From Hyphomicrobium album (GTDB lineage: Bacteria > Pseudomonadota > Alphaproteobacteria > Rhizobiales > Hyphomicrobiaceae), in the NCBI RefSeq assembly GCF_009708035.1, contig NZ_WMBQ01000001.1, positions 1,550,001 through 1,614,000 on the forward strand: a stretch of 64,000 bases of DNA, written 5' to 3'. A program made the position numbers and the translations under genes. Each line of letters begins with the position of its first letter. Within the stretch, counting starts at the first letter, position 1. This document shows positions 1 through 64,000 of the stretch, piece by piece. The notes below the pieces were generated by a model. It made no database searches. It was given only the letters and a program-made list of their open reading frames with translations, and was not told where the DNA came from.

Positions 1-599
1 GGCGCCCCGAATTTCTGGCCGTCAACCCCGCGGGCGAGCTGCCCGTACTGCAGATGGAGGGTGCCGAGATCCCCCTTTGCGGCATCTATGCCATTTCCGA
101 GTTTCTCGCCGAGGACTCTGCTCCCGTGCAGGAGGACGGGGATGCCGACGAGCCCTTCCCGCTCCTGCCGGGCGACCGCGCCCAGCGCGCCGAGGTGCGC
201 CGCCTGATCGACTGGTTCAACGGCAAGTTCAACCGGGAAGTCACGCACGAGCTGCTGCAGGAGAAGGTTTACAATCGCCTGCAACCTCACGCCGCAGGCA
301 CGCCGGACGTCGACTTCCTGCGCGCCATCCGCACCAACCTGCGCTACCATATGAGCTATATCAGCTACCTGGCGGATCGCCGGCGCTGGCTGGGTGGCGA
401 GGAGCTTTCCTTCGCCGATCTGGCCGCGGCCGCGCATCTGTCGTCGGTCGATTATCTGGGCGAAGTGCCATGGGAGGAGTTTGCCGTCGCCAAGGTCTGG
501 TACGCACGCCTCAAGTCGCGGCGCGCGTTCCGCACGATATTGGCCGACCGCGTGCCCGGCGCGCTTCCTGCCGCGCACTACGCCGACCTCGATTTCTGA
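1..599 (+). CDS. Glutathione S-transferase family protein (5' end outside window)
   Basis: The frame is open from the left edge, so the start codon and most of the thioredoxin-like domain lie outside the window. The first visible residues, FLAVNPAGELPVLQ, match the end of a GST N-terminal domain, where the cis-proline precedes VL. The following stretch, reaching LCGIYAISEFL, corresponds to the last strand and helix of that fold. The rest (about 150 residues) is a helical C-terminal domain that includes LSFADLAAAAHLSSVDYLGE, the N-capping region typical of cytosolic GSTs. Such proteins conjugate glutathione or reduce glutathionyl intermediates; the substrate cannot be told. The queG start lies 10 bases downstream on the same strand, so the two are probably cotranscribed. 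Confidence 0.85.
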   Translation, partial: RPEFLAVNPAGELPVLQMEGAEIPLCGIYAISEFLAEDSAPVQEDGDADEPFPLLPGDRAQRAEVRRLIDWFNGKFNREVTHELLQEKVYNRLQPHAAGTPDVDFLRAIRTNLRYHMSYISYLADRRRWLGGEELSFADLAAAAHLSSVDYLGEVPWEEFAVAKVWYARLKSRRAFRTILADRVPGALPAAHYADLDF

Positions 600-609
600 C
601 GGCCCCATC

Positions 610-1725
610 GTGACGGCCGCGCTCAAGGACATGCTGCTGCGCGAGGCCGCCGCACTCGGCTTCGACGCGGTGCGCGTGACGACGCCCGATGCCGTCGAAG
701 GCGCCGGCGAGCGCCTCGCGGCGTTTCTCGAGGCCGGACGCCACGGCGATATGGAGTGGATGGCGGCGCACGCGGAGCGCCGCCGCAGCCCGGCACAGCT
801 GTGGCCGGAGGTGCGCTCCATCGTCATGCTCGGGATGAGCTACGCGCCCGAAGCCGACCCGCTCGATGCGCTCGACCAGCCGCAGCGCGGCGCCATCTCC
901 GTCTATGCGCAGGGCAAGGACTACCACGACATCCTCAAGGGCAAGCTCAAGCGGCTTGCTTCGAGCCTCGCCAACGAAAGCCACGCGGACGTGAAGGTGT
1001 TCGTCGACACGGCGCCGGTGATGGAGAAGCCACTCGCCGCTGCCGCCGGTCTCGGCTGGCAGGGCAAGAACACCATGCTGGTGTCGCGGGAGCACGGGTC
1101 GTGGCTGTTCTTGGGCGCGATTTTCACCACCGCCGAGCTGCCGCCCGATGCGCCGGAAGCGGACCACTGCGGTAGCTGCCGGCGCTGCCTCGACGTGTGT
1201 CCGACCGCCGCATTCCCGGCTCCCTACCAGCTCGACGCGCGCCGATGCCTCGCCTACCTGTCGATCGAGCACAAGGGGCATATCCCCGCCGAGTTCAGGC
1301 GCGCGATGGGCAATCGGGTGTTCGGCTGCGACGACTGCCTCGCCGTATGTCCGTGGAACAAGTTCGCCGCCGCGGCGCGCGAGGCGCGCTTTCACGCGCG
1401 CGCCGAGACTGACAACCCACCCCTCGCCGAGCTTCTCCAGCTCGACGACGCGGCGTTTCGCACGCGCTTTGCGGGCACGCCGGTGAAACGCACCGGGCGT
1501 GACCGCTTCCTGCGCAACGTGCTGATCGCCGCCGGCAATTCGGGGGATGCGGGACTGCTGCCGCACGTCGAGGTGCTGCTGACCGATCATTCGCCGCTCG
1601 TGCGCGCCATGGCGGTATGGGCGATGCGCCAGCTGACGGGGGACGGCATCGGCGAAAGCCTGCGTCACCGGCATTTGGCGCGCGAGGCCGACAGCGATGT
1701 CCGCGCCGAGTGGCAGGTAGTATGA
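610..1725 (+). CDS. queG: Epoxyqueuosine reductase QueG
   Basis: QueG reduces epoxyqueuosine to queuosine in the wobble base of tRNAs with a GUN anticodon, using cobalamin and two [4Fe-4S] clusters. The protein is about 371 residues, the normal size for the family. It shows both ferredoxin motifs: CGSCRRCLDVCP (around residue 188) and CDDCLAVCP (around residue 240). Near the C terminus it has a HEAT-like segment (SPLVRAMAVWAMRQL). I chose the GTG at 610, just after the GST stop; an in-frame ATG at 631 is a close alternative. Its stop overlaps the ATG of the next gene (ATGA), indicating translational coupling. Confidence 0.93.
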   Translation: MTAALKDMLLREAAALGFDAVRVTTPDAVEGAGERLAAFLEAGRHGDMEWMAAHAERRRSPAQLWPEVRSIVMLGMSYAPEADPLDALDQPQRGAISVYAQGKDYHDILKGKLKRLASSLANESHADVKVFVDTAPVMEKPLAAAAGLGWQGKNTMLVSREHGSWLFLGAIFTTAELPPDAPEADHCGSCRRCLDVCPTAAFPAPYQLDARRCLAYLSIEHKGHIPAEFRRAMGNRVFGCDDCLAVCPWNKFAAAAREARFHARAETDNPPLAELLQLDDAAFRTRFAGTPVKRTGRDRFLRNVLIAAGNSGDAGLLPHVEVLLTDHSPLVRAMAVWAMRQLTGDGIGESLRHRHLAREADSDVRAEWQVV

Positions 1726-2597
1726 AGAAGCTGTTCTGCTTCGGTCTCGGCTACAGCGCCTTGCGCGTGGCGCGGCGGCTTGCAGGCGAGGGCTGGACGA
1801 TTGCCGGCACGGCACGTACGCGCGAGGGTGCCGACGCCATCGCTGCAGCCGGCTATGAAGAGTTCGTGTTCGACGGGTCCGCACCCGGAGCCGGCATTGC
1901 TGACGCACTCGCCGGCACGACGCACATACTCGTTTCCGTGCCGCCCGATGCCGATGGCGATCCAGTGCTGTGTCAGCATCGCGGCGACATCGAGCGCGCG
2001 AACGCCCTGAGTTGGATCGGCTACCTCTCCACGGTGGGAGTCTACGGCGACAGTGGCGGCGCCTGGATCGACGAGACCGCCAAGACCGACGCAACGTCGG
2101 CACGTGGGCGCCGGCGCGTCGCCGCCGAGCAGGACTGGCTGACGCTCGCCGACGCCCACAACGTGCGCGTACAGATCTTCCGGCTCGCCGGCATCTACGG
2201 ACCCGGTCGCAGCGCCATCGACCGCCTGCGCGAGGGCACCGCACACCGCATCGTCAAGCCGGGACAGGTGTTCAACCGCATCCACGTCGATGACATCGCC
2301 ACGACGGTGTGCGCCGGCATCGCCGGGCGCGGCGCGACGAATGCCTACAACGTCGCCGACGACGAGCCAGCGCCACCACAGGACGTAATCGCCTTCGCCG
2401 CCGGCCTGTTGCACATGCCGCCCCCACCGGAAGTGCCGTTCACTGACGCGCAGCTGTCACCGATGGCGGCGAGCTTTTATGCCGACAACAAGCGCGTCAG
2501 CAATGCGCGGCTGCGCCAAGAGCTTGGCGTCGCTCTAAAATTCCCGACGTATCGCGAAGGCCTACGCGCCATCCTCGCCGGCGAAACGCGCCCCTGA
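1722..2597 (+). CDS. SDR-family NAD(P)-dependent epimerase/dehydratase-like protein
   Basis: About 291 residues with an N-terminal Rossmann fold (LFCFGLGYSALRVARRLAGEGW), a variant of the GxGxxG nucleotide-binding loop. YGDSGGAWIDE and the later GIYGPGRSAIDRLREG and RIHVDDIA segments are typical of extended SDR epimerases of the YeeZ type. The usual YxxxK catalytic motif is not evident, so the protein may bind NAD(P) without being a standard epimerase. The ATG at 1722 overlaps the queG stop, giving a coupled GST-queG-SDR unit. The substrate is unknown. Confidence 0.8.
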   Translation: MKKLFCFGLGYSALRVARRLAGEGWTIAGTARTREGADAIAAAGYEEFVFDGSAPGAGIADALAGTTHILVSVPPDADGDPVLCQHRGDIERANALSWIGYLSTVGVYGDSGGAWIDETAKTDATSARGRRRVAAEQDWLTLADAHNVRVQIFRLAGIYGPGRSAIDRLREGTAHRIVKPGQVFNRIHVDDIATTVCAGIAGRGATNAYNVADDEPAPPQDVIAFAAGLLHMPPPPEVPFTDAQLSPMAASFYADNKRVSNARLRQELGVALKFPTYREGLRAILAGETRP

Positions 2598-2744
2598 ACA
2601 ATCCCCAGCTTCGCCATGCGGACGAACGGCGCCGTTCAGCCGCCGTTCAAGCGCCCCTCGCTTTATTGGCGAAATCCGGTCGCGCTTTTGCTGCGGCCCT
2701 CGGGAGCGCCGAGTTCCCGGCCATTTGTCTGTTGCGAGGACGTC

Positions 2745-4388
2745 ATGCGGTTGGCAGCGAAGGTATTCAGTCGCGGCGCGATCTGCGCCGTGGCGCTATC
2801 AGGCTGGATGTATAGCCCCCAGCTCGCCGCCGCCGAAGAGAATGCCGCTCACCAGCTGGCTGACAAGTTCTCGCGCGCTGCCGAGGAAGGCGAGCGCGCC
2901 GACGAGGCGAAGAAAGCGGAAGCGCAGGCCAAAGCCAAAGCTCAGGCGGAGGCCAACGCCCAAGCGGAAGCGAAGCAGCGTGCCGAGACGAAAGCGCTTG
3001 CCGAGCGTAAGGCTGCGGAGCAGCGCGCCACCGACGAAGCGGAGATGATGCGCGCGGTCGAGGAAGAGGCGGAGTCGCGCCGCCGCGAGCAGTTTGCGCG
3101 TGAGGAGCAGCAGCGCATCGAGAACGAGCGCCGGGCAGCGCGTGCCGCGGCGCAGCGCATGGCCGAGGAAGCACAAAAACAGCGCAACGAGCTCGAGCAT
3201 CAGGCTGAAGAGAAGCGCCGCGCGGAAGCGGAACGACTGACGCAAGAAGTCGAGGCGCAGCGGCTCGCCGACGAAAGGCGAGCCGAAGAGGAGCGCCGCG
3301 TCGCCGAGGACAAGCGCAAGGCCGAGGAAGCGCGCGTCGCCGAAGAGAAGCGCAAGACAGAAGAGGCGCGCGTAGCGGAAGAAAGTCGCCGTGCGGAGGA
3401 AGTCCGCGTGGCGGAAGAGAAGCGCCAAGCCGAGGAGAAGCGCACCGCCGAGATCAAGCGGCAGGCGGAAGAGGCCGAGAAGACGCGCATCGCCGAAGAG
3501 AAGCGCGTTGCCGAGCTGAAGCGCCAGGCGCGGGAAGCCGAGGATAGCCGCCGGGCCGAGGAGGCTCGCCTGGTCGAGCAGATCCGCCGTGCCGAGGAAG
3601 AGGCGCGCGTTGCCGAGCAGCGGCGCATCAAGGAGATCGAAGATTCTCAGCAGCGCACCGCGCTCGAATTGCAGCGCGAGGAGGAGGCACGGCGCGTCGC
3701 CGAGAAGTTCCGCCTCGCCCGCGAGGCACGCGAAGCGCGCACCGCGGAGGCTCTTGAACGCAACCGCCAAACGCGCAACGGCCTGGGGGGACCCGCGGCC
3801 GAGCCCGACCGCAGCTCGCCGTTCTTCGACGAGCCGCCTGTCACCGCCGCGGCTACCTATCCGCAGCGCGTCACTGTACTGGTCATCATGCAGCCCCGCA
3901 GGCACGGTTTCGGCGGCAAGCGCATGACGGCCAACCCGGTGCTGTGCGTCGGCGACAGCTGCTACGTGAGCAACGGTGCCGGAGCAGTAGCAAGCGTGAT
4001 GCGGCGTGGGCAGGCGCTCGGACCGGGCAACACGCTCGGCCGCAATGCCGGCGTCTGCCGCAACGACACGACGTGCGTCTATCGCGGCGTGACGCTTCCC
4101 GGCCCGATGACGACGATCCAGCCGGTCGACATGGGCTTCCTGCGTCATGACCGGCGCGAGATCCGCAACGTCGAGGCGGACCGCACTTGCACTACAACCG
4201 CCGGCGCGCTGTCGTGCTCAACGCCGGTGGTGACGAGCGGCTATCGCGCCTGGATCGTGCCGGAGGCGGTGGCCGAGGCCGCCGGTGCAAACGGCCTTGA
4301 GCGCGTGCTCAACGAAGGTTTGCCCGCGGCACGCTCCGCCTCGTACGGCGACTGGAAGTCGACCGTTCAGGTCTTGCCGACGAGGTAG
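2745..4388 (+). CDS. Exported protein with a long charged helix and a Cys-rich C-terminal domain
   Basis: Start at ATG 2745, preceded by GCGAGGA and followed by a signal peptide (MRLAAKVFSRGAICAVALSG, cleavage near AAA). Residues about 30-350 are almost entirely A, E, K and R. The middle (about 3298-3510) contains tandem 12-residue units of the form RVAEEKRKAEEA, more suggestive of a single stable alpha-helix or TolA-like rod than of a strict heptad coiled coil. Residues about 350-547 form a separate domain with three cysteine pairs (CVGDSC, CRNDTTC, CTTTAGALSC), suggesting periplasmic disulfides. I do not recognise the C-terminal domain. The 3' end overlaps the convergent C92 peptidase gene by 22 bases. 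A role as an envelope-spanning or spacer protein is inference. Confidence 0.75.
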   Translation: MRLAAKVFSRGAICAVALSGWMYSPQLAAAEENAAHQLADKFSRAAEEGERADEAKKAEAQAKAKAQAEANAQAEAKQRAETKALAERKAAEQRATDEAEMMRAVEEEAESRRREQFAREEQQRIENERRAARAAAQRMAEEAQKQRNELEHQAEEKRRAEAERLTQEVEAQRLADERRAEEERRVAEDKRKAEEARVAEEKRKTEEARVAEESRRAEEVRVAEEKRQAEEKRTAEIKRQAEEAEKTRIAEEKRVAELKRQAREAEDSRRAEEARLVEQIRRAEEEARVAEQRRIKEIEDSQQRTALELQREEEARRVAEKFRLAREAREARTAEALERNRQTRNGLGGPAAEPDRSSPFFDEPPVTAAATYPQRVTVLVIMQPRRHGFGGKRMTANPVLCVGDSCYVSNGAGAVASVMRRGQALGPGNTLGRNAGVCRNDTTCVYRGVTLPGPMTTIQPVDMGFLRHDRREIRNVEADRTCTTTAGALSCSTPVVTSGYRAWIVPEAVAEAAGANGLERVLNEGLPAARSASYGDWKSTVQVLPTR

Positions 4389-5749
4389 CCGATCTCGCCG
4401 TTCGCCGCCTGCCGCTTCGCCTCGAGAAAATCGTTCACCTCGCGGGCGTGCAGCGGGCGGCCGGTGCGGTCAATGCTCCGCCGCTCCATCGCCTGCAGCT
4501 CGGCGAGCAACGGTTCCGCAGTCTTGTGCAACATCGCCACCGCCTGGATGGTCGAGCGCTTCATGTTGGGCGGCACTTTCGGCACCACGTCGGCGATGAG
4601 GTCCTTGGCGCGCGTCGACAGTTGCCCCGAGAGCTGGCCGAAGATGCCGACCAGCTTGATCGGCAGGTCCTCCTTGAAGCGATAGCCGTGCTGCTCCATC
4701 CAAAGGAACAGCCGGTCCATCAGCAGATCCTGCAGGCGCAGGCGCGAGGTGACGCGGTAGTCCTGCCATTCGGCGACGAGGTCGAAGTCGGGCTCGAGCT
4801 CGATGTCGGCCGGTGCAAAGGTTTCCCTCGCCGTCACGCCGATACGCTCGACGAAGTCGCGGTTCTTCATGTCGAAGCGCGTGGTGAACGTCGGCAGCAG
4901 ATACTTCTGGTCGCTGGCGAGCCCATATGCCTTGCGTACGAGCTTGGAGCAGAACAGCTCCGCGTCGCCGCCGAGCTCCATCGTGAAGTCGTACCAGATG
5001 TGCTTGCCACCCTTCTCCCCGGTCTTGCGCACGACGTCATGGATGAGCGCCGCGGCGCGGGCGGCGAGGTTCTTGTCGCGGTGGCGGAACAGCACACAGC
5101 GGCCGAGGCCGTGCTCGAGCGTGTACGACAGCGGATTGATGACGGAGCCGGCTTCGATCAGCGCCTCGACGATCCAATGCTTGCCGCTCTCGTCGGTGTG
5201 CACGATGGCGAGATGGCTGAACTGGCTGTCGACGTCGCCGATGCGCGCGATGGCGGCGCTGTTGTGATGCATGCCGCGCATCAAGAGGAGATCGCCGGAG
5301 CGGAAGTCGAGATCGTGGCCCGTCTCGAACGCCGGATTGACAAAGGTGTTGAGGTTGCGGCCGCTGAAGCCGCGCAGAGTCTTTTCGTCCGGGCCGAGCT
5401 GCGCGTAGCGGATGTTGAGCTCGCCGAGCATGTCGGTGGCGTAGCGAGCGATGCGTAGCGCGTTGCGCAGCGCGCGCTGCCCGGCGAGGGTCAGGAAGCC
5501 GCGCGCGTGCCAGTCGGCGACCTGATCGCGCAGGCGCAGACGCATCGCGAAAATCGAACGGGCGATCTCGGGAGCCGAACGCAGCAACGTCTGCATGTCG
5601 TAGCGATCGAGGGCGACGTTGAACGTCGCCTCGTAGAGCGCGGTGAGATTGGCGGCGAGTTCCTTGGCCGTCGCCGCCGGCCGCGCGGCGATCTCCTCGA
5701 TGACCGCGAGGTCGTCCTCAAGCCGCCGGCCGGCTGTCGTATTCAGCAT
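4367..5749 (-). CDS. YiiX/YebB-like permuted papain-fold cysteine peptidase
   Basis: About 460 residues. The core, from GDLLLMRGMHHNSAAIARIG through SQFSHLAIVHTDESGKHWIVEALIEAG to AELFCSKLVRKAYG, matches the circularly permuted NlpC/P60 family C92 (YiiX/YebB). The expected catalytic residues are visible: His in QFSHLAIV, an acidic residue in IVEAL, and Cys in LFCSKLV. An N-terminal helical region of about 130 residues and a C-terminal helical extension flank the core. No signal peptide is seen, so it may act in the cytoplasm. Family members act on amide or thioester bonds such as lipoyl linkages; the real substrate is unknown. Confidence 0.75.
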   Translation of the reverse strand: MLNTTAGRRLEDDLAVIEEIAARPAATAKELAANLTALYEATFNVALDRYDMQTLLRSAPEIARSIFAMRLRLRDQVADWHARGFLTLAGQRALRNALRIARYATDMLGELNIRYAQLGPDEKTLRGFSGRNLNTFVNPAFETGHDLDFRSGDLLLMRGMHHNSAAIARIGDVDSQFSHLAIVHTDESGKHWIVEALIEAGSVINPLSYTLEHGLGRCVLFRHRDKNLAARAAALIHDVVRKTGEKGGKHIWYDFTMELGGDAELFCSKLVRKAYGLASDQKYLLPTFTTRFDMKNRDFVERIGVTARETFAPADIELEPDFDLVAEWQDYRVTSRLRLQDLLMDRLFLWMEQHGYRFKEDLPIKLVGIFGQLSGQLSTRAKDLIADVVPKVPPNMKRSTIQAVAMLHKTAEPLLAELQAMERRSIDRTGRPLHAREVNDFLEAKRQAANGEIGYLVGKT

Positions 5750-5821
5750 CCGGTCCCTCCCCTAGTCCTCTGCACACTTCCTAGCATGCCGGGGAAAAGC
5801 GACGGATGCATGTTGGCCACA

Positions 5822-6403
5822 TCATGAAGGACTACGACTGGCGCCCATCAGCTTTACGGAGCTTGCCTGTGGCCCCATCGGACCCTCGGCGGTGGCACGG
5901 GTCACGTGAACGAGGGAGCCGACCTTGATCTCCTCGAACGAGCTGTTGCCGCAGACATCGCGGGAGAAGTAGAGGTCGGGGGAATCTTTCACCTCGATGA
6001 AGCCATAGCTCTGGTCGGGGAATATCCGCACCACGACGCCGGTGTCGCCGGCAGAGCCGTGCTGCTTCACCTCGCCCTTGCGGATGGCGGCAATCTGCTC
6101 GAGTTGGCGCTCGACCGCCTCGAAGACGCGATTGACGATGGCGGTGCTGTCGCCCTTCACCTCGCGTCGTTCCTGCTCGCCCTTGCCGATCACGGGGTTG
6201 CGTCCTGGAATGTCGACCTCGACGACGATGCCGAGCGGCGGCTTGGCACCCTCGGCACTACGGTGCGGTATCTCGACGACGACGCGGGCGCCGGTGATGT
6301 TGTGGTGGAAGCGCTGCAGCCGCTCCACCCGTTCGCGAATGAGTGCCTCCAATGAAGCGGAACTGTCGACGTTCTTGAATGCGATCTGCAGGGGTCTTTC
6401 CAT
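5822..6403 (-). CDS. HPF/RaiA-like ribosome-associated protein fused to a cold-shock domain
   Basis: Start at ATG 6403, preceded by GGAGAG. Residues 1 to about 110 (MERPLQIAFKNVDSSASLE) resemble the ribosome hibernation factor fold that binds the 30S decoding region. Residues about 120-185 form a cold-shock domain with the RNP motifs YGFIEV and DLYFSRD. Total length is about 193 residues. Fusion of the two RNA-binding modules suggests a ribosome or mRNA protection factor for stress or stationary phase; this role is inferred from the domains. A longer upstream reading frame exists but lacks the ribosome binding site seen here. Confidence 0.85.
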   Translation of the reverse strand: MERPLQIAFKNVDSSASLEALIRERVERLQRFHHNITGARVVVEIPHRSAEGAKPPLGIVVEVDIPGRNPVIGKGEQERREVKGDSTAIVNRVFEAVERQLEQIAAIRKGEVKQHGSAGDTGVVVRIFPDQSYGFIEVKDSPDLYFSRDVCGNSSFEEIKVGSLVHVTRATAEGPMGPQASSVKLMGASRSPS

Positions 6404-6609
6404 CGTTCTCTCCGGTTTCGGACCGTCACGAAGTAGTGGGCCGATCAAAGCGTTCGCTCGTGGTCGACCTATGGCGCGCCCATGATCTTTGACGGCGCGC
6501 AATCTGTTGAAATGTGGCGGAAGCTCCTGAATTTCTGCGATCCCCATTCTGGGCAACGCATCAAACCTTCCGAGGTTCACGCAATGCGGCAGAAGCCGCA
6601 TCGCGCGTC

Positions 6610-6897
6610 TCAGTCGGGATTGATCGGGCTGAGGTTGTTGTTGAGCGAGTCGGTATTGGCGTCGACATCGGCGGGGTCGAACGGCGTCGGGTCGTTCTCT
6701 ATTCCGGGCTCGGGCGGCTTGGCATTGGGATCGGCCCAGCGGGGCCGGTAGCCGCCTTCAGGCTCGGCCGGAGCAGCGGCCGGTTTTTCTACTTCCATGC
6801 TGGTACCGCCTCCGGCACCTGCACCCGCCGCGGCGGTGAACGGATAGAACGGCAGTAGAGACGCCACCGTGAGGGCGACAAGGCCCACTGGCTTCAT
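6610..6897 (-). CDS. Small exported Pro-rich protein of unknown function
   Basis: A 95-residue protein beginning at ATG 6897 with a signal peptide (MKPVGLVALTVASLLPFYPF). It is followed by a Gly/Ala linker and a low-complexity, Pro- and Asp-rich tail (GGYRPRWADPNAKPPEPG, NNNLSPINPD). I recognise no domain. It sits between the HPF-like gene and a hydrolase, all on the minus strand, but more than 200 bases separate it from the HPF gene, so it is probably separately expressed. Confidence 0.6.
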   Translation of the reverse strand: MKPVGLVALTVASLLPFYPFTAAAGAGAGGGTSMEVEKPAAAPAEPEGGYRPRWADPNAKPPEPGIENDPTPFDPADVDANTDSLNNNLSPINPD

Positions 6898-6976
6898 GGC
6901 GGAACTCGCTGTAACGCAAACACCAGGGTAGCTTTCCACGGACCGGGGCGCCTGTCGATGCCCAAATAGAGGGAGG

Positions 6977-7771
6977 CTAACGCCTTCCCACCTCGTCTAT
7001 TTTTGTGAAAAGCAGCGACAAGTCCTGCGGCCGCGAAAGGCGGTGCTCACCGTCGGGAATCTCGATCAATTCTGCCCAGCCGCCTTGTATCAACCGCAAG
7101 AGCGCACGGGCATGGCCGATGGGCACGGCCGTGTCGAGCCGCCCCTGCAGGATGACGATCGGGCGGCCGGGATCGAACGGCTTCTTCGCCATGAGATGAC
7201 TGCGCCCCTCCTCGATCAGGGCCCGCGTGATCGCGTAGGGCTCGCCGTATTCCGACGGCTGATGAAAGACGCCGGTCTCCTCCAATTGGCGCCGCGCCTT
7301 GAAGTTGAACTGCTTCCACATGAGCTCTTCGGTCATGTCCCACGCCGGGGCGATGAGCACGAGGCCGGCGATGCGCGCCGCGTCGTCCGGCGCCACCGCC
7401 ATCATCCGCCGGAGCAAGAGCAGCGCGATATACCCGCCCATGCTCGAGCCGATGATGATCTGGCGGCCTTCGGTGAGGCGGTGAAACACCGCCTCCGCCT
7501 CCTCCAGCCACGCGCCGATCGTGCCGTCCTCGAATTTGCCGCTCGAGACGCCGTGACCGGAATAGTCGAAGCGGGTGTAGCCGTACCCGTTGGCCCGTGC
7601 GAAGCCGGCAAGCTCCGTCGCTTTGGTGCTCGCCATGTCGGACTTGTAGCCCGACAGCCAGAACAGCCCGATCCCGCCGGCGGGAGCCGGATCGGACCGG
7701 TAGGCGATGCGTCGCGCGGGGGCAGTTTCGCCCGCCCCTAAGTCGAGGAATTGCGGTTCGCTCTCACTCAA
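6977..7771 (-). CDS. Alpha/beta hydrolase
   Basis: About 264 residues with the canonical fold: an oxyanion/strand region (GLFWLSGYKSDM), the nucleophile elbow IIGSSMGGYIALLL (GxSxG serine), the acid in LQGRLDTAVPIGHA, and the catalytic His in IPDGEHRLS. I chose the TTG at 7771, which follows AAAGAGG at a suitable distance; no in-frame ATG lies close by. It diverges from the glycosyltransferase gene with only 34 bases between the starts, so the two promoters must overlap. Substrate unknown; possibly a small carboxylesterase or thioesterase. Confidence 0.85.
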   Translation of the reverse strand: MSESEPQFLDLGAGETAPARRIAYRSDPAPAGGIGLFWLSGYKSDMASTKATELAGFARANGYGYTRFDYSGHGVSSGKFEDGTIGAWLEEAEAVFHRLTEGRQIIIGSSMGGYIALLLLRRMMAVAPDDAARIAGLVLIAPAWDMTEELMWKQFNFKARRQLEETGVFHQPSEYGEPYAITRALIEEGRSHLMAKKPFDPGRPIVILQGRLDTAVPIGHARALLRLIQGGWAELIEIPDGEHRLSRPQDLSLLFTKIDEVGRR

Positions 7772-7805
7772 TCTAAAGAACCTCTTTGTCGCCGGAGAAA
7801 AGCGC

Positions 7806-8996
7806 GTGGCCGAGAAGCGCCCGACCATACTGCAGATCATCCCCGAGCTCGATACCGGCGGAGCGGAGCTGTCCACCATCGAGATAGCCGACGCCGTGCA
7901 TTCGGCCGGCGGCCACTGCATCGTCTTGACCGAGGGCGGACGCCTGGTGCAGCGGCTGCGCGATACCGGCGCCGAGGTGCAATTTTTCCCTGCCGCAGTC
8001 AAGAACCCGCTCCGGCTCCTATGGAACGTGCATCGCATCGCCAACGTCGTGCGCCGCGACGGGGTCGATCTCATTCATGCCCGCAGCCGCGCCCCGGCGT
8101 GGAGCGCGCTGCTGGCGGCGCGCCGCACCGGTGTGCCGTTCGTCACCACCTACCACGGCGCCTACTCGGAAAAATCCGACATCAAGCGCCTCTATAACAG
8201 CGTGATGGCGCGCGGCGACGCGGTGATCGCCAACTCGCACTACACCTCCGACCTCATCCGCATGCGCTACGGCACGTCGCGCGCCAGGCTGCACGTCATC
8301 TATCGCGGTGTCGACGGGCGGTTGTTCGATCCGGCGAACGTGGCGGCAGACCGCGTCGCCGCCGTGCGCCGCCGCTGGAGCGTCGCCCCCGACAAGCGCG
8401 TGGTTCTACACGCTGCGCGCCTGACGCCGTGGAAGGGCCAGAAGTTCGTCATCGCGGCGGCCGCGCAGCTGGCCAAGCAGAGTTCCCTCGACGATGTCGT
8501 GTTCGTGCTTGCCGGCGACGCCCAGCGGCGCAACGCCTACCGGTCGGCATTGATGAAGCAAATCCAGGCGGCCGGGCTCGAAGACCGCGTTTTGCTCGTC
8601 GGTCACGAGGACGACATGGCGGCGGCATTCTGCGCGGCGCATGTGGCGGTCGTCGCCTCGGTCGAGCCGGAAGCGTTCGGCCGTGCCGCCACCGAGGCGC
8701 AGGTGATAGGCACGCCCGTCATTGCCACCGACATTGGCGCTCCGCCCGAGACGGTGCTCGGTCGGCCCGGCGTCGAGCCGGAGCGGGCGACGGGCTGGCT
8801 CGTGCCGCCGGAAGATGCCGAGCGGCTTGCGGCGGCAATCGCCGAGGCGTCGTCGATGTCGCCGGAGGAGCGCGCACGCATGGGGGCGCGCGCTCGCAAC
8901 CACGTCTTGAAGTCGTTTTCGCTGAAGCAGATGAAGCAGCAGACGCTGCAGGTCTACGACAGCCTGCTCGGCACGCACATGGCCGAGCCGACCTGA
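7806..8996 (+). CDS. Glycosyltransferase family 4 (GT-B fold)
   Basis: About 396 residues starting at GTG 7806 after GGAGAAAAG. The N-terminal half has the acceptor-domain signature ILQIIPELDTGGAELSTIEI. The C-terminal half contains VVLHAARLTPWKGQKFVIAA and the donor-binding EPEAFGRAATEAQVIGTPVI (EX7E motif), followed by TGWLVPPEDAERLA. It transfers a sugar from a nucleotide donor to a glycan or lipid acceptor on the cytoplasmic face of the membrane. With galE, galU and kdsD nearby, a role in LPS core or capsule synthesis is likely, but the sugar cannot be deduced. It converges on speE with a 3-base gap. Confidence 0.88.
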   Translation: MAEKRPTILQIIPELDTGGAELSTIEIADAVHSAGGHCIVLTEGGRLVQRLRDTGAEVQFFPAAVKNPLRLLWNVHRIANVVRRDGVDLIHARSRAPAWSALLAARRTGVPFVTTYHGAYSEKSDIKRLYNSVMARGDAVIANSHYTSDLIRMRYGTSRARLHVIYRGVDGRLFDPANVAADRVAAVRRRWSVAPDKRVVLHAARLTPWKGQKFVIAAAAQLAKQSSLDDVVFVLAGDAQRRNAYRSALMKQIQAAGLEDRVLLVGHEDDMAAAFCAAHVAVVASVEPEAFGRAATEAQVIGTPVIATDIGAPPETVLGRPGVEPERATGWLVPPEDAERLAAAIAEASSMSPEERARMGARARNHVLKSFSLKQMKQQTLQVYDSLLGTHMAEPT

Positions 8997-8999
8997 CGC

Positions 9000-9926
9000 C
9001 TAAGCCCGCGCCTTCTTGTCGTTCTTATTCTTGCCGCGGCCGTTCTTCGCGCGGTCGTTGCGGCCGTCGAAGATCGCCTGCCAGACCACCGTCTCGACAT
9101 AGCGCGGCAGCGCGAACGCCGCGAGATGCACGGCCGGCGTCCAATAACGGGTCTCGATGCCGCGCTTCTCCTGGCGCTTCGCCAGCTTCTTCGCGGTGAT
9201 GTCGAGGTGATCGTCCTCGTTGGACGCCCAGTTGAGCGCGAAGGGGCCGCCGAAATAGCAGGGCTGCGTGCACATGTAGGGCGCCACGTGGTCGAACAGC
9301 CCAGCGAAGGCGTGCGTGGTGTCGCGTAGTTGATCGGGAAACAGGAACGGGAGGCCGTTCTGGGTGACGAGGATGCCATCGTCCTTCAACGCGTGCTTGC
9401 AGGCGGCGAAGAACTCCGGCGTGTGCAGCGCGGCCGATGGACCTATCGGTTCCGAGGAGTCGACGATGATGGCGTCGAAGCGCTCGTCGGTCTCGGCGAC
9501 GAACTTGCGGCCGTCGGCGATGACCACGACGCTGCGCTCGTCGTCGAAAGTGTTGCCGGGGATTTCCGGGTAGTACTTCAGCGCCGTGTCGATCACCTCG
9601 CGGTCGATCTCGCAGAGCATCGCCTTTTCGACGCTCGGATGCTTCAGGACCTCGCGCAAGACACCGCCGTCGCCGCCGCCGACGACCAGCACTTGCTTGG
9701 GCTTGTCGAGCGCCATCAACGGCACGTGCGCCATCATCTCGTGGTAGATGAACTCGTCCGATGTCGTGAGCTGGCAGACGCCGTCCAGCATCAGTACCGT
9801 GCCCCACGTGCGGTTCTTGAAGATCACCAGGTCCTGGTGGTCCGTCTTCACCTCGTGCAGCACCTCGTCGGCCGCGAGGCGCACGCGCCAATGGGGATGA
9901 AACGTCTCCTCGACCCAGCGATCCAT
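9000..9926 (-). CDS. speE: Polyamine aminopropyltransferase (spermidine synthase)
   Basis: SpeE transfers the aminopropyl group of decarboxylated S-adenosylmethionine to putrescine. The 308-residue protein starts at ATG 9926 behind AGGAGA. It shows the N-terminal beta domain (WVEETFHPHWRVRLAADEVL), the SAM-binding VLVVGGGDGGVLREVL, the acidic CEIDREVID, and the active-site loop DSSEPIGPSAALHT. The C terminus is a basic Lys/Arg/Asn-rich tail (about 25 residues). No adjacent SAM decarboxylase gene is seen. The tail is unusual and could be an RNA- or membrane-contacting extension. Confidence 0.93.
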   Translation of the reverse strand: MDRWVEETFHPHWRVRLAADEVLHEVKTDHQDLVIFKNRTWGTVLMLDGVCQLTTSDEFIYHEMMAHVPLMALDKPKQVLVVGGGDGGVLREVLKHPSVEKAMLCEIDREVIDTALKYYPEIPGNTFDDERSVVVIADGRKFVAETDERFDAIIVDSSEPIGPSAALHTPEFFAACKHALKDDGILVTQNGLPFLFPDQLRDTTHAFAGLFDHVAPYMCTQPCYFGGPFALNWASNEDDHLDITAKKLAKRQEKRGIETRYWTPAVHLAAFALPRYVETVVWQAIFDGRNDRAKNGRGKNKNDKKARA

Positions 9927-10026
9927 ACGGTCTCCTGCGCGACTATAATGCCGGCCGCAACGAGGGCGCCGGCGCTTCGGGCATAGCACGCGCCGCAGAT
10001 TTTTCTAGCGTCGATTAGCCGGGGTC

Positions 10027-11298
10027 TTACTGCGGGGTGCGCGCGGCGTTGGAACGCAGATGCGCAAGCGTCGCCTCCGTCGGCCAGCAGTCGATCTTGA
10101 TGCCGACCGACTTCTGATAGGTGCCGACCTGCCGGCGCGTATTGGAGCCGATCTTGCCGTCGATCTTGTCCATCGGGTAGCCGAGCGCCTGCAGCCGCTC
10201 CTGCACCTCCTTCACCTGCGCGGTGCGCGGCTGCGCCACCTGCGCCGCGGGCACGTGGAAGCCGCCGGCGCCGGCGATGCGATCGGCGAGGTCGCCCACG
10301 AACAGCGCGTAGAGGTCGGACGTGTTGTAGAGGCGGATGACCTTGAAGTTCTGCGTGGCGAGGAAGCCGGGCCCATAGGCGCCGGACGGCATCATCAGGT
10401 AGGCGCCGATGCCGGCCTCGTCGGGGCGGAACGGCTTGGTGCCGGTGCGCTCGAAGCCGAGCTTCTGCCATTCGCCGATCGTGCGCTCGCCGGGCGGGCC
10501 TTCGAGCGAGCAGTCGCCGCCGGCGGGCATGTTGACCTCGTAGCCCCAGCGCAGCCCGCGCACCCAGCCCTTGTTGGCGAGCTGGCGGGCGGCGGACGCG
10601 AGCGCGTCGGGTACGCTGTCGAAAATGTCGGCCTTGCCGTCGCCGTCGCCGTCTTCGAGGTGTTTGAAATATTCGGTGGGCATGAACTGCGTGAGGCCGA
10701 CGGCGCCGGCCCAGGAAGCACGCATCTTGGAGCGCGGCACGCCCGCCTGCAGCATCTTCAGCGCGGCGATGATTTCGAGGCGGAACTCGTCCTTGCGGCG
10801 GCCGGTGAAGGCTTGCGTCGCCAGCACGCGAATCGCGTCATGCGGCAGCTTGTGGCTGCCGTACGCCGTCTCGCGCCCCCAGATCGCGACCATGATGTAG
10901 CGATCGACGCCGGTGTTCTTCTCGATATTGATAATGTCGCGCTCGTGGTCCTTGAGGAACTTGCGTCCCTGCACGGCGAGCGTCGAAAGGTACTTCGGGT
11001 TGAGGTACTCGAACGCCGACTTGGTGAACTCGGCCTGGCCGGCGTTGTCGTCGCGCTTCTTGCCGGCGACGATGAGGTCAGGTAGCGAATAATCCGGTGT
11101 TACGCCGCGAAACGCCGCATCGAAGGTGGCGCGCGACACGCCTTCCTTCTGCGCGTCGGGCCAAAGGCCGGCGATGAAGTCGCTCCACGCATCGGCGCGG
11201 GCGGGCGATGCCGCCACCAACAGAACGAGTGCGACACCGAGCAGCGCCGACGCGCCCGAACTCAACCGGCGGCGCGACGTTGCCATGCTGCTGATCAC
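10027..11298 (-). CDS. Lytic murein transglycosylase (MltB-like, SLT_2) with peptidoglycan-binding domain
   Basis: Cleaves the MurNAc-GlcNAc glycosidic bond of peptidoglycan, releasing 1,6-anhydro products, in the periplasm. About 423 residues. The signal peptide includes LLGVALVLLVAASPARA. The MltB catalytic domain has the likely catalytic Glu in VAIWGRETAYGS and the fold motifs SWAGAVGLTQFMPTEY and ADIFDSVPDALAS. The C terminus is a PG_binding_1 domain (VQERLQALGYPMDKIDGKIG). I chose GTG 11298, seven bases after GGGAGGA; ATG 11286 is the alternative. The family recycles wall material and opens gaps for envelope machines. Confidence 0.9.
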   Translation of the reverse strand: MISSMATSRRRLSSGASALLGVALVLLVAASPARADAWSDFIAGLWPDAQKEGVSRATFDAAFRGVTPDYSLPDLIVAGKKRDDNAGQAEFTKSAFEYLNPKYLSTLAVQGRKFLKDHERDIINIEKNTGVDRYIMVAIWGRETAYGSHKLPHDAIRVLATQAFTGRRKDEFRLEIIAALKMLQAGVPRSKMRASWAGAVGLTQFMPTEYFKHLEDGDGDGKADIFDSVPDALASAARQLANKGWVRGLRWGYEVNMPAGGDCSLEGPPGERTIGEWQKLGFERTGTKPFRPDEAGIGAYLMMPSGAYGPGFLATQNFKVIRLYNTSDLYALFVGDLADRIAGAGGFHVPAAQVAQPRTAQVKEVQERLQALGYPMDKIDGKIGSNTRRQVGTYQKSVGIKIDCWPTEATLAHLRSNAARTPQ

Positions 11299-11415
11299 CA
11301 CGCGATCCTCCCGCGAATGCTTCGCTGTTGGCCCACATGCGCGCGACGCGCACGCAGAGGAGCCCTCGTCATCGTATTTTCCGGGCAATTTTGCGGCCCT
11401 GCGAGCGCCCTCAGG

Positions 11416-12408
11416 CTAGCTCGCGTGCTTGAACTGCTGCAAATGCGCTTCCCAGGCGAGCGCCTGCACCGTGATCGTTTCGAGGCTGTCGAACTCAGGC
11501 CGCCAGCCCAGGTGCATGCGGATCTTGTCGGAGGCGGCGACGATTGCCGCCGGGTCGCCGGCGCGGCGCGGCGACAAACGCACCTCGAAGTCGGCGCCGG
11601 ACGAGCGTTTGACCGCCTCGATGACCTGCAGCACCGAGAAGCCCTTCGAGTAGCCGCAGTTGAATACCTCGGATTGGCCGCCGGCACGCAGGTGCCGGAG
11701 CGCCGCCATATGGGCGCGCACGAGGTCGGTCACGTGGATGTAGTCGCGGATGCAGGTGCCATCGGCCGTCGGGTAGTCGGTGCCGAACACCTCCATGTGC
11801 GAGCGCTTTCCGAGCGCCGTCTCGCACGCGACCTTGATGAGGTGGGTCGCCTGCGGGGTCGACTGGCCAGAGCGGCCCTTGGGGTCGGCGCCGGCGACAT
11901 TGAAATAGCGCAACGCCACGTAGCGGAAATTGTGGGCCCGCGCGGTATCGGCGAGCATGATTTCGGTCATCAGCTTCGACGAGCCGTAGGGCGACATGGG
12001 CGCCAGCGCGGCATCCTCGCGCACCGGAATTTCCTTCGGCATGCCGTAGACTGCCGCCGTCGAGGAGAAGATGAAGTTCTCGATGCCCATCTCGACCGCG
12101 ACCTCCATGAGGGCGCGCGACTTGACGGTATTGTTGTGATAGTAGCCCAGCGGATCAACGACCGATTCCGGCACGATGATCGAACCGGCGAAGTGGATGA
12201 TCGATTTTACGCCGTGCTTGCGCACGATGCTGCGGACGAGCTCCTGATCGCCGATGTCGCCGACGACGAGCGTGGCATTGGGCGGCACGGCCCAGCGAAA
12301 CCCGGTCGACAGGTTGTCGAGGACGACGACGCTTTCCCCGCTATCGAGGAGCTCGAGAACCATATGGCTGCCGATGTAGCCGGCACCGCCGGTGACGAGG
12401 ATGGTCAT
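11416..12408 (-). CDS. galE: UDP-glucose 4-epimerase
   Basis: Interconverts UDP-glucose and UDP-galactose with bound NAD. The 330-residue protein begins MTILVTGGAGYIGSHM, an exact extended-SDR glycine loop. It has the catalytic SSTAAVYG serine region and YGSSK (YxxxK), plus the sugar-binding RYFNVAGAD and DGTCIRDYIHVTDL segments. The neighbour galU, transcribed divergently, makes UDP-glucose, so the pair supplies precursors for surface polysaccharide. The 167-base gap to galU must hold both promoters. Confidence 0.95.
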   Translation of the reverse strand: MTILVTGGAGYIGSHMVLELLDSGESVVVLDNLSTGFRWAVPPNATLVVGDIGDQELVRSIVRKHGVKSIIHFAGSIIVPESVVDPLGYYHNNTVKSRALMEVAVEMGIENFIFSSTAAVYGMPKEIPVREDAALAPMSPYGSSKLMTEIMLADTARAHNFRYVALRYFNVAGADPKGRSGQSTPQATHLIKVACETALGKRSHMEVFGTDYPTADGTCIRDYIHVTDLVRAHMAALRHLRAGGQSEVFNCGYSKGFSVLQVIEAVKRSSGADFEVRLSPRRAGDPAAIVAASDKIRMHLGWRPEFDSLETITVQALAWEAHLQQFKHAS

Positions 12409-12575
12409 CGCTACTTAGTACCTTCCAGAATGCCGCGACCGCTCGGGGGCGCACCTTACCATCGCCCAGTGTTAACTATGCATTGATTCAGGTGCATACA
12501 CAGAGCTGCATCGCGCCATTCAAGAACCGCACCAGTTCTCCCACCCGTTAACGGACCGCAGTTTCGGAGTTTCCC

Positions 12576-13457
12576 ATGCCCGCTTCCCCGCAGCGTATCC
12601 GCAAGGCCGTGTTCCCCGTGGCCGGACTCGGCACACGCTTCCTGCCCGCGACCAAGGCGGTGCCGAAGGAAATGCTGCCCGTGGTCGATCGGCCTGTGAT
12701 CCAGCACGTTGTCGACGAGGCGCGTTCCGCCGGGATCGAGCATTTCGTCTTCGTGACCGGCCGCAACAAGAGCGCGATCGAGGATCATTTCGACCGCCAG
12801 CCCGAGCTCGAGGCGACGCTCAGCGAGCGCGGCAAGAAGTACGAGCTCGCGGCGCTCGCCGAGGCGTTGCCGGAGGCGGGCCGCACCAGCTTCACGCGCC
12901 AGCAGGCGCCGCTCGGCCTCGGGCACGCCGTGTGGTGTGCGCGCGACATCATCGGCGACGAGCCGTTCGCGCTGTTGCTGCCAGACATGCTCCACTACGG
13001 CGACAAGCCGTGCCTCGCCGAGATGATCGAGGCCTACAACGAGTACGGCGGCAATCACATCGCGGTATCGCCGGTGCCCGACAGCGAGACGCACCAGTAC
13101 GGCATCGTCGGCGTCGAGGATAAGAGCGCCAAGGTCTCGCGCATCACGCAGATGGTGGAGAAACCCAAGCCGGGCACGGCGCCGTCGAACCTGCACATCA
13201 CCGGGCGCTACATCCTGCAGCCGGGAGTATTCGACGTGCTCGCCACCCAGGAGCGCGGCGCCGGCGGCGAGATCCAGCTCACTGATGCCATGCTCGCCAT
13301 GCAGAAGGCGGGCAAGCCCTATCACGCGGTGCGTTTCGACGGCACGATCTACGACACCGGCACCAAGATCGGCTTCCTGCTCGCCAACGTCGCCTACGGG
13401 CTGCAGCGCCCGGACCTGGCCCCGGCGCTGAAAGCGGGCATCGCCAAGCTCGTCTAG
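12576..13457 (+). CDS. galU: UTP-glucose-1-phosphate uridylyltransferase
   Basis: Makes UDP-glucose from UTP and glucose 1-phosphate. The 293-residue sequence carries the nucleotidyltransferase signature AVFPVAGLGTRFLPATKA, the KEMLPVVDRPVIQHVV segment, the DMLHYG metal/nucleotide region and GAGGEIQLTDAM near the C terminus. Length and motifs are those of standard GalU. It converges on the beta-barrel gene with 3 bases between the stops. Confidence 0.95.
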   Translation: MPASPQRIRKAVFPVAGLGTRFLPATKAVPKEMLPVVDRPVIQHVVDEARSAGIEHFVFVTGRNKSAIEDHFDRQPELEATLSERGKKYELAALAEALPEAGRTSFTRQQAPLGLGHAVWCARDIIGDEPFALLLPDMLHYGDKPCLAEMIEAYNEYGGNHIAVSPVPDSETHQYGIVGVEDKSAKVSRITQMVEKPKPGTAPSNLHITGRYILQPGVFDVLATQERGAGGEIQLTDAMLAMQKAGKPYHAVRFDGTIYDTGTKIGFLLANVAYGLQRPDLAPALKAGIAKLV

Positions 13458-13460
13458 CCG

Positions 13461-15215
13461 CTAGTGGCGCAGGCGCACCCCCGCCTGCACCTCTTCCACC
13501 GTGTAGCTGCTGGCGGGCTGCGTGCTCTGGAAGTCGGTATGCTGGTAGCGGGCGAAGAGCACGGCCCACTGGTTCATGTAGTACTCGACGCCGGTGCCGG
13601 CCGTGAACTGATCCTCGGTGATGGCGGCACCGACGAAATCGCGCGTCATGTAGCCGACGCCGACGCTGCCGACGACGTAGCGTGTAAAAGCGTGCCGCGC
13701 CTCGAGCCCGTAGGTGCGCTCCATGACGCCGCCCGAGCCGGCGGTAATCGTCTCGGCCACCTCGGTCGTCGCCGTGAAATTCAGCACGGTGAGCGGCGAT
13801 ATCTGCCAGGCGAGGTCCGCATCGAGCAGCAGGCCGTCGATGACGGGAAGCTCGGGGCTGTTCGGCGTCTGCTCGCCGTAGCCGAGGCTGATGGTGCCGC
13901 GCAGGATTTGGCTGACGTCGCCGAACGACACGCCGGCCCTGTACCGCTGGCCCGACGAGGAGCGCATGATGCCGTCCGTATCGGCCGGCACGTCGTAGTC
14001 GCGCTGGTTGAAGGAGATGTCGGAGAACACGAAGAAGTAAGGCGAGAATTCCCACTTGGGGCGGACCGCCTGCTCATAGAGCGTGAAGTTGCGATCGGCG
14101 TTGCTCTCCACCACGCCGGCGATTAGGTCGTCGCCGTAGGACGTGTCGATCTTGGCACCGCGCAACTGCACCGTCAGCCGGTTGAAGCGCTGATTGAACG
14201 CGCCGCGCAGCCGGTCGACGACGATGTTGGGACGCGTGCCCGCCGACAGCGCGTTGATGGCGGAGCGGCTTTCCTGCGCCTCTTCGTGCGCCGCAAAACC
14301 CTGGAAGTTCGTGAAGCTCGTGACGTCGACGCGCCCCAGCGCTTCCACCAGGTAGGCGCGATCGTCTTCCGAGGGGAATCGGTCATGGAAGCTGAAATCG
14401 CCGCTCGCTCGGAACTCCAGCGCGTGCCGGCTCCAGTTGGAGGTCAGCCGCGCCGCCGGGCGCACCTCAAGCGCGGTGTCGCCCTCGGCGTCGGGCGAGG
14501 CGAAGATGTTGCTGTTGTAGTCGACATCGCTCTCCACCGTCGTGAACAGCAGGAAGCTGCCGATCTTGGTGCCGATCGGCGGAAACGGATCGAGCGCGAA
14601 GCCCTGAAAGTTGCTCGGGCTGAACACGGGGTTGATCTCTTCCGCCTCGAGCAGCAGCGGGTCGTAGCCGCCCGGCTCATTGACGAATGCCCGGATATCC
14701 TCCGGCGAGCGAATGTCCGCCTCGGTGATATCCTCTTGGCCCTCGACGGGAGCGGTCGGCTCGCTCAGATCGATGACGCCATCCTGCGGCGCCTGTGCCT
14801 CGACGACGGGAACAGGATCGCCGTCCTGCGGTATGGCCATGCGGGTGCGCTGCGTCGCATCCTCCGCCAGCCCACCGCCATCCTCGGCGATCTCTTCGTC
14901 CGCTTCGCCAATCGCCTCAGCAGCAGCTTGGCCGGGCGCCTCGTCGCCGTCCTGGGGGATGGCGGCTACCGGGGCCGGCACCATCTCGTTCGGCCCGAAG
15001 CGGCCATCGTCGAACGCACGGCGGTCTTCCTCGGTGGGGTCTGGATCGTCGGGAAGGCTAGGGCGGAGCTGGGGCCGACGCGGGGGGCCCGAGGCCCCTG
15101 CTCCCGGAGGGTCGAGGATTTGGGCGGTTGCCTGGCACGGGACGAGCATCAGCGCAACGCCGACGACTGCGGCGAAGCCAAGTACCATCCCGACGATCTT
15201 GCGCTCGCCAGTCAA
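13461..15215 (-). CDS. Outer-membrane beta-barrel protein (putative porin, BBP2-like)
   Basis: A 584-residue protein starting at TTG 15215, six bases after GGGAG. It has a signal peptide (VLGFAAVVGVALMLVPCQATA), then about 150 residues of acidic, Pro-rich linker in which IPQDGD recurs at least twice. The remaining ~400 residues alternate short hydrophobic and aromatic strands (FLLFTTVESDVDYNSNIF, YFFVFSDISFNQRDYDV) and end in the aromatic/basic VQAGVRLRH, typical of an outer-membrane barrel. It resembles the 'putative beta-barrel porin 2' family linked with exopolysaccharide loci. Lying between galU and kdsD, it may be involved in export or surface attachment of a polysaccharide; that is inference. 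Confidence 0.75.
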   Translation of the reverse strand: MTGERKIVGMVLGFAAVVGVALMLVPCQATAQILDPPGAGASGPPRRPQLRPSLPDDPDPTEEDRRAFDDGRFGPNEMVPAPVAAIPQDGDEAPGQAAAEAIGEADEEIAEDGGGLAEDATQRTRMAIPQDGDPVPVVEAQAPQDGVIDLSEPTAPVEGQEDITEADIRSPEDIRAFVNEPGGYDPLLLEAEEINPVFSPSNFQGFALDPFPPIGTKIGSFLLFTTVESDVDYNSNIFASPDAEGDTALEVRPAARLTSNWSRHALEFRASGDFSFHDRFPSEDDRAYLVEALGRVDVTSFTNFQGFAAHEEAQESRSAINALSAGTRPNIVVDRLRGAFNQRFNRLTVQLRGAKIDTSYGDDLIAGVVESNADRNFTLYEQAVRPKWEFSPYFFVFSDISFNQRDYDVPADTDGIMRSSSGQRYRAGVSFGDVSQILRGTISLGYGEQTPNSPELPVIDGLLLDADLAWQISPLTVLNFTATTEVAETITAGSGGVMERTYGLEARHAFTRYVVGSVGVGYMTRDFVGAAITEDQFTAGTGVEYYMNQWAVLFARYQHTDFQSTQPASSYTVEEVQAGVRLRH

Positions 15216-15409
15216 AAAGCGCTCCCATGAGGCACATCACGCGAACGCCGTACTTGCTCGCGAATGACGCTAGAGAGCGTCGGTTAACGGTCTGTTTAGT
15301 TTGCGGGGATGGCCGGTGAACGGCGTGCGCCCGAGGCTGGACAGCCCCAAAGAATTGTAAGAAGCTGTTAAGACTTACGTGTCGCTGGGGCATCGGGGGT
15401 TTGAAGCCA

Positions 15410-16435
15410 ATGACGGCGGCCGAGGGGCCATTGCGCAAGTTTGGATCGGTCGAGGCCAGCAAAAAGCTGAGCCGTCTTCCGGTTGCATCCGCACTGCGGA
15501 CGCTCGACCTCGAATGCGAGGGACTCAACCGCCTGCGCGAGTCGCTGACCGGCCCGATGGGCCCCGCCTTCGCCGACGCGCTGCGCATCTTGCGCGCTGC
15601 CAAGGGTCGCGTCGTCGTCACGGGTATCGGCAAGAGCGGCCATGTCGGCCAGAAGATCGCTGCCACCTTCGCCTCGACGGGCCGCCCGGCCTTCTTCGTG
15701 CACCCCACGGAGGCCTCGCACGGCGACCTCGGCATGATCACGCCGGACGACGTGCTGCTCGCGCTGTCGTGGTCCGGCGAAACCGTCGAGCTGAAACCGC
15801 TCATCACCTATTCGCGGCGCTACGGCGTGCCACTCATCGCCATCACCTCGCGCATCGAATCTGCGCTCGGCCAGCACTCCGACATCGTTTTGGAGCTGCC
15901 GCGCTCGAAGGAAGCCTGCCCGCACGGCCTGGCGCCGACCACGTCGACCACCATGCAGCTCGCCCTCGGCGACTGCCTCGCCATGGCGCTGCTCGAAGCC
16001 AAGGGTTTTACCCCGCAAGAGTTCAAGGCGTTTCATCCCGGCGGTTCGCTGGGTGCCAGCCTCAAATATGTTTCCGACGTCATGCACGCGGGCGATCGCA
16101 TGCCGCTGGCGCGCGACAACGTGCCGATGAGCGCGGCGCTGGTAATCATGACGCAGAAGAGCCTGGGCTGCCTTGGTATCGTCGACGCCAAGGGCAAGCT
16201 CATCGGCATCGTCACCGACGGCGACCTGCGGCGTCACATGGGTGAAAACCTTGTTCGCCGGCGCACCGTCGACATCATGACGTGCGCGCCGAAGACGGTG
16301 AAGCCCGGCATGCTCGCATCGGCAGCGCTGGAACTGATCAACGCCTCGCGCATCACGGCGCTGTTCGTCGTCGAGCGCGGCAAGCCGGTCGGCATCGTGC
16401 ACGTGCACGACCTTTTGCGCGCCGGCATCGCCTAA
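15410..16435 (+). CDS. kdsD: Arabinose-5-phosphate isomerase (KpsF/GutQ family)
   Basis: Converts ribulose 5-phosphate to arabinose 5-phosphate, the first step towards Kdo of LPS. About 341 residues: a SIS domain with VVVTGIGKSGHVGQKIAATF, the SWSGETVELKPL phosphosugar loop and HPGGSLGA, followed by two CBS domains (DVMHAGDRMP..., DIMTCAPKTVKPG...). I chose ATG 15410; a TTG nine bases upstream also exists. Its promoter must lie in the roughly 190-base divergent gap shared with the barrel gene. Confidence 0.93.
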   Translation: MTAAEGPLRKFGSVEASKKLSRLPVASALRTLDLECEGLNRLRESLTGPMGPAFADALRILRAAKGRVVVTGIGKSGHVGQKIAATFASTGRPAFFVHPTEASHGDLGMITPDDVLLALSWSGETVELKPLITYSRRYGVPLIAITSRIESALGQHSDIVLELPRSKEACPHGLAPTTSTTMQLALGDCLAMALLEAKGFTPQEFKAFHPGGSLGASLKYVSDVMHAGDRMPLARDNVPMSAALVIMTQKSLGCLGIVDAKGKLIGIVTDGDLRRHMGENLVRRRTVDIMTCAPKTVKPGMLASAALELINASRITALFVVERGKPVGIVHVHDLLRAGIA

Positions 16436-16451
16436 GCGGGCGACCAGCCGT

Positions 16452-16871
16452 TTAGGCTGGCCCCACCCTCAGCACAGTATCCTTGCACCCGGAAATGCGC
16501 ACGCGCGCGCCTACAGGCGCCTCGACGCCTTCGGCCGGCCAGACAGTATCGGCGACCTTGACGCTGCCGCGACCCTCGCGCGGGATGGCATCGACGACAA
16601 CCACGACCTGGCCGACGAGCTGCGCACCGCGGCGGTTGAGATCGGGCTCGCTGGAGCGGATCCAGCCGTACCACTTCTGGTCGATGACGAGATCGGCGAC
16701 GAGCAGAACTACGCCGAGGAGCAGCCACACCCAGCCGAGCATGTTGCCGTTGGCTGTCAGGTAGATGCCGTAGACGGCAGCGGCAACGCCGGCAATGGGG
16801 AGCAAAAGGCTCATCACGGCGAGGAGCCAGATGATGGCGCTTGGACGCCGGTCTGGCTCAGTTGAGGGCAT
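16452..16871 (-). CDS. NfeD-like membrane protein (second of a pair)
   Basis: About 139 residues. Two membrane helices are visible (IIWLLAVMSLLLPIAGVAAAV and GWVWLLLGVVLLVADLVI), followed by a soluble OB-fold-like NfeD domain (GQVVVVVDAIPREGRGSVKVADTVWPAEG and RVRISGCKDTVLRV). Its ATG lies inside the end of the upstream NfeD gene (14-base overlap). NfeD proteins partner SPFH/stomatin proteins in membrane microdomain quality control. It shares the phrase SEPDLN with its neighbour, indicating duplication. Confidence 0.75.
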   Translation of the reverse strand: MPSTEPDRRPSAIIWLLAVMSLLLPIAGVAAAVYGIYLTANGNMLGWVWLLLGVVLLVADLVIDQKWYGWIRSSEPDLNRRGAQLVGQVVVVVDAIPREGRGSVKVADTVWPAEGVEAPVGARVRISGCKDTVLRVGPA

Positions 16872-17313
16872 GTTCGACGAGAAGGCAGGTACCGTTGGTG
16901 CCGGTAATCCGCACCCGCGCGCCTTGCGGGGCGTCCGAACCTTGGGCGTTCCACACCGTGTCGCCGACGCGCACCTTGCCGCGACCATCGGCGATCGCCT
17001 GCTCGACAGTCACGACGCGGCCCACGTACTGCACCGCGCGCGCATTGAGGTCGGGCTCGTCGCTACGAGCCACGTCGGGCGCCGCATAGCGGCGCGCGAA
17101 GAACACAGTGATGCAAGAAATGACGGCGAAGGTGATCAACTGCCACTCCCATGCGATGTCGAGCGTGAGCCCGAGCGCCCCGACGATCACCGCCGCGACG
17201 CCAAACCAGACGAAGTGCACGCCCGGAACCACCGATTCGAGAGCGAATAGCGCCACGGCGACGATGAACCAGTTCCAAGCGCCGAGATTCCAGAAGAATT
17301 CGGACAACCCCAT
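16858..17313 (-). CDS. NfeD-family membrane protein
   Basis: About 151 residues, starting MGLSEFFWNLGAWNWFIVAV. The membrane region (FALESVVPGVHFVWFGVAA, then ITFAVISCITVFFARRY) has the Pro/Gly pattern of short NfeD1b-type proteins. It is followed by the OB-fold (GRVVTVEQAIADGRGKVRVG, ARVRITGTNGTCLLVEH). It lies 59 bases downstream of the SPFH gene in the same direction, the usual SPFH-NfeD arrangement; the two proteins are expected to work as a membrane complex. Confidence 0.88.
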   Translation of the reverse strand: MGLSEFFWNLGAWNWFIVAVALFALESVVPGVHFVWFGVAAVIVGALGLTLDIAWEWQLITFAVISCITVFFARRYAAPDVARSDEPDLNARAVQYVGRVVTVEQAIADGRGKVRVGDTVWNAQGSDAPQGARVRITGTNGTCLLVEHALN

Positions 17314-17372
17314 GGCCTACATCTCCAATGCAATGCCACAGCATAGCAAGGGACGGCGGGTGACCGCCATCG

Positions 17373-18365
17373 CTACGCGCGCGGGACGCTACCGCGCGGC
17401 GCAGGCGCAGGTTGCCCCGACGGTCCGCCGCCGAATGCTTCGCCAGTAATCTGCGCCAGGCCGGCCAGCGAGCCGATCACCGCCGACGCCTCGAGCGGCA
17501 TCAGGATGACTTTCTGGTTCGGAGCTTTGGCGAGGGATTCCAGCGCCTTCACGTAGTTGTTGGCGACGAAGTAGTTGATCGCCTGCACGTTGCCCTTAGC
17601 GATGGCGTCGGAGACGAGTTGTGTAGCCTTCGCTTCCGCTTCCGCGGCGCGCTCACGCGCCTCGGCATCGCGGAAGGCAGCTTCGCGGCGTCCTTCTGCT
17701 TCCAGCACGACGGCAAGCTTCTCGCCCTCGGCACGCAGGATCGCCGCCTGGCGCAGGCCTTCCGATTCGAGGATCTGCGCCCGCTTCTCGCGTTCGGCCT
17801 TCATCTGCCGCGCCATGCTGTCGACGAGGTCGCGCGGCGGATCGATGTCCTTGATCTCGATGCGCGTCACCTTGATGCCCCAGGCTTCGGTGGCCTGATC
17901 GACGACTTGCAGCAGCTTGGCATTGATCTGATCGCGATTGGAAAGCAGCTCGTCGAGATCCATGGAACCCATGACGGTGCGGATGTTGGTCATCGTCAGG
18001 TTGATGATCGAAGGCTCGAGCGCGTCGACCTCGTAGGCAGCGCGCGCAGCGTTCAAAATCTGGAAGAAGGTCACGCCGTTGACGCGCACCATGGCGTTGT
18101 CGCGGGTGATGACGTCCTGGCTCGGAATGTCGAGCACCTGCTCCTTCATGTTCATGCGGTGGCCGACGCGCTCCATCACCGGGATGAGGATGTGCAGGCC
18201 GGGCGCCAGGGTCCGCGTATAGCGGCCGAAATTCTCGACCGTGTAGTTCTTGCCCTGCGGGACGATCTTGACCGTCGACCAGAGGATGACGATGGCGAGA
18301 ACGACGAGCAGCACGCCAAAGATTTCAAAGCCGCCGGAAAACGGGCTCAGGACTTCAGGTTCCAT
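17373..18365 (-). CDS. SPFH/Band 7 (stomatin/paraslipin-like) membrane protein
   Basis: 330 residues. A single N-terminal helix (IFGVLLVVLAIVILWSTVKI) anchors the protein. The SPFH domain follows (IVPQGKNYTVENFGRYTRTL; MNMKEQVLDIPSQDVITRDN). After it come a helical, Ala/Glu-rich segment (ILRAEGEKLAVVLEAEGRRE) and a Gly/Pro C-terminal tail. These proteins form large oligomeric rings that organise membrane microdomains and protect or recruit proteases. The two NfeD-like genes directly downstream support this assignment. Distinct from the HflK/HflC pair near 61-63 kb. Confidence 0.92.
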   Translation of the reverse strand: MEPEVLSPFSGGFEIFGVLLVVLAIVILWSTVKIVPQGKNYTVENFGRYTRTLAPGLHILIPVMERVGHRMNMKEQVLDIPSQDVITRDNAMVRVNGVTFFQILNAARAAYEVDALEPSIINLTMTNIRTVMGSMDLDELLSNRDQINAKLLQVVDQATEAWGIKVTRIEIKDIDPPRDLVDSMARQMKAEREKRAQILESEGLRQAAILRAEGEKLAVVLEAEGRREAAFRDAEARERAAEAEAKATQLVSDAIAKGNVQAINYFVANNYVKALESLAKAPNQKVILMPLEASAVIGSLAGLAQITGEAFGGGPSGQPAPAPRGSVPRA

Positions 18366-18513
18366 GGGATCCCCGAGAGATGACACAGGTGGGCTAATGC
18401 GCACGATAGCGCGCGGAGGCAAACATAAGGTAAAAAAATAGTTCGCCGGCAGTTACTTATGGAACAGCGCGCAAGCTACGCATGAACTTGGCGCGCGGCA
18501 AGCCGTGTTGCCG

Positions 18514-19575
18514 CTACAGCCAGCCGGAAAGCTCGCGGCGCACGACCGCCTCGATCGCGCGAATGCCCTCGTCGCTGTCGTTGAGTGCGGGCAGGTAGGC
18601 GAACTTCTCGCCACCGCCGTCTTCGAAATAGTGGCGGTTCTCGCCGTCGAGCTCCTCCAGGGTCTCGAGACAGTCGGCCGAGAAGCCCGGCGCGACCAGC
18701 GCCAGCCGCTTCACGCCTTCCGCGGCGAGCCGCTTCACCGTCTCGTCCGTGTAGGGCTGCAGCCAGGGATCGTTGCCGAAGCGCGACTGGTAGGTGGTGA
18801 GCCACTTGTCCTCGGGCCAGCCGAGCGCGGCGCGCAGCAGCCGCGACGTCTTCTGGCAATGGCAGTAGTAGGGGTCGCCGGCTTCGAGATAGGCCTGCGG
18901 CATGCCGTGGAAGGTGGCGATGATTACCTCGGGCGTGAAATCGAGCTTGGCGAGATCGCGGCGCATCGACGTCGCCAGAGCCTCGATGTAGGCGGGGTCG
19001 TCGTGATAGCTCGGCGCCACGCGCACGGCCGGCTGCCAGCGCATCTTCATCAAGGTGCGGAACGCCTGATCGGCGGCGGTCGCCGTGGTGGGCGCGGCGT
19101 ACTGCGGATAGAGCGGCAGCAGCAGGATGCGGTCGCAGCCCTTTTCCAGCAGCGCGCGGATACGGCTGTCGGTCGTCGGATTGGCGTAGCGCATGGCGAA
19201 GTCGACCTCGATGCGTTCCGGGTCGCCCAGCGCCGCGGCGAGTTTCTCGGCCTGCGAGCGGGTGATCGTCTTCAGCGGGCCTTCGTCGCGCTCGTTGTTC
19301 CAGATCGTCTGGTAGTCCTTGCCCTTGCGCCCGGGGCGCACGGTGAGGATGATGAGATTGAGGATCGGCCACCACTTCCAGCGCGGCAGTTCGATGACGC
19401 GCTCGTCCGACAGGAATTCCTTCAGGTAGCGGCGCATCGACCAGTAGTCGGTGCCGTCGGGCGTCCCGAGGTTGAGCAGAAGCACGCCGATGCGCCCACT
19501 TCGCGCCTTCGGGTGGTCGGCGGGGCGATGATCGATGTCGGGCTGTAAGACGGCGGTCGGCTTGGTCTCGTTCAC
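18514..19575 (-). CDS. hemH: Ferrochelatase
   Basis: Inserts Fe2+ into protoporphyrin IX, the last step of protoheme synthesis. 353 residues, with RIGVLLLNLGTPD at the N terminus, the catalytic His in IATFHGMPQAYLEAGDPYYC, and the C-terminal RLALVAPGFSADCLETLEEL. The Cys/His cluster YYCHCQKTSR is the usual bacterial form. It stands alone between the SPFH and CHAD genes on the minus strand. Confidence 0.95.
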   Translation of the reverse strand: MNETKPTAVLQPDIDHRPADHPKARSGRIGVLLLNLGTPDGTDYWSMRRYLKEFLSDERVIELPRWKWWPILNLIILTVRPGRKGKDYQTIWNNERDEGPLKTITRSQAEKLAAALGDPERIEVDFAMRYANPTTDSRIRALLEKGCDRILLLPLYPQYAAPTTATAADQAFRTLMKMRWQPAVRVAPSYHDDPAYIEALATSMRRDLAKLDFTPEVIIATFHGMPQAYLEAGDPYYCHCQKTSRLLRAALGWPEDKWLTTYQSRFGNDPWLQPYTDETVKRLAAEGVKRLALVAPGFSADCLETLEELDGENRHYFEDGGGEKFAYLPALNDSDEGIRAIEAVVRRELSGWL

Positions 19576-19648
19576 GACTGGCTCGGCTTTCGGCTACCGG
19601 CGGGGGGACTGGGGTAACGCAGCCAATATGGACTGCCGAGGCGAAACC

Positions 19649-20635
19649 TCAAACCTTGGGGTGAGCAGCCGCCCGTCGGCGCGGCGCGCTCTGCCGGCGA
19701 ACCCGCTGTGCCGGCTGAGCCGGACGCGACTGGTCCGCGTCGACCTCGTGCTCCTTGGCGTCGAAGGCGGCCTTCCAATACACGCCGATGTTGCGGCACA
19801 GGCGCTTCGGTCCGTCGGCGAACAGGCGCTCGCCGTACGGCCGGGCGGACAGACGCAACTGATCCTGACCCTCGCGTGCGGCACGCTCGATCAAGGCGGC
19901 CTGCTCGCCACGTAGGCCAGCCCCGGCGTCCGAATGGACGAAGGCCACCAGCACCGCGAGGTCGTGATCGTCACCGAGGAGTTGCGAAAGATTGCGGGCC
20001 TCGGCCGCCCGCGCGCCGAGATAGTCGGGCCACCCGCGTGACAAGAGTGTCATCTGCCGCCAATGCGCCTGTGCGCCTTTGCGCCACTCGTGGAAGGCTT
20101 CGTCGCTCGGCTCGCGATAGGCCGCTGAGAATGCGCGGCGGCAACGGCGATAGGAGCGCTCCAGGCCGGGGGCCACGACTTCGAATCCCGTGCCCGCGAT
20201 CTGCATATCGGCGAGGCGCTTCTTGGCCTCGGCGAGCCGGGCAAGTGCTCCTCGCGTGCCGAGCGGTGTGCCTTCGCCGTTGGCCGCCGCAATCGTCTGG
20301 CGCAGTGTATCGGCCAGCCCCTTGCGCCCGAGACGACCCGCGCGTTCGAGCTTGTCGACGGTTTCCAGCAGCACGTGCCGGTCGCGCGCCCCGGACAGAC
20401 TTAATCCGATGTCGCGCAGCTGGCCGTTCTCTGCCCTGAAGACCTGCTCGCCCATCGCCGGGCGTACGAGGCGCAGCAAGGCGCGCAAACGCTTGAGCGA
20501 CTTGCGCGCTTCATGCACAGAGACGGCCTGATCGCGCTTGTCGTGCAGCGAGCTTTGCGCGCGCTCGATCTGCTCGACGGCGATGCGTCGGCTGCCCTCG
20601 TCGAAGGGCTCACCCAGCTTGAAACGAAACGCCAT
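19649..20635 (-). CDS. CHAD domain protein
   Basis: CHAD (conserved histidine alpha-helical domain) proteins bind inorganic polyphosphate through basic surfaces. The 328-residue protein, from ATG 20635 (MAFRFKLGEPFDEG), has the characteristic repeated motifs SVHEARKSLKRLRALLRLVR and EAFHEWRKGAQAHWRQM, and NLSQLLGDDHDLAVLVAF. There is no linked CYTH domain or polyphosphate kinase gene. The C-terminal tail is very rich in Arg and Ala (RRQSAPRRRAAA). Confidence 0.88.
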   Translation of the reverse strand: MAFRFKLGEPFDEGSRRIAVEQIERAQSSLHDKRDQAVSVHEARKSLKRLRALLRLVRPAMGEQVFRAENGQLRDIGLSLSGARDRHVLLETVDKLERAGRLGRKGLADTLRQTIAAANGEGTPLGTRGALARLAEAKKRLADMQIAGTGFEVVAPGLERSYRRCRRAFSAAYREPSDEAFHEWRKGAQAHWRQMTLLSRGWPDYLGARAAEARNLSQLLGDDHDLAVLVAFVHSDAGAGLRGEQAALIERAAREGQDQLRLSARPYGERLFADGPKRLCRNIGVYWKAAFDAKEHEVDADQSRPAQPAQRVRRQSAPRRRAAAHPKV

Positions 20636-20756
20636 GCATTGTCCGCGCGCGGCTGTACTCGACGCCGATATAAACCGTACAGCTCCGCTCCATTCTTCGA
20701 CCACGACCGCCCGCGATGCAAGCGCGCGTGCACGTCAAAGGATCACCCGCGACACG

Positions 20757-21389
20757 CTAACTCGGACCGTGAGCACGCCGTTCCGCCGCCCAGGCTAGCC
20801 AGGATTGCACCCGCTGTACAGGATGTTGCGCTGTCACAAAGTCGGTGATGACGGCGACACTGTCGGCGCCCGCAGAGATTGCGCCGTCGGCGCGCTCGGG
20901 CGTTATCCCGCCGATGGCGACGAGCGGCAGGGCGCCGATACGGGCCTTCCATTGGCTGACGCGCGCCAGCCCTTGCGGCGCCCACTTCATGACTTTGAGC
21001 TTCGTCTCGTAGACCGGACCCAGCGCGACATAGTCCGCCTCGGCGGCAAGAGCGATTTCAAGCTCTTCCTCGCTGTGCGTGGAAATGCCGAGCCGCAGGC
21101 CCGCCGCTTTGATGGCGGCGACATCGGCGGCGGCGAGATCCTCTTGCCCCAGGTGCACATAATCGGCGCCGGCGCCGATCGCCTCGCGCCAGTAGTCGTT
21201 GACGATCAACTGGCAGCCGTGGCGGCGCGTCAGCTCCAGGCATTCGCCGATCTGCCGGCGCACGTCTGCCGGCGAGGCATCCTTGAGGCGCAATTGTAGC
21301 GTGCGCACGCCGAGCGGTACAAGCAGCGCGGCCCAGCCGGCATCGGGGACGATGGGATAGAAAACATCGAGGCCGCCGGCCGCCGTCAT
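20757..21389 (-). CDS. thiE: Thiamine-phosphate synthase
   Basis: Couples the hydroxymethylpyrimidine diphosphate and thiazole phosphate moieties to thiamine phosphate. The 210-residue TIM-barrel protein shows [48 protein letters not shown] and [14 protein letters not shown], all ThiE positions. Its ATG overlaps the thiG stop (ATGA), so translation is coupled. It ends the thiO-thiS-thiG-thiE operon. Confidence 0.93.
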
Positions 21390-22207
21390 TTGCGGTCGAG
21401 GTCGAAGAACGGCGTTCCGGCAACGGGCGTCGACGGCTGCGCCATGTCGCGCACGCCCATGAGACCCGACTCGAAGGCCGCGCGGCCCGCCTCGATGGCG
21501 CGGGCAAAGGCCGCCGCCATGCGCACCGGATCGCCGGCCCGGGCCACCGCCGTGTTCAAGAGCACGCCGTCGAAGCCCATCTCCATCGCCTGCGCGGCGT
21601 GGGACGGCGCGCCGATACCCGCGTCGATGATCAGCGGCACGTCCGGGTAGTAGGCGCGCATGCTCTGCAGCGCATAGGGATTGGCGAGTCCGCGGCCGGT
21701 GCCGATCGGCGCGCCCCACGGCATCAGCACCTGGCAGCCGGCGCGCAGCAACCGCTCGGCCACAGACAGGTCCTCGATCGTGTAGGGCAGCACCTTGAAA
21801 CCGTCGGCGGTCAGCGCCGCCGCCGCCTCGACGAGGCCGAACACCTCCGGCTGCAGCGTGTCGTCGTTGGCGATCACCTCGAGCTTGATCCAATCGGTTC
21901 CGAACACCTCGCGCGCCATCTGCGCCGTAGTAACGGCCTCCTTCACTGTGTGGCAGCCCGCGGTATTGGGCAGCACGCGCACGCCGAGCGCTTGGATCAG
22001 CTCCAGGAACCGCTCGCCGGTTCGGCCGCGCGCCTGCTCGCGGCGCAGCGATACGGTGACGACGCCGGCACCCGACGCTTCCACCGCGCTCGCCAGCACG
22101 CTGGGCGAGGGATACTGCGCCGTGCCGATCAACATGCGCGAGGTCATCTCCACCCCGTAGAGGGTGAGACCGGTCGTTGCCTTGGCTGGAAGTTGGGGGG
22201 CGTTCAT
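21386..22207 (-). CDS. thiG: Thiazole synthase
   Basis: Builds the thiazole phosphate ring of thiamine from 1-deoxyxylulose 5-phosphate, dehydroglycine and the ThiS thiocarboxylate. 273 residues with [20 protein letters not shown], the Schiff-base region [34 protein letters not shown], and the phosphate loop [18 protein letters not shown]. It lies 10 bases downstream of thiS and overlaps thiE by 4 bases. Confidence 0.95.
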
Positions 22208-22217
22208 GTGTTTCTAC

Positions 22218-22442
22218 TCAGCCGCCATGCCGGGGCGAGACGATCTCGACGTGGTCATCGAAAAACAGCAGCGTCGATGCGCGCGCTTTCTCCGGCACGA
22301 AGGTGCCATTCCGCGCGGTTGCCACGCGCGCACCGCCAAGGCCTCGCTCCGCCACGAGATCGGCGAGCGTCGCCGCGGCGGTCATCACGGCCTCGCCGTT
22401 GACGATGATCGTGCGTACTTCAACCCTTGTTCCGGCCGTCAA
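22218..22442 (-). CDS. thiS: Sulfur carrier protein ThiS
   Basis: A 74-residue ubiquitin-like protein ending in the required Gly-Gly (SPRHGG), which is thiocarboxylated to donate sulfur to ThiG. The fold signatures IIVNGEA and LADLVAERGL are present, and VEIVSPRHGG is the usual C-terminal strand. The start is a TTG at 22442 with AGGAG seven bases upstream; no ATG is available in a suitable place. Lies between thiO and thiG. Confidence 0.9.
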   Translation of the reverse strand: MTAGTRVEVRTIIVNGEAVMTAAATLADLVAERGLGGARVATARNGTFVPEKARASTLLFFDDHVEIVSPRHGG

Positions 22443-22510
22443 GTCTCAGCTCCTGCAACGGCATGGCTCGATCCCGTTGATCTACTGCCTTCGCCTTCAA
22501 CCGCCAAACC

Positions 22511-23518
22511 TCAGAGGCCGCTCGTAACCACCAGCTCCGAGGCGGTGCCGTCTTCTATATAGGCGGCGACCGCCCTTGCCAGAACCGGCGCCAGCAAGAA
22601 GCCATGCCGGTAGGCGCCATTGACGTAGATGCGCCGGCCGCTATCGCGCACGAGTGCCCGCGGAACGTTGTCGGGAAACGCGGGGCGCACGGCGGCACCG
22701 AGGTCAAGGATCTCCGCCTCGGAGAACGCCGGATGCACGGCATAGGCGCCGCCGAGCAGCTCCAGCGCCGAGCGGACGGTCATCGGCCCCGCCTCATCGC
22801 TTTCGATCAGGGTCGCCCCGATCATGTAGAGGCCCTCGTCCCACGGAACGACGTACAGCGGCACGCGTGGGTGCAGGAGTTGCACCGGCCGCCGCAACTT
22901 GACCTCGCGGGTGCGGATCAGGATGCGCTCGCCGCGCACGCCACGCAGATCGGGCAGGGCATCGCGCGCGGCAAGCCCGCGGCAGTCGACGACCAAATCG
23001 GCGCCGTCTCCGGCATCCGCCTGCCCGAAGGCGATCTCGACGCCGGCCCGCTGTACCTCGGCCAGCATAAAGGCGAGCGCCGCCGGCGCCGGCATGTGCG
23101 CTTCCTCGGGAAAATAGAGCGCCGCCGTGAACCGGTCGTGCAGGTCGGGCTCCAGGTTCGCGAGCTCGCCGGCATCGACGAGCCGATGCCCCTGCGTGCG
23201 CCGCGCGAAGCGATCGAGCTCGCCGCGATCGCGTGCCGCCGCGACGACGAGGCTGCCGTTCGCTTTGAGCTGCGGATAGAAACCCTTCCACAAGCCGACA
23301 CCTTCGCGGCCGAGCTGGCGCAGCATGGGCGGCGCGTTCTCCGCCTCGCGGTCGGGTGCGAGCATCACCGCCGCATAGAGGCTCGCACAGTCGGCGAACG
23401 GCTCCTCGCTTGCCTCGACGAGGCGCACGCGATGGCCGGCGCGCGCCAGGATGAGCGCCTGCCAAAGGCCGAGGATGCCGGCGCCGAGCACCGTGATGGA
23501 ACGTGAGGGAGCGGGCAT
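22511..23518 (-). CDS. thiO: Glycine oxidase ThiO (FAD-dependent)
   Basis: Oxidises glycine to iminoglycine (dehydroglycine), the C-N donor for thiazole synthesis in aerobic bacteria. 335 residues from ATG 23518: the FAD-binding ITVLGAGILGLWQALILARA, an acidic VRLVEASEE, and the C-terminal GRRIYVNGAYRHGFLLAPVL typical of DAO-fold oxidases. It heads thiO-thiS-thiG-thiE. thiC, often first in such operons, is absent here. The 56 bases back to ggt leave no room for a TPP riboswitch, so control must come from elsewhere or via ggt readthrough. Confidence 0.9.
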   Translation of the reverse strand: MPAPSRSITVLGAGILGLWQALILARAGHRVRLVEASEEPFADCASLYAAVMLAPDREAENAPPMLRQLGREGVGLWKGFYPQLKANGSLVVAAARDRGELDRFARRTQGHRLVDAGELANLEPDLHDRFTAALYFPEEAHMPAPAALAFMLAEVQRAGVEIAFGQADAGDGADLVVDCRGLAARDALPDLRGVRGERILIRTREVKLRRPVQLLHPRVPLYVVPWDEGLYMIGATLIESDEAGPMTVRSALELLGGAYAVHPAFSEAEILDLGAAVRPAFPDNVPRALVRDSGRRIYVNGAYRHGFLLAPVLARAVAAYIEDGTASELVVTSGL

Positions 23519-23574
23519 GGGCCACTTCTGTGGGGCGAGCGGGCGCCTACCGTTCGCACGCCGCGCCAATCGGC

Positions 23575-25335
23575 TCAATCCCCCAGCGCCGCGCCTTCCC
23601 GACGTGCGTCAGCGGCGCCTTCGAGGCGGCCGTCGCGGCGCATGACGATGTGGATGCCGGAGTTCATCAGCGACGGCACGATCCGGTGCCCGAGCGGCCG
23701 CAACGTCAGTCCGAGCGGCACGGCCGCCCAGTCGAGCTCGATCTCCAGCCCGCTGCCCTGGCTGCCGAAGTTGGTGAGGTCGGCTGCCCGCTGCGCGTCG
23801 AGGCCCCAGTCGAGCAATGCGACCAGCGTCTTCAAGACGTAAAGAATGATGCGGCTGCCGCCGGGCGAGCCGAGGACGGCTTCGACGTTGCGCTGCGTGT
23901 CGAAGACGATGGTCGGCGCCATCGACGAGCGCGGGCGCTTGCCGGGCGCCACCGCGTTGGCGACGGGCTGACCGGCCGCATCGACCGGAGCGAAGGAGAA
24001 ATCCGTCAGCTCGTTGTTGAGCAGAAAGCCCGCGGCCCAATTATGCGAGCCGAAGCCGCCTTCGATCGTCGTCGTCATCGACACGGCGTTGCCGGCTTCG
24101 TCGACGATGGAGATGTGGCTAGTGCCGGAGCGCTCGATTGTTGCATCGACGCCGAACGACTGGCGCTTCAAACCGGGCGGCTCGCCGGCTTTCGGCTTGT
24201 CGACACCCCGCTGCGGGTCGATCAGCTTGCGGCGCTCAGCGATGTAGGCGTCATCGAGCAATCCGTCCGGCACGGCGACAAAGTCAGGGTCGCCGACGTA
24301 CTTGTTGCGATCGGCAAAGGCGAGCTTCTCGGCCTCGGTGATGAGATGGACGGCCCGCGCGTTGAGCGCCGCGTCCGGCGTCGTGCCGATGTCGAGCGGT
24401 TCGATCAGCTTTAAGGTCTGCGCCACGGTCGGCCCGCCGGACGACGGCGGACCGACGCCGCACACCTCGTGGGCGCGGTAGCTGACGCACAGTGGCGGCC
24501 GCTCCTTCACCCGGTAGTTCTTGAGATCGTCGAGCGTCATGCCGCCCGGCGCGGTCGGCGCCGCCGCCACCGCGTCGACGATCGCCTGTGCGATCGGCCC
24601 CTCGTAGAAAGCGTTGGCGCCACCTGCCGCAATCGCCCGCAAAGTCGCGGCGAATTCCGCATTGCGCAGCCGGTGCCCGATGGGCAGCGCGCTGCCCCCA
24701 TCGGTGAAGAAGTAGCGGCGCGCCGCGGGCACAAAGCTGTCGGGGCCGTCGAGGCGCAGGAGAACGTGCAGCCGCTGCGAGATCTCGAAGCCGCCCTCGG
24801 CGAGGCGGATTGCCGGTTCGAACAGTTTCGCCCAGGCCAGCTTGCCGTGCTGCTTGTGGACGTCCTCGAGCAGGCGCACGAGCCCCGGCACGCCGACGGA
24901 CAGCCCCGACAGCACCGCCTTGTTGAACGGCATCGGTTTGCCGTCGACGAGGAAGCGGTCGGGAGTCGCCGACGCCGGCGCGGTCTCGCGCCCGTCGTAG
25001 ACCTTGAGCTCCGCCTTCGCCTTGTCCCAGTAGAGAATAAAGGCGCCGCCGCCGATGCCGCTCGACTGCGGCTCGACGAGGTTCAGGACAAGCTGCGTCG
25101 CGATCGCCGCGTCGATGGCCGAGCCACCGGCGCGCAGCATCTCGCGTCCCGCCTCGGCGGCGAGTGCGTTGGCGGCAGAGACCATGTGGCGTTTGCCGAT
25201 CGCCAATTCATGCGTCTGCTCGCCGGTCGCCGCCTCGGGTGAGCTGCGCGGGTCGAGAAGCTGCGCCTCCGCCGAGGCAGCCAACAGGATCGCGAGGAGC
25301 GGCGCGAGAAGGCAATTGAGCGGGCGGAGGAGCAT
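23575..25335 (-). CDS. ggt: Gamma-glutamyltransferase
   Basis: Periplasmic N-terminal nucleophile hydrolase that cleaves glutathione and transfers the gamma-glutamyl group. About 586 residues with a signal peptide (LLAPLLAILLAASAEA). The large subunit has GGSAIDAAIATQLVLNLVEP and SSGIGGGAFILYW. Autocleavage should occur before the Thr of GTSHISIVDEAGNAVSMTTT, giving the small subunit with GSPGGSRIILYVL. Start ATG 25335; a GTG two codons upstream is possible. Linked at the 3' end to the thi operon. Confidence 0.93.
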   Translation of the reverse strand: MLLRPLNCLLAPLLAILLAASAEAQLLDPRSSPEAATGEQTHELAIGKRHMVSAANALAAEAGREMLRAGGSAIDAAIATQLVLNLVEPQSSGIGGGAFILYWDKAKAELKVYDGRETAPASATPDRFLVDGKPMPFNKAVLSGLSVGVPGLVRLLEDVHKQHGKLAWAKLFEPAIRLAEGGFEISQRLHVLLRLDGPDSFVPAARRYFFTDGGSALPIGHRLRNAEFAATLRAIAAGGANAFYEGPIAQAIVDAVAAAPTAPGGMTLDDLKNYRVKERPPLCVSYRAHEVCGVGPPSSGGPTVAQTLKLIEPLDIGTTPDAALNARAVHLITEAEKLAFADRNKYVGDPDFVAVPDGLLDDAYIAERRKLIDPQRGVDKPKAGEPPGLKRQSFGVDATIERSGTSHISIVDEAGNAVSMTTTIEGGFGSHNWAAGFLLNNELTDFSFAPVDAAGQPVANAVAPGKRPRSSMAPTIVFDTQRNVEAVLGSPGGSRIILYVLKTLVALLDWGLDAQRAADLTNFGSQGSGLEIELDWAAVPLGLTLRPLGHRIVPSLMNSGIHIVMRRDGRLEGAADARREGAALGD

Positions 25336-25416
25336 GAGCACCGGGGCGGCGAGAGTTGTTCACCAACTTCCGCCATCATGACGCGGAGCACAATGGGCGT
25401 TGCGAGGAACCGGCCG

Positions 25417-25862
25417 ATGTCGAATACGCGATACTTCATGTGGCCGCTGGCCGCGGTCTTTCTCAGCGCGGCGCTGCTCGTCGCCCAGTCAGACCGCGGC
25501 ATCGGCCGCGAAACGGTCAAGCCCCTGCTCGACACTGGGCAGACGATCCTTTCCCAGCCCATCGCCTATCCCACGCAGTCGCCTGCGAAAATCGTCTCGG
25601 CGATCGTCACCATGCTGCCGGGGGAGGAAACGGGCTGGCACCAGCACGACGTGCCGATGTTCGGCTACATCCTCGAAGGCGAAGTAACGGTCAAGTACGC
25701 GGGCAAGGGAACGCATGTCTATCGGCAGGGCGATGCGCTGATGGAGGCGATCGACATCCCGCACAACGGCCGCAATACGGGAAAATTTCCGGCGCGCATC
25801 CTGGCGGTGTTCATGGGAGCCAATGGCGTGCCCGACACTGAGATGCTGCCAGACTATAAGCC

Positions 25863-25869
<7 letters not shown>
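25417..25869 (+). CDS. Membrane-anchored or exported cupin protein
   Basis: 150 residues from ATG 25417, eight bases after GAGGA. An N-terminal hydrophobic segment (FMWPLAAVFLSAALLVAQS) is a signal peptide or anchor. The cupin barrel has motif 1 GWHQHDVPMFGYILEGEVTV, with two His for metal binding, and a motif 2-like YRQGDALMEAIDIPHNGRN. Such single-domain cupins bind a metal or small ligand; no enzymatic role is clear. The end overlaps the convergent dnaE2 gene by 7 bases. Confidence 0.82.
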
Positions 25870-29684
<3,815 letters not shown>

Positions 29685-29687
29685 GCG

Positions 29688-31229
29688 CTATCCGAACAGC
29701 CCGTGCAGGAACCAGCGCGGTAGCTCCTCGTCGCGCCCGTAAATGCCTTCGCGGAACACCCAGTAGCCGGCGCCGCCCTCATCCTCGATGCGGTAGTAGT
29801 CGCGCGTGCCGCTCTTCCTGGCGGCGATCTCGTCCCACCATTCGGGCGCCACGCGCTGCGGGCCTTGCGCCTTGAGGATGCGCCGCTCGACGCGCCGCCA
29901 GGTGAACCGCGCCGGCGGACCCTCCGGCACCTCGGCGATGACGCAAATCGGCTCCGGCTGCTCCAGGAGCAACGGCGGACGCGCCGGTCCGGGCGGCAGC
30001 GGCCAGGCAAGCTCGCGCGCGTGACTGAGCGCGGCAACGCGCGCCTCACTGCGCTCGGGGATATGACTGGCGTGCGCCTCGAGGCGCGTCACGCGCGATG
30101 CCCCGAGGCGATTGGCGAGACGATCGACGAGCTGCGCCGCATCGCCTCGAGCGTCGCCTTGCAAGCGCGGCGCGAGCGCACCCTGCTCAACGGGCGCCTT
30201 CTCCACTTGAACCGCCGCCAGCACCATGACCTCGACGCCGAAACCGGCATCGAGCGCGGCGAGCTTCTCATTTAGGAGCCCGGTCATGTGCTCGGGCGTC
30301 CACGATGGCGCGCTCAGGCCGGCGCGGGCCTCGGCGATGCTGCCGTCGGCGCGATAGAGCGACAGGCAGAGCCGGCGGGCGCCAAGCCCGCGCGATGCCA
30401 GATGAGTGCAAAGCTCCTCGGCGAGCCGCGCCGTCTCGGCTTCGAGCTGCTCGGGCGAGATGAGCGGATCGGGCCATGAGCGTTGCACATAGAGGGCCGG
30501 CGGCTCGATGAGCGGCCGGCACGGCTCGGAGCGCTCGCCCAGCGCCTGGTCGAGCCGCATCAGCACCGCCTCGACGCCCTTTGCCGAACGGAAGCGGCGC
30601 TGCAGGGCGGCGCGCGGCAGACGATAGAGATCGCCGATGCGCTTGAGGCCGAGTCGCTTCAAGAGCAGCACCGTATCGGGTGCGAGCCGCAGCGCTTCGA
30701 CCGGCAACCGCGCGAGGCAGGCTTCCGCCTCGCCTTCCGCGGCGATCGCCGGTGACGGCGCGAAGCGGGCCAACGCGTGCGCGGCGCCGAGCGTATCGGC
30801 GAGACCGACGCGTGCGGTCAGATGAAAGCGCGACAGCCTGTCGATGAGATCGCCGACGAGTTGCCTCTCGCCGCCATAGAGGTGCGCCACGCCGGTGATG
30901 TCGATCCACAGGCCGTCATCGCCGTCGATGTTGCGGTTGGGACCGTAGCGGCCACACCAGCGGGCGAGGCGCAACAGCGCCGTGCGGTCCCGGCGCCGAT
31001 CGGCCGGTTGCGTCAACAGCGCGGGCAAAGCTGCGCGCGCATCGGCGAGGGCCTGACCGATGCGCGCGCCTTGCTCCGCCGCTTGCGGGTTGACGGCGGT
31101 AATGCGGATGCCGTGCGTGCCCGCCTCGACCAGGGCGAGCGGCGCCTCACCGGGAACCAGCGATGGCTGCGCGCGGTGCATCCGCTCGATGGGCCACAGT
31201 GGCAGCCACACGGAAACGATGCGTTTCAT
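29688..31229 (-). CDS. imuB: ImuB, inactive Y-family polymerase homologue of the SOS mutasome
   Basis: 513 residues, starting MKRIVSVWLPLWPIERMHRA. It follows the Y-family layout (palm region, ARVGLADTLGAAHALARF, thumb with LPRAALQRRFRSAKG, little-finger domain). The catalytic acidic residues are missing: the position of the usual SxDE reads as GLWIDITGV. This is the known state of ImuB, which bridges DnaE2 to the sliding clamp rather than synthesising DNA. It overlaps imuA by 83 bases and is 3 bases from dnaE2. Confidence 0.92.
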   Translation of the reverse strand: MKRIVSVWLPLWPIERMHRAQPSLVPGEAPLALVEAGTHGIRITAVNPQAAEQGARIGQALADARAALPALLTQPADRRRDRTALLRLARWCGRYGPNRNIDGDDGLWIDITGVAHLYGGERQLVGDLIDRLSRFHLTARVGLADTLGAAHALARFAPSPAIAAEGEAEACLARLPVEALRLAPDTVLLLKRLGLKRIGDLYRLPRAALQRRFRSAKGVEAVLMRLDQALGERSEPCRPLIEPPALYVQRSWPDPLISPEQLEAETARLAEELCTHLASRGLGARRLCLSLYRADGSIAEARAGLSAPSWTPEHMTGLLNEKLAALDAGFGVEVMVLAAVQVEKAPVEQGALAPRLQGDARGDAAQLVDRLANRLGASRVTRLEAHASHIPERSEARVAALSHARELAWPLPPGPARPPLLLEQPEPICVIAEVPEGPPARFTWRRVERRILKAQGPQRVAPEWWDEIAARKSGTRDYYRIEDEGGAGYWVFREGIYGRDEELPRWFLHGLFG

Positions 31230-32175
31230 CCGACCATTCCAAGAGAGAGGGCACAGGCTCGCGTGTCAGCGGGCGATGCCGGCAACGTTCCAAGGCGACG
31301 GCGTAGTGCGAAGCCCCCGGCGCAGCCCCGTCGAAGGGATGCGAGGCGCTTTGGCGCGACCCGACCCGCCAGCGGGTGGCGGTCGATCCCGCAGGCGACA
31401 GCCGCGGATCGGTGACGATGAGACAGGGCGTGGAATGCTCTGCCGCCGCCAGGCTCAAGCGGCGCGCGGGCGTCAGCTCCGCCTCGTCCACCACGCCGAT
31501 GACAAGGGCGAGGCTCTCGGAGCGCAGGCCCTCCTCCATGGCCCACAAAGCATCGCTGGCGCGCGCCGTCTCGGCGAACAGCCAGGCGGAAGGTTTAAGT
31601 CCGAGCGCGGCAAGGCCATGCCCGTGCGGGGCGCCGAGCTCGCGCGCAAACGCGGACGGCCAGCACCACAGGATACGGGAAGCGCCGCCTTGCGAAGCTT
31701 CCATGCTCTCCAGGCGGCGCACCGCGAGGCGCAGGGCGAAGCCGAGCGCGGCCGCCCAGTTGCCGGCGCTGGAGCCCGCTCCCGCGTCCGGTCCGAATAG
31801 CTCGGGCTTCAGCTCGTGCAGAGAAAGCGCATCGAGGCTTCCGCCAAGACGCTGGTCGAGATCAGCGTCTCCGAGCGTCCATAGGCGCGGCGCTTGATCT
31901 TGCTGAGGTGCAATGGATGAGGAGGCGAGGCAGGCAGCGCCACGCTCCAGCTGCGTGATGCGCGTGCGCAAATCGGCGAGCACATTCGTCTTGTTGTGCG
32001 GTAGCTGGCCCGCCGGAACGGCGAGGAGGGACTCGCCGTTCCGGTTTGGGCTAGAGCCGCCAAGCCTTACGCTACGCAACCCGTTACGCGGACACGCACT
32101 GGGGCTTGGCTCTGGCCGCGAGATCCGCTGCAGAAGGTCGGACGGTGGGGTGGGGGGTGGGACCCTCTGCAGCAT
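31147..32175 (-). CDS. imuA: ImuA (RecA-fold SOS mutagenesis protein)
   Basis: First gene of the mutagenesis operon. The ImuA core begins around LRTRITQLERG and continues with DLDQRLGGSLDALSLHELKP and a RecA-like RILWCWPSAFARELGAPHGH segment. ImuA helps target the mutasome to sites of RecA activity. From ATG 32175 (GAGAG upstream) the protein is 342 residues, longer than typical; the first ~65 residues are Pro/Arg-rich and may not be translated if an internal GTG (VLADLRTRITQ) is used. The 3' end overlaps imuB by 83 bases. A LexA box lies about 50 bases upstream. Confidence 0.82.
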   Translation of the reverse strand: MLQRVPPPTPPSDLLQRISRPEPSPSACPRNGLRSVRLGGSSPNRNGESLLAVPAGQLPHNKTNVLADLRTRITQLERGAACLASSSIAPQQDQAPRLWTLGDADLDQRLGGSLDALSLHELKPELFGPDAGAGSSAGNWAAALGFALRLAVRRLESMEASQGGASRILWCWPSAFARELGAPHGHGLAALGLKPSAWLFAETARASDALWAMEEGLRSESLALVIGVVDEAELTPARRLSLAAAEHSTPCLIVTDPRLSPAGSTATRWRVGSRQSASHPFDGAAPGASHYAVALERCRHRPLTREPVPSLLEWSDETHRFRVAATVAHRADAPRAAIAGSR

Positions 32176-32224
32176 TGGAACGCTCTCGCAACAACCGAGG
32201 CAACGGCAGCTCGAATGCCGCTGC

Positions 32225-32239
32225 GTTCTTTTTTTGTTC
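32225..32239 (-). promoter_or_regulatory. LexA (SOS) box upstream of imuA
   Basis: The sequence GTTC-TTTTTTT-GTTC is an exact match to the alphaproteobacterial LexA consensus GTTC-N7-GTTC. It sits about 50 bases before the imuA start and overlaps the predicted -10 element. LexA would block the imuA-imuB-dnaE2 promoter until DNA damage. Confidence 0.88.
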
Positions 32240-32264
32240 TAGACTGGGTGAGGTTTCGGGTCAA
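32236..32264 (-). promoter_or_regulatory. Predicted sigma70-type promoter of imuA-imuB-dnaE2
   Basis: On the minus strand TTGACC (-35, complement of 32259-32264) is followed by 17 bases and TAGAAC (-10, complement of 32236-32241). The spacer is ideal. The -10 shares its GAAC with the LexA box, a typical repressor-promoter overlap. Confidence 0.6.
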
Positions 32265-32606
32265 GATCAAACAGGGAACAAAAGGGGAGAATAAAGGTTG
32301 CAGCCACCCCCGCACTAAGATGCAAATTTTCCACAGCTGAGATCTTGCCAACAGGCGAATCGATTCGGCAGGCGACGGGGATGCCGCACCCTTAGGCGCC
32401 GATTTGCCGGGTTTTCAGGCGCTTGGCCGTGCATCCAGGAAACAGCTAGAGCGGAAAATCCTGAAAGCGTGCTCGCAGGTGCGATACGACCACAACTGTG
32501 TCCTGCATGCTCTGCCGCGACAAAGTGGGACTGATATATACGTGGCATTCACCATATCGCCCTCAAGCTCCCTACCAACTGAGCGAACCTCCGGAGCCAT
32601 TCAGTA

Positions 32607-33632
32607 ATGCCATCTCGCGGTCTGATGAGTTCTATTGCCGTGGCAGCCCTCACCGTTGCCATTGTTCCCATCGCGACGTCCCAGGCGCATGCCCAGGGTC
32701 TGTTCGAATTCCTTTGGGGCGGCAGTCAGGAATGGGGCGGCGGCAAGCAAACCGTCTCGTTCGATCAGAAATATACCGCCGGCCAGGTCATCGTCAGCTT
32801 CGGCGATCGCCGGCTGTACCTCATCACCAAGGCAGGGACGGCCACGAGCTACCCGATCGCCGTGCCGCGCGAGCAGAGCCGCTGGCAGGGCACGACCTCG
32901 GTCACCGACAAGCGCATCAATCCATCGTGGCGTCCGACGCCCGAGATGCTGCGTGAGAACCCGAAGCTTCCGCTGTGGGTCCCCGGTGGCCACCGGATGA
33001 ACCCGCTCGGCGTGCGCGCCATGTACCTCGGCTCCAGCACCTATCGCATTCACGGCACCGACGCCCCGTGGACGATCGGCCAAGCGGTGTCGAAGGGCTG
33101 CATCCGCATGCTCAACGACGACGTGCTCGACCTCTATCCAAAGGTTCCCGTCGGCACCAAGGTGACGGTGACGTGGCAGCGCTTCAACAGCCAGGCCGTG
33201 GCGTCTGGCGACGAGCCGGCTCCGTATAACCCGATGGCCGCCGCCGCTGCCGAGGCACCGACTTACAAGGCGCCGCCGCGCAGCATCCGCATGCGTACGC
33301 CCGCAGCCAACGTCGAGACGGTCGCCGCGACCAGCGACACGGGCGCCAACGACATGGGCGCTCCTGCCGTCGATCCGTCGGCCGACGAGGCGGCACTCGC
33401 CGCGGCCGCCGAGAAGCCGCTCGAGAAGAAGCCGGTGAAGAAGGCCGAGGCGCACAAGAAGCCGGCGCCACACGAGGACGCCGTGGCCATTGCGGAGCGC
33501 GCCGCCGCCGCTGCAGCCAAGGCTGCCGAGGCTGCCCGCGCCGCCGCCGAAGCCGCCAAGAAGGCGGCCGAGGACGCCAAGAAGGCGACGTCGGCTCAGT
33601 CGGCCGAGCCCGGCAAGAGCGCCGCGCTCTAA
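32607..33632 (+). CDS. L,D-transpeptidase (YkuD) with Ala/Lys-rich C-terminal tail
   Basis: Forms 3-3 peptidoglycan cross-links or attaches proteins to the wall, in the periplasm. 341 residues: signal peptide (VAALTVAIVPIATSQAHA), then a YkuD domain starting IVSFGDRRLYLITKAG and ending in the catalytic motif YRIHGTDAPWTIGQAVSKGC (His and Cys nucleophile). The last ~130 residues are a Pro/Ala/Lys-rich tail with runs such as AAAAAAKAAEAARAAAEAAK, reminiscent of histone H1 or TolA helices. The tail may bind wall polymers or span the periplasm; this is inference. A strong terminator follows. Confidence 0.92.
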   Translation: MPSRGLMSSIAVAALTVAIVPIATSQAHAQGLFEFLWGGSQEWGGGKQTVSFDQKYTAGQVIVSFGDRRLYLITKAGTATSYPIAVPREQSRWQGTTSVTDKRINPSWRPTPEMLRENPKLPLWVPGGHRMNPLGVRAMYLGSSTYRIHGTDAPWTIGQAVSKGCIRMLNDDVLDLYPKVPVGTKVTVTWQRFNSQAVASGDEPAPYNPMAAAAAEAPTYKAPPRSIRMRTPAANVETVAATSDTGANDMGAPAVDPSADEAALAAAAEKPLEKKPVKKAEAHKKPAPHEDAVAIAERAAAAAAKAAEAARAAAEAAKKAAEDAKKATSAQSAEPGKSAAL

Positions 33633-33658
33633 GCTCAGATCGCGCGCAATGAAATTGC

Positions 33659-33690
33659 AAAGGGCAGCACCAAGGCGCTGCCCTTTTCGT
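33659..33690 (+). terminator. Intrinsic terminator after the L,D-transpeptidase gene
   Basis: Perfect 10-bp stem AAAGGGCAGC (33659-33668) with GCTGCCCTTT (33677-33686) followed by a short T stretch. It lies 26 bases after the stop and, being near-symmetric, could also serve the convergent znuA gene. Confidence 0.8.
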
Positions 33691-33704
33691 TTGTGCCCGC
33701 CGGC

Positions 33705-34694
33705 TCAGGTCGCCGGGGTAAGGCACGATTTCAAGCTGGCGGCGAGATTGCGCATCAGCTGGAAGTAGAGGCGTGGCCCGGGCTCGAGGCTCAACCCTTC
33801 CGGGTCGAGCGTCCCGGCCCGCGCATCGGTGTCCTCGATGACGGCAGCAACGAGAGCCGGCTGAAAAAACGGCTCGGCGAACACGCACACGGCCTTGAGC
33901 GAGCGGATCTTCCGGCGCAGCTCGGTCAGGCGTTTGGCGCTCGGCTGAACTTCGGGGCTCACGGTGATCGAGCCGACGGCATCGAGGCGGAAGCGCGCAT
34001 CGAAATACTGGTAGGCGTCGTGAAAGACGACGAACGGCCGGTCGCGCAGCGGCTGCGTCACGGCTTCGAGCTCGCTGGTCAGCGCGTCGATCTCGCCACG
34101 CAACCGCTCGGCGTTGGCCTTGAAGCGCTCGGCATGCTGCGGATAGCGCGCGCTGAGCACGCCGGCGACGTAATTGCCGATGACCTTGGCGTTGTCCGGG
34201 TCGAGCCAGAGGTGACTGTCCTTCACCGCGTCGTGGCTGTCGCCGGCGACATGGACGTGGTCGTCGAAGCTGCCGTCCTCGCGCCGGCTCAACAGCCTGA
34301 CGCCCGGCATGTCGGCGAGGGTCACGAGTTGCACGTCGTCCGGAAGGGAGCGAACGATCTTGCCGGTGAACGGCTCCAGCCGCTCGGACACGCGGATGAA
34401 CACCCCCGCCCTATTGATGGCGCGCACCTGCGACGGCCGGAGAGAGAAGCTATGTGGCGAGGCGGCCCCGTCGACCAGCAGCACCGGGACGCCGACCCCT
34501 TGCATCACCTGCGCGACCAGCGAATGGATGGGCTTGATGGTGACGACGACGTCGGTGACCTCGGCACGGGCCATCGCCGGGCCGAGGACAGCGACAAGCG
34601 CGGTAGCGAGGACAACCTGCCTCAACCTGGCGGCGAACGCGCCGAGCACAGTCTGTCCCAGCGTCCAGGGGGCGCCTGCCATGCGAATATCCAT
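33705..34694 (-). CDS. znuA: Zinc ABC transporter substrate-binding protein ZnuA-like
   Basis: Periplasmic cluster A-I metal receptor, about 329 residues with a signal peptide (VVLATALVAVLGPAMARA). It has the family start VVVTIKPIHSLVAQVMQGVG, the first metal His region SPHSFSLRPSQ, an Asp/His-rich loop (DGSFDDHVHVAGDSHDAVKD), SHLWLDPDNAKVI, and FVVFHDAYQYFDARFRLDAV. The start may be ATG 34694 or ATG 34682. No permease (znuB) or ATPase (znuC) gene is in the window, so its partners must lie elsewhere. It diverges from a DUF1007 gene, an association also seen with metal uptake loci. Confidence 0.9.
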   Translation of the reverse strand: MDIRMAGAPWTLGQTVLGAFAARLRQVVLATALVAVLGPAMARAEVTDVVVTIKPIHSLVAQVMQGVGVPVLLVDGAASPHSFSLRPSQVRAINRAGVFIRVSERLEPFTGKIVRSLPDDVQLVTLADMPGVRLLSRREDGSFDDHVHVAGDSHDAVKDSHLWLDPDNAKVIGNYVAGVLSARYPQHAERFKANAERLRGEIDALTSELEAVTQPLRDRPFVVFHDAYQYFDARFRLDAVGSITVSPEVQPSAKRLTELRRKIRSLKAVCVFAEPFFQPALVAAVIEDTDARAGTLDPEGLSLEPGPRLYFQLMRNLAASLKSCLTPAT

Positions 34695-34811
34695 CGATTG
34701 GTGGATGTGATAATATCCGGTGCAACCTATTCCAGCGCCGGCCATCACGCAACCGCCACGTTCCTGCTCCATCCCCTGGACTGGCTGCCGGCATCCGAGA
34801 GGAGAAGCGAA

Positions 34812-35510
34812 TTGCGCGCCCCGACATCGATACTCGCCATGGCGACGGCGGTCGCCGGTCTGAGCGGCGCGACCTCGCAGGCGCTCGCCCATCCGCACGT
34901 GTGGGTGACGATGAAGGAGACGGTCCTCTACGAAAAAGCGGCCATCACGGGCCTGCAGCAGGCGTGGACGTTCGACGAGATCTACACGCAACAGGCGATC
35001 GAAGGTCTCGATAAGAACGGCGACGGCAAGTACGACCGCGAGGAGCTGAAGGAGCTGGCGCAGGTCAACATCGACGGGCTCAAAGAGTTCGAATACTTCA
35101 CCTTCGCCAAGCTCGGCGACAAGCCGCTCAAATTCAATCCGCCGGTCGATTACTGGCTGGAGTACACCGACAAGGGCATCCTCACGCTGCACTTCACGCT
35201 GCCGCTCGAGCAACCAGTGCCGGCGGACGCCACGGGCTTTAATTTCGCGGTGTTCGATTCCAGCTACTTCATCGCTTTCGACTTCGCCGAGGCCGATCCG
35301 ATCAAGCTCAGCGCCAACGCCCCAACGACCTGCAAGCCGACGATCCACGAGCCGCCCGAAGACGCCGATACGCAGCAGTTGAGCGATGCGTTCTCAAGCG
35401 CGCTCGGCCAGAACGCGCAGCAGCCCGGCAGCAGCGGCCCGATGAGCGGTGGCGGCTCGGTCAGCATCGGCTCGAGCAGGAGCGTCGCCATCGAGTGCGC
35501 CAAGTCCTAG
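34812..35510 (+). CDS. DUF1007 family exported protein with an EF-hand-like loop
   Basis: About 232 residues starting at TTG 34812, seven bases after AGGAG. A signal sequence (ILAMATAVAGLSGATSQALA) is followed by HPHVWVTMKETVLYEK, the start of the DUF1007 domain. GLDKNGDGKYDREELKELA is a canonical EF-hand calcium loop. The C terminus is Ser/Gly-rich. DUF1007 genes often lie next to nickel/cobalt or zinc transporters; here the neighbour is znuA, with a shared divergent region of 117 bases. Biochemical role unknown. Confidence 0.85.
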   Translation: MRAPTSILAMATAVAGLSGATSQALAHPHVWVTMKETVLYEKAAITGLQQAWTFDEIYTQQAIEGLDKNGDGKYDREELKELAQVNIDGLKEFEYFTFAKLGDKPLKFNPPVDYWLEYTDKGILTLHFTLPLEQPVPADATGFNFAVFDSSYFIAFDFAEADPIKLSANAPTTCKPTIHEPPEDADTQQLSDAFSSALGQNAQQPGSSGPMSGGGSVSIGSSRSVAIECAKS

Positions 35511-35633
35511 GACCCTGGCGGACTTTACGGTTACCAATTGTGCCGGACCGCACCGTCCAAGGTGCTCCCCGTTGTCAATGACACGCCGATCGGCTTTGAT
35601 GCGGCCGACGCTTGCCGAGAGGGGATAGGCTCG

Positions 35634-36677
35634 ATGGACCGGCGCGAATTCCTGAAGTCCACGGGTGCGGCTGCCGCCGCGGCAACAGCTGCGTCCGCCA
35701 CGGCGCAGCCAACACTCGCTGCTCCCGCAGTCGCCGCGGACCTGCACGAGCTTCGCCTCGCCATGCCGTGGGCCGAGGGCTACGCCGGCCCAGCCGACTG
35801 GGCGCATCGTCTCGGCCAAAGCATCATGCAATTGAGCGGTGGCCGGTATCGCATCGTCCCGACGTTTGCCGTCGCCGATGGCCTCTCGGCCGTCAGCGCG
35901 GGCGACGCCGACCTCTATTTTGGCGACGCCCCCGACGCCCAACGCGGGCTTGCATTCTTCTCAGGTCTGCCGGGCGATCGCGGCATGAGCCCGCAGCATT
36001 TGCAGACGTGGGTTTCGGTCGGCGGTGGACAGGCGCTGTGGGACGACCTCGCCGGCGAGCTCGGCGTGAAGCCATTGCTTGCCGCGCATACGGGCCGTCA
36101 CAGCTACCTGCTTGCGACCGAGCGCGTCGAGAGCATGGCCGCACTCGCCGGCCGCACAGCGCACTTGCAGGGTCTGGCACGCGACGTCGGACGCGGGCTC
36201 GGCCTCGAGCCGGTGACCCTGGAGCCCGGAGAGCTAGCGGGCGCCATGCAGCGCGGCGATGTTCTCGCCGCCGAATGCGGCGGCGCCATCATCAGCTATG
36301 CGCTCGGCCTGCCGGGCGTGGCGTCTCACTCGGCCGGCACCAGCTTCAACCGCCACGGCACGGCGTTCTTCCTCGGCGTGCGCCGCGCGCTGTGGGACAA
36401 CTTCGGGCCGGCTGAGCAGGCGATGTTCGCCGCCGCGACCGCCGGAGAATATCAGCAGTCGCTGGCCGAGGAGGACGCGCACCGGCGCATGTTGCTCCCC
36501 GACGCCTCTGCCGAACGCACTTGGCCCATTGCCGCCGAGCTGGCGCACGCCATCCGCCGGGTCGCCGACGCCGTCGTTGCCCATGCCGCCGGCACTGACG
36601 CGAGAACGCGCCGCATCAGCGACAGCTACACCGCCTTCCGGCACGCTGCCTTCGGTCCGGACGACGCCACAGTCTAA
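35634..36677 (+). CDS. TRAP-type solute-binding protein with a Tat signal
   Basis: About 347 residues from ATG 35634. The N terminus MDRREFLKSTGAAAAAATAA is a twin-arginine signal, so export occurs after folding. The mature part resembles DctP-like periplasmic receptors (LRLAMPWAEGYAGPADWAHRLG, GGRYRIVPTFAVADGLSAV, ERVESMAALAGRTAHLQG). The ligand and the membrane subunits are not visible. It follows the DUF1007 gene by 123 bases. I would not assign a substrate. Confidence 0.72.
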   Translation: MDRREFLKSTGAAAAAATAASATAQPTLAAPAVAADLHELRLAMPWAEGYAGPADWAHRLGQSIMQLSGGRYRIVPTFAVADGLSAVSAGDADLYFGDAPDAQRGLAFFSGLPGDRGMSPQHLQTWVSVGGGQALWDDLAGELGVKPLLAAHTGRHSYLLATERVESMAALAGRTAHLQGLARDVGRGLGLEPVTLEPGELAGAMQRGDVLAAECGGAIISYALGLPGVASHSAGTSFNRHGTAFFLGVRRALWDNFGPAEQAMFAAATAGEYQQSLAEEDAHRRMLLPDASAERTWPIAAELAHAIRRVADAVVAHAAGTDARTRRISDSYTAFRHAAFGPDDATV

Positions 36678-36748
36678 TATGTTGGAATGTAACGCCAGCC
36701 GCACCGGCGACGTACTGCCGAGAGGGCCCTGCTCTGCTGTGACCTCGT

Positions 36749-37222
36749 GTGGGGCGCCTGGGGGCCGCCGATTGCGCGGAGGCGACGAAGATATCAATCA
36801 AACATCTGAGCGCGTGGCGGAACGCGCGGCAGCATCTGCCGCATGACGTCCTTATCGTGACGGACGCGCCGGCGGATGCCGAGCACCTCACCGCCACGCT
36901 GCGCGTGCTGCTGGGCTACAACGTACCGATACGCCGGGCATCCTCGCTCGACACCGCGCTCGGTAGCCTCGCCGAACATCAGCCGGCCCACGTTTTCATT
37001 GTCGAGATGGGCTGCCCATCTACCGACGCGGAGAGCTCCACCGCCGAACTTCGCCGCGCCGGCTACGCTGGACCCGTGATTGTTGTCTGCAATGACAGCT
37101 CGCTTGCCGCGCGCACGCGGCTTATCACCGGCGGCGCCAACGATGTTATCCACAAGGACGACCTCTGCAGCGCGCGTATCGCCGAAGCGTTCGGCCGCGC
37201 CATCAAGCCCGGAAAAAAGTAA
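36749..37222 (+). CDS. Receiver-like domain protein lacking the phosphoacceptor Asp
   Basis: About 157 residues if the GTG at 36749 is used; the start is uncertain because no good ribosome binding site precedes it. The core (VLIVTDAPADAEHLTATLRV, GPVIVVCNDSSLAARTRLIT, GGANDVIHKDD) follows a response-regulator receiver fold. At the expected phosphorylation site the sequence reads HVFIVEMGCPS, with Glu instead of Asp. It may be a pseudo-receiver or constitutively 'on' adapter. No output domain is present. Confidence 0.6.
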   Translation: MGRLGAADCAEATKISIKHLSAWRNARQHLPHDVLIVTDAPADAEHLTATLRVLLGYNVPIRRASSLDTALGSLAEHQPAHVFIVEMGCPSTDAESSTAELRRAGYAGPVIVVCNDSSLAARTRLITGGANDVIHKDDLCSARIAEAFGRAIKPGKK

Positions 37223-37376
37223 GCCGCTTCAATCCGCTTGCACGACGCGCGTGCTCGATAACATGGGGCCGCTTGCGATTTTTGCGTGTGGTCCGCTGCC
37301 GCACACCCTGTATCCGTCATCATTCTGCTGCTTCATTCTGCATGTAGTTCACCTCGCACACTGAAGAGGGGAAGTT

Positions 37377-37718
37377 ATGCAGAGATCGCGCGTTCTTGTC
37401 GTATGTGCAGCTATGTCGGCCGGCTCGATGGCCTTCGCCGAGGAACCCAAGCTGCCGCCCGAGGTGACGCCGGCGCTGCGCGCCGCCTGCGAGAGCGACG
37501 TGCGCCGCATCGGCTGCATCGACAGCACGCCAACGTACTCGGAAGTGAAGAGCTGCGTGATCGCCCGCTATGCGAAGCTCGGCCAGCGCTGCAAGGTGGA
37601 ACTCGCCTCGGTCGGCTACTCCGGACCGTCGAACGTGCCGAAATCCGGCGTCAAAGCCGATTCAATCAAAGCCGCTTCCGTCAAAGCCAGTTCTATCAAG
37701 ACCCTTTTTAATTGGTGA
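37377..37718 (+). CDS. Small exported Cys-rich protein (GLG1-like repeat)
   Basis: 113 residues with a signal peptide (VLVVCAAMSAGSMAFA). The mature part has a cysteine pattern ALRAACESDVRRIGC...VKSCVIARYAKLGQRC resembling a single Cys-rich repeat of the GLG1 type found in small alphaproteobacterial periplasmic proteins. The tail is a degenerate repeat of Lys-Ala/Ser-Ser/Val-Ile-Lys units (KADSIKAASVKASSIKT). Function unknown. Confidence 0.65.
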   Translation: MQRSRVLVVCAAMSAGSMAFAEEPKLPPEVTPALRAACESDVRRIGCIDSTPTYSEVKSCVIARYAKLGQRCKVELASVGYSGPSNVPKSGVKADSIKAASVKASSIKTLFNW

Positions 37719-37739
37719 TAGCGGCCCACGGGCCCGCAA

Positions 37740-38933
37740 TTACGCCGCCTTGGCGGTTGCGGGCCGCACCGTTTCCGAAAGATAGGCCATCGCCGCGGTG
37801 ACGCCGCCCTTCTCGTGCGGAACGCCGGCAAGCTCGAGCCCCATCTCCACACCCGCCAGCGCACCGAGGATGGTGAGCTCGTTGGTGTAGCCCAGGTGGC
37901 CGATGCGGAAGGCCTTGCCGGCCAGCTTGTTGAGGCCAGTGCCCAGCGACATGTTGAAGTTCTCGAGCACCAGCTTGCGGTAGGCGTCGGCGTTATGCGA
38001 CTCCGGCATGGCCACGGCGGTCACCGCCGGCGAGTGCGAGCGCGGATCGCGGCACCACGTATCGAGGCCCCAACCACGCACGGCCCGGCGCGTCGCCTCG
38101 GCGAGGCGCTCGTGGCGCGCGAAGACGTTTTCGAGGCCTTCCTCGTGCAGCATGGCGATCGCCTCGGCGAGGCCGAACAGCAGGCCGATCGCCGGCGTGT
38201 AGGGAAATGTGCCCGCCGCGTTGATGGCGATCATGTCGTCCCAGTTCCAGTAGGAGCGTTGCAGCTTGGCCTTCTTGGAGGCGGCGAGCGCCTTCTGGCT
38301 GACGGCCGTGAACGACAGCCCGGGCGGCAGCATCAAGCCCTTCTGCGAGCCGGCCACGGTGACGTCGATACCCCACTCGTCGTGGCGCAGGTCCATCGCG
38401 CCAAGCGACGACACGGCGTCGACCATCAGCAGCGCCGGATGGTGCGCGGCGTCCATGGCCTTGCGGATTTCGTCGATCCACGAGCGGGCGCCCGTCGACG
38501 TCTCGTTGTGAACGACGCACACGGCCTTGATGTCGTGCGACTTGTCCTTCTTGAGGCGCGCCTCGACTTTGTTGGCGTCGGCACCCGAATGCCAGTCGGT
38601 CGGAATCACCTCGGGCTTCAGACCGATGCGCTCGGCCATGTTGCGCCAGAGGACGGCGAACTGCCCGGTCTCGACGATCAGCACCTGATCGCCGGGCGAG
38701 AGGGTGTTGACAAGACCGGCCTCCCACGCGCCCGTGCCGGACGAGGGATAGATGATGACCGGGTTGTGGGTCTTGAAGATCGTCTTGACGTCGGCCAGCA
38801 GCTTCAGGCCGAACTCGCCGAACGTCGGACCGCGATGGTCGAGCATCTGCCGCGACATGGCACTGAGGATCCGCTCCGGGACCGGGGTCGGCCCAGGGAT
38901 CTGCAGGAAATGTCGGCCCGACTGATTGGCCAT
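37740..38933 (-). CDS. sgaA: Class V aminotransferase, serine-glyoxylate aminotransferase type
   Basis: PLP enzyme that converts serine and glyoxylate to hydroxypyruvate and glycine. 397 residues from ATG 38933, after GAGGGG. Motifs: FLQIPGPTPVPERILSAMSR, YPSSGTGAWEAGLVNTLSPG, the PLP-binding Lys in VAGSQKGLMLPPGLSFTAVS, and GTFPYTPAIGLLFGLAEAIA. In methylotrophs this reaction is part of the serine cycle; the following step, hydroxypyruvate reduction, is encoded about 5.5 kb away. A role as alanine-glyoxylate aminotransferase cannot be excluded from sequence alone. Confidence 0.85.
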   Translation of the reverse strand: MANQSGRHFLQIPGPTPVPERILSAMSRQMLDHRGPTFGEFGLKLLADVKTIFKTHNPVIIYPSSGTGAWEAGLVNTLSPGDQVLIVETGQFAVLWRNMAERIGLKPEVIPTDWHSGADANKVEARLKKDKSHDIKAVCVVHNETSTGARSWIDEIRKAMDAAHHPALLMVDAVSSLGAMDLRHDEWGIDVTVAGSQKGLMLPPGLSFTAVSQKALAASKKAKLQRSYWNWDDMIAINAAGTFPYTPAIGLLFGLAEAIAMLHEEGLENVFARHERLAEATRRAVRGWGLDTWCRDPRSHSPAVTAVAMPESHNADAYRKLVLENFNMSLGTGLNKLAGKAFRIGHLGYTNELTILGALAGVEMGLELAGVPHEKGGVTAAMAYLSETVRPATAKAA

Positions 38934-39218
38934 TATCGTTCCCCTCGCAATGCTCAACGCAGCTCGCAACAATCCCCTCAGAGCGCCACTCCCGGTCACG
39001 ACCGAACGAGGCACCCCTTAGGGGTTTTCTTTTATCGGCGAAGGGATGAGCTATAGGTAGGAAAGCAAAGGCCCGTCAAGCGGTCAGCCCAGGGTTTGAG
39101 CGGTTTGCGCCCGGCAGTTAAGGGGTGCGGAAATCGGCCTCCGCAGCCCTGTGGCCAGGTTGCCGCACGAACCGCGCAGCCACTGAGCCCACGGGCCACA
39201 AAGAGCATCGCCCAAAGT

Positions 39219-40556
39219 ATGAGCGGACCGATCCACTCCGACCCGACAAACCTTACCGCTGCAGCCGCGGCCGAGGCCATCCGCGAAGGGCGGCTTTCGT
39301 CGGGGGAACTGGTCGCCGCCTGCCTCGACCGTATCGCCGCGCGCGACGCGCAGGTGCAAGCGTGGGAGTATCTCGACGCGGATCTGGCCCTGGCGCAGGC
39401 GGGCGAGGCAGATGCTGCGATCCGCCGCGGCGACCATTTGGGCCTGCTGCATGGTGTGCCCATCGGCATCAAGGACATCTTCGACACGTTCGATCTTCCC
39501 ACCGCCAACGGCTCGCCGATCTTCGATGGCCGCCGACCGGAGCGCGACGCTGCGTGCGTCGCGGCACTGCGCGCCGCGGGCGCGGTGATCTTGGGCAAGA
39601 CCGTAACGACGGAACTGGCGCTGCTCACGCCGGCGAGGACGCGCAATCCGCACAACCTCGAGCACACGCCGGGTGGCTCGTCGGCCGGCTCAGCGGCGGC
39701 TGTCGCGGACCATATGGTGCCGGCCGCGCTCGGCAGTCAGACCGCCGGCTCGATCATCCGGCCGGCTTCGTTCTGCGGCGTGTACGGCTTCAAGCCGACG
39801 CTCGGTCTCGTACCGCGCGCGGGCGTGCTGATGCAGTCGCACACGCTCGACACGGTCGGCGTTTACGGGCGATCGGTCGAGGACCTTGCGCTCATCACCG
39901 ACTGCATGACCGCCTTCGATCCGGAGGACGCGGCGAGTTTCCGGCGCGCGCGACCCGGCCTCGTCGGCACGGCACGGGCGAGGCCGCCGATCCCGCCGCG
40001 GCTTGCGTTCGTCAAGCCGCCGCCCTGGACGGATGCCGACCCCGACATGAAGGTGGCATTTGCGGAGCTGGTTGGGCGCTTCGGTGATCGGATCGTGGAA
40101 CTCGATCTTCCGCGGCTCGCGGACGTGGTCGAGTGGCAGCGCATCGTGCAGCTCGCGGAGAACGCCCACTACTACGGCCCGCTGTTGGACGAGGCGCCGC
40201 AGCACATATCGCCGGGGCTGGCGCAGCGGCTCAACGAAGGGCGGGCTGTCGACGCCCAGGAATATCTGCGTGCCATCACCGGACGCGAGCCCGCATATCG
40301 CGCCCTTGCCGCCGCGCTGAAAACGTTCAGCGCCATCCTTACGCCCGCCGCGATGGGTCCCGCGCCGCGCGGGCTGGGCGCCACAGGCAGCCCGATCATG
40401 AACGGGCTGTGGACCTACCTGGGCATGCCCGCGGTATCGCTGCCGCTGCTGCAGGTGCGTGGCATGCCGGTTGGTGTGCAGCTCGTCGGCCAACGGCATG
40501 ACGATGCGCGCCTGCTGCGCACGGCGCGCTGGCTGATGGCCGAGGTGGCTGGCTGA
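39219..40556 (+). CDS. Amidase signature family hydrolase
   Basis: 445 residues from ATG 39219. The catalytic Ser-cisSer-Lys triad is recognisable: Lys in VPIGIKDIFDTFDLPT, the cis-Ser in TPGGSSAGSAAAVADHM, and the nucleophile Ser in GSQTAGSIIRPASFCG. The C-terminal part (LGATGSPIMNGLWTYLGMPA, PVGVQLVGQRHDDARLLR) fits amidases of the GatA-like superfamily. It is not a GatA subunit, because no gatC or gatB is adjacent. Substrate unknown. Confidence 0.9.
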   Translation: MSGPIHSDPTNLTAAAAAEAIREGRLSSGELVAACLDRIAARDAQVQAWEYLDADLALAQAGEADAAIRRGDHLGLLHGVPIGIKDIFDTFDLPTANGSPIFDGRRPERDAACVAALRAAGAVILGKTVTTELALLTPARTRNPHNLEHTPGGSSAGSAAAVADHMVPAALGSQTAGSIIRPASFCGVYGFKPTLGLVPRAGVLMQSHTLDTVGVYGRSVEDLALITDCMTAFDPEDAASFRRARPGLVGTARARPPIPPRLAFVKPPPWTDADPDMKVAFAELVGRFGDRIVELDLPRLADVVEWQRIVQLAENAHYYGPLLDEAPQHISPGLAQRLNEGRAVDAQEYLRAITGREPAYRALAAALKTFSAILTPAAMGPAPRGLGATGSPIMNGLWTYLGMPAVSLPLLQVRGMPVGVQLVGQRHDDARLLRTARWLMAEVAG

Positions 40557-40574
40557 GCGCCTCCAAAAACAATT

Positions 40575-40605
40575 GAGGACGGAGCAGCCGCGCCGCTCCG
40601 TCCTC
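40575..40605 (-). terminator. Terminator of microprotein gene B
   Basis: A perfect 11-bp stem GAGGACGGAGC (40575-40585) with GCTCCGTCCTC (40595-40605). On the minus strand it is followed by a T-rich stretch (TTGTTTTT), so it is a good intrinsic terminator for the 36-codon gene. It may also help end the converging amidase transcript. Confidence 0.82.
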
Positions 40606-40630
40606 CTTCGTGCCGGTGCTCGAGCTCTAC

Positions 40631-40741
40631 TTAGCGCTCGTTGTTCGCGGGCGGCTGCGGCTGCTCAGCAGCGGGGCGCGGCTTCTGCATCTCGCCAGGG
40701 CGAGTCATCGCGGCACGGAATGCAACCATCATGGACTGCAT
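40631..40741 (-). CDS. Microprotein B (36 aa), paralogue of microprotein A
   Basis: Starts at ATG 40741 with GGAGGAG just upstream and stops at TAA 40631. The product begins MQSMMVAFRAAMTRPGEMQK and ends in a Pro/Gln/Glu-rich tail. It shares 16 of its first 20 residues with microprotein A. In codons 3-17 there are six synonymous differences and one amino-acid change, which indicates selection on a protein. The small hydrophobic MVAFRAAM stretch could be amphipathic or membrane-touching. I recognise no family. Confidence 0.72.
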   Translation of the reverse strand: MQSMMVAFRAAMTRPGEMQKPRPAAEQPQPPANNER

Positions 40742-40767
40742 CTTCAGTCTCCTCCGACGGTCCACTT

Positions 40768-40786
40768 GAGCGCGCCAATCGCGCTC
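40768..40786 (-). promoter_or_regulatory. Leader hairpin of microprotein gene B
   Basis: GAGCGCG-CCAAT-CGCGCTC, a perfect 7-bp stem with a 5-base loop, 26 bases before the ATG of microprotein B. An equivalent hairpin with identical stem arms lies before microprotein A, so it is a conserved part of the cassette. It may control translation or mRNA stability. Confidence 0.65.
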
Positions 40787-40886
40787 GCGAAAGCGACGTC
40801 GTTCACAGGGGGACTGAGATGGCCCCTCCCCCCCGCGATGCAAGTGGCCGGCATGATTTTTTTTGAGGGCGCGCTGCGCAAACAGC

Positions 40887-40919
40887 AAAGGGCGGATCGG
40901 CTCAGCCGATCCGCCCTTT
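40887..40919 (-). terminator. Terminator of microprotein gene A
   Basis: A perfect 16-bp inverted repeat, AAAGGGCGGATCGGCT (40887-40902) with AGCCGATCCGCCCTTT (40904-40919), lying 31 bases after the stop of the 33-codon gene. On the minus strand it is followed by a TTTG-CTGTTTG stretch. This supports the micro-ORF as a transcription unit of its own. Confidence 0.8.
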
Positions 40920-40950
40920 CATTTGCCGAGCGTCTCGTGCGCGCGTGGCG

Positions 40951-41052
40951 TCAGCGGCTCGGCTTGTCGGCCTGCTGCGGACGGGGTGCCGGCTTGGCAA
41001 GCTCGCCGGGACGAGTCATCGCAGCCTGAAACGCAACCATCATCGACAACAT
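40951..41052 (-). CDS. Microprotein A (33 aa), paralogue of microprotein B
   Basis: Starts at ATG 41052, seven bases after GAGGAG, and stops at TGA 40951. The product begins MLSMMVAFQAAMTRPGELAK and ends in a Pro/Gln/Lys tail. It lies downstream of a DUF4389 gene on the same strand, about 100 bases away, but has its own hairpin leader and terminator. Conservation with microprotein B is at the protein rather than the DNA level. Not recognised as any known family. Confidence 0.72.
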   Translation of the reverse strand: MLSMMVAFQAAMTRPGELAKPAPRPQQADKPSR

Positions 41053-41075
41053 CTGTTTGCTCCTCAATCATTGTC

Positions 41076-41094
41076 GAGCGCGACCACCGCGCTC
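41076..41094 (-). promoter_or_regulatory. Leader hairpin of microprotein gene A
   Basis: GAGCGCG-ACCAC-CGCGCTC, a perfect 7-bp stem, 23 bases upstream of the ATG of microprotein A. The stem arms are identical to those before microprotein B while the loop differs, which suggests the structure is what is conserved. Confidence 0.65.
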
Positions 41095-41158
41095 ATCGAG
41101 GGGCGGAGCAATAGTCGGTCGATGTGGTGCGCGCTGTTACACGCGCAACAGGGCGGCC

Positions 41159-41461
41159 TCAACTGGCCGGCGGCCAAGGCGCCCATGGGAACGGCTTCAC
41201 ATCGGTGGCGCCCGTCAGAAAGAGCGCCGTGTCAGCCAGCCAGCGGGCCAGCGACCGGCCGAAGTGCGTGAGCTGCACATTCGGCTCGCCGCTGAAAAGC
41301 AGCCACAGGAACTGCGCGATGGTCGTCACGCACAGCAGCATCTGGGCGACGCCGAATGCCAACACGAGCAGGAGCATGTAGAGGCCGCGCATCCAGATGG
41401 CGGTGTCGCCGAAACTGGACTTGCGTTGTTCTGTTGCGGGAACAGTCTGATCCGGTTCCAT
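41159..41461 (-). CDS. DUF4389 membrane protein
   Basis: 100 residues with one long or two short hydrophobic helices (LYMLLLVLAFGVAQMLLCVT and IAQFLWLLFSG) followed by FGRSLARWLADTALFLTG and KPFPWAPWP, matching the DUF4389 pattern. Function unknown. The ATG at 41461 is followed by a polar N terminus of about 20 residues. Microprotein A lies downstream on the same strand. Confidence 0.82.
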   Translation of the reverse strand: MEPDQTVPATEQRKSSFGDTAIWMRGLYMLLLVLAFGVAQMLLCVTTIAQFLWLLFSGEPNVQLTHFGRSLARWLADTALFLTGATDVKPFPWAPWPPAS

Positions 41462-41752
41462 GTTCGCTGTCTCCGTCTAGAGCACCGGGGGAAGGTACCT
41501 TGCGGCGCCGCCAGCAAGCGCGCGGCGTCTGCCCCTGTCAAGCTTGGTTGGCCATTTGAGCCCGGATTGCTGGTAGCGCGAAAGTAACCGACGATTGACT
41601 AGCTCCCGCTGCGGCACACATAATTGCGCCCGGTCGAGAGGCGACCGACGGTCCGCGTAAAGGGTTGAACCCACCTCCATCTGCAAGAAAATGTTGCATC
41701 TTCTTTCTTGCCCGTGACGCGGACGCCGGGCGCTTCAGAAAGAAGGTGTCCG

Positions 41753-43009
41753 ATGCCCAACAAGCTTCCGCCGCGTCCCGACCTTGCTTGGCTCAAGAAG
41801 GCCGCGAAAGAGCGTCTCGCCGGGCTCCGCAGCGGCGACCCTTCCGCAAAGCTCCATCAAGCTCAGCTCGACATTTCGAGAGAATACGGATTTGCAAGCT
41901 GGCGCGTGCTCAAGGAGCACGTCGACAGCGTCAGCCTCGATGGCCAAATCATAGCTGCCGCCGTAAGGGGCGACGCCCACGAGCTGGCTCGCCTGCTCGA
42001 TGAGCACCCGCGCAAGCTATCGATCACCGGCGGCCAATGGGGCACTCCGCTGTCGCACCTCGCCGCCGAGAACGGCCATCTCGACTGCGTCGAGGTGTTG
42101 CTCGCGCACGGCACCGACGTCAATCTGCGCGACAAGCTCGACCAGGCGACTGCACTGCATTGGGCGGCACAGGGTGGCCATCTGCGCGTGGTGGAACGTC
42201 TACTGGGCGCCGGCGCCGACATCGACGGCGAAGGGGACGCTCACGAGGCAGGCGTGATCGGCTGGGCAACGATCTTCCAGCACGTGCGCCGCGAGGCCGC
42301 CGACTATTTGCTGGCGCGGGGCGCCAAGCCGACCGTCTTCTCGTCGATCGTTCTCGGACGCGCCGACCTCATCGAGCGCGTGTTCGACGCCGATGCAAGT
42401 TTGGTGTCGCGACGGATGAGCAGGTTTGAAAATAGCCGCACGCCGCTGCATTTCGCCGTCTTGAAGAACCAGCCGGAAATCGTGGCGCTCCTGTTGCGGC
42501 GCGGCGCCGACCCAAAGGCCAAGGACGATCGCGGATTGACGCCCCTCAATGACGCGACGGCGCGGACGGACCGGCGGATCGTCGAAGCGCTGCTCGGCGC
42601 AGGCGCCGAGCGCCAGGAGTTGAGCGACAATCGCTTCAGCGAGGCCATTCCCATCCTCAACGTGAAGAGCGTCCCCGCGTCGATTGCCTACTATGTCGAG
42701 AAGCTCGGGTTCCGCAAGGAATGGGACTGGGGAGCACCAGCGACCTTCGGCTGCGTCAGCCGCGACGGCGTGAAGCTATTCCTGTGCCAAGGCGGACAGG
42801 GCTCGCCAGGCACATGGGTCTCCATCTTCGTGCAGGATGTCGATTTGCTGTTCGACGAATACCGCACGCACGGGGCCACCATTCGTCAGCCGCCGACGAA
42901 TTTCCCCTGGGGTCTGCGCGAGATGAATGTCGAAGATCTCGATGGGCACCGGCTGCGCATGGGAAGCGCCGCAACGGACAACGCAGATAGCGCTCCGCTC
43001 TGCGATTGA
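41753..43009 (+). CDS. Ankyrin-repeat protein fused to a VOC/glyoxalase-like domain
   Basis: 418 residues from ATG 41753 with AAGAAGG upstream. After a helical N terminus (LAWLKKAAKERLAGLRSGD), five or more ankyrin repeats follow (WGTPLSHLAAENGHLDCVEV, ATALHWAAQGGHLRVVERLL, RTPLHFAVLKNQPEIVALLL, LTPLNDATARTDRRIVEALL). Residues about 310-405 form a VOC domain (IPILNVKSVPASIAYYVEKL, WVSIFVQDVDLLFDEYRTHG, VEDLDGHRLRMGS), related to bleomycin-resistance and glyoxalase proteins. No signal peptide is present. The combination suggests ligand binding coupled to protein-protein interaction, but no substrate is known. Confidence 0.88.
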   Translation: MPNKLPPRPDLAWLKKAAKERLAGLRSGDPSAKLHQAQLDISREYGFASWRVLKEHVDSVSLDGQIIAAAVRGDAHELARLLDEHPRKLSITGGQWGTPLSHLAAENGHLDCVEVLLAHGTDVNLRDKLDQATALHWAAQGGHLRVVERLLGAGADIDGEGDAHEAGVIGWATIFQHVRREAADYLLARGAKPTVFSSIVLGRADLIERVFDADASLVSRRMSRFENSRTPLHFAVLKNQPEIVALLLRRGADPKAKDDRGLTPLNDATARTDRRIVEALLGAGAERQELSDNRFSEAIPILNVKSVPASIAYYVEKLGFRKEWDWGAPATFGCVSRDGVKLFLCQGGQGSPGTWVSIFVQDVDLLFDEYRTHGATIRQPPTNFPWGLREMNVEDLDGHRLRMGSAATDNADSAPLCD

Positions 43010-43131
43010 TGATGATCCGCCGGCACGGTTGAAGTGAGGATCGTGCGCGGCCTATCCTTCCATTGGCGGGTCGCTATATGCGGTGGCCCGCCATCCTCGC
43101 GGCTGGCGCCGCGCCGCAAAGGTCGAGGTCC

Positions 43132-43572
43132 ATGCCCGCTACGCCCTTCACACCCATTGAATCGCTGCTCGGCGGCGCGCTGATCGGTGCTGCGGCGGTG
43201 ATTCTCATGCTGCTCCTCGGCCGCATCGCCGGCGTCAGCGGCATCCTCGGACGCCTCCTGCCGCCCTATGGCGAGCCGGGCGTCGGTGGCGCGGCAGCAT
43301 TCATCGCCGGATTAGTTGCCGCGCCCGTCCTCTACACGGCGGCGACCGGCCTCGCCGTGCAGCAGACGGTGTCCGGCAACCTCCCCCTGCTCGCGGGTGC
43401 CGGCCTATTGGTCGGCTTCGGCGCCATTCTTGGCGGCGGCTGCACCAGCGGCCACGGCGTGTGCGGACTGTCGCGACTTTCGGCGCGCTCGCTGGTGGCG
43501 ACGCTGACCTTCATGGCGACGGCGTTTCTCACCGTGCTCGTCGTCCGCCACGTACTGCCGGGAGCCGATTGA
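43132..43572 (+). CDS. YeeE/YedE-family membrane protein, first half-transporter
   Basis: 146 residues, about four membrane helices, and the family motif [20 protein letters not shown] containing the conserved Cys. YeeE/YedE (TsuA-like) proteins move thiosulfate or related sulfur compounds. It lies 3 bases from the second half and both are needed to make the usual two-repeat transporter. Confidence 0.88.
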
Positions 43573-43575
43573 ACC

Positions 43576-44025
43576 ATGCGCATCCTCGTCAGCGCCATCG
43601 CCGGTCTGCTGTTCGGCCTCGGGCTCGTAGTCTCGGGGATGGCCGATCCGGCAAAGGTGCAGAACTTCCTGGACCCGTTCGGAGCCTGGGACCCGAGCCT
43701 CGCCTTCGTCATGCTGGGCGCTATCGTCGTGACATTCGCCGGGTATCGCCTCGCCTTCCGACGCGGCCGCCCGCTCCTCGCCGACACCCTGTCGCTGCCG
43801 TCCAAGACCGACATCGACGTGCGGCTTCTGCTCGGTGCCGGGTTGTTCGGCATTGGCTGGGGGCTGTCGGGGTTCTGCCCGGGGCCGGCAATCGTGTCGC
43901 TGCCACTGCTCGCCACCGGCACGCTGGTATTCGTACCGGCGATGCTCACGGGGATGCTGCTGGCCCGCGCACTGCAGAATCGGCCACGCGGCAGCGCAAA
44001 GCGTGCCGAGGCTGCAGGAAACTAG
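43576..44025 (+). CDS. YeeE/YedE-family membrane protein, second half-transporter
   Basis: 149 residues. The motif [20 protein letters not shown] with its conserved Cys is diagnostic for the second repeat. The N-terminal [20 protein letters not shown] is also typical. It probably pairs with the preceding product to form one sulfur-compound channel. It overlaps the convergent VOC gene by 4 bases. Confidence 0.88.
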
Positions 44026-44393
44026 GCAGCGACGGCTCCGACGAGTTGGAACACGTTGCCTTCAGGATCGCGGCCATCGCACAACGGCCCCGAGGCGCCA
44101 TAGGACTTTGTCTCACCCATCGGCACGCCGCGTTGCAGAAGCGCCTGGCGCTTGTCGGCGACCGGCGCATCAATGGCGAAAACCAGCTTGGCGTTGCTGT
44201 CGCCCGCAGGCGTCATGCCGCGATAGGCTGCGCCGACGCGGTGCAGCGCCAGCTCGACCGCACCGGCCCGCAGAACCGCCCACTCGCCCGCGATCTCCTC
44301 CACTGACACGAAGCCGAAGGCCTCGCGATAGAAGGCCGACAGCTTGTCAACGTCGTGCACGTAAAGGATCACGCGGGTGAGACGGACCGTCAT
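44022..44393 (-). CDS. VOC-family (glyoxalase/bleomycin-resistance-like) protein
   Basis: 123 residues starting MTVRLTRVILYVHDVDKLSA, with AFYREAFGFVSVEEIAG and a C-terminal CDGRDPEGNVFQLVGAV, the usual beta-alpha-beta-beta-beta metal-binding module. It begins 7 bases after the hydroxypyruvate reductase stop, so the two are probably cotranscribed. Function not identifiable. Confidence 0.83.
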   Translation of the reverse strand: MTVRLTRVILYVHDVDKLSAFYREAFGFVSVEEIAGEWAVLRAGAVELALHRVGAAYRGMTPAGDSNAKLVFAIDAPVADKRQALLQRGVPMGETKSYGASGPLCDGRDPEGNVFQLVGAVAA

Positions 44394-44400
44394 CGGCGCC

Positions 44401-45369
44401 TCAGGCGAGCTTGAACGGCATGTCCTTGCCGGCGAAGAACGCGTCGATGTTGTCGAGCGCCTCAAAGCCCATCTGGTTGCGCGCCTCGATCGCCGCGGAG
44501 CCGAGGTGCGGGAACAGGAACGTGTTGGGCAGGTCGTAGTAGCCCTCGTTGATCTTGGGCTCGCCGGCGAACACATCGAGGCCGGCGTAGCCGAGGCGCC
44601 CCGCCTTCAGAGCCGCGATCATGTCCTCGTCCTTGACGAGGTCGCCGCGCGCCGTGTTCACGACGATGGCGCCCTGCGGCAGCTTCTCGATGACGTCCTT
44701 GTTGAAGAAGTAGCGCGTCTCCGGCGTCGACGGCGCGTTGATCGAGAAGAACTGCGAGATCTTGAGCAGGCTGTCGAGGCTGTCGTGGTAGGTGGCGTTG
44801 TACTTCGCCTCGACCTCGGGCTTGGCTCGATAGATGTCGTAGTAGTGGATCTCCATGTCGAAGCCGCGGGCGCGTTGCGCCAGCGCCTGGCCGATCTTGC
44901 CGAAGCCGTAGATGCCGAGCTTCTTGTTATCGAGCCGCTGGCCGACGAGCTGCAGCGGCTGCCAACCGGGCCAGGAGCGCGTGCGCATCATGTGCTCACC
45001 TTCGGAAGCGCGGCGCGCCGACCCGAGCAGCAGCAGCATGGCGATCTCGGCGGTGGCCACGGTAACGCCGTGCGGGGCGTTGCCGACCTTGATGCCGCGC
45101 TTCTTGCAGGCCTCGAGATCGATATGGTCGAAGCCGATCGAGAACGTCGAGATGCACTTGATGTTGTCGGGGACGCGCTCGATGACCGGCGCCGGGCACT
45201 TTTCGTTCAACGTCAACAGGATGGCGTCGACCGACTTGGCCGTCTCCAGCATCTCGTCGACGGTGATCTTGGGGTTGTCGCCATGCGCGATGACGTCGTA
45301 GGTGGCCCGGGCGCGAGCCATGACGGCCTCGGGAAGAGGCCAAGTGATGAGGATCTTCTTCTTGCTCAT
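44401..45369 (-). CDS. hprA: Hydroxypyruvate reductase / D-glycerate dehydrogenase
   Basis: NADH-dependent reduction of hydroxypyruvate to D-glycerate, a serine-cycle step. 322 residues from ATG 45369, after GGAAGGA. The sequence beginning MSKKKILITWPLPEAVMARA and the motifs FSIGFDHIDLEACKKRGIKV, KLGIYGFGKIGQALAQRA and NTARGDLVKDEDMIAALKAG are, from memory, nearly those of the crystallised Hyphomicrobium methylovorum enzyme. The Rossmann glycine loop is GFGKIG; the active-site His is in FLFPHLGSAAIEARN. It works downstream of the aminotransferase at 38 kb. Confidence 0.93.
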   Translation of the reverse strand: MSKKKILITWPLPEAVMARARATYDVIAHGDNPKITVDEMLETAKSVDAILLTLNEKCPAPVIERVPDNIKCISTFSIGFDHIDLEACKKRGIKVGNAPHGVTVATAEIAMLLLLGSARRASEGEHMMRTRSWPGWQPLQLVGQRLDNKKLGIYGFGKIGQALAQRARGFDMEIHYYDIYRAKPEVEAKYNATYHDSLDSLLKISQFFSINAPSTPETRYFFNKDVIEKLPQGAIVVNTARGDLVKDEDMIAALKAGRLGYAGLDVFAGEPKINEGYYDLPNTFLFPHLGSAAIEARNQMGFEALDNIDAFFAGKDMPFKLA

Positions 45370-45576
45370 GGGTCGGTGTCCTTCCCCCGGGTCTGCGCAT
45401 TGGCGGTGAAACTGGCCGCGATCCATGCCGCAATGGGGCGGCCCTGACAAGCGCGGCGACACGCCCGGCAACTCTTTATTCACCAAGCCCAGGGAAACTC
45501 GACCCTGCCCCGCGCGCGGTGGTCCGCCGCGGCATGCCGCCGCCGCAGCCCCTTTTTGCCGGTGATACGCGCCGCC

Positions 45577-45942
45577 ATGCTGAGAGTTCTCGTCGTCGCG
45601 CTTGCCCTACTGGCGGGCGCTAAAATCTGGGCCCAGGACCGCCTGTACCGCGACGGTGCCCAGGACGCGCTCATCCTTGCCTATCGCGAGCGGGCGATTG
45701 CCGCCTGCCAGAGCGAACAGCTGTTCCGCGGCATCGGCGGTCCGCTATGGACGCGGCCAGCTTCCGTCGACGTGGTGATCGGCCGCTCCGGCGTCGACGT
45801 GCAGATCTGGCAGTTGCGCAACGCGCGCTGGCCCGCCCGCTTCAAGCACCCGCACGTCGTATTGACGCTCGGCGAGGGCGAGACGACTCCCGTCTGCGAG
45901 TACGATGTCATTGAGGGACGTGCCTACGTCGCGCAGATGTAG
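45577..45942 (+). CDS. Small exported protein of unknown function
   Basis: 121 residues from ATG 45577 with a hydrophobic N terminus (MLRVLVVALALLAGAKIWAQ) that is a signal peptide or anchor. The rest, with two Cys (IAACQSEQL and TPVCEYDV) and a beta-rich VDVVIGRSGVDVQIWQLRNA, is not recognised. The stop is close to a hairpin shared with the convergent TonB receptor gene. A GTG 21 bases upstream is another start option. Confidence 0.6.
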   Translation: MLRVLVVALALLAGAKIWAQDRLYRDGAQDALILAYRERAIAACQSEQLFRGIGGPLWTRPASVDVVIGRSGVDVQIWQLRNARWPARFKHPHVVLTLGEGETTPVCEYDVIEGRAYVAQM

Positions 45943-45959
45943 GACCGCCAATGCGCGAC

Positions 45960-45985
45960 GGGCGCCCCGGTTGTCCGGAGCGCCC
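45960..45985. terminator. Possible bidirectional terminator between a small gene and TonB receptor 1
   Basis: GGGCGCCCCGG (45960-45970) and CCGGAGCGCCC (45975-45985) form a near-perfect stem with a TTGT loop. It lies between two convergent stops. No T-run follows on either side, so confidence is moderate. Confidence 0.5.
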
Positions 45986-46016
45986 GCACGGGAGTGGCTG
46001 CGAGAACAGCCGTAGA

Positions 46017-48722
46017 TCAGTAGTGGATTTTCATGCCGCCATAGGCCACGAGCGGCGGCGCTGGCGTAATGGTGCGCGGGTTGGTGAAGAAGTCGTCGCC
46101 CGTCGCCGGGTTTGCCTCGGAGGCTTCGTTCGCCGCTTCCAGATTGAAGAAGTTGCCGAACAGGCCGTACTGCGAGTTGAACAGGTTGTAGATTAGGCCG
46201 TAGAGCTGAACGTTCTCTGTCAGGTCGTAGAAGGTGTGCAGGTCGACCTTCGCGTAGCCGCTGAGCGGCGCGTTTAGGTTGGCTTCGTCGCCGTAGAAGA
46301 ACTGGCTCGAGGCGGCGACGAGGTCGGCGCCGAATTTCCACTCCGGCGTGATGAGGTAGTCGAAGCCGGTCTTGAAGCGGCTGAGCGGCACGCCCGGTAT
46401 CCGATCGCCGGAGTTGACCTGCAGACAGTTGGGTTCGTCGTCGGACGCTGGAGAGCCGGGTCCCTCTTCGCATTCGAACGCGAGAGGGTTGTCGGGTGAA
46501 GGCAGGATGAAGGCGCTCTGGAACGTGGCGTGGACGAGCGCATAGTTGGCGTAGAGCATCCAGCGCGCGTCAGTGTAACGGCCGCCGATTTCGATGCCCT
46601 GCCGCAGCGTGTCGCCGACGTTGTCGAAGTAGCCGCGTCCAGAGACCTCATCGGCAATCTGATAGATGTCGTCGGAGTTCAGGGCGCGGAACAGACCTGC
46701 GCTCCATTCGAAGCGCTCGCTGTTGTAGCCCTGCATCCTGCCGCGAAGCCCGAGCTCCCAGGTATGCGAGACGACCTGGTCGAGCGGCGGGTCGGCGGTG
46801 AGGAAGCTTTCGAGCAAGCACGGGAAGGCCGGATCCGAGCATGCGAGCTCAGCCGGTGTCGGCGCGCGGTTCGCCTCGGCATAGCCGGCGTAGAGCGTCA
46901 GGCCGGGATTCAGCAGGTACGTGGCGCCAACCATCGGGTTGAAGCGCTGGAAGGTGTTGTCGCCGTTGAGTTGGGGCTGGGTGCCAGTATCGTCCAGAAT
47001 CTGCACTCGGGCGAAATTGTAGCGACCGCCGACGGTCAAGGCGAGGTCGCTCGTCAGGTCGACCGTGTCGGAAAAATAGACGCCGTAGTAGTCGTTGATC
47101 GTCGTCAGATCGCGCGGGGACACCTCGCTTGGCGCGACGAGGAGAATGCCGAGGCTGTTGACGACGAACTTCGGCTCGAATGAGCCTAGGGTCGACGTGG
47201 CGCCATAGGCGACGTTGCCGCGATCGTAGCTGGCGCCGATCAGGAACTGGTTCTTGTAGCCGGCAATGGAGTCCTTGTTCACGGCCTGGCCCGAGAAGCC
47301 GAAGCTGTTGGCGACCTGCGACGTCTGGTCGAGCGAGCCGAGCGGATCGGCGATGTCCTCGGGTATCGAGCCGTCGGCATTGACTCCCGGGCCGATGCCG
47401 AAAAGCTGATCGTCGTCCTCGCCTTCTAGGCAGAGCACGCCGGGGATACCGTTGCACTCCTCCGCCTCGGAGATGTTGCCGTCGACGTGCGACTGCTTGA
47501 ACCAGCGGTAGTAGCCGACGCCCTGCAACGACCAGGTGGGCGACACCTCGATGTTGCCGTTGGCCGAGATCATCGCCACCTGGTTCTTGGTGGTCTGCGG
47601 CGACGTGAAGGTGTTTGCCCAGTTGAGATCGAGGAGCTGCTCGGGCGCCGCCGCCGTGACGCCGACGAAGTTCGCCGCACCGGTGAAGTTCAAATGGAAC
47701 TCGGTGCCGTCGCCCCTGGCGCCGAGGTCCGTGTACATGCGGCGGATGCGCGAGGCCGAGAAGTCGCGATAGCCGTCGTCGTGGATGCCTTCGAGGGCCA
47801 GGAAGCCGCCCCACGATCCACTGTTGGCGCCAACCGCCAACCCACCCTGGTAGCGGCCGAACGAGCCGCCCATCACGTTGAGCTCGGCGCCCTGATAGTT
47901 GAAGCCGTCGCGCATCATGATGGTCAGCGCGCCGCCCAGGGCGTTGAGGCCGAACACCGGGTTGGCGCCGATGATGGTCATGCCGCTGATGGCGTTGTCG
48001 GGCAGGAAGTCGTAGTTGACGATATCGCCGAAGCTCTCGTTGATGCGCACGCCGTTCTGGTAGACGGCAAGGCCCTGCGGCACGCCGTTGACCGGCGATG
48101 ATTCAAAACCGCGGTATTGCAGGTTGCGCTGGAACACGTTGCCCTGCGCGTCCTCGAGGATGACGCCGGGGACGGTCTGCTGCAGCACCTCCGGTGCATA
48201 CGTGTAGCCGGTGCGGTTGAAGTCCTCGGCGCTGCCGCGGCCGACGGCGCCAGGGTATTTGCCAATCGGGATGGCGCTGCCTTCAACCGGCGACATCTGC
48301 ACGCTGCCGCTGTCGATACCGCCCTCGCCCGGCTGATAGGTGGCAGGCGTGTCGAGCTGCGGCGGCGCCTCAGAGGGTGGTGCCGGGGCCGGCGCGACGG
48401 CCTGCTTCTTCGGAGCTTTTTTGGCGGCCGTCTTGGGGGCGGGTTGCGCCTTCTTTTGAATGATGTCGACGGGCGGCAATTGGGTCGCGGCGGGCGGTGC
48501 CGGAGTCGGAGCCGCAGCGTTCGGGGCTGCCGCACCCGGGGTGGTCGTGCCTGGCGTCGTGGTGCTGGGGGTCGTGGTGCTCGGGGTGGTCGCACCGCCG
48601 CCGGAAGGCGGGGTCTGCTGCGCCGGGGTGGTCGTTGGCGCCTGCTGAGCGCTGGCTGGACTACATAGCAAGGCCGCTACGCCCGCCGCCTGCACCAGCC
48701 GCCGCACTTGCCGACCCGCCAT
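46017..48722 (-). CDS. TonB-dependent outer-membrane receptor 1
   Basis: A 901-residue receptor from ATG 48722, with GAGGGGG upstream. After a signal peptide, a Thr/Pro-rich low-complexity stretch follows (about 28-75), then a likely TonB box (LPPVDIIQKK). The plug domain is clear (EVLQQTVPGVILEDAQGNVF, GLAVYQNGVRINESFGDIVN, NPVFGLNALGGALTIMMRDG), then a long 22-stranded-type barrel ending KIHY. It imports a scarce ligand using TonB energy; the ligand is unknown. It is clearly related to receptor 2, 0.3 kb upstream, and the TonB/ExbBD genes are nearby. Confidence 0.93.
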   Translation of the reverse strand: MAGRQVRRLVQAAGVAALLCSPASAQQAPTTTPAQQTPPSGGGATTPSTTTPSTTTPGTTTPGAAAPNAAAPTPAPPAATQLPPVDIIQKKAQPAPKTAAKKAPKKQAVAPAPAPPSEAPPQLDTPATYQPGEGGIDSGSVQMSPVEGSAIPIGKYPGAVGRGSAEDFNRTGYTYAPEVLQQTVPGVILEDAQGNVFQRNLQYRGFESSPVNGVPQGLAVYQNGVRINESFGDIVNYDFLPDNAISGMTIIGANPVFGLNALGGALTIMMRDGFNYQGAELNVMGGSFGRYQGGLAVGANSGSWGGFLALEGIHDDGYRDFSASRIRRMYTDLGARGDGTEFHLNFTGAANFVGVTAAAPEQLLDLNWANTFTSPQTTKNQVAMISANGNIEVSPTWSLQGVGYYRWFKQSHVDGNISEAEECNGIPGVLCLEGEDDDQLFGIGPGVNADGSIPEDIADPLGSLDQTSQVANSFGFSGQAVNKDSIAGYKNQFLIGASYDRGNVAYGATSTLGSFEPKFVVNSLGILLVAPSEVSPRDLTTINDYYGVYFSDTVDLTSDLALTVGGRYNFARVQILDDTGTQPQLNGDNTFQRFNPMVGATYLLNPGLTLYAGYAEANRAPTPAELACSDPAFPCLLESFLTADPPLDQVVSHTWELGLRGRMQGYNSERFEWSAGLFRALNSDDIYQIADEVSGRGYFDNVGDTLRQGIEIGGRYTDARWMLYANYALVHATFQSAFILPSPDNPLAFECEEGPGSPASDDEPNCLQVNSGDRIPGVPLSRFKTGFDYLITPEWKFGADLVAASSQFFYGDEANLNAPLSGYAKVDLHTFYDLTENVQLYGLIYNLFNSQYGLFGNFFNLEAANEASEANPATGDDFFTNPRTITPAPPLVAYGGMKIHY

Positions 48723-48810
48723 GTCGCCCCCTCAGAGCTCGAATGATCTTTCCGCCTTCACTCCCTCGCGACGCAACTGACTGGACTTGGGAAACTGCGT
48801 TATGCGCTTC

Positions 48811-48825
48811 CGGGAATTTTTCCCG
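48811..48825. promoter_or_regulatory. Candidate operator palindrome upstream of TonB receptor 1
   Basis: CGGGAATTTTTCCCG, two 6-bp arms around three T bases. It lies about 90 bases before the receptor start. A close match occurs upstream of receptor 2, so a shared regulator is plausible. The regulator is unknown. Confidence 0.5.
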
Positions 48826-48990
48826 ATTTTTGCTTGATTTGGCGCGCGACTCACTTTGTCGCACCCAAAGAATTGGGTAGCGCGGCAATACCGCCGTCAA
48901 GCGCGACACGAGTCAGCAACTGTGTATCGTTGCGCAAAAGTTGCGCACTCGCCACGCACAGGTCCTGCACAACTCACTGACAGGAAGAAA

Positions 48991-49030
48991 CGGCAAAGCC
49001 CTCCTCACGGGGGTGAGGAGGGCTTTGCCG
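48991..49030 (-). terminator. Strong terminator after TonB receptor 2
   Basis: A perfect 18-bp stem (48991-49008 with 49013-49030) around GGGG, with CGGCAAAG at the base. On the minus strand the right arm is followed by TTTCTTCC. It lies 30 bases after the receptor stop. Confidence 0.88.
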
Positions 49031-49060
49031 TGGTCGTTGGTTGGTCCGGTCAGGTAGTGA

Positions 49061-51511
49061 TCAGTAGCGCACCTTGACGCCGCCGTAGGCTGCGAAGGGC
49101 ATCGAAGGTGAGAAGGTCCGCGGATCGGTGAAGCCTGCACCGCCAAGTGCCTTATCAACGTTGCTCACCTCGCCGGATTCAAAGTACGTGCCGTAGAGTC
49201 CGTACTTCTGGTCAAACAGATTCTTCACGAGACCGTAGAGCTGAATGTTTTTGGTCACGTCGTAGGACGTGTTCAAGTCGACCCGGGTATAGGCGTCGAG
49301 AAAGTCGCCACCACCGGCCTCGTTCGGGAAGTACGGCCTGTCGCCGGATACGATGACATCGGCCCCGACCTTCCACGCGGACGTGAGCGCATACTCGGCA
49401 CCAACCTTGAAGAGGTGTCGAGGAATTCCCGGCAGCCGATCGCCGGCTACAAGGAACGCGCATTCACCGCTCGGGTCGTCACAGGTGTTGAGCGTTGCGT
49501 CTAAGAAAGCGTAGGACGCATAGCCGGTCCAATTGCGCGTTTCGTAGGTTGCCGACAACTCGAGGCCTTGGCGTAGCGTATCACCCGCATTGACGAAGAA
49601 GATGCGTTGGTTCTCCATGATGGGCAGGATGTCGTCGGAGGCAAGCGTACGGAACAGCCCGGCTGACCAGGTGTAGCGTCCGCCGTAGGAGGCACCTAGC
49701 CCCCGCAGGCCAAGCTCTGCCGTGCGCCCAACCACTTGTTTCAGCGGCGGGTCGTCCGTCAGAAAACTCTCGATGAGGCAGGGATTCTCTGGTTCTGCGC
49801 AACCGAGCTCTGCTGGCGTCGGAGCGCGGTTCGATTCCGAGTAACCGCCATACACCGAGATGCCAGGCAGCAGCTTGTAGTTGGCGCCGATCACGGGATT
49901 GAAGCGCTCATATGTGTTGGTGGCGTTGAGGTCAGGGAACTTCCCCGTCAAATCCGTTAATTGGATCGTCGCACGATTGTAGCGGCCTCCCACCGTGACA
50001 GTGAGTTCGTCGGTCACGTCCAGCGCATCAGAGAGATAAACACCCCAATAGGTGTTCTCGGCGTTGAGATTGCGTGGGGCGAGTTCATCGCCTTCATCCG
50101 GGTCGTGCTCTACGCCGCCGACGAACACGCCAGTGCCCGTAACAACGTACTTTGGCTGGATCACGCCCATCTCGCTGGACGTCTTATAGTTTGACTTACC
50201 TTGGTCGTAGGAAACACCGGCAAGAAACAGGTTCGATAGGCCGAACAGCTTGGCCTTCTCTTGCCCTTCCACCACGCCGCCCCAGCTTTCGCTGGTTGTC
50301 GCTAGACGCTCGATGGAGCCCAACCGATCGTCCGGGGCGATATCGGAATCGATGTCGTCGCCGTTGAGATCGAAGACATTTTCATCCTCGAGGCACAGTT
50401 CATCGTCATCCGGTGCTGGGCATGGTTCGATCTCGGTAACGTTGCCGTCGACAACGCGATTCTTGAAGCGGCGGTAGTAGCCCACGCCCGAGAGCGTCAG
50501 CGTGTCGGTCGCCTTCACCGAGGCCGACAACGACGGCATGTAGACTTCGACATCAGTCGTCTGCGGCGAGGTGAAGGTATTGCTCCAGCTACGCGCGAGC
50601 AACTCGACAGGTGCGGCTGCGGTGGCGCCGAAATGGTTGTCCGCCGCGGTCAGATTGAAATGAACTTCGGCGAACGTGCCCTTGAGGCCAATGTCGCCGT
50701 AGAACCGGCGCACTTCGCTTTCAGAGAAATCGCGATAGCCGTCGTCCTCGAACCACTCGCCGGCAACATAGACGCCGGCGTTGCCGAACGCTTCACCCGC
50801 CTGGATGCCGACCTGCTTGCGACCGAACGAACCGGCCATCAAGTCGACCTCCCCGCCCTGGTAGGAGAAGCCGTCCTTCATCAGGATGCTGATGGCGCCG
50901 CCGAGTGCGTTCAAGCCGAACGATGGGTTGTTGCTGACCACCGACATGGACGAGATGGCGTTGCTGGGGATCGCATCCCAGTTCACCACGTCGCCGAAGG
51001 CCTCATTGATGCGCACGCCGTTCTGGTAGATCGCGAGGCCCTGCGCGCGGCCGCTGACGGGCGACGCATCGAAGCCGCGGAACGACAGCTCACCGCGCAA
51101 AATGTTGCCGGCGGCGTCGGAAATGAAGGTACCTGGCACTTTCTGCACGAGCGTCTGCTGGATCGAGCCGGTGCCTTCATGCTCGATGTCGGTGTCGGTG
51201 ACGTTGGTCACTGCGCTCGGCACAGTGATCGGTGCGGCGACCGGGATTGCGGTTGGCGCGCCGGTCGCGGTCTGCGTAGAGACGCCTGGCGGCGCGCTGC
51301 TGACGCTGCTGAGCGGAGACACTGCGGGCGCCTTTTTCTTGGCGCGCGCGGCCTTCTTTGCAGGCGTGTCCTGCACGACTTCGACTGCTGGCAGTTCCTC
51401 AACGCTGGAGGCGGCGGCGCCGCCTGCGTCCTGGGCGAGCGCCGGTCCAACGGCGAAGCTCGCAAATAGTACAAGACACAATACGGACGCAGACGCGGAC
51501 GCAGTACGCAT
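49061..51511 (-). CDS. TonB-dependent outer-membrane receptor 2
   Basis: About 816 residues from ATG 51511 (GGGGGAG seven bases upstream; a GTG sits one codon earlier). Signal peptide, then a likely TonB box (LPAVEVVQDTP) and an Ala/Pro-rich linker. The plug has VQKVPGTFISDAAGNILRGE, GLAIYQNGVRINEAFGDVVN and NPSFGLNALGGAISILMKDG; the barrel ends GGVKVRY. It shares whole phrases with receptor 1 (APTPAELGC, SDDILPIMEN at matching places), so the pair arose by duplication. Ligand not deducible. Confidence 0.93.
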   Translation of the reverse strand: MRTASASASVLCLVLFASFAVGPALAQDAGGAAASSVEELPAVEVVQDTPAKKAARAKKKAPAVSPLSSVSSAPPGVSTQTATGAPTAIPVAAPITVPSAVTNVTDTDIEHEGTGSIQQTLVQKVPGTFISDAAGNILRGELSFRGFDASPVSGRAQGLAIYQNGVRINEAFGDVVNWDAIPSNAISSMSVVSNNPSFGLNALGGAISILMKDGFSYQGGEVDLMAGSFGRKQVGIQAGEAFGNAGVYVAGEWFEDDGYRDFSESEVRRFYGDIGLKGTFAEVHFNLTAADNHFGATAAAPVELLARSWSNTFTSPQTTDVEVYMPSLSASVKATDTLTLSGVGYYRRFKNRVVDGNVTEIEPCPAPDDDELCLEDENVFDLNGDDIDSDIAPDDRLGSIERLATTSESWGGVVEGQEKAKLFGLSNLFLAGVSYDQGKSNYKTSSEMGVIQPKYVVTGTGVFVGGVEHDPDEGDELAPRNLNAENTYWGVYLSDALDVTDELTVTVGGRYNRATIQLTDLTGKFPDLNATNTYERFNPVIGANYKLLPGISVYGGYSESNRAPTPAELGCAEPENPCLIESFLTDDPPLKQVVGRTAELGLRGLGASYGGRYTWSAGLFRTLASDDILPIMENQRIFFVNAGDTLRQGLELSATYETRNWTGYASYAFLDATLNTCDDPSGECAFLVAGDRLPGIPRHLFKVGAEYALTSAWKVGADVIVSGDRPYFPNEAGGGDFLDAYTRVDLNTSYDVTKNIQLYGLVKNLFDQKYGLYGTYFESGEVSNVDKALGGAGFTDPRTFSPSMPFAAYGGVKVRY

Positions 51512-52130
51512 CACTCAACTCCCCCAGAGTACGCGAGGTGACTATTTCACCCGACTATTTTCCGGCTGGAGTTACCTCGAGCTGCCACCGCTCGCCCCTC
51601 CCCGCCGATCGTCGGCCGTCTGCAAGTTTTTCCCGTTGACCGGAATATTTTTCGCCGACGGACGTAATTAACTGCCGCTACAAAAATCCGGATGCCTCAT
51701 TGCGGTCAAGGTTCGCGCGGCCCGTTACACTATAGCGATCTGGCGGTGTGACTTTTGCGCATCGAAATCGGGAATAATTCCCGAATGCTATGGGAGAACT
51801 TCCCGGACACGAAGGTGTGTTTTTCCGTGTTTGACAGGGCTCATCTGCGCGGTGTTACTTCGTTACCGACGCCGACCGATGGAAGAGTGGAAGACGCAGG
51901 TTTGCGCGGCAAGAAAAACAGAGCTGATCCGCGCGACAGTGCGCGAGACGCAGCCGAGGGAGGAGAACGTTCATGCGCGAGCCGCATGCACGCTAGCCAG
52001 CGATGATCGAGAACCACAGCGCCAAGGCACAATTCGCTTATGCCATTAAGCGCTTGATGGCACTGGCAAACTACGACGCCATATTGAGCTGCCGAGCTAG
52101 TCCATGACCTGGTTGCGACCCGTGAGTGCA
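51512..52130. other. Divergent regulatory region receptor 2 / TonB operon (619 bases)
   Basis: No convincing gene lies here; small open frames have no ribosome binding sites. Features: a CGGGAATAATTCCCG palindrome (51769-51783), a related GGGAGAACTTCCC site (51792-51804), and TTGACA (51831-51836) about 30 bases further on, which could be a -35 of the exbB operon promoter. The region therefore likely holds the promoters of both receptor 2 and the TonB operon. Confidence 0.5.
51769..51804. promoter_or_regulatory. Candidate operator cluster between receptor 2 and the TonB operon
   Basis: CGGGAATAATTCCCG (51769-51783, arms CGGGAAT and ATTCCCG around one A) is followed eight bases later by GGGAGAACTTCCC, a weaker version. 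A matching palindrome (CGGGAATTTTTCCCG) lies upstream of receptor 1. Its position between two divergent transcription units suits a shared regulator site. Confidence 0.5.
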
Positions 52131-52583
52131 ATGAATCAAAAAACGATCTTCGCCGCCGTCGCGGCGTGCTGCTTCGTCGCTGCGTTTGCCCATGCACAAG
52201 ACACGACCCCACCGGCGCAGCCGGAAAACAGCGGTGACGGTGTCAGCCTTGAGCTCAACAAGCTCGAGAAGTCCGACAAGGGCTGCCGCGCCTACGTTGT
52301 CGTCACCAATCCGACGTCCACCACCTACGACGCCTTCAAGCTCGACCTCGTGCTGTTCCAGACAGACGGTGTCATCGGCCGCCGCTTGGCGCTCGATCTG
52401 TCGCCGGTGCGCCCGGACAAGCGCTCCGTGAAGCTGTTCGATCTCGAAGGCACCCAATGCGACCAAATCGGCAGCTTCCTTGTCAATGACGTCATTGAGT
52501 GCCGGGCCGCCACTGGCCAGGCAGATGATTGCCTGGCGCGCCTCAAGGTTAAGTCGCTAACGAAGGCGCAATTCTCAAAGTAG
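52131..52583 (+). CDS. Exported protein of unknown function in the TonB operon
   Basis: 150 residues from ATG 52131 with a signal peptide (MNQKTIFAAVAACCFVAAFA). The mature part has Cys at KGCRAYVVVTNP, TQCDQIG, IECRAA and DDCLARL, enough for two disulfides, and a beta-rich core (YDAFKLDLVLFQTDGVIGRR). It precedes exbB by 9 bases, so it is likely cotranscribed and may be a periplasmic accessory of the TonB system. I do not recognise a family. An upstream ATG at 52104 is possible. Confidence 0.72.
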   Translation: MNQKTIFAAVAACCFVAAFAHAQDTTPPAQPENSGDGVSLELNKLEKSDKGCRAYVVVTNPTSTTYDAFKLDLVLFQTDGVIGRRLALDLSPVRPDKRSVKLFDLEGTQCDQIGSFLVNDVIECRAATGQADDCLARLKVKSLTKAQFSK

Positions 52584-52592
52584 GGTTCGACA

Positions 52593-53288
52593 GTGATTGT
52601 ACTTGCCGCTGCTCCGCATGAGTTCTCGTTCTACAGCCTGCTCATGCAGGCTGACCCGGTCGTCAAAGGCGTGATGCTGGGCCTGGCTCTAGCCTCTATC
52701 GCCTGCTGGGCGATTATCTTCGAGAAAATGATCCGACTTTCGTCGCTTCGCCGGCAAGTGCGCCGGCTCGAGACAGTGGCTCGGAGCGGTGTCGTCAGCG
52801 AATCCTCCGAGCGCGGCCTCGTCAAGAAGCTGCTCCGCTCGGCCGAGGAAGAATTGAGTGACGGCGACTCGCGCGGCGAAGACCGAACCGCCGTGCGTGC
52901 CCGCATCGAGCGCGCCATGCGCGGTACGCTGAAAAGCGAGTTACAGGGCCAGGAGGCCGGGCTGCCCTTCCTCGCAACGATCGGCTCGTCGGCGCCGTTC
53001 ATCGGGCTGTTCGCCACTGTATGGGGCATCATGAACAGCTTCACCGCCATCGGCATGCAACAGGATACGAGTCTCGCAACCGTGGCGCCCGGCATTGCCG
53101 AGGCGCTATTCGCCACCGCCCTCGGCCTCGCCGCCGCGATCCCGGCCGTCATGGCCTATAACGCCATCTCGGTCTCACTCGGGCGCTTGGCAGCGCGCGC
53201 CGGATCCTCGCTCGCACAGCTCGCAAAGTGGTTGTCGCGGCCGGCCTCCGAGACAGTCGTGCCGATGCGGGCTGGGAAGGGCATCTGA
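52593..53288 (+). CDS. exbB: ExbB/TolQ-family proton channel protein
   Basis: 231 residues from GTG 52593. Three membrane helices are visible (GVMLGLALASIACWAIIFEK, LPFLATIGSSAPFIGLFATV, ALFATALGLAAAIPAVMAYN). The conserved IGLFATVWGIMNSF is typical of the MotA/TolQ/ExbB channel. With ExbD it uses proton flow to energise TonB. The TGA overlaps the exbD start (TGATG). Confidence 0.93.
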   Translation: MIVLAAAPHEFSFYSLLMQADPVVKGVMLGLALASIACWAIIFEKMIRLSSLRRQVRRLETVARSGVVSESSERGLVKKLLRSAEEELSDGDSRGEDRTAVRARIERAMRGTLKSELQGQEAGLPFLATIGSSAPFIGLFATVWGIMNSFTAIGMQQDTSLATVAPGIAEALFATALGLAAAIPAVMAYNAISVSLGRLAARAGSSLAQLAKWLSRPASETVVPMRAGKGI

Positions 53289-53743
53289 TGGGCGCTTCCG
53301 TCAATCTCAACTCGGCCGACGACGGCGACGAGACCAACTATCGGCCCATGGCGGACATCAACATTACGCCGATGGTCGACGTCATGCTGGTGCTGTTGAT
53401 CATCTTTATGGTCGCGGCGCCGCTCATGGTTGCCGGCGTCCCGGTCGAGCTACCGAAGACCACGGCTCCACGCGTCGGCCAATCCAAGAAGCCCATGGTC
53501 GTGACACTGACGCCCGACGGGCGAATGCAGATCCGTGACGAGTTCGTCAATCGCGCTACGCTGGTTCCACGGCTGCGCGATATCCGCGCCAGCGAGGGTG
53601 ATTCCGTCGTGTACGTGCGCGGTGACACCAAAGCGGCCTACGGTGACGTGATGGACGTGCTGACCCTTGTCGGCGAGAGCGGGTACGCACGCGTCTCACT
53701 GCTCGCCAAGGCGCAGCCTAAGGCAGCGGCGGGACAACCGTAG
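53288..53743 (+). CDS. exbD: ExbD/TolR-family protein
   Basis: 151 residues from ATG 53288. The signature region MADINITPMVDVMLVLLIIF with the conserved Asp in the membrane helix identifies ExbD. The periplasmic part continues MVAAPLMVAGVPVELPKTTA and ends in a Lys/Ala tail. The Asp carries protons in the ExbBD motor. Confidence 0.94.
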   Translation: MGASVNLNSADDGDETNYRPMADINITPMVDVMLVLLIIFMVAAPLMVAGVPVELPKTTAPRVGQSKKPMVVTLTPDGRMQIRDEFVNRATLVPRLRDIRASEGDSVVYVRGDTKAAYGDVMDVLTLVGESGYARVSLLAKAQPKAAAGQP

Positions 53744-53754
53744 TAGTCAGCGCG

Positions 53755-54462
53755 ATGCAGATCCTTCGCCCCATAGCCGTACTGCTCTCAATCGCTGCGC
53801 ATGCAGCCATTGGGCTCGCCTTCGTCACCTCAGAACCGGCGATGACCGCCTTCGACGAGGGTGAGGGTGCCGATGCGTTCAGCACCGAACTCACCATCTC
53901 CATCGAGGGCTCTTCCATGCTGGGCGGCACCGAGGAGGTCGTCGAGGCGATGGACATCGCGCCCGTGCAGGAGGCGATCAAGGCGGAGCCCGTCGAGACC
54001 AAGGAGCCAGAGCTCAAGGACATCATCACTGCAGCTGAGGCCCCGACCGAGGCGCCTATGGAAATCGAGAAAGCCGAGCCGATCGAGGAAGAGAAGCCCG
54101 TCGAAATGTCGGCGGTGGAAGTCGCGCCGACCGTCGCGGCCGAGCAGCAGAGCGTCGGTTCGAAGGCGAGCGGCGGCGACATCACCGCACGACGCGTCTA
54201 CATGGGCGAAGTCGCCAAGAAACTGCACCGCAACAAGGTCAATCCCCGCTCTCAGCTGACTGGCACCGTGCTGCTGCGCTTTACCGTCGATCAACAGGGC
54301 GAGATAGTCTCGCGCACGATTCAGCAGAGCTCCGGCTCTAAGGTGCTCGATGAAGCGGCTATCGCCGCCCTCGAGCGCGCTGCCCCATTTCCGCCCTTGC
54401 CGAGCACGGTCGCCAGCGGCCCGCTCGAGATGCAGGTCCCCTTCCGCTTCCTCACCCGCTGA
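53755..54462 (+). CDS. tonB: TonB energy-transducing protein
   Basis: 235 residues: one N-terminal helix (AVLLSIAAHAAIGLAFVTSE), an acidic Pro/Glu-rich linker of about 100 residues (EAPTEAPMEIEKAEPIEEEK), and a C-terminal TonB domain (YMGEVAKKLHRNKVNPRSQL, GTVLLRFTVDQQGEIVSRTI, LDEAAIAALERAAPFPPLPS). It transmits energy to the two receptors encoded upstream. The linker is strongly acidic rather than the Pro-Lys type of E. coli. Confidence 0.94.
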   Translation: MQILRPIAVLLSIAAHAAIGLAFVTSEPAMTAFDEGEGADAFSTELTISIEGSSMLGGTEEVVEAMDIAPVQEAIKAEPVETKEPELKDIITAAEAPTEAPMEIEKAEPIEEEKPVEMSAVEVAPTVAAEQQSVGSKASGGDITARRVYMGEVAKKLHRNKVNPRSQLTGTVLLRFTVDQQGEIVSRTIQQSSGSKVLDEAAIAALERAAPFPPLPSTVASGPLEMQVPFRFLTR

Positions 54463-54602
54463 CGGCCTCCTTAGACACGGCCGCGTGCCGCCCCGGCACG
54501 GGACTAAACGCTTTGTTCGTTTCATCTCCAGACGCCGGTTAACCGGACGTTATTTCCCGCTGACTAGGTTCCTCGCCCAGGACCACAGCAAATTCTTGGC
54601 GA

Positions 54603-55472
54603 ATGTTCAGCGGCCCCCTCAACCACCAGAAGAGCGCCTCTCTGATGAACGAGTACGCATCGCTTTTGGGCGATGCGATCTTGCGTCATCGCGCGCGCGT
54701 GGCGGAGCACTCGGCACGCGTCGAGGCGGAGCTGGCGAGCAAGGTCAAATCCGAGTTCATCGCCAACATGAGCCATGAGCTGCGCACGCCGCTCAACGCC
54801 ATCATCGGCTTTTCCAAGCTCCTCTCCGAGCAAGACCACCGCCGCCTGGCGCCGAGCGAGGTCGCCGACTACGCCAACCTCATCCACGACGCCGCCGGGC
54901 ATCTCCTGGCCGTCATCAACAACATCCTCGATATCTCGAAAATTCAGAGCGGCAAGTGCGTGATGGACGCGCGCGAGGTGAACCTCGGCGAGGTGCTCAG
55001 GGCCTCCGCGTCGCAATTCCGACTCATGGCGCAGAACGCCGACGTGCTGCTCGACGAGCGCATCGATCGCAATCTGCCGCCGGTCAGCGGTGACAACGTT
55101 CGCCTGCGCCAGGTGTTCACCAATCTCATTTCCAACGCCCTGAAATTCACGACGAGCGGCGGCTCCGTGAGCGTGATGGCCGAGGCGCGACCGACGGCGG
55201 TCGTCGTCACGGTGCGCGACACGGGCGTCGGTATGACCGAGGACGAGATCGCGGTCGCTTTGACGCCATTCGGACAGGTCGACGCCAGCCACACGCGCTG
55301 GCGCGAAGGAACCGGCCTTGGGCTGCCCATCGCCCGCGCCCTCGTGCAGCTGCACAAGGGCGAACTGAAGATCAGCAGCGTGAAGGGTCAGGGCACGTCG
55401 GTGGAGGTCAGCATTCCGATCCTCCACGTCGATGCGGCACCCGGTACCACCTATCAGGAGCCTGCAGCGTGA
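54603..55472 (+). CDS. Histidine kinase without an input domain
   Basis: 289 residues. The HisKA domain has the phosphoaccepting His in [20 protein letters not shown]. The HATPase has the N box [13 protein letters not shown], the G1 box [13 protein letters not shown] and [20 protein letters not shown]. The first 45 residues are a short helical region with no PAS, HAMP or membrane segment, so it is probably cytosolic. It overlaps the HerA-like gene by 4 bases (GTGA), linking the two. No response regulator is adjacent. Confidence 0.92.
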
Positions 55473-57460
55473 GCGACGCAATGGAAATGCAGCTTGCCGT
55501 CCCGCAAACGGCGCGCGCTCCCGAGGTGACGGACCGGTCCATCGGCCGCATCGTGTCGGTGACCGGCTCGAAGGCCATCGTGCTGCTCGACGGCACCAAG
55601 GGTGGGCAGGTCCGCACGGCGGACCGCCCCGACATGGGCACACTCCTGGCGATCGACACGGAAAAGACCGTGGTGCTCGCCATCGTCTCGGCATTGAGCG
55701 TCCCGGTTCCCGCCCACCGCGACGACGATACGGAAATCTGGATCGCCGAGCTCGGCCTCGTCGGCGAGCTGTGGCGCGACAAAACCGGGCAGGCGACGAT
55801 ATTTGCGCGCGGCGTGACCGCTTACCCCTCGCTCGGCAACCGCGTGCGCGTCGCCTCCAAGGCGGAACTCGGAGCGGCATTTTGCGGCGAGCCGAGCCGC
55901 TCGGTGCGCGTCGGCTGCATCCGCCAGGACAGCACAATCCCCGCCATGATCCGGGTCGACGAGCTGCTCGGCAAGCACGTCGCCATCCTCGGCACGACCG
56001 GCACCGGCAAGTCGTGCACCACGGCACTTATCCTGCGCGCGATCCTGGAGCGCAATCCGAACGCGCATATCGTGCTGCTTGATCCGCACAACGAATACGC
56101 CACCGCCTTCAGCGAGTGGGCGGAGGTCATCAGCCCCCGCAACATGCAGCTTCCGTTCTGGCTGCTGAATTTCGAGGAGGTCGTGGAGGTTCTGATCTCC
56201 GACCCGAGCCGCAAGGCGGAGATCGAGATCCTGCAGGAGCTCATTCCCATCGCCAAGGCGCGCTACAGCGCCGGACGGGCGCGCGACAACCAGGCGATGC
56301 GCCGTTCCGTGATGCCCGAGCAGGCCCGCTTCACCGTCGATACGCCGGTGCCCTACCGCATCTCGGACCTGACCGGCCTCATCGACGAGCGCATGGGCAA
56401 GCTCGAGAACAAGAAGGACCTGTCGCCCTACCGGCAACTGCGGACGCGCATCGATTCCATCTCGCAGGACGGCCGCTACTCGTTCATGTTCGGCTCGCTC
56501 ACAGTCTACGACGGCATGACGCAAGTGTTGAGCCGCATCTTCCGCGTGCCGGTCAACAACAAGCCGATCACCATCGTCGAGCTGACCGGCCTACCGACCG
56601 AGATCATCAACGTCGTCGTGTCGGTGCTGGCCCGTATGACCTTCGACTTCGCCCACTGGAGCGAGGGCAAGGTGCCGCTGACACTAGTCTGCGAAGAGGC
56701 GCATCGCTACGTGCCGGCCACCGACCACCTTGGCTTCGAGCCGTGCAAACGCGCGATCGCCAAGATCGCCAAGGAAGGCCGCAAGTACGGCGTCGCGCTG
56801 TGCATCGTCTCGCAGCGTCCGGCCGAGGTCGATCCGACCATCCTCTCCCAGTGCAACACCGTGTTCGCGCTGCGCATGTCGAATGACCGAGACCAGGCGA
56901 TCGTCACCTCGGCAATCACCGACACCGGCTCTGGTCTCTTGGAATTCCTTCCGTCACTCGGGCAGCGCGAGGCGCTAGCCTTCGGCGACGGTGTTGCGCT
57001 ACCGGTGCGCATCAAGTTCGACGAGCTGCCGCCCGATTGCTTGCCACGCTCGACGACGGCGCACTTCACCGAGCACTGGCAGCGTTCGGTGGGCGACGAA
57101 GGCTTCCTCGAGCAGGTGGTCGAGAAGTGGCGTTCATCCGACATCGGCGCCGGCGGCGAGCTCGCTGCACCCGCCTACATCGACGGCTATGTGCCCGAGT
57201 TGGCGACAGAACCTCCGCGCGCTGAATCGCGTCGGCACGACGTGCCGCCACCCGCCCGTCGCGAGCCTGGTCCGCCCGGGGGAGGCTACGGTACCGGGAG
57301 GCCGATGCATCAGCAGCCGACCCGCCCGGCGACGCTGCGTCGCGACAGCGCCGGTCCTGGCGCGCCTGCGCCCCAGCCGCAGGAGGCGGCGGCCGACGAC
57401 GTGCCAGGCTCGGCTTTGAAGTCGCTGCGCGATCGCCTCATCCAGCGCCAGCAGCGCTGA
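55469..57460 (+). CDS. HerA-type hexameric ATPase (DUF87)
   Basis: 663 residues from GTG 55469. The N-terminal HAS-barrel ([19 protein letters not shown]) is followed by the FtsK/HerA ATPase core: Walker [18 protein letters not shown], Walker [12 protein letters not shown], and [20 protein letters not shown] with the Gln/Arg sensors. The last ~90 residues are Pro/Arg/Gly-rich and disordered. HerA hexamers drive DNA processing with NurA in archaea and occur in phage-defence systems; no nuclease gene is nearby here. The pairing with a histidine kinase is unusual, so its job is unclear. Confidence 0.88.
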
Positions 57461-57473
57461 AGACACCACCTCG

Positions 57474-58412
57474 TCAGCGCGGCGGCTCATTCCCGCGGAT
57501 AGCGACGACGCGGCGCGGCGCTGACGGATTCTCCTCGGCGGGCGCCGGGACCGGGGTCGCCGCTAGCATCTGCGAATAGCGCCGCCAGCTGATCGGGATG
57601 GTCGCGAGGTAGACGAGGCAGGCGCCTGTCAGCGTGCCGAACGGATAGGTGACGAGCAGCGCCACGAAACCGATCGCGAACATGAACATCGGCAGCACGT
57701 ACTCGCGCGAGATGCGCTCGCCCAGCAACTTGCCTGAGAACGTCGGGATCGTCGACACCATCAGGAAGGCGATGGCCAGCGTGTAGATCAGCACGAGATC
57801 CAGCATCAGCGGCGTCGAACGTATCGCGCCGAAGCCGACGTGCTCGATGTAGACGGGCAGCAGCACGACGATCGCCGCCGCGGGGGTTGGCATACCGCTG
57901 AAATAGGCGGTCTGCCATTTTGGCTTGTCGTCATCGAGCGCCACGTTGAAGCGTGCGAGGCGCAACGCCGAAGCGAGCGCGAAGATCATCACGCAGATCC
58001 AGCCGAGGCTCTTCAAGTCGCCAAGCCCCCATGTAAAGATCAGGAAGGCCGGCGCCACGCCGAAATTCACGAAGTCGGCGAGGCTGTCGAGCTCGGCTCC
58101 GAAGCGTGACGAGGCCTTGAGGAGGCGCGCCACGCGTCCGTCAATGCCATCCAGCATCGCCGCGAATACAATGGCCGCCAGCGCCAGCTCGTAGCGGCCT
58201 TCGATCGACATGCGGATGGAGGTCAGCCCGGCGCAAAGCCCGAGCAGCGTGAAGAAGTTCGGTACCAGCATGCGGACCGGCACGCGCTGATGATGGAACA
58301 TGGGCGACCGTCGCCTGCGGCGCGTCTCGCGTTCCAGTCTGGGCAGGATCGGATCCATGCCAAAACCTTTCTTCTCGCGATACCCGATGCGCCAGTGCCG
58401 CACCTTGACCAT
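57474..58412 (-). CDS. pssA: CDP-diacylglycerol-serine O-phosphatidyltransferase
   Basis: Makes phosphatidylserine from CDP-diacylglycerol and serine at the inner membrane. About 312 residues with several membrane helices and the CDP-alcohol motif DGIDGRVARLLKASSRFGAE followed by LDSLAD. ATG 58412 has GGAG upstream, 2 bases after the psd stop, so translation is coupled; a downstream start at 58358 (MDPILPRLER), also with a purine-rich site, is possible. The product feeds psd. Confidence 0.92.
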   Translation of the reverse strand: MVKVRHWRIGYREKKGFGMDPILPRLERETRRRRRSPMFHHQRVPVRMLVPNFFTLLGLCAGLTSIRMSIEGRYELALAAIVFAAMLDGIDGRVARLLKASSRFGAELDSLADFVNFGVAPAFLIFTWGLGDLKSLGWICVMIFALASALRLARFNVALDDDKPKWQTAYFSGMPTPAAAIVVLLPVYIEHVGFGAIRSTPLMLDLVLIYTLAIAFLMVSTIPTFSGKLLGERISREYVLPMFMFAIGFVALLVTYPFGTLTGACLVYLATIPISWRRYSQMLAATPVPAPAEENPSAPRRVVAIRGNEPPR

Positions 58413-58414
58413 TG

Positions 58415-59128
58415 TCAGCTCCGCCGCGCCACACGCTCCGGCTCTGCCGACTGCAGATCCGCCAGCACCGTCTCGCCCGCCGTCGCCGTCTGCCCGACGG
58501 AGACGAGCGCGTGCTTGCCCACCGGCAGGTAGACATCGACACGCGAGCCGAAGCGGATGAGACCCAGCCGCTCGCCGACGCCGACACTATCACCTTCGTG
58601 CAGGAACGGCACGATGCGGCGGGCCACCAGGCCAGCAATCTGCACCACGCCGATCTCCGTACCGTCGGTTTTCTGGATGATCATGACGCGACGCTCGTTC
58701 TCGTCGCTGGCCTTATCGTCGGCAGCGTTAAGAAATGACCCGGGAACGTATATCGAGCGGACGATACGGCCCGACACGGGTGCCCGGGTGATGTGGACGT
58801 CGAGTACGCTGAGGAAGGTGGAGATGCGCACCCGCTGCTCCGAGCCCAATCCCATCTCGGTCGGCGGCTGCACGGTCTCGATGGCGGCGATGCGACCGTC
58901 GGCCGGGGCGATGATCAGCCCCTCGCGCTGCGGCGTGACGCGGTCGGGATCGCGGAAGAAGTAGGCAATGTAGAGTGCCGCGACCACGCACACCCACGCG
59001 AGCGGCGGCCAGACGAGAAAGAAGATCAGCGCCAAGCCGGCGGCGATGGCGATGAACTTGTGGCCGTCGCGGTTCACCGGCGCGAGACTGTCGATGATGG
59101 TATCGATGATGCCGTGACGGTTCGACAC
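58415..59128 (-). CDS. psd: Phosphatidylserine decarboxylase proenzyme
   Basis: Converts phosphatidylserine to phosphatidylethanolamine. About 237 residues. GTG 59128 is preceded by AAGGAG at a good distance. The protein has an N-terminal membrane helix pair (AGLALIFFLVWPPLAWVCVV), PADGRIAAIE and VLDVHITRAPVSG, and the self-cleavage site in LIRFGSRVDVYLP (FGS, giving the pyruvoyl group from Ser). This is the short Psd type common in alphaproteobacteria. Confidence 0.93.
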   Translation of the reverse strand: MSNRHGIIDTIIDSLAPVNRDGHKFIAIAAGLALIFFLVWPPLAWVCVVAALYIAYFFRDPDRVTPQREGLIIAPADGRIAAIETVQPPTEMGLGSEQRVRISTFLSVLDVHITRAPVSGRIVRSIYVPGSFLNAADDKASDENERRVMIIQKTDGTEIGVVQIAGLVARRIVPFLHEGDSVGVGERLGLIRFGSRVDVYLPVGKHALVSVGQTATAGETVLADLQSAEPERVARRS

Positions 59129-59172
59129 GTGCAGCTCCTTCAAGCTTCAATCGGGTGCAGCGCCCGCGGCGC

Positions 59173-60627
59173 CTATTCCACTGGGACCGAGACGAACCGG
59201 TGGCCGCCCTTGGCGTCCTCCACCTCGAGCATCATCGACTTACGGCTGCTCTTCTTGATCGCATCGATGCGACGCGCAACGTCCTGCGGACCGGCAACCG
59301 GCTCGTTTGCCGCCTGCACGATGACGTCACCTGGCTTGATGCTGGCGGCAGCCGGGCTTTTCGGGTCGACCCCGTCAACGATTGCGCCTTTGACGCCGGC
59401 ATCGAGGCCATACTTGCTGCGCAGCGCCTCGGTAAGGGGGGAGAGCTTGAGTCCCAGCACCTCAGCTCCGCCGGGGGCAGGCTTGTCGTCGCCCCCGAGC
59501 GTCTTCTCCTCGTCGTCCGTCAAACGGCCGACCGTCACCTGCAGCGTCTTGCGCTCACCCTTACGCAGCACCTCGACCGGTACCGTCTTGTCGATGGGGG
59601 CGCGCGCGACGAGCCGCGGCAGGCTGCGCATGCTGTTCACGTCCTCGCCATCGAAGCGCATGATGACGTCGCCCGCGTTGACGCCGCCCTTGGCCGCAGG
59701 ACCGTCGGGCGTTATTGCCGCGACGAGCGCGCCGCTGCTCTCGGGGATGCCCAGCGCGGTGGCTATCTCCTCGGAAACCGACTGGATCTTCACGCCGAGC
59801 CAGCCGCGCCGCACCTCGTGATACTGGCGCAGCTGCTGCACGACGGGCGCGACCGTGTCGGCGGGTACGGCAAAGCCGATGCCGATCGAGCCACCGGTTG
59901 GCGAGATGATCGCGGTGTTCACGCCGACCACTTCGCCATCCATGTTGAACAGCGGGCCGCCGGAGTTACCCTTGTTGATCGAGGCGTCGGTCTGCAGGTA
60001 GTCGTCGTAGGGACCGGAATTGATGTTGCGCGCCTTGGCCGAGATGATGCCGAGAGTCACGCTGCCGCCGAGGCCGAACGGGTTGCCGATCGCCATCACC
60101 CAGTCACCGACCCGGATCGCCGCGGACGAGCCGAACCTGACCGCCTTGAGCGGCGTCTTGGGCGTGACCTTGAGAATGGCGATGTCGGTCTTGGTGTCCT
60201 TGCCGAGCAGCTCGGCCTTGAGCTTCGAGCCGTCGTGCAGATTGATCTGAATCTCCTCAGCCCCATCGATCACGTGGTTGTTGGTGACGATGATGCCCTC
60301 CTTGCCGTCGACGATGAAGCCGGAGCCGAGCGAGGAGACCATGCGGTCGGGGGCGGAGCGACCGTTCTTGTTGTCGAAGAACTCGTCGAAATACTCGTGG
60401 TAGGGCGAGCCCTTGGGCACGCTCGGCAGCGGCAACCCCTGCGGCCCCTTGATCGCCTGGCTGGTCGAGATGTTGACGACAGCCTCGATCAGCCCTTCTG
60501 CGACAGGGGCCACTGATTGAGGGCCGCGCGTCTGGGCGAAGCTTGGCAGCGCGCCGCCGATGCTGGCGCACAGCGCAGCAAGCATCAGCGTTCCGAGCGC
60601 CCGACCGCGCGCCTCCGTCACTTGCAT
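59173..60627 (-). CDS. degP: Do-like periplasmic serine protease (DegP/HtrA)
   Basis: Degrades misfolded envelope proteins. 484 residues from ATG 60627, with AGGAG upstream. Signal peptide, then a trypsin-like domain with the triad His (TNNHVIDGAEE), Asp (DTKTDIAILKV) and Ser (NKGNSGGPLFNMDG), and two PDZ domains (GWLGVKIQSVSEEIATALG, LGLKLSPLTEALRSKYG). It lies downstream of hflK-hflC and DUF2065, a common arrangement in the class. Confidence 0.95.
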   Translation of the reverse strand: MQVTEARGRALGTLMLAALCASIGGALPSFAQTRGPQSVAPVAEGLIEAVVNISTSQAIKGPQGLPLPSVPKGSPYHEYFDEFFDNKNGRSAPDRMVSSLGSGFIVDGKEGIIVTNNHVIDGAEEIQINLHDGSKLKAELLGKDTKTDIAILKVTPKTPLKAVRFGSSAAIRVGDWVMAIGNPFGLGGSVTLGIISAKARNINSGPYDDYLQTDASINKGNSGGPLFNMDGEVVGVNTAIISPTGGSIGIGFAVPADTVAPVVQQLRQYHEVRRGWLGVKIQSVSEEIATALGIPESSGALVAAITPDGPAAKGGVNAGDVIMRFDGEDVNSMRSLPRLVARAPIDKTVPVEVLRKGERKTLQVTVGRLTDDEEKTLGGDDKPAPGGAEVLGLKLSPLTEALRSKYGLDAGVKGAIVDGVDPKSPAAASIKPGDVIVQAANEPVAGPQDVARRIDAIKKSSRKSMMLEVEDAKGGHRFVSVPVE

Positions 60628-60757
60628 GGATCTCTTCTCCTGCCGGGCATCGCCGGCCCACACCCGCACGCGTCGTCTCTGCCCGCGAGTTGATACTGGG
60701 CGGTCGCGGCAAGTGGATGGCAAGCCGCGGCGCCTGTCAACGCGGCGGGGAAACGCT

Positions 60758-60943
60758 TCAACCGCGTATCAGCCAGACGAGGCCGAGCCCCACCAGCACC
60801 GAGCTCCAGCCGGCGATCCGCAGGCTGCTTTGCGGCACGGAAGCGGCGGCTTCGAGGAGCCGTGCGGCAAGATTGGGAACGAGGGCCCACAGGAGACCCT
60901 CGATCACCAGGACGAGGCCTAGACCGACGACGAGATCGCTCAT
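60758..60943 (-). CDS. DUF2065 family small membrane protein
   Basis: 61 residues, start MSDLVVGLGLVLVIEGLLWA and end SVLVGLGLVWLIRG, two membrane helices around ARLLEAAASVPQSSLRIAGW. This is the DUF2065 pattern found next to hflC. It overlaps hflC by 4 bases, so it is coupled. Function unknown; a partner of the HflKC complex is a guess. Confidence 0.88.
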   Translation of the reverse strand: MSDLVVGLGLVLVIEGLLWALVPNLAARLLEAAASVPQSSLRIAGWSSVLVGLGLVWLIRG

Positions 60944-61842
60944 TGCCGCGGCGGTTGCGGCGCCGGCGTTGCCGGTGCCTTTCCGTGCGGATCAGTGAAG
61001 TATTTGAAGAAGTCGCTGTCGGGCGAGATCAGCAGCCGCGTGTCCTCCGACTTGAGGCCATTCTCATAGGCCTGCATCGAACGGTAGAACTCGAAGAATT
61101 CCTGATCCTTGGTGTAGGCCTCGGCGTAAATGCGGTTGCGCTCGCCGTCGCCGGCGCCGCGTAGCTCCTCGCCCTTACGGGTGGCCTCAGCGCGGATGAC
61201 GGTTGCCTCGCGGTCGGCGGTTGCTTTGATCCGGTTGGCCTCGGCGGTGCCCTGGGCACGGAACTCGGCGGCCTCGCGCTGACGCTCGGCGCGCATGCGG
61301 TCGAAGACGCTCTTGGAGTTCTGCTCAGGCAAGTCGGCGCGCTTTATGCGAACATCGACGACTTCCAGGCCGAAGTCGTTGCCTTCCTTGTTCACCTGCT
61401 TGGCGATGCGCTTCATCAGGTCCTCGCGCTTGTCGCGCACGACGTCCTGGAAGGTAGCGGCGCCCAGCACACGGCGCATGGCGGAATCTATGATCGGCCC
61501 GAGGCGCGAGCGCACGCCCTCTTCATATCGCAGCGTCTGGTAGAACTTCAGCGGATCGACGATCCGATAGCGCGCGAAGCTGTCGACCACGAGACGCTTC
61601 TGGTCGGAGGCAGTCACCTCCTGCGGCTGGCTGTCGAGATCCAGGATGCGCTTGTCGTAGATCTCGACGCTATCGACCAGCGGAACCTTCCAGTTGAGGC
61701 CTGGCGTGTTGACGACGCGCTTGGGCTCGCCGAAGCGGAGCACGAGCGCCTGCTCGTTCTGATGCACGATGAAGGCCGAGGCGTAGATCGCGATGGCGGC
61801 GAGGCCGACGCAGATGATGAGCAGTGCGAGGAACGCGCGCAT
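60940..61842 (-). CDS. hflC: Protease modulator HflC (SPFH)
   Basis: 300 residues. One N-terminal helix (FLALLIICVGLAAIAIYASA), then the SPFH domain (IVHQNEQALVLRFGEPKRVV, KLV-type hinge at DSFARYRIVDPLKFYQTL) and a helical Ala/Arg/Glu region ending in Pro-rich residues. With HflK it forms a membrane cage that restrains FtsH. Two bases downstream of hflK. Confidence 0.95.
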   Translation of the reverse strand: MRAFLALLIICVGLAAIAIYASAFIVHQNEQALVLRFGEPKRVVNTPGLNWKVPLVDSVEIYDKRILDLDSQPQEVTASDQKRLVVDSFARYRIVDPLKFYQTLRYEEGVRSRLGPIIDSAMRRVLGAATFQDVVRDKREDLMKRIAKQVNKEGNDFGLEVVDVRIKRADLPEQNSKSVFDRMRAERQREAAEFRAQGTAEANRIKATADREATVIRAEATRKGEELRGAGDGERNRIYAEAYTKDQEFFEFYRSMQAYENGLKSEDTRLLISPDSDFFKYFTDPHGKAPATPAPQPPRQ

Positions 61843-61844
61843 GA

Positions 61845-62966
61845 TCAGTTGCCCTCCTCGGTGGTCGCGGCCGGCGCTCGGGGTTGCAGCCTATCGAGCG
61901 GCAGATACGGCACGACGCCAGAACCGCCCTTGCTGTCGAGGATGATCTTGTCGGTGCCGCCAAGCACCTTTTCCATTGTCTCTAGGAACATGCGACGGCG
62001 TGTGACCTCTGGAGCGTTCTTGTACTGATCGTAGACCTGCAGAAAGCGCGACGTCTGACCGGTGGCGTCGTTCACGACCTGCTGCTTGTAGCCTTCTGCA
62101 CCTTGTAGAATGCGATCGGCCTGGCCGCGCGCCTCCGGCACGACCTTGTTGAAGTAGGCATAGGCCTCGTTCTGCAGACGCTCCTTGTCGGCGCGGGCGG
62201 CCTGAACGTCGCGGAACGCATCGATGACCTCACCCGGAGGGTCGACCTTCTGCAGCTGCACCTGGTCGACCTGAATACCGGCGCCGTAGCTGTCGAGCGT
62301 CCTCTGCATCAATGCCTGCACGGCTTCCTCGGTCTTCTGTCGCTCCTGCGTCAGGATCGGCTGGATGTTGGACTGGCCGACGACCTCGCGCATGGCGCTC
62401 TCGGCCACTTCCTTCACGGTGGTGTCCGGGTTCTGAATGTTGAAGAGGTACTTCTCGGCGTCCTGGATCCGCCAGAAGACGACGAAGTCGATGTCGACGA
62501 TGTTCTCGTCGCCCGTGAGCATCAGGCTCTCGGCGCGCTCGTCGCGCACGCCGGCATTGAGGCGGCCGGCGGTCGAGCGCACGCCCACCTCAATGATGTT
62601 CTGGCGCGTGACCTTCGGTAGCCGGACCTCGTCTATCGGATAGGGCAGGCGGAAGTGGAGGCCAGGCGGATACTTCTCGACGAACTTGCCGAAGCGCATG
62701 ACGACGCCGAGCTCATCCGGATTGACGCGGAAGGTGAACGCCTGCCACGCGATCACCGCGCAGGCGATGACGGCGACGAGGAACAGGAGAGGGCCGGGGA
62801 TGCCGCCGCCGTGCATGACCTGTTTCACCTTGTCCTGACCGCGCTTCAGCATTTCCTCCAGATCCGGCGGCTGTCCACCGCCGCTCGGCCCCTGCCCCCA
62901 CGGACCTCCGCCGTTGCCGCCGCCGCTTTTCCAGCCGCCGCCGCCACTCTGATTATTCCAGGGCAT
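61845..62966 (-). CDS. hflK: Protease modulator HflK (SPFH)
   Basis: 373 residues. The N terminus is Gly-rich (MPWNNQSGGGGWKSGGGNGG), typical of HflK. One membrane helix (PLLFLVAVIACAVIAWQAFT) and the SPFH domain (GVVMRFGKFVEKYPPGLHFR) follow. It precedes hflC, and the two form the FtsH-regulating complex. Confidence 0.95.
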   Translation of the reverse strand: MPWNNQSGGGGWKSGGGNGGGPWGQGPSGGGQPPDLEEMLKRGQDKVKQVMHGGGIPGPLLFLVAVIACAVIAWQAFTFRVNPDELGVVMRFGKFVEKYPPGLHFRLPYPIDEVRLPKVTRQNIIEVGVRSTAGRLNAGVRDERAESLMLTGDENIVDIDFVVFWRIQDAEKYLFNIQNPDTTVKEVAESAMREVVGQSNIQPILTQERQKTEEAVQALMQRTLDSYGAGIQVDQVQLQKVDPPGEVIDAFRDVQAARADKERLQNEAYAYFNKVVPEARGQADRILQGAEGYKQQVVNDATGQTSRFLQVYDQYKNAPEVTRRRMFLETMEKVLGGTDKIILDSKGGSGVVPYLPLDRLQPRAPAATTEEGN

Positions 62967-63185
62967 TATAGAGGTCCTTCAATCCTTTAGGGGGTAGCGC
63001 CATCTCTGCGGCCGCAGGGTTCGGCCGCCAGGTCCCATCCCTTATTCTCGGCGGGAAGGTTGGCGTCTCGCTTATAGGACAGGCTGTCCCTGCAGCGCAA
63101 ACACGCTCGTTAGATTTGGTGGCTGGGTCGCACCTTCAAGCGGCGGCGAGCCGAAGTACCGGCAAACCTTTACCTTGCTGACCGA

Positions 63186-63689
63186 TCAGCGGCGTCGCAG
63201 CTCGATCAATGTTGCCGAGAAATCGTCGTTCGGGCCGCGCGGCAGCGCCTCGCGCGCCGCCTCCTGCCATTCACCCCAATCGATTGTCGGAAAGTGCGCG
63301 TCGCCTGGGGGGCTGCCGTGGACCTCCGTCTTGTAGATACGGTCGGCGATGGGCAGCGCTGCGGCGAACACCGATGTGCCGCCAATGACGGCGATCTCGT
63401 CGACACCACGTTTATTCGCACAATCACGCGCGATGGCGAGCGCGGTGTCGAAGTCGCTGGCGATGATGGCGCCGTCTGGCTTGTAGCCGGCGCTGCGGGA
63501 CACGACGATGTTGTCGCGCCCGTCGAGCGGCTTCTTCAGCGACTGGAACGTGCGCCGCCCCATGATCAGCGGCTTGCCCATGGTGAGGCGACGGAACGTC
63601 TTGAGATCGGACGAGATATGCCACGGCAGCGTTCCGTCGCGGCCGATGACGCCGTTGTCGGCAACCGCCACGACGAGGGAGATGATCAT
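63186..63689 (-). CDS. folA: Dihydrofolate reductase
   Basis: 167 residues. Typical DHFR motifs: MIISLVVAVADNGVIGRDGT, LPWHISSDLKTFRRLTMGKP, MGRRTFQSL, and EIAVIGGTSVFAAALPIADR. Reduces dihydrofolate with NADPH, regenerating the cofactor consumed by thymidylate synthase, whose gene is 9 bases upstream. Confidence 0.95.
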   Translation of the reverse strand: MIISLVVAVADNGVIGRDGTLPWHISSDLKTFRRLTMGKPLIMGRRTFQSLKKPLDGRDNIVVSRSAGYKPDGAIIASDFDTALAIARDCANKRGVDEIAVIGGTSVFAAALPIADRIYKTEVHGSPPGDAHFPTIDWGEWQEAAREALPRGPNDDFSATLIELRRR

Positions 63690-63698
63690 GCGCGCTGC

Positions 63699-64000
63699 CT
63701 AGACCGCGATGGGCGCGGCGATGTGCGGGTGGGGATCGTAGCCGACCAGCTTGAAGTCGTCGTACTTGAACTTGAAGATCGACGTGACGGCCGGATTGAT
63801 TTCCATGCGCGGCAGCGCCCGCGGCTTGCGGAGCAGCTGCTCATCGGCCTGGTCCAGGTGATTGAGATAGAGGTGCGCGTCGCCGAAGGTGTGCACGAAT
63901 TCCCCGGGTTTGAGGCCCGTCACCTGCGCCATCATCAGCGTCAGTAAGGCGTAGGAGGCGATGTTGAACGGTACGCCGATGAACACGTCAGCCGAGCGCT
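63699..64000 (-). CDS. thyA: Thymidylate synthase, C-terminal part (5' end outside window)
   Basis: The last ~100 residues of Thy[21 protein letters not shown], the catalytic-core [20 protein letters not shown] and [15 protein letters not shown] near the stop. The gene runs off the right edge. It methylates dUMP to dTMP. With folA it forms the usual thyA-folA pair. Confidence 0.95.

Follow-up and report, generated by a model that had tools for sequence, protein, structure and literature searches.

The locus lies in the window, a 64,000-nucleotide stretch of the Hyphomicrobium album genome, and contains two minute open reading frames (ORFs) on the minus strand, placed between a DUF4389 protein gene upstream on the same strand and a convergent amidase gene (Table 1). 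The sequence-only reading had reported ORFs of 33 and 36 amino acids, and both are present as claimed, confirming its overall observation. Each ORF forms part of a unit whose order is the same in both copies: a leader dyad, a strong Shine-Dalgarno (SD) sequence, the ORF (33 or 36 codons) and a hairpin rich in GC. The excellent SD sites asserted for both ORFs were borne out, reading GAGGAG for ORF 1 and GGAGGAG for ORF 2. The leader dyad GAGCGCG-N5-CGCGCTC, overlooked by the sequence-only reading, occupies the same position in both units, its stems being identical and its loops different. A role of the dyad as regulon operator was rejected, as only three other exact sites occur in the genome, all within larger reading frames, while sites with up to one mismatch number 17 against 19 for a reversed control (as counted, the exact sites alone being read). 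Sequestration of the SD as a common device was likewise rejected, as it is not shared among loci.

Table 1. Features of the two microprotein units and their flanks (window coordinates).
Feature	Position	Strand	Remarks
Amidase gene, convergent flank	39096..40556	+	PF01425, E 6.7e-83; start codon putative
Stretch between DUF4389 and amidase stop codons, both units inside	40557..41158		602 bp
Intrinsic terminator, unit 2	40575..40605	-	U-tract; on terminator-scan list
Microprotein ORF 2, MQSMMVAFRAAMTRPGEMQKPRPAAEQPQPPANNER	40631..40741	-	36 aa; sequence
Shine-Dalgarno GGAGGAG of ORF 2	40749..40755	-	sequence
Leader dyad GAGCGCG-ATTGG-CGCGCTC, unit 2	40768..40786	-	sequence, repeat and motif scans
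3' hairpin, unit 1	40887..40919	-	folding; no clean U-run; absent from terminator-scan list
Microprotein ORF 1, MLSMMVAFQAAMTRPGELAKPAPRPQQADKPSR	40951..41052	-	33 aa; sequence
Shine-Dalgarno GAGGAG of ORF 1	41060..41065	-	sequence
Leader dyad GAGCGCG-GTGGT-CGCGCTC, unit 1	41076..41094	-	sequence, repeat and motif scans
DUF4389 protein gene, upstream flank, same strand as units	41159..41461	-	PF14333, E 1.4e-23
12-mer, end of DUF4389 gene	41160..41171		11/12 repeat at 40841-40852, ahead of unit 2

The 3' hairpins of the two copies are alike, none of 2000 mononucleotide shuffles attaining their score, and their stems display, over 13 aligned pairs, two double (compensatory) changes and one change from G-C to G-T. 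The proposal that each ORF has its own terminator holds well for ORF 2, with its U-tract and its place on the scan list, and may or may not hold for ORF 1, whose hairpin lacks a clean U-run and is absent from that list; the unit-1 hairpin is a very strong fold nonetheless, with a z of -5.0 for the stretch tested. The terminator scan returned 2 sites in 1.2 kb, compared with 1.3 expected in shuffles. Over codons 3-17, ORF 1 and ORF 2 differ at eight nucleotides, distributed 0/1/7 over codon positions 1, 2 and 3 (Fisher p = 0.0009, third against first plus second; p = 0.024 over codons 1-20), which corresponds to synonymous differences in six codons and an amino-acid change in one (CAG/CGT), exactly as the sequence-only reading had counted them.

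As read from its alignment, the pair is a tandem duplication of the whole unit, comprising leader dyad, SD, ORF and 3' hairpin. The best ungapped repeat between the units extends over 94 nt with the copies 311 bp apart, and a gapped alignment spans the dyad through the 3' hairpin. Likeness was not significant for the C-terminal tails together with the 3' leaders (shuffle p 0.11), nor for the DNA upstream of the two dyads (shuffle p 0.15). Ahead of unit 2 there is a second copy of the 12-mer from the end of the DUF4389 gene, the two lying 319 apart, near-equal to the 311 of the units, which suggests that the tandem duplication included the end of that gene; the 12-mer may possibly mark the edge of the duplicated segment. 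The pS of 0.69 within the pair makes the duplication look old. The GC content of the 602-bp stretch is 0.646, against 0.66 for the window.

Several other genes of the window were recorded in passing. The plus-strand gene at 41708-43009 encodes ankyrin repeats (Pfam E 7.9e-31) fused to a C-terminal glyoxalase/bleomycin-resistance-type domain (E 1.1e-10), a fusion that looked unusual. Two TonB-dependent receptor genes lie in tandem on the minus strand (46017-48722 and 49061-51514), and a minus-strand gene at 29688-31229 encodes a Y-family polymerase-like (IMS) protein, possibly the ImuB of a mutagenesis cassette. A 605-aa frame at 33693-35510 (+) has DUF1007 as its only Pfam match at E 0.001, over residues 388-569, its first 380 residues having none.

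Ordinary searches for relatives of the two microproteins yielded no match that was accepted. Direct protein searches returned three weak matches beside the two ORFs in the same genome and hits in 5 of 60 related genomes at E <=0.1, namely the window's own and four others; all seven foreign or weak matches were discarded. A degenerate pattern allowing three mismatches recovered, among 297 genomes of the order, the window's genome alone; a looser pattern, also with three mismatches, matched 41 of 103 genomes of the taxonomic family, a background level, and the 29 loci read beside the window were rejected. The two-sequence profile matched 7 of 385 genomes of the class, the six foreign loci being rejected after reading, while in genome contigs of ~85,000 species the exact pattern gave no match and a shorter pattern four, all rejected. 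Pattern searches of viral contigs gave 0, 36, 0 and 0 matches, the 36 resembling the family in nothing but the pattern, and scanning the same material with a profile gave seven pattern matches and no confirmed relative. Plasmid searches returned 1, 0, 0, 2, 13 and 3 records, none convincing, and a phage search 14 records, all with E of 7-10. A plasmid or viral origin of the microproteins was rejected on these searches.

The first homologues emerged from a model, R1, that was built from both window units and combined the leader, the SD and the first 20 codons. Whereas the plain protein and pattern searches had found no homologues elsewhere, R1 identified, among the 103 genomes of the taxonomic family, three accepted homologues of 44-49 aa in genus g25, in genomes G335 (E 6.7e-9), G332 (2.2e-7) and G337 (6.7e-6), which begin at the expected ATG with MQGHMITFRAAMTRPGELEK..., MQGHMIAFQSAMTRSGEMVK... 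and MQGHMIVFEAAMTCRGELEK..., respectively. An SD is present in G335 and G332, and G337 has only a purine-rich stretch instead. At E <=1, R1 matched 89 of the 103 genomes, including 6 of the 7 other genomes of the same genus, so that most of its list is background; 24 returned loci beside the window were read to accept these three, and in 20 further R1 stretches a script screen found no SD-led start carrying the motif. The third-ranked foreign match, G359 (5.2e-6), was rejected, its frame lacking the Phe and Gly-Glu positions; it sits in a palindromic stretch that we take to resemble a repeat known from Rhizobiales.

Two further homologues were accepted with later profiles. Profile A4 matched 12 of 103 genomes at E <=0.1, and reading of all ten places apart from the window genome's own and the g25 loci led to acceptance of G375 of genus g22 (E 0.007), with a 46-aa ORF, MNSDLILFRYAMTRPGDLPVANRMNAFEAAWIAANNLYRRLFGAKN, and an SD at the matching start. 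Profile A5 matched 121 of 395 genomes at E <=0.3, including the same-genus G002 at 0.249 (unread); reading covered the returned loci and four fetched places, and thus a minority of the entries weaker than E ~0.03, and G058 from another family of the order was accepted (E 7.7e-8; MLNQMIVFRAAMTRSGEMEY..., 64 aa), although its SD (AAGGA) is poorer and its assembly shows 6% contamination. Profile A6 matched 10 of 385 genomes, the window's own and nine foreign loci, all of them read, of which G522 was kept as a candidate. A profile built from the window pair only recovers all five homologues in the fetched loci, with E from 2.8e-8 to 0.005 (Z = 100000). The accepted family is sparse, occurring in 3 of 9 g25 genomes, 1 of 4 g22 genomes and, the window's own included, 5 of 103 genomes of the taxonomic family; outside the latter, G058 is the one accepted genome among the 395 searched with A5. 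Such small proteins escape annotation and ordinary homology search, as illustrated by the contrast with the single-protein search, the exact patterns and the two-sequence profile, which brought no accepted relative.

In G332, G335 and G337 and in G375 the microprotein gene lies between hppA and bamE, in the conserved order hppA, microprotein, bamE, Ubiq_cyt_C_chap and DUF177, followed as far as the contigs reach by plsX and fabH (identity across loci was tested; the names DUF177, plsX and fabH are those we presume for these neighbours). hppA encodes an H+-pyrophosphatase and Ubiq_cyt_C_chap is a ubiquinol-cytochrome c chaperone. A CMD-family gene separates hppA from the microprotein gene in the three g25 genomes, and ~2.5 kb of other sequence does so in G375. 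This conserved position, as judged from gene order, is independent evidence of a gene, and hppA-bamE provides a syntenic place in which further members may be sought. Beyond the g25 copies bamE is convergent. When the window units were tested as leader peptides or attenuators, no gene that they might regulate was found beyond them on their strand, unit 1 being followed on its strand by unit 2 only and unit 2 by the convergent amidase gene. Because the gene beyond them is convergent, the window units and the g25 copies are not leader peptides of the next gene.

The window pair is located elsewhere than hppA-bamE. The DUF4389 gene is present in 5 of the 7 other genomes of the same genus; in G003, G005 and G006 the amidase gene adjoins it, with stop codons 1, 3 and 9 bp apart that leave no space for a unit, and at the G001 and G002 loci no amidase was found. 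None of the seven genomes has an accepted copy at E <=0.1 by protein search or by the A4 profile, and none of the weaker same-genus matches of the R1 and A5 searches, which were partly read, was accepted. The absence of accepted copies from these genomes indicates that, at this site, the pair is peculiar to this lineage, which may reflect either gain here or loss in its relatives.

The seven proteins, two from the window and five homologues, share the motif M-x3-[ML][IV]-x-F-x2-AMT[RC]-x-G[ED][LM], with M1, F8, A11, M12, T13 and G16 invariant over the seven heads. Purifying selection on the reading frame, as the sequence-only reading had proposed, is supported by a pN/pS of 0.10 over codons 2-17 of the window pair. 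Over the same codons, 20 of the 21 pairs of the seven proteins have pN/pS of 0.10-0.59 (0.14-0.34 within g25 and 0.25-0.59 in the remaining pairs), the sole exception being ORF 1 against G375 at 1.16, while pS ranges from 0.33 to 0.93. Three independent pairs pooled give a pN/pS of 0.32 (Fisher p = 5e-6). These codon comparisons show a pattern of purifying selection on the first 17-20 residues. In G335 against G332, the pN/pS is 0.19 for the head (codons 2-20) compared with 0.66 for the tail (codons 21-44).

The tails following this common head are of different kinds. Those of the window proteins are Pro/Gln-rich and devoid of a membrane span (KD19 maximum 0.76 and -0.06), those of the g25 and g22 proteins are helix-like as judged by eye, and that of G058 comprises a transmembrane span with a hydropathy maximum of 2.18 at residue 41, the maximum in the other six proteins being 1.11 or less. 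AlphaFold2 modelled the ORF 1 protein as a helix at residues 2-12 followed by coil, with low confidence (mean pLDDT of 72 over residues 1-10, pTM 0.26). The short amphipathic segment described in the sequence-only reading was not upheld: residues 1-14 have an unremarkable helical moment, one reached by 47-81% of same-residue shuffles across the seven proteins. With no special amphipathicity in the N-terminal stretch, the argument for membrane contact built on it falls. That interpretation is thus partly supported, its new family under purifying selection standing and its amphipathic segment not.

Two wider candidates were retained. They are G522, from another order of the class (MNGHMILFRSAL..., MNGHMILFRSALAGSGKG...; 52 aa with a hydrophobic C-terminal tail), and G385, from the same taxonomic family as the window genome (MQSHMILFRSAG..., MQSHMILFRSAGRDAYDDD...), which has a strong SD and a frame that passes, by eye, through a terminator-like hairpin. 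Their resemblance to the family is confined to the first 11 residues, and their tails are different. Their individual E-values, 5.5e-4 for G522 (385 genomes) and 0.0375 for G385 (395 genomes), are not decisive, and neither was recovered in the fetched loci by the window-pair-only profile. The word HMILFRSA is common to the SD-led starts of G522 (L190:1501-1656) and G385 (L183), both on the minus strand, and this mutual agreement is suggestive. A modular family can tentatively be envisaged, although we would not expect it on balance, in which one conserved N-terminal docking or targeting module of ~17 residues, with the core M-x3-[ML][IV]-x-F-[RQE]-x-AMT, is borne by unrelated disordered, helical and transmembrane tails across the order and perhaps the class.

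Comparison with catalogues gave no match above cut-off for the window proteins in Pfam, NCBIfam, PHROGs or PADLOC, none for the ORF 1 protein among PDB sequences, none for the five homologues in Pfam or NCBIfam and none for two homologues in PADLOC; the G058 protein has a sub-threshold resemblance to DUF1634 (E 0.029, 14.9 bits against a cut-off of 27.5). At gathering score, no Rfam family was found in the window or in the seven homologue and candidate loci, and at E <=1 four sub-threshold matches were returned, the best at 0.091, all on the unit-1 hairpin. With no catalogue match and with homologues outside the window genome, the designation of a new small-protein family is supported. In the open-licence literature no paper was found carrying the family's peptide words, nor any on Hyphomicrobium small proteins or sORFs. 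In Sinorhizobium meliloti, Ribo-seq and proteogenomics revealed sORF-encoded proteins of 70 aa or less, CydX being named among small proteins, of which some are conserved in Hyphomicrobiales, some have a transmembrane helix and most have functions that cannot be predicted (PMC10117765). The window family is distinguished by a conserved head with different tails. To CydX-type subunits the likeness is one of working only, that of a tiny protein docking on a membrane complex. CydX spans the membrane and is encoded together with its oxidase, in contrast with the window units, which stand alone and whose proteins have no membrane span.

The interpretation considered probable here is that both ORFs are translated and, as tandem duplicates, belong to a hitherto undescribed family of alphaproteobacterial microproteins, with a conserved head that would serve in docking. 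Retention of the leader dyad and the 3' hairpin in both copies, with the two compensatory changes in the 3' stem, and the stand-alone position of units of which the second has a terminator, are also what would be expected of a dual-function small mRNA, a ~200-nt transcript whose main function would be RNA-based regulation by way of its leader hairpin, with the peptide secondary. This is rather unlikely: selection acts on amino acids across genera, the window dyad was not seen in the homologue leaders of G335, G337, G375 and G058, the hairpin carried by the G332 leader is a different one, and the Rfam comparison at gathering score is empty for the window and all seven loci.

The remaining explanations are more improbable still. 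RiPP precursor peptides have a conserved N-terminus and a variable C-terminus, and the head-to-tail difference in pN/pS between G335 and G332 and the tandem copies in the window would suit RiPP-like precursors with an N-terminal leader and a C-terminal core; this is nevertheless a slim prospect, since the tail of G058 is a transmembrane helix and no modifying or maturation enzyme was found among 15 neighbours in the window or 7 neighbours of G058 and G337. Toxins of type I toxin-antitoxin systems, such as Ldr and Ibs, which occur in tandem arrays, are likewise tiny and made from strongly folded mRNAs, and size, tandem layout and the transmembrane tail of G058 point in that direction. Their chances are slimmer yet, as the window copies, unlike Ldr and Ibs, are not hydrophobic, their KD19 maxima being too low for a membrane span, and no PADLOC match was obtained; as regards an antisense RNA, the scan listed one weak plus-strand promoter-like site (9/12) at 41043-41071. 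That the ORFs are chance frames or decayed remnants of a larger gene could draw on there being only two accepted copies in this genome and none in seven same-genus genomes. We give this the least credence of all, given the synonymous bias, the SD sites and the orthologues that two other genera carry at a conserved place; as far as gene order and codon substitutions can tell, it is already contradicted by the hppA-bamE synteny and the pN/pS values.

Under the preferred reading of a translated microprotein family, each unit would be independently transcribed and would yield a microprotein, whose dose would be set by its own promoter and, in the window, by gene duplication. The conserved N-terminal stretch, on the strength of its conservation, may act as a docking module, short and probably helical, for a single conserved partner, while the exchangeable tail, whether Pro/Gln-rich, helix-like or transmembrane, would set the location of the peptide. 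With no controlled gene downstream, the microprotein would most likely serve a complex in or near the membrane as its small adaptor or regulator. The family offers a compact conserved head for pull-down experiments and a natural duplication for comparison. Were the modular reading true, a single receptor would be addressed from solution, from the membrane surface and from the membrane by different small proteins, and this would be a new short targeting signal in bacteria.
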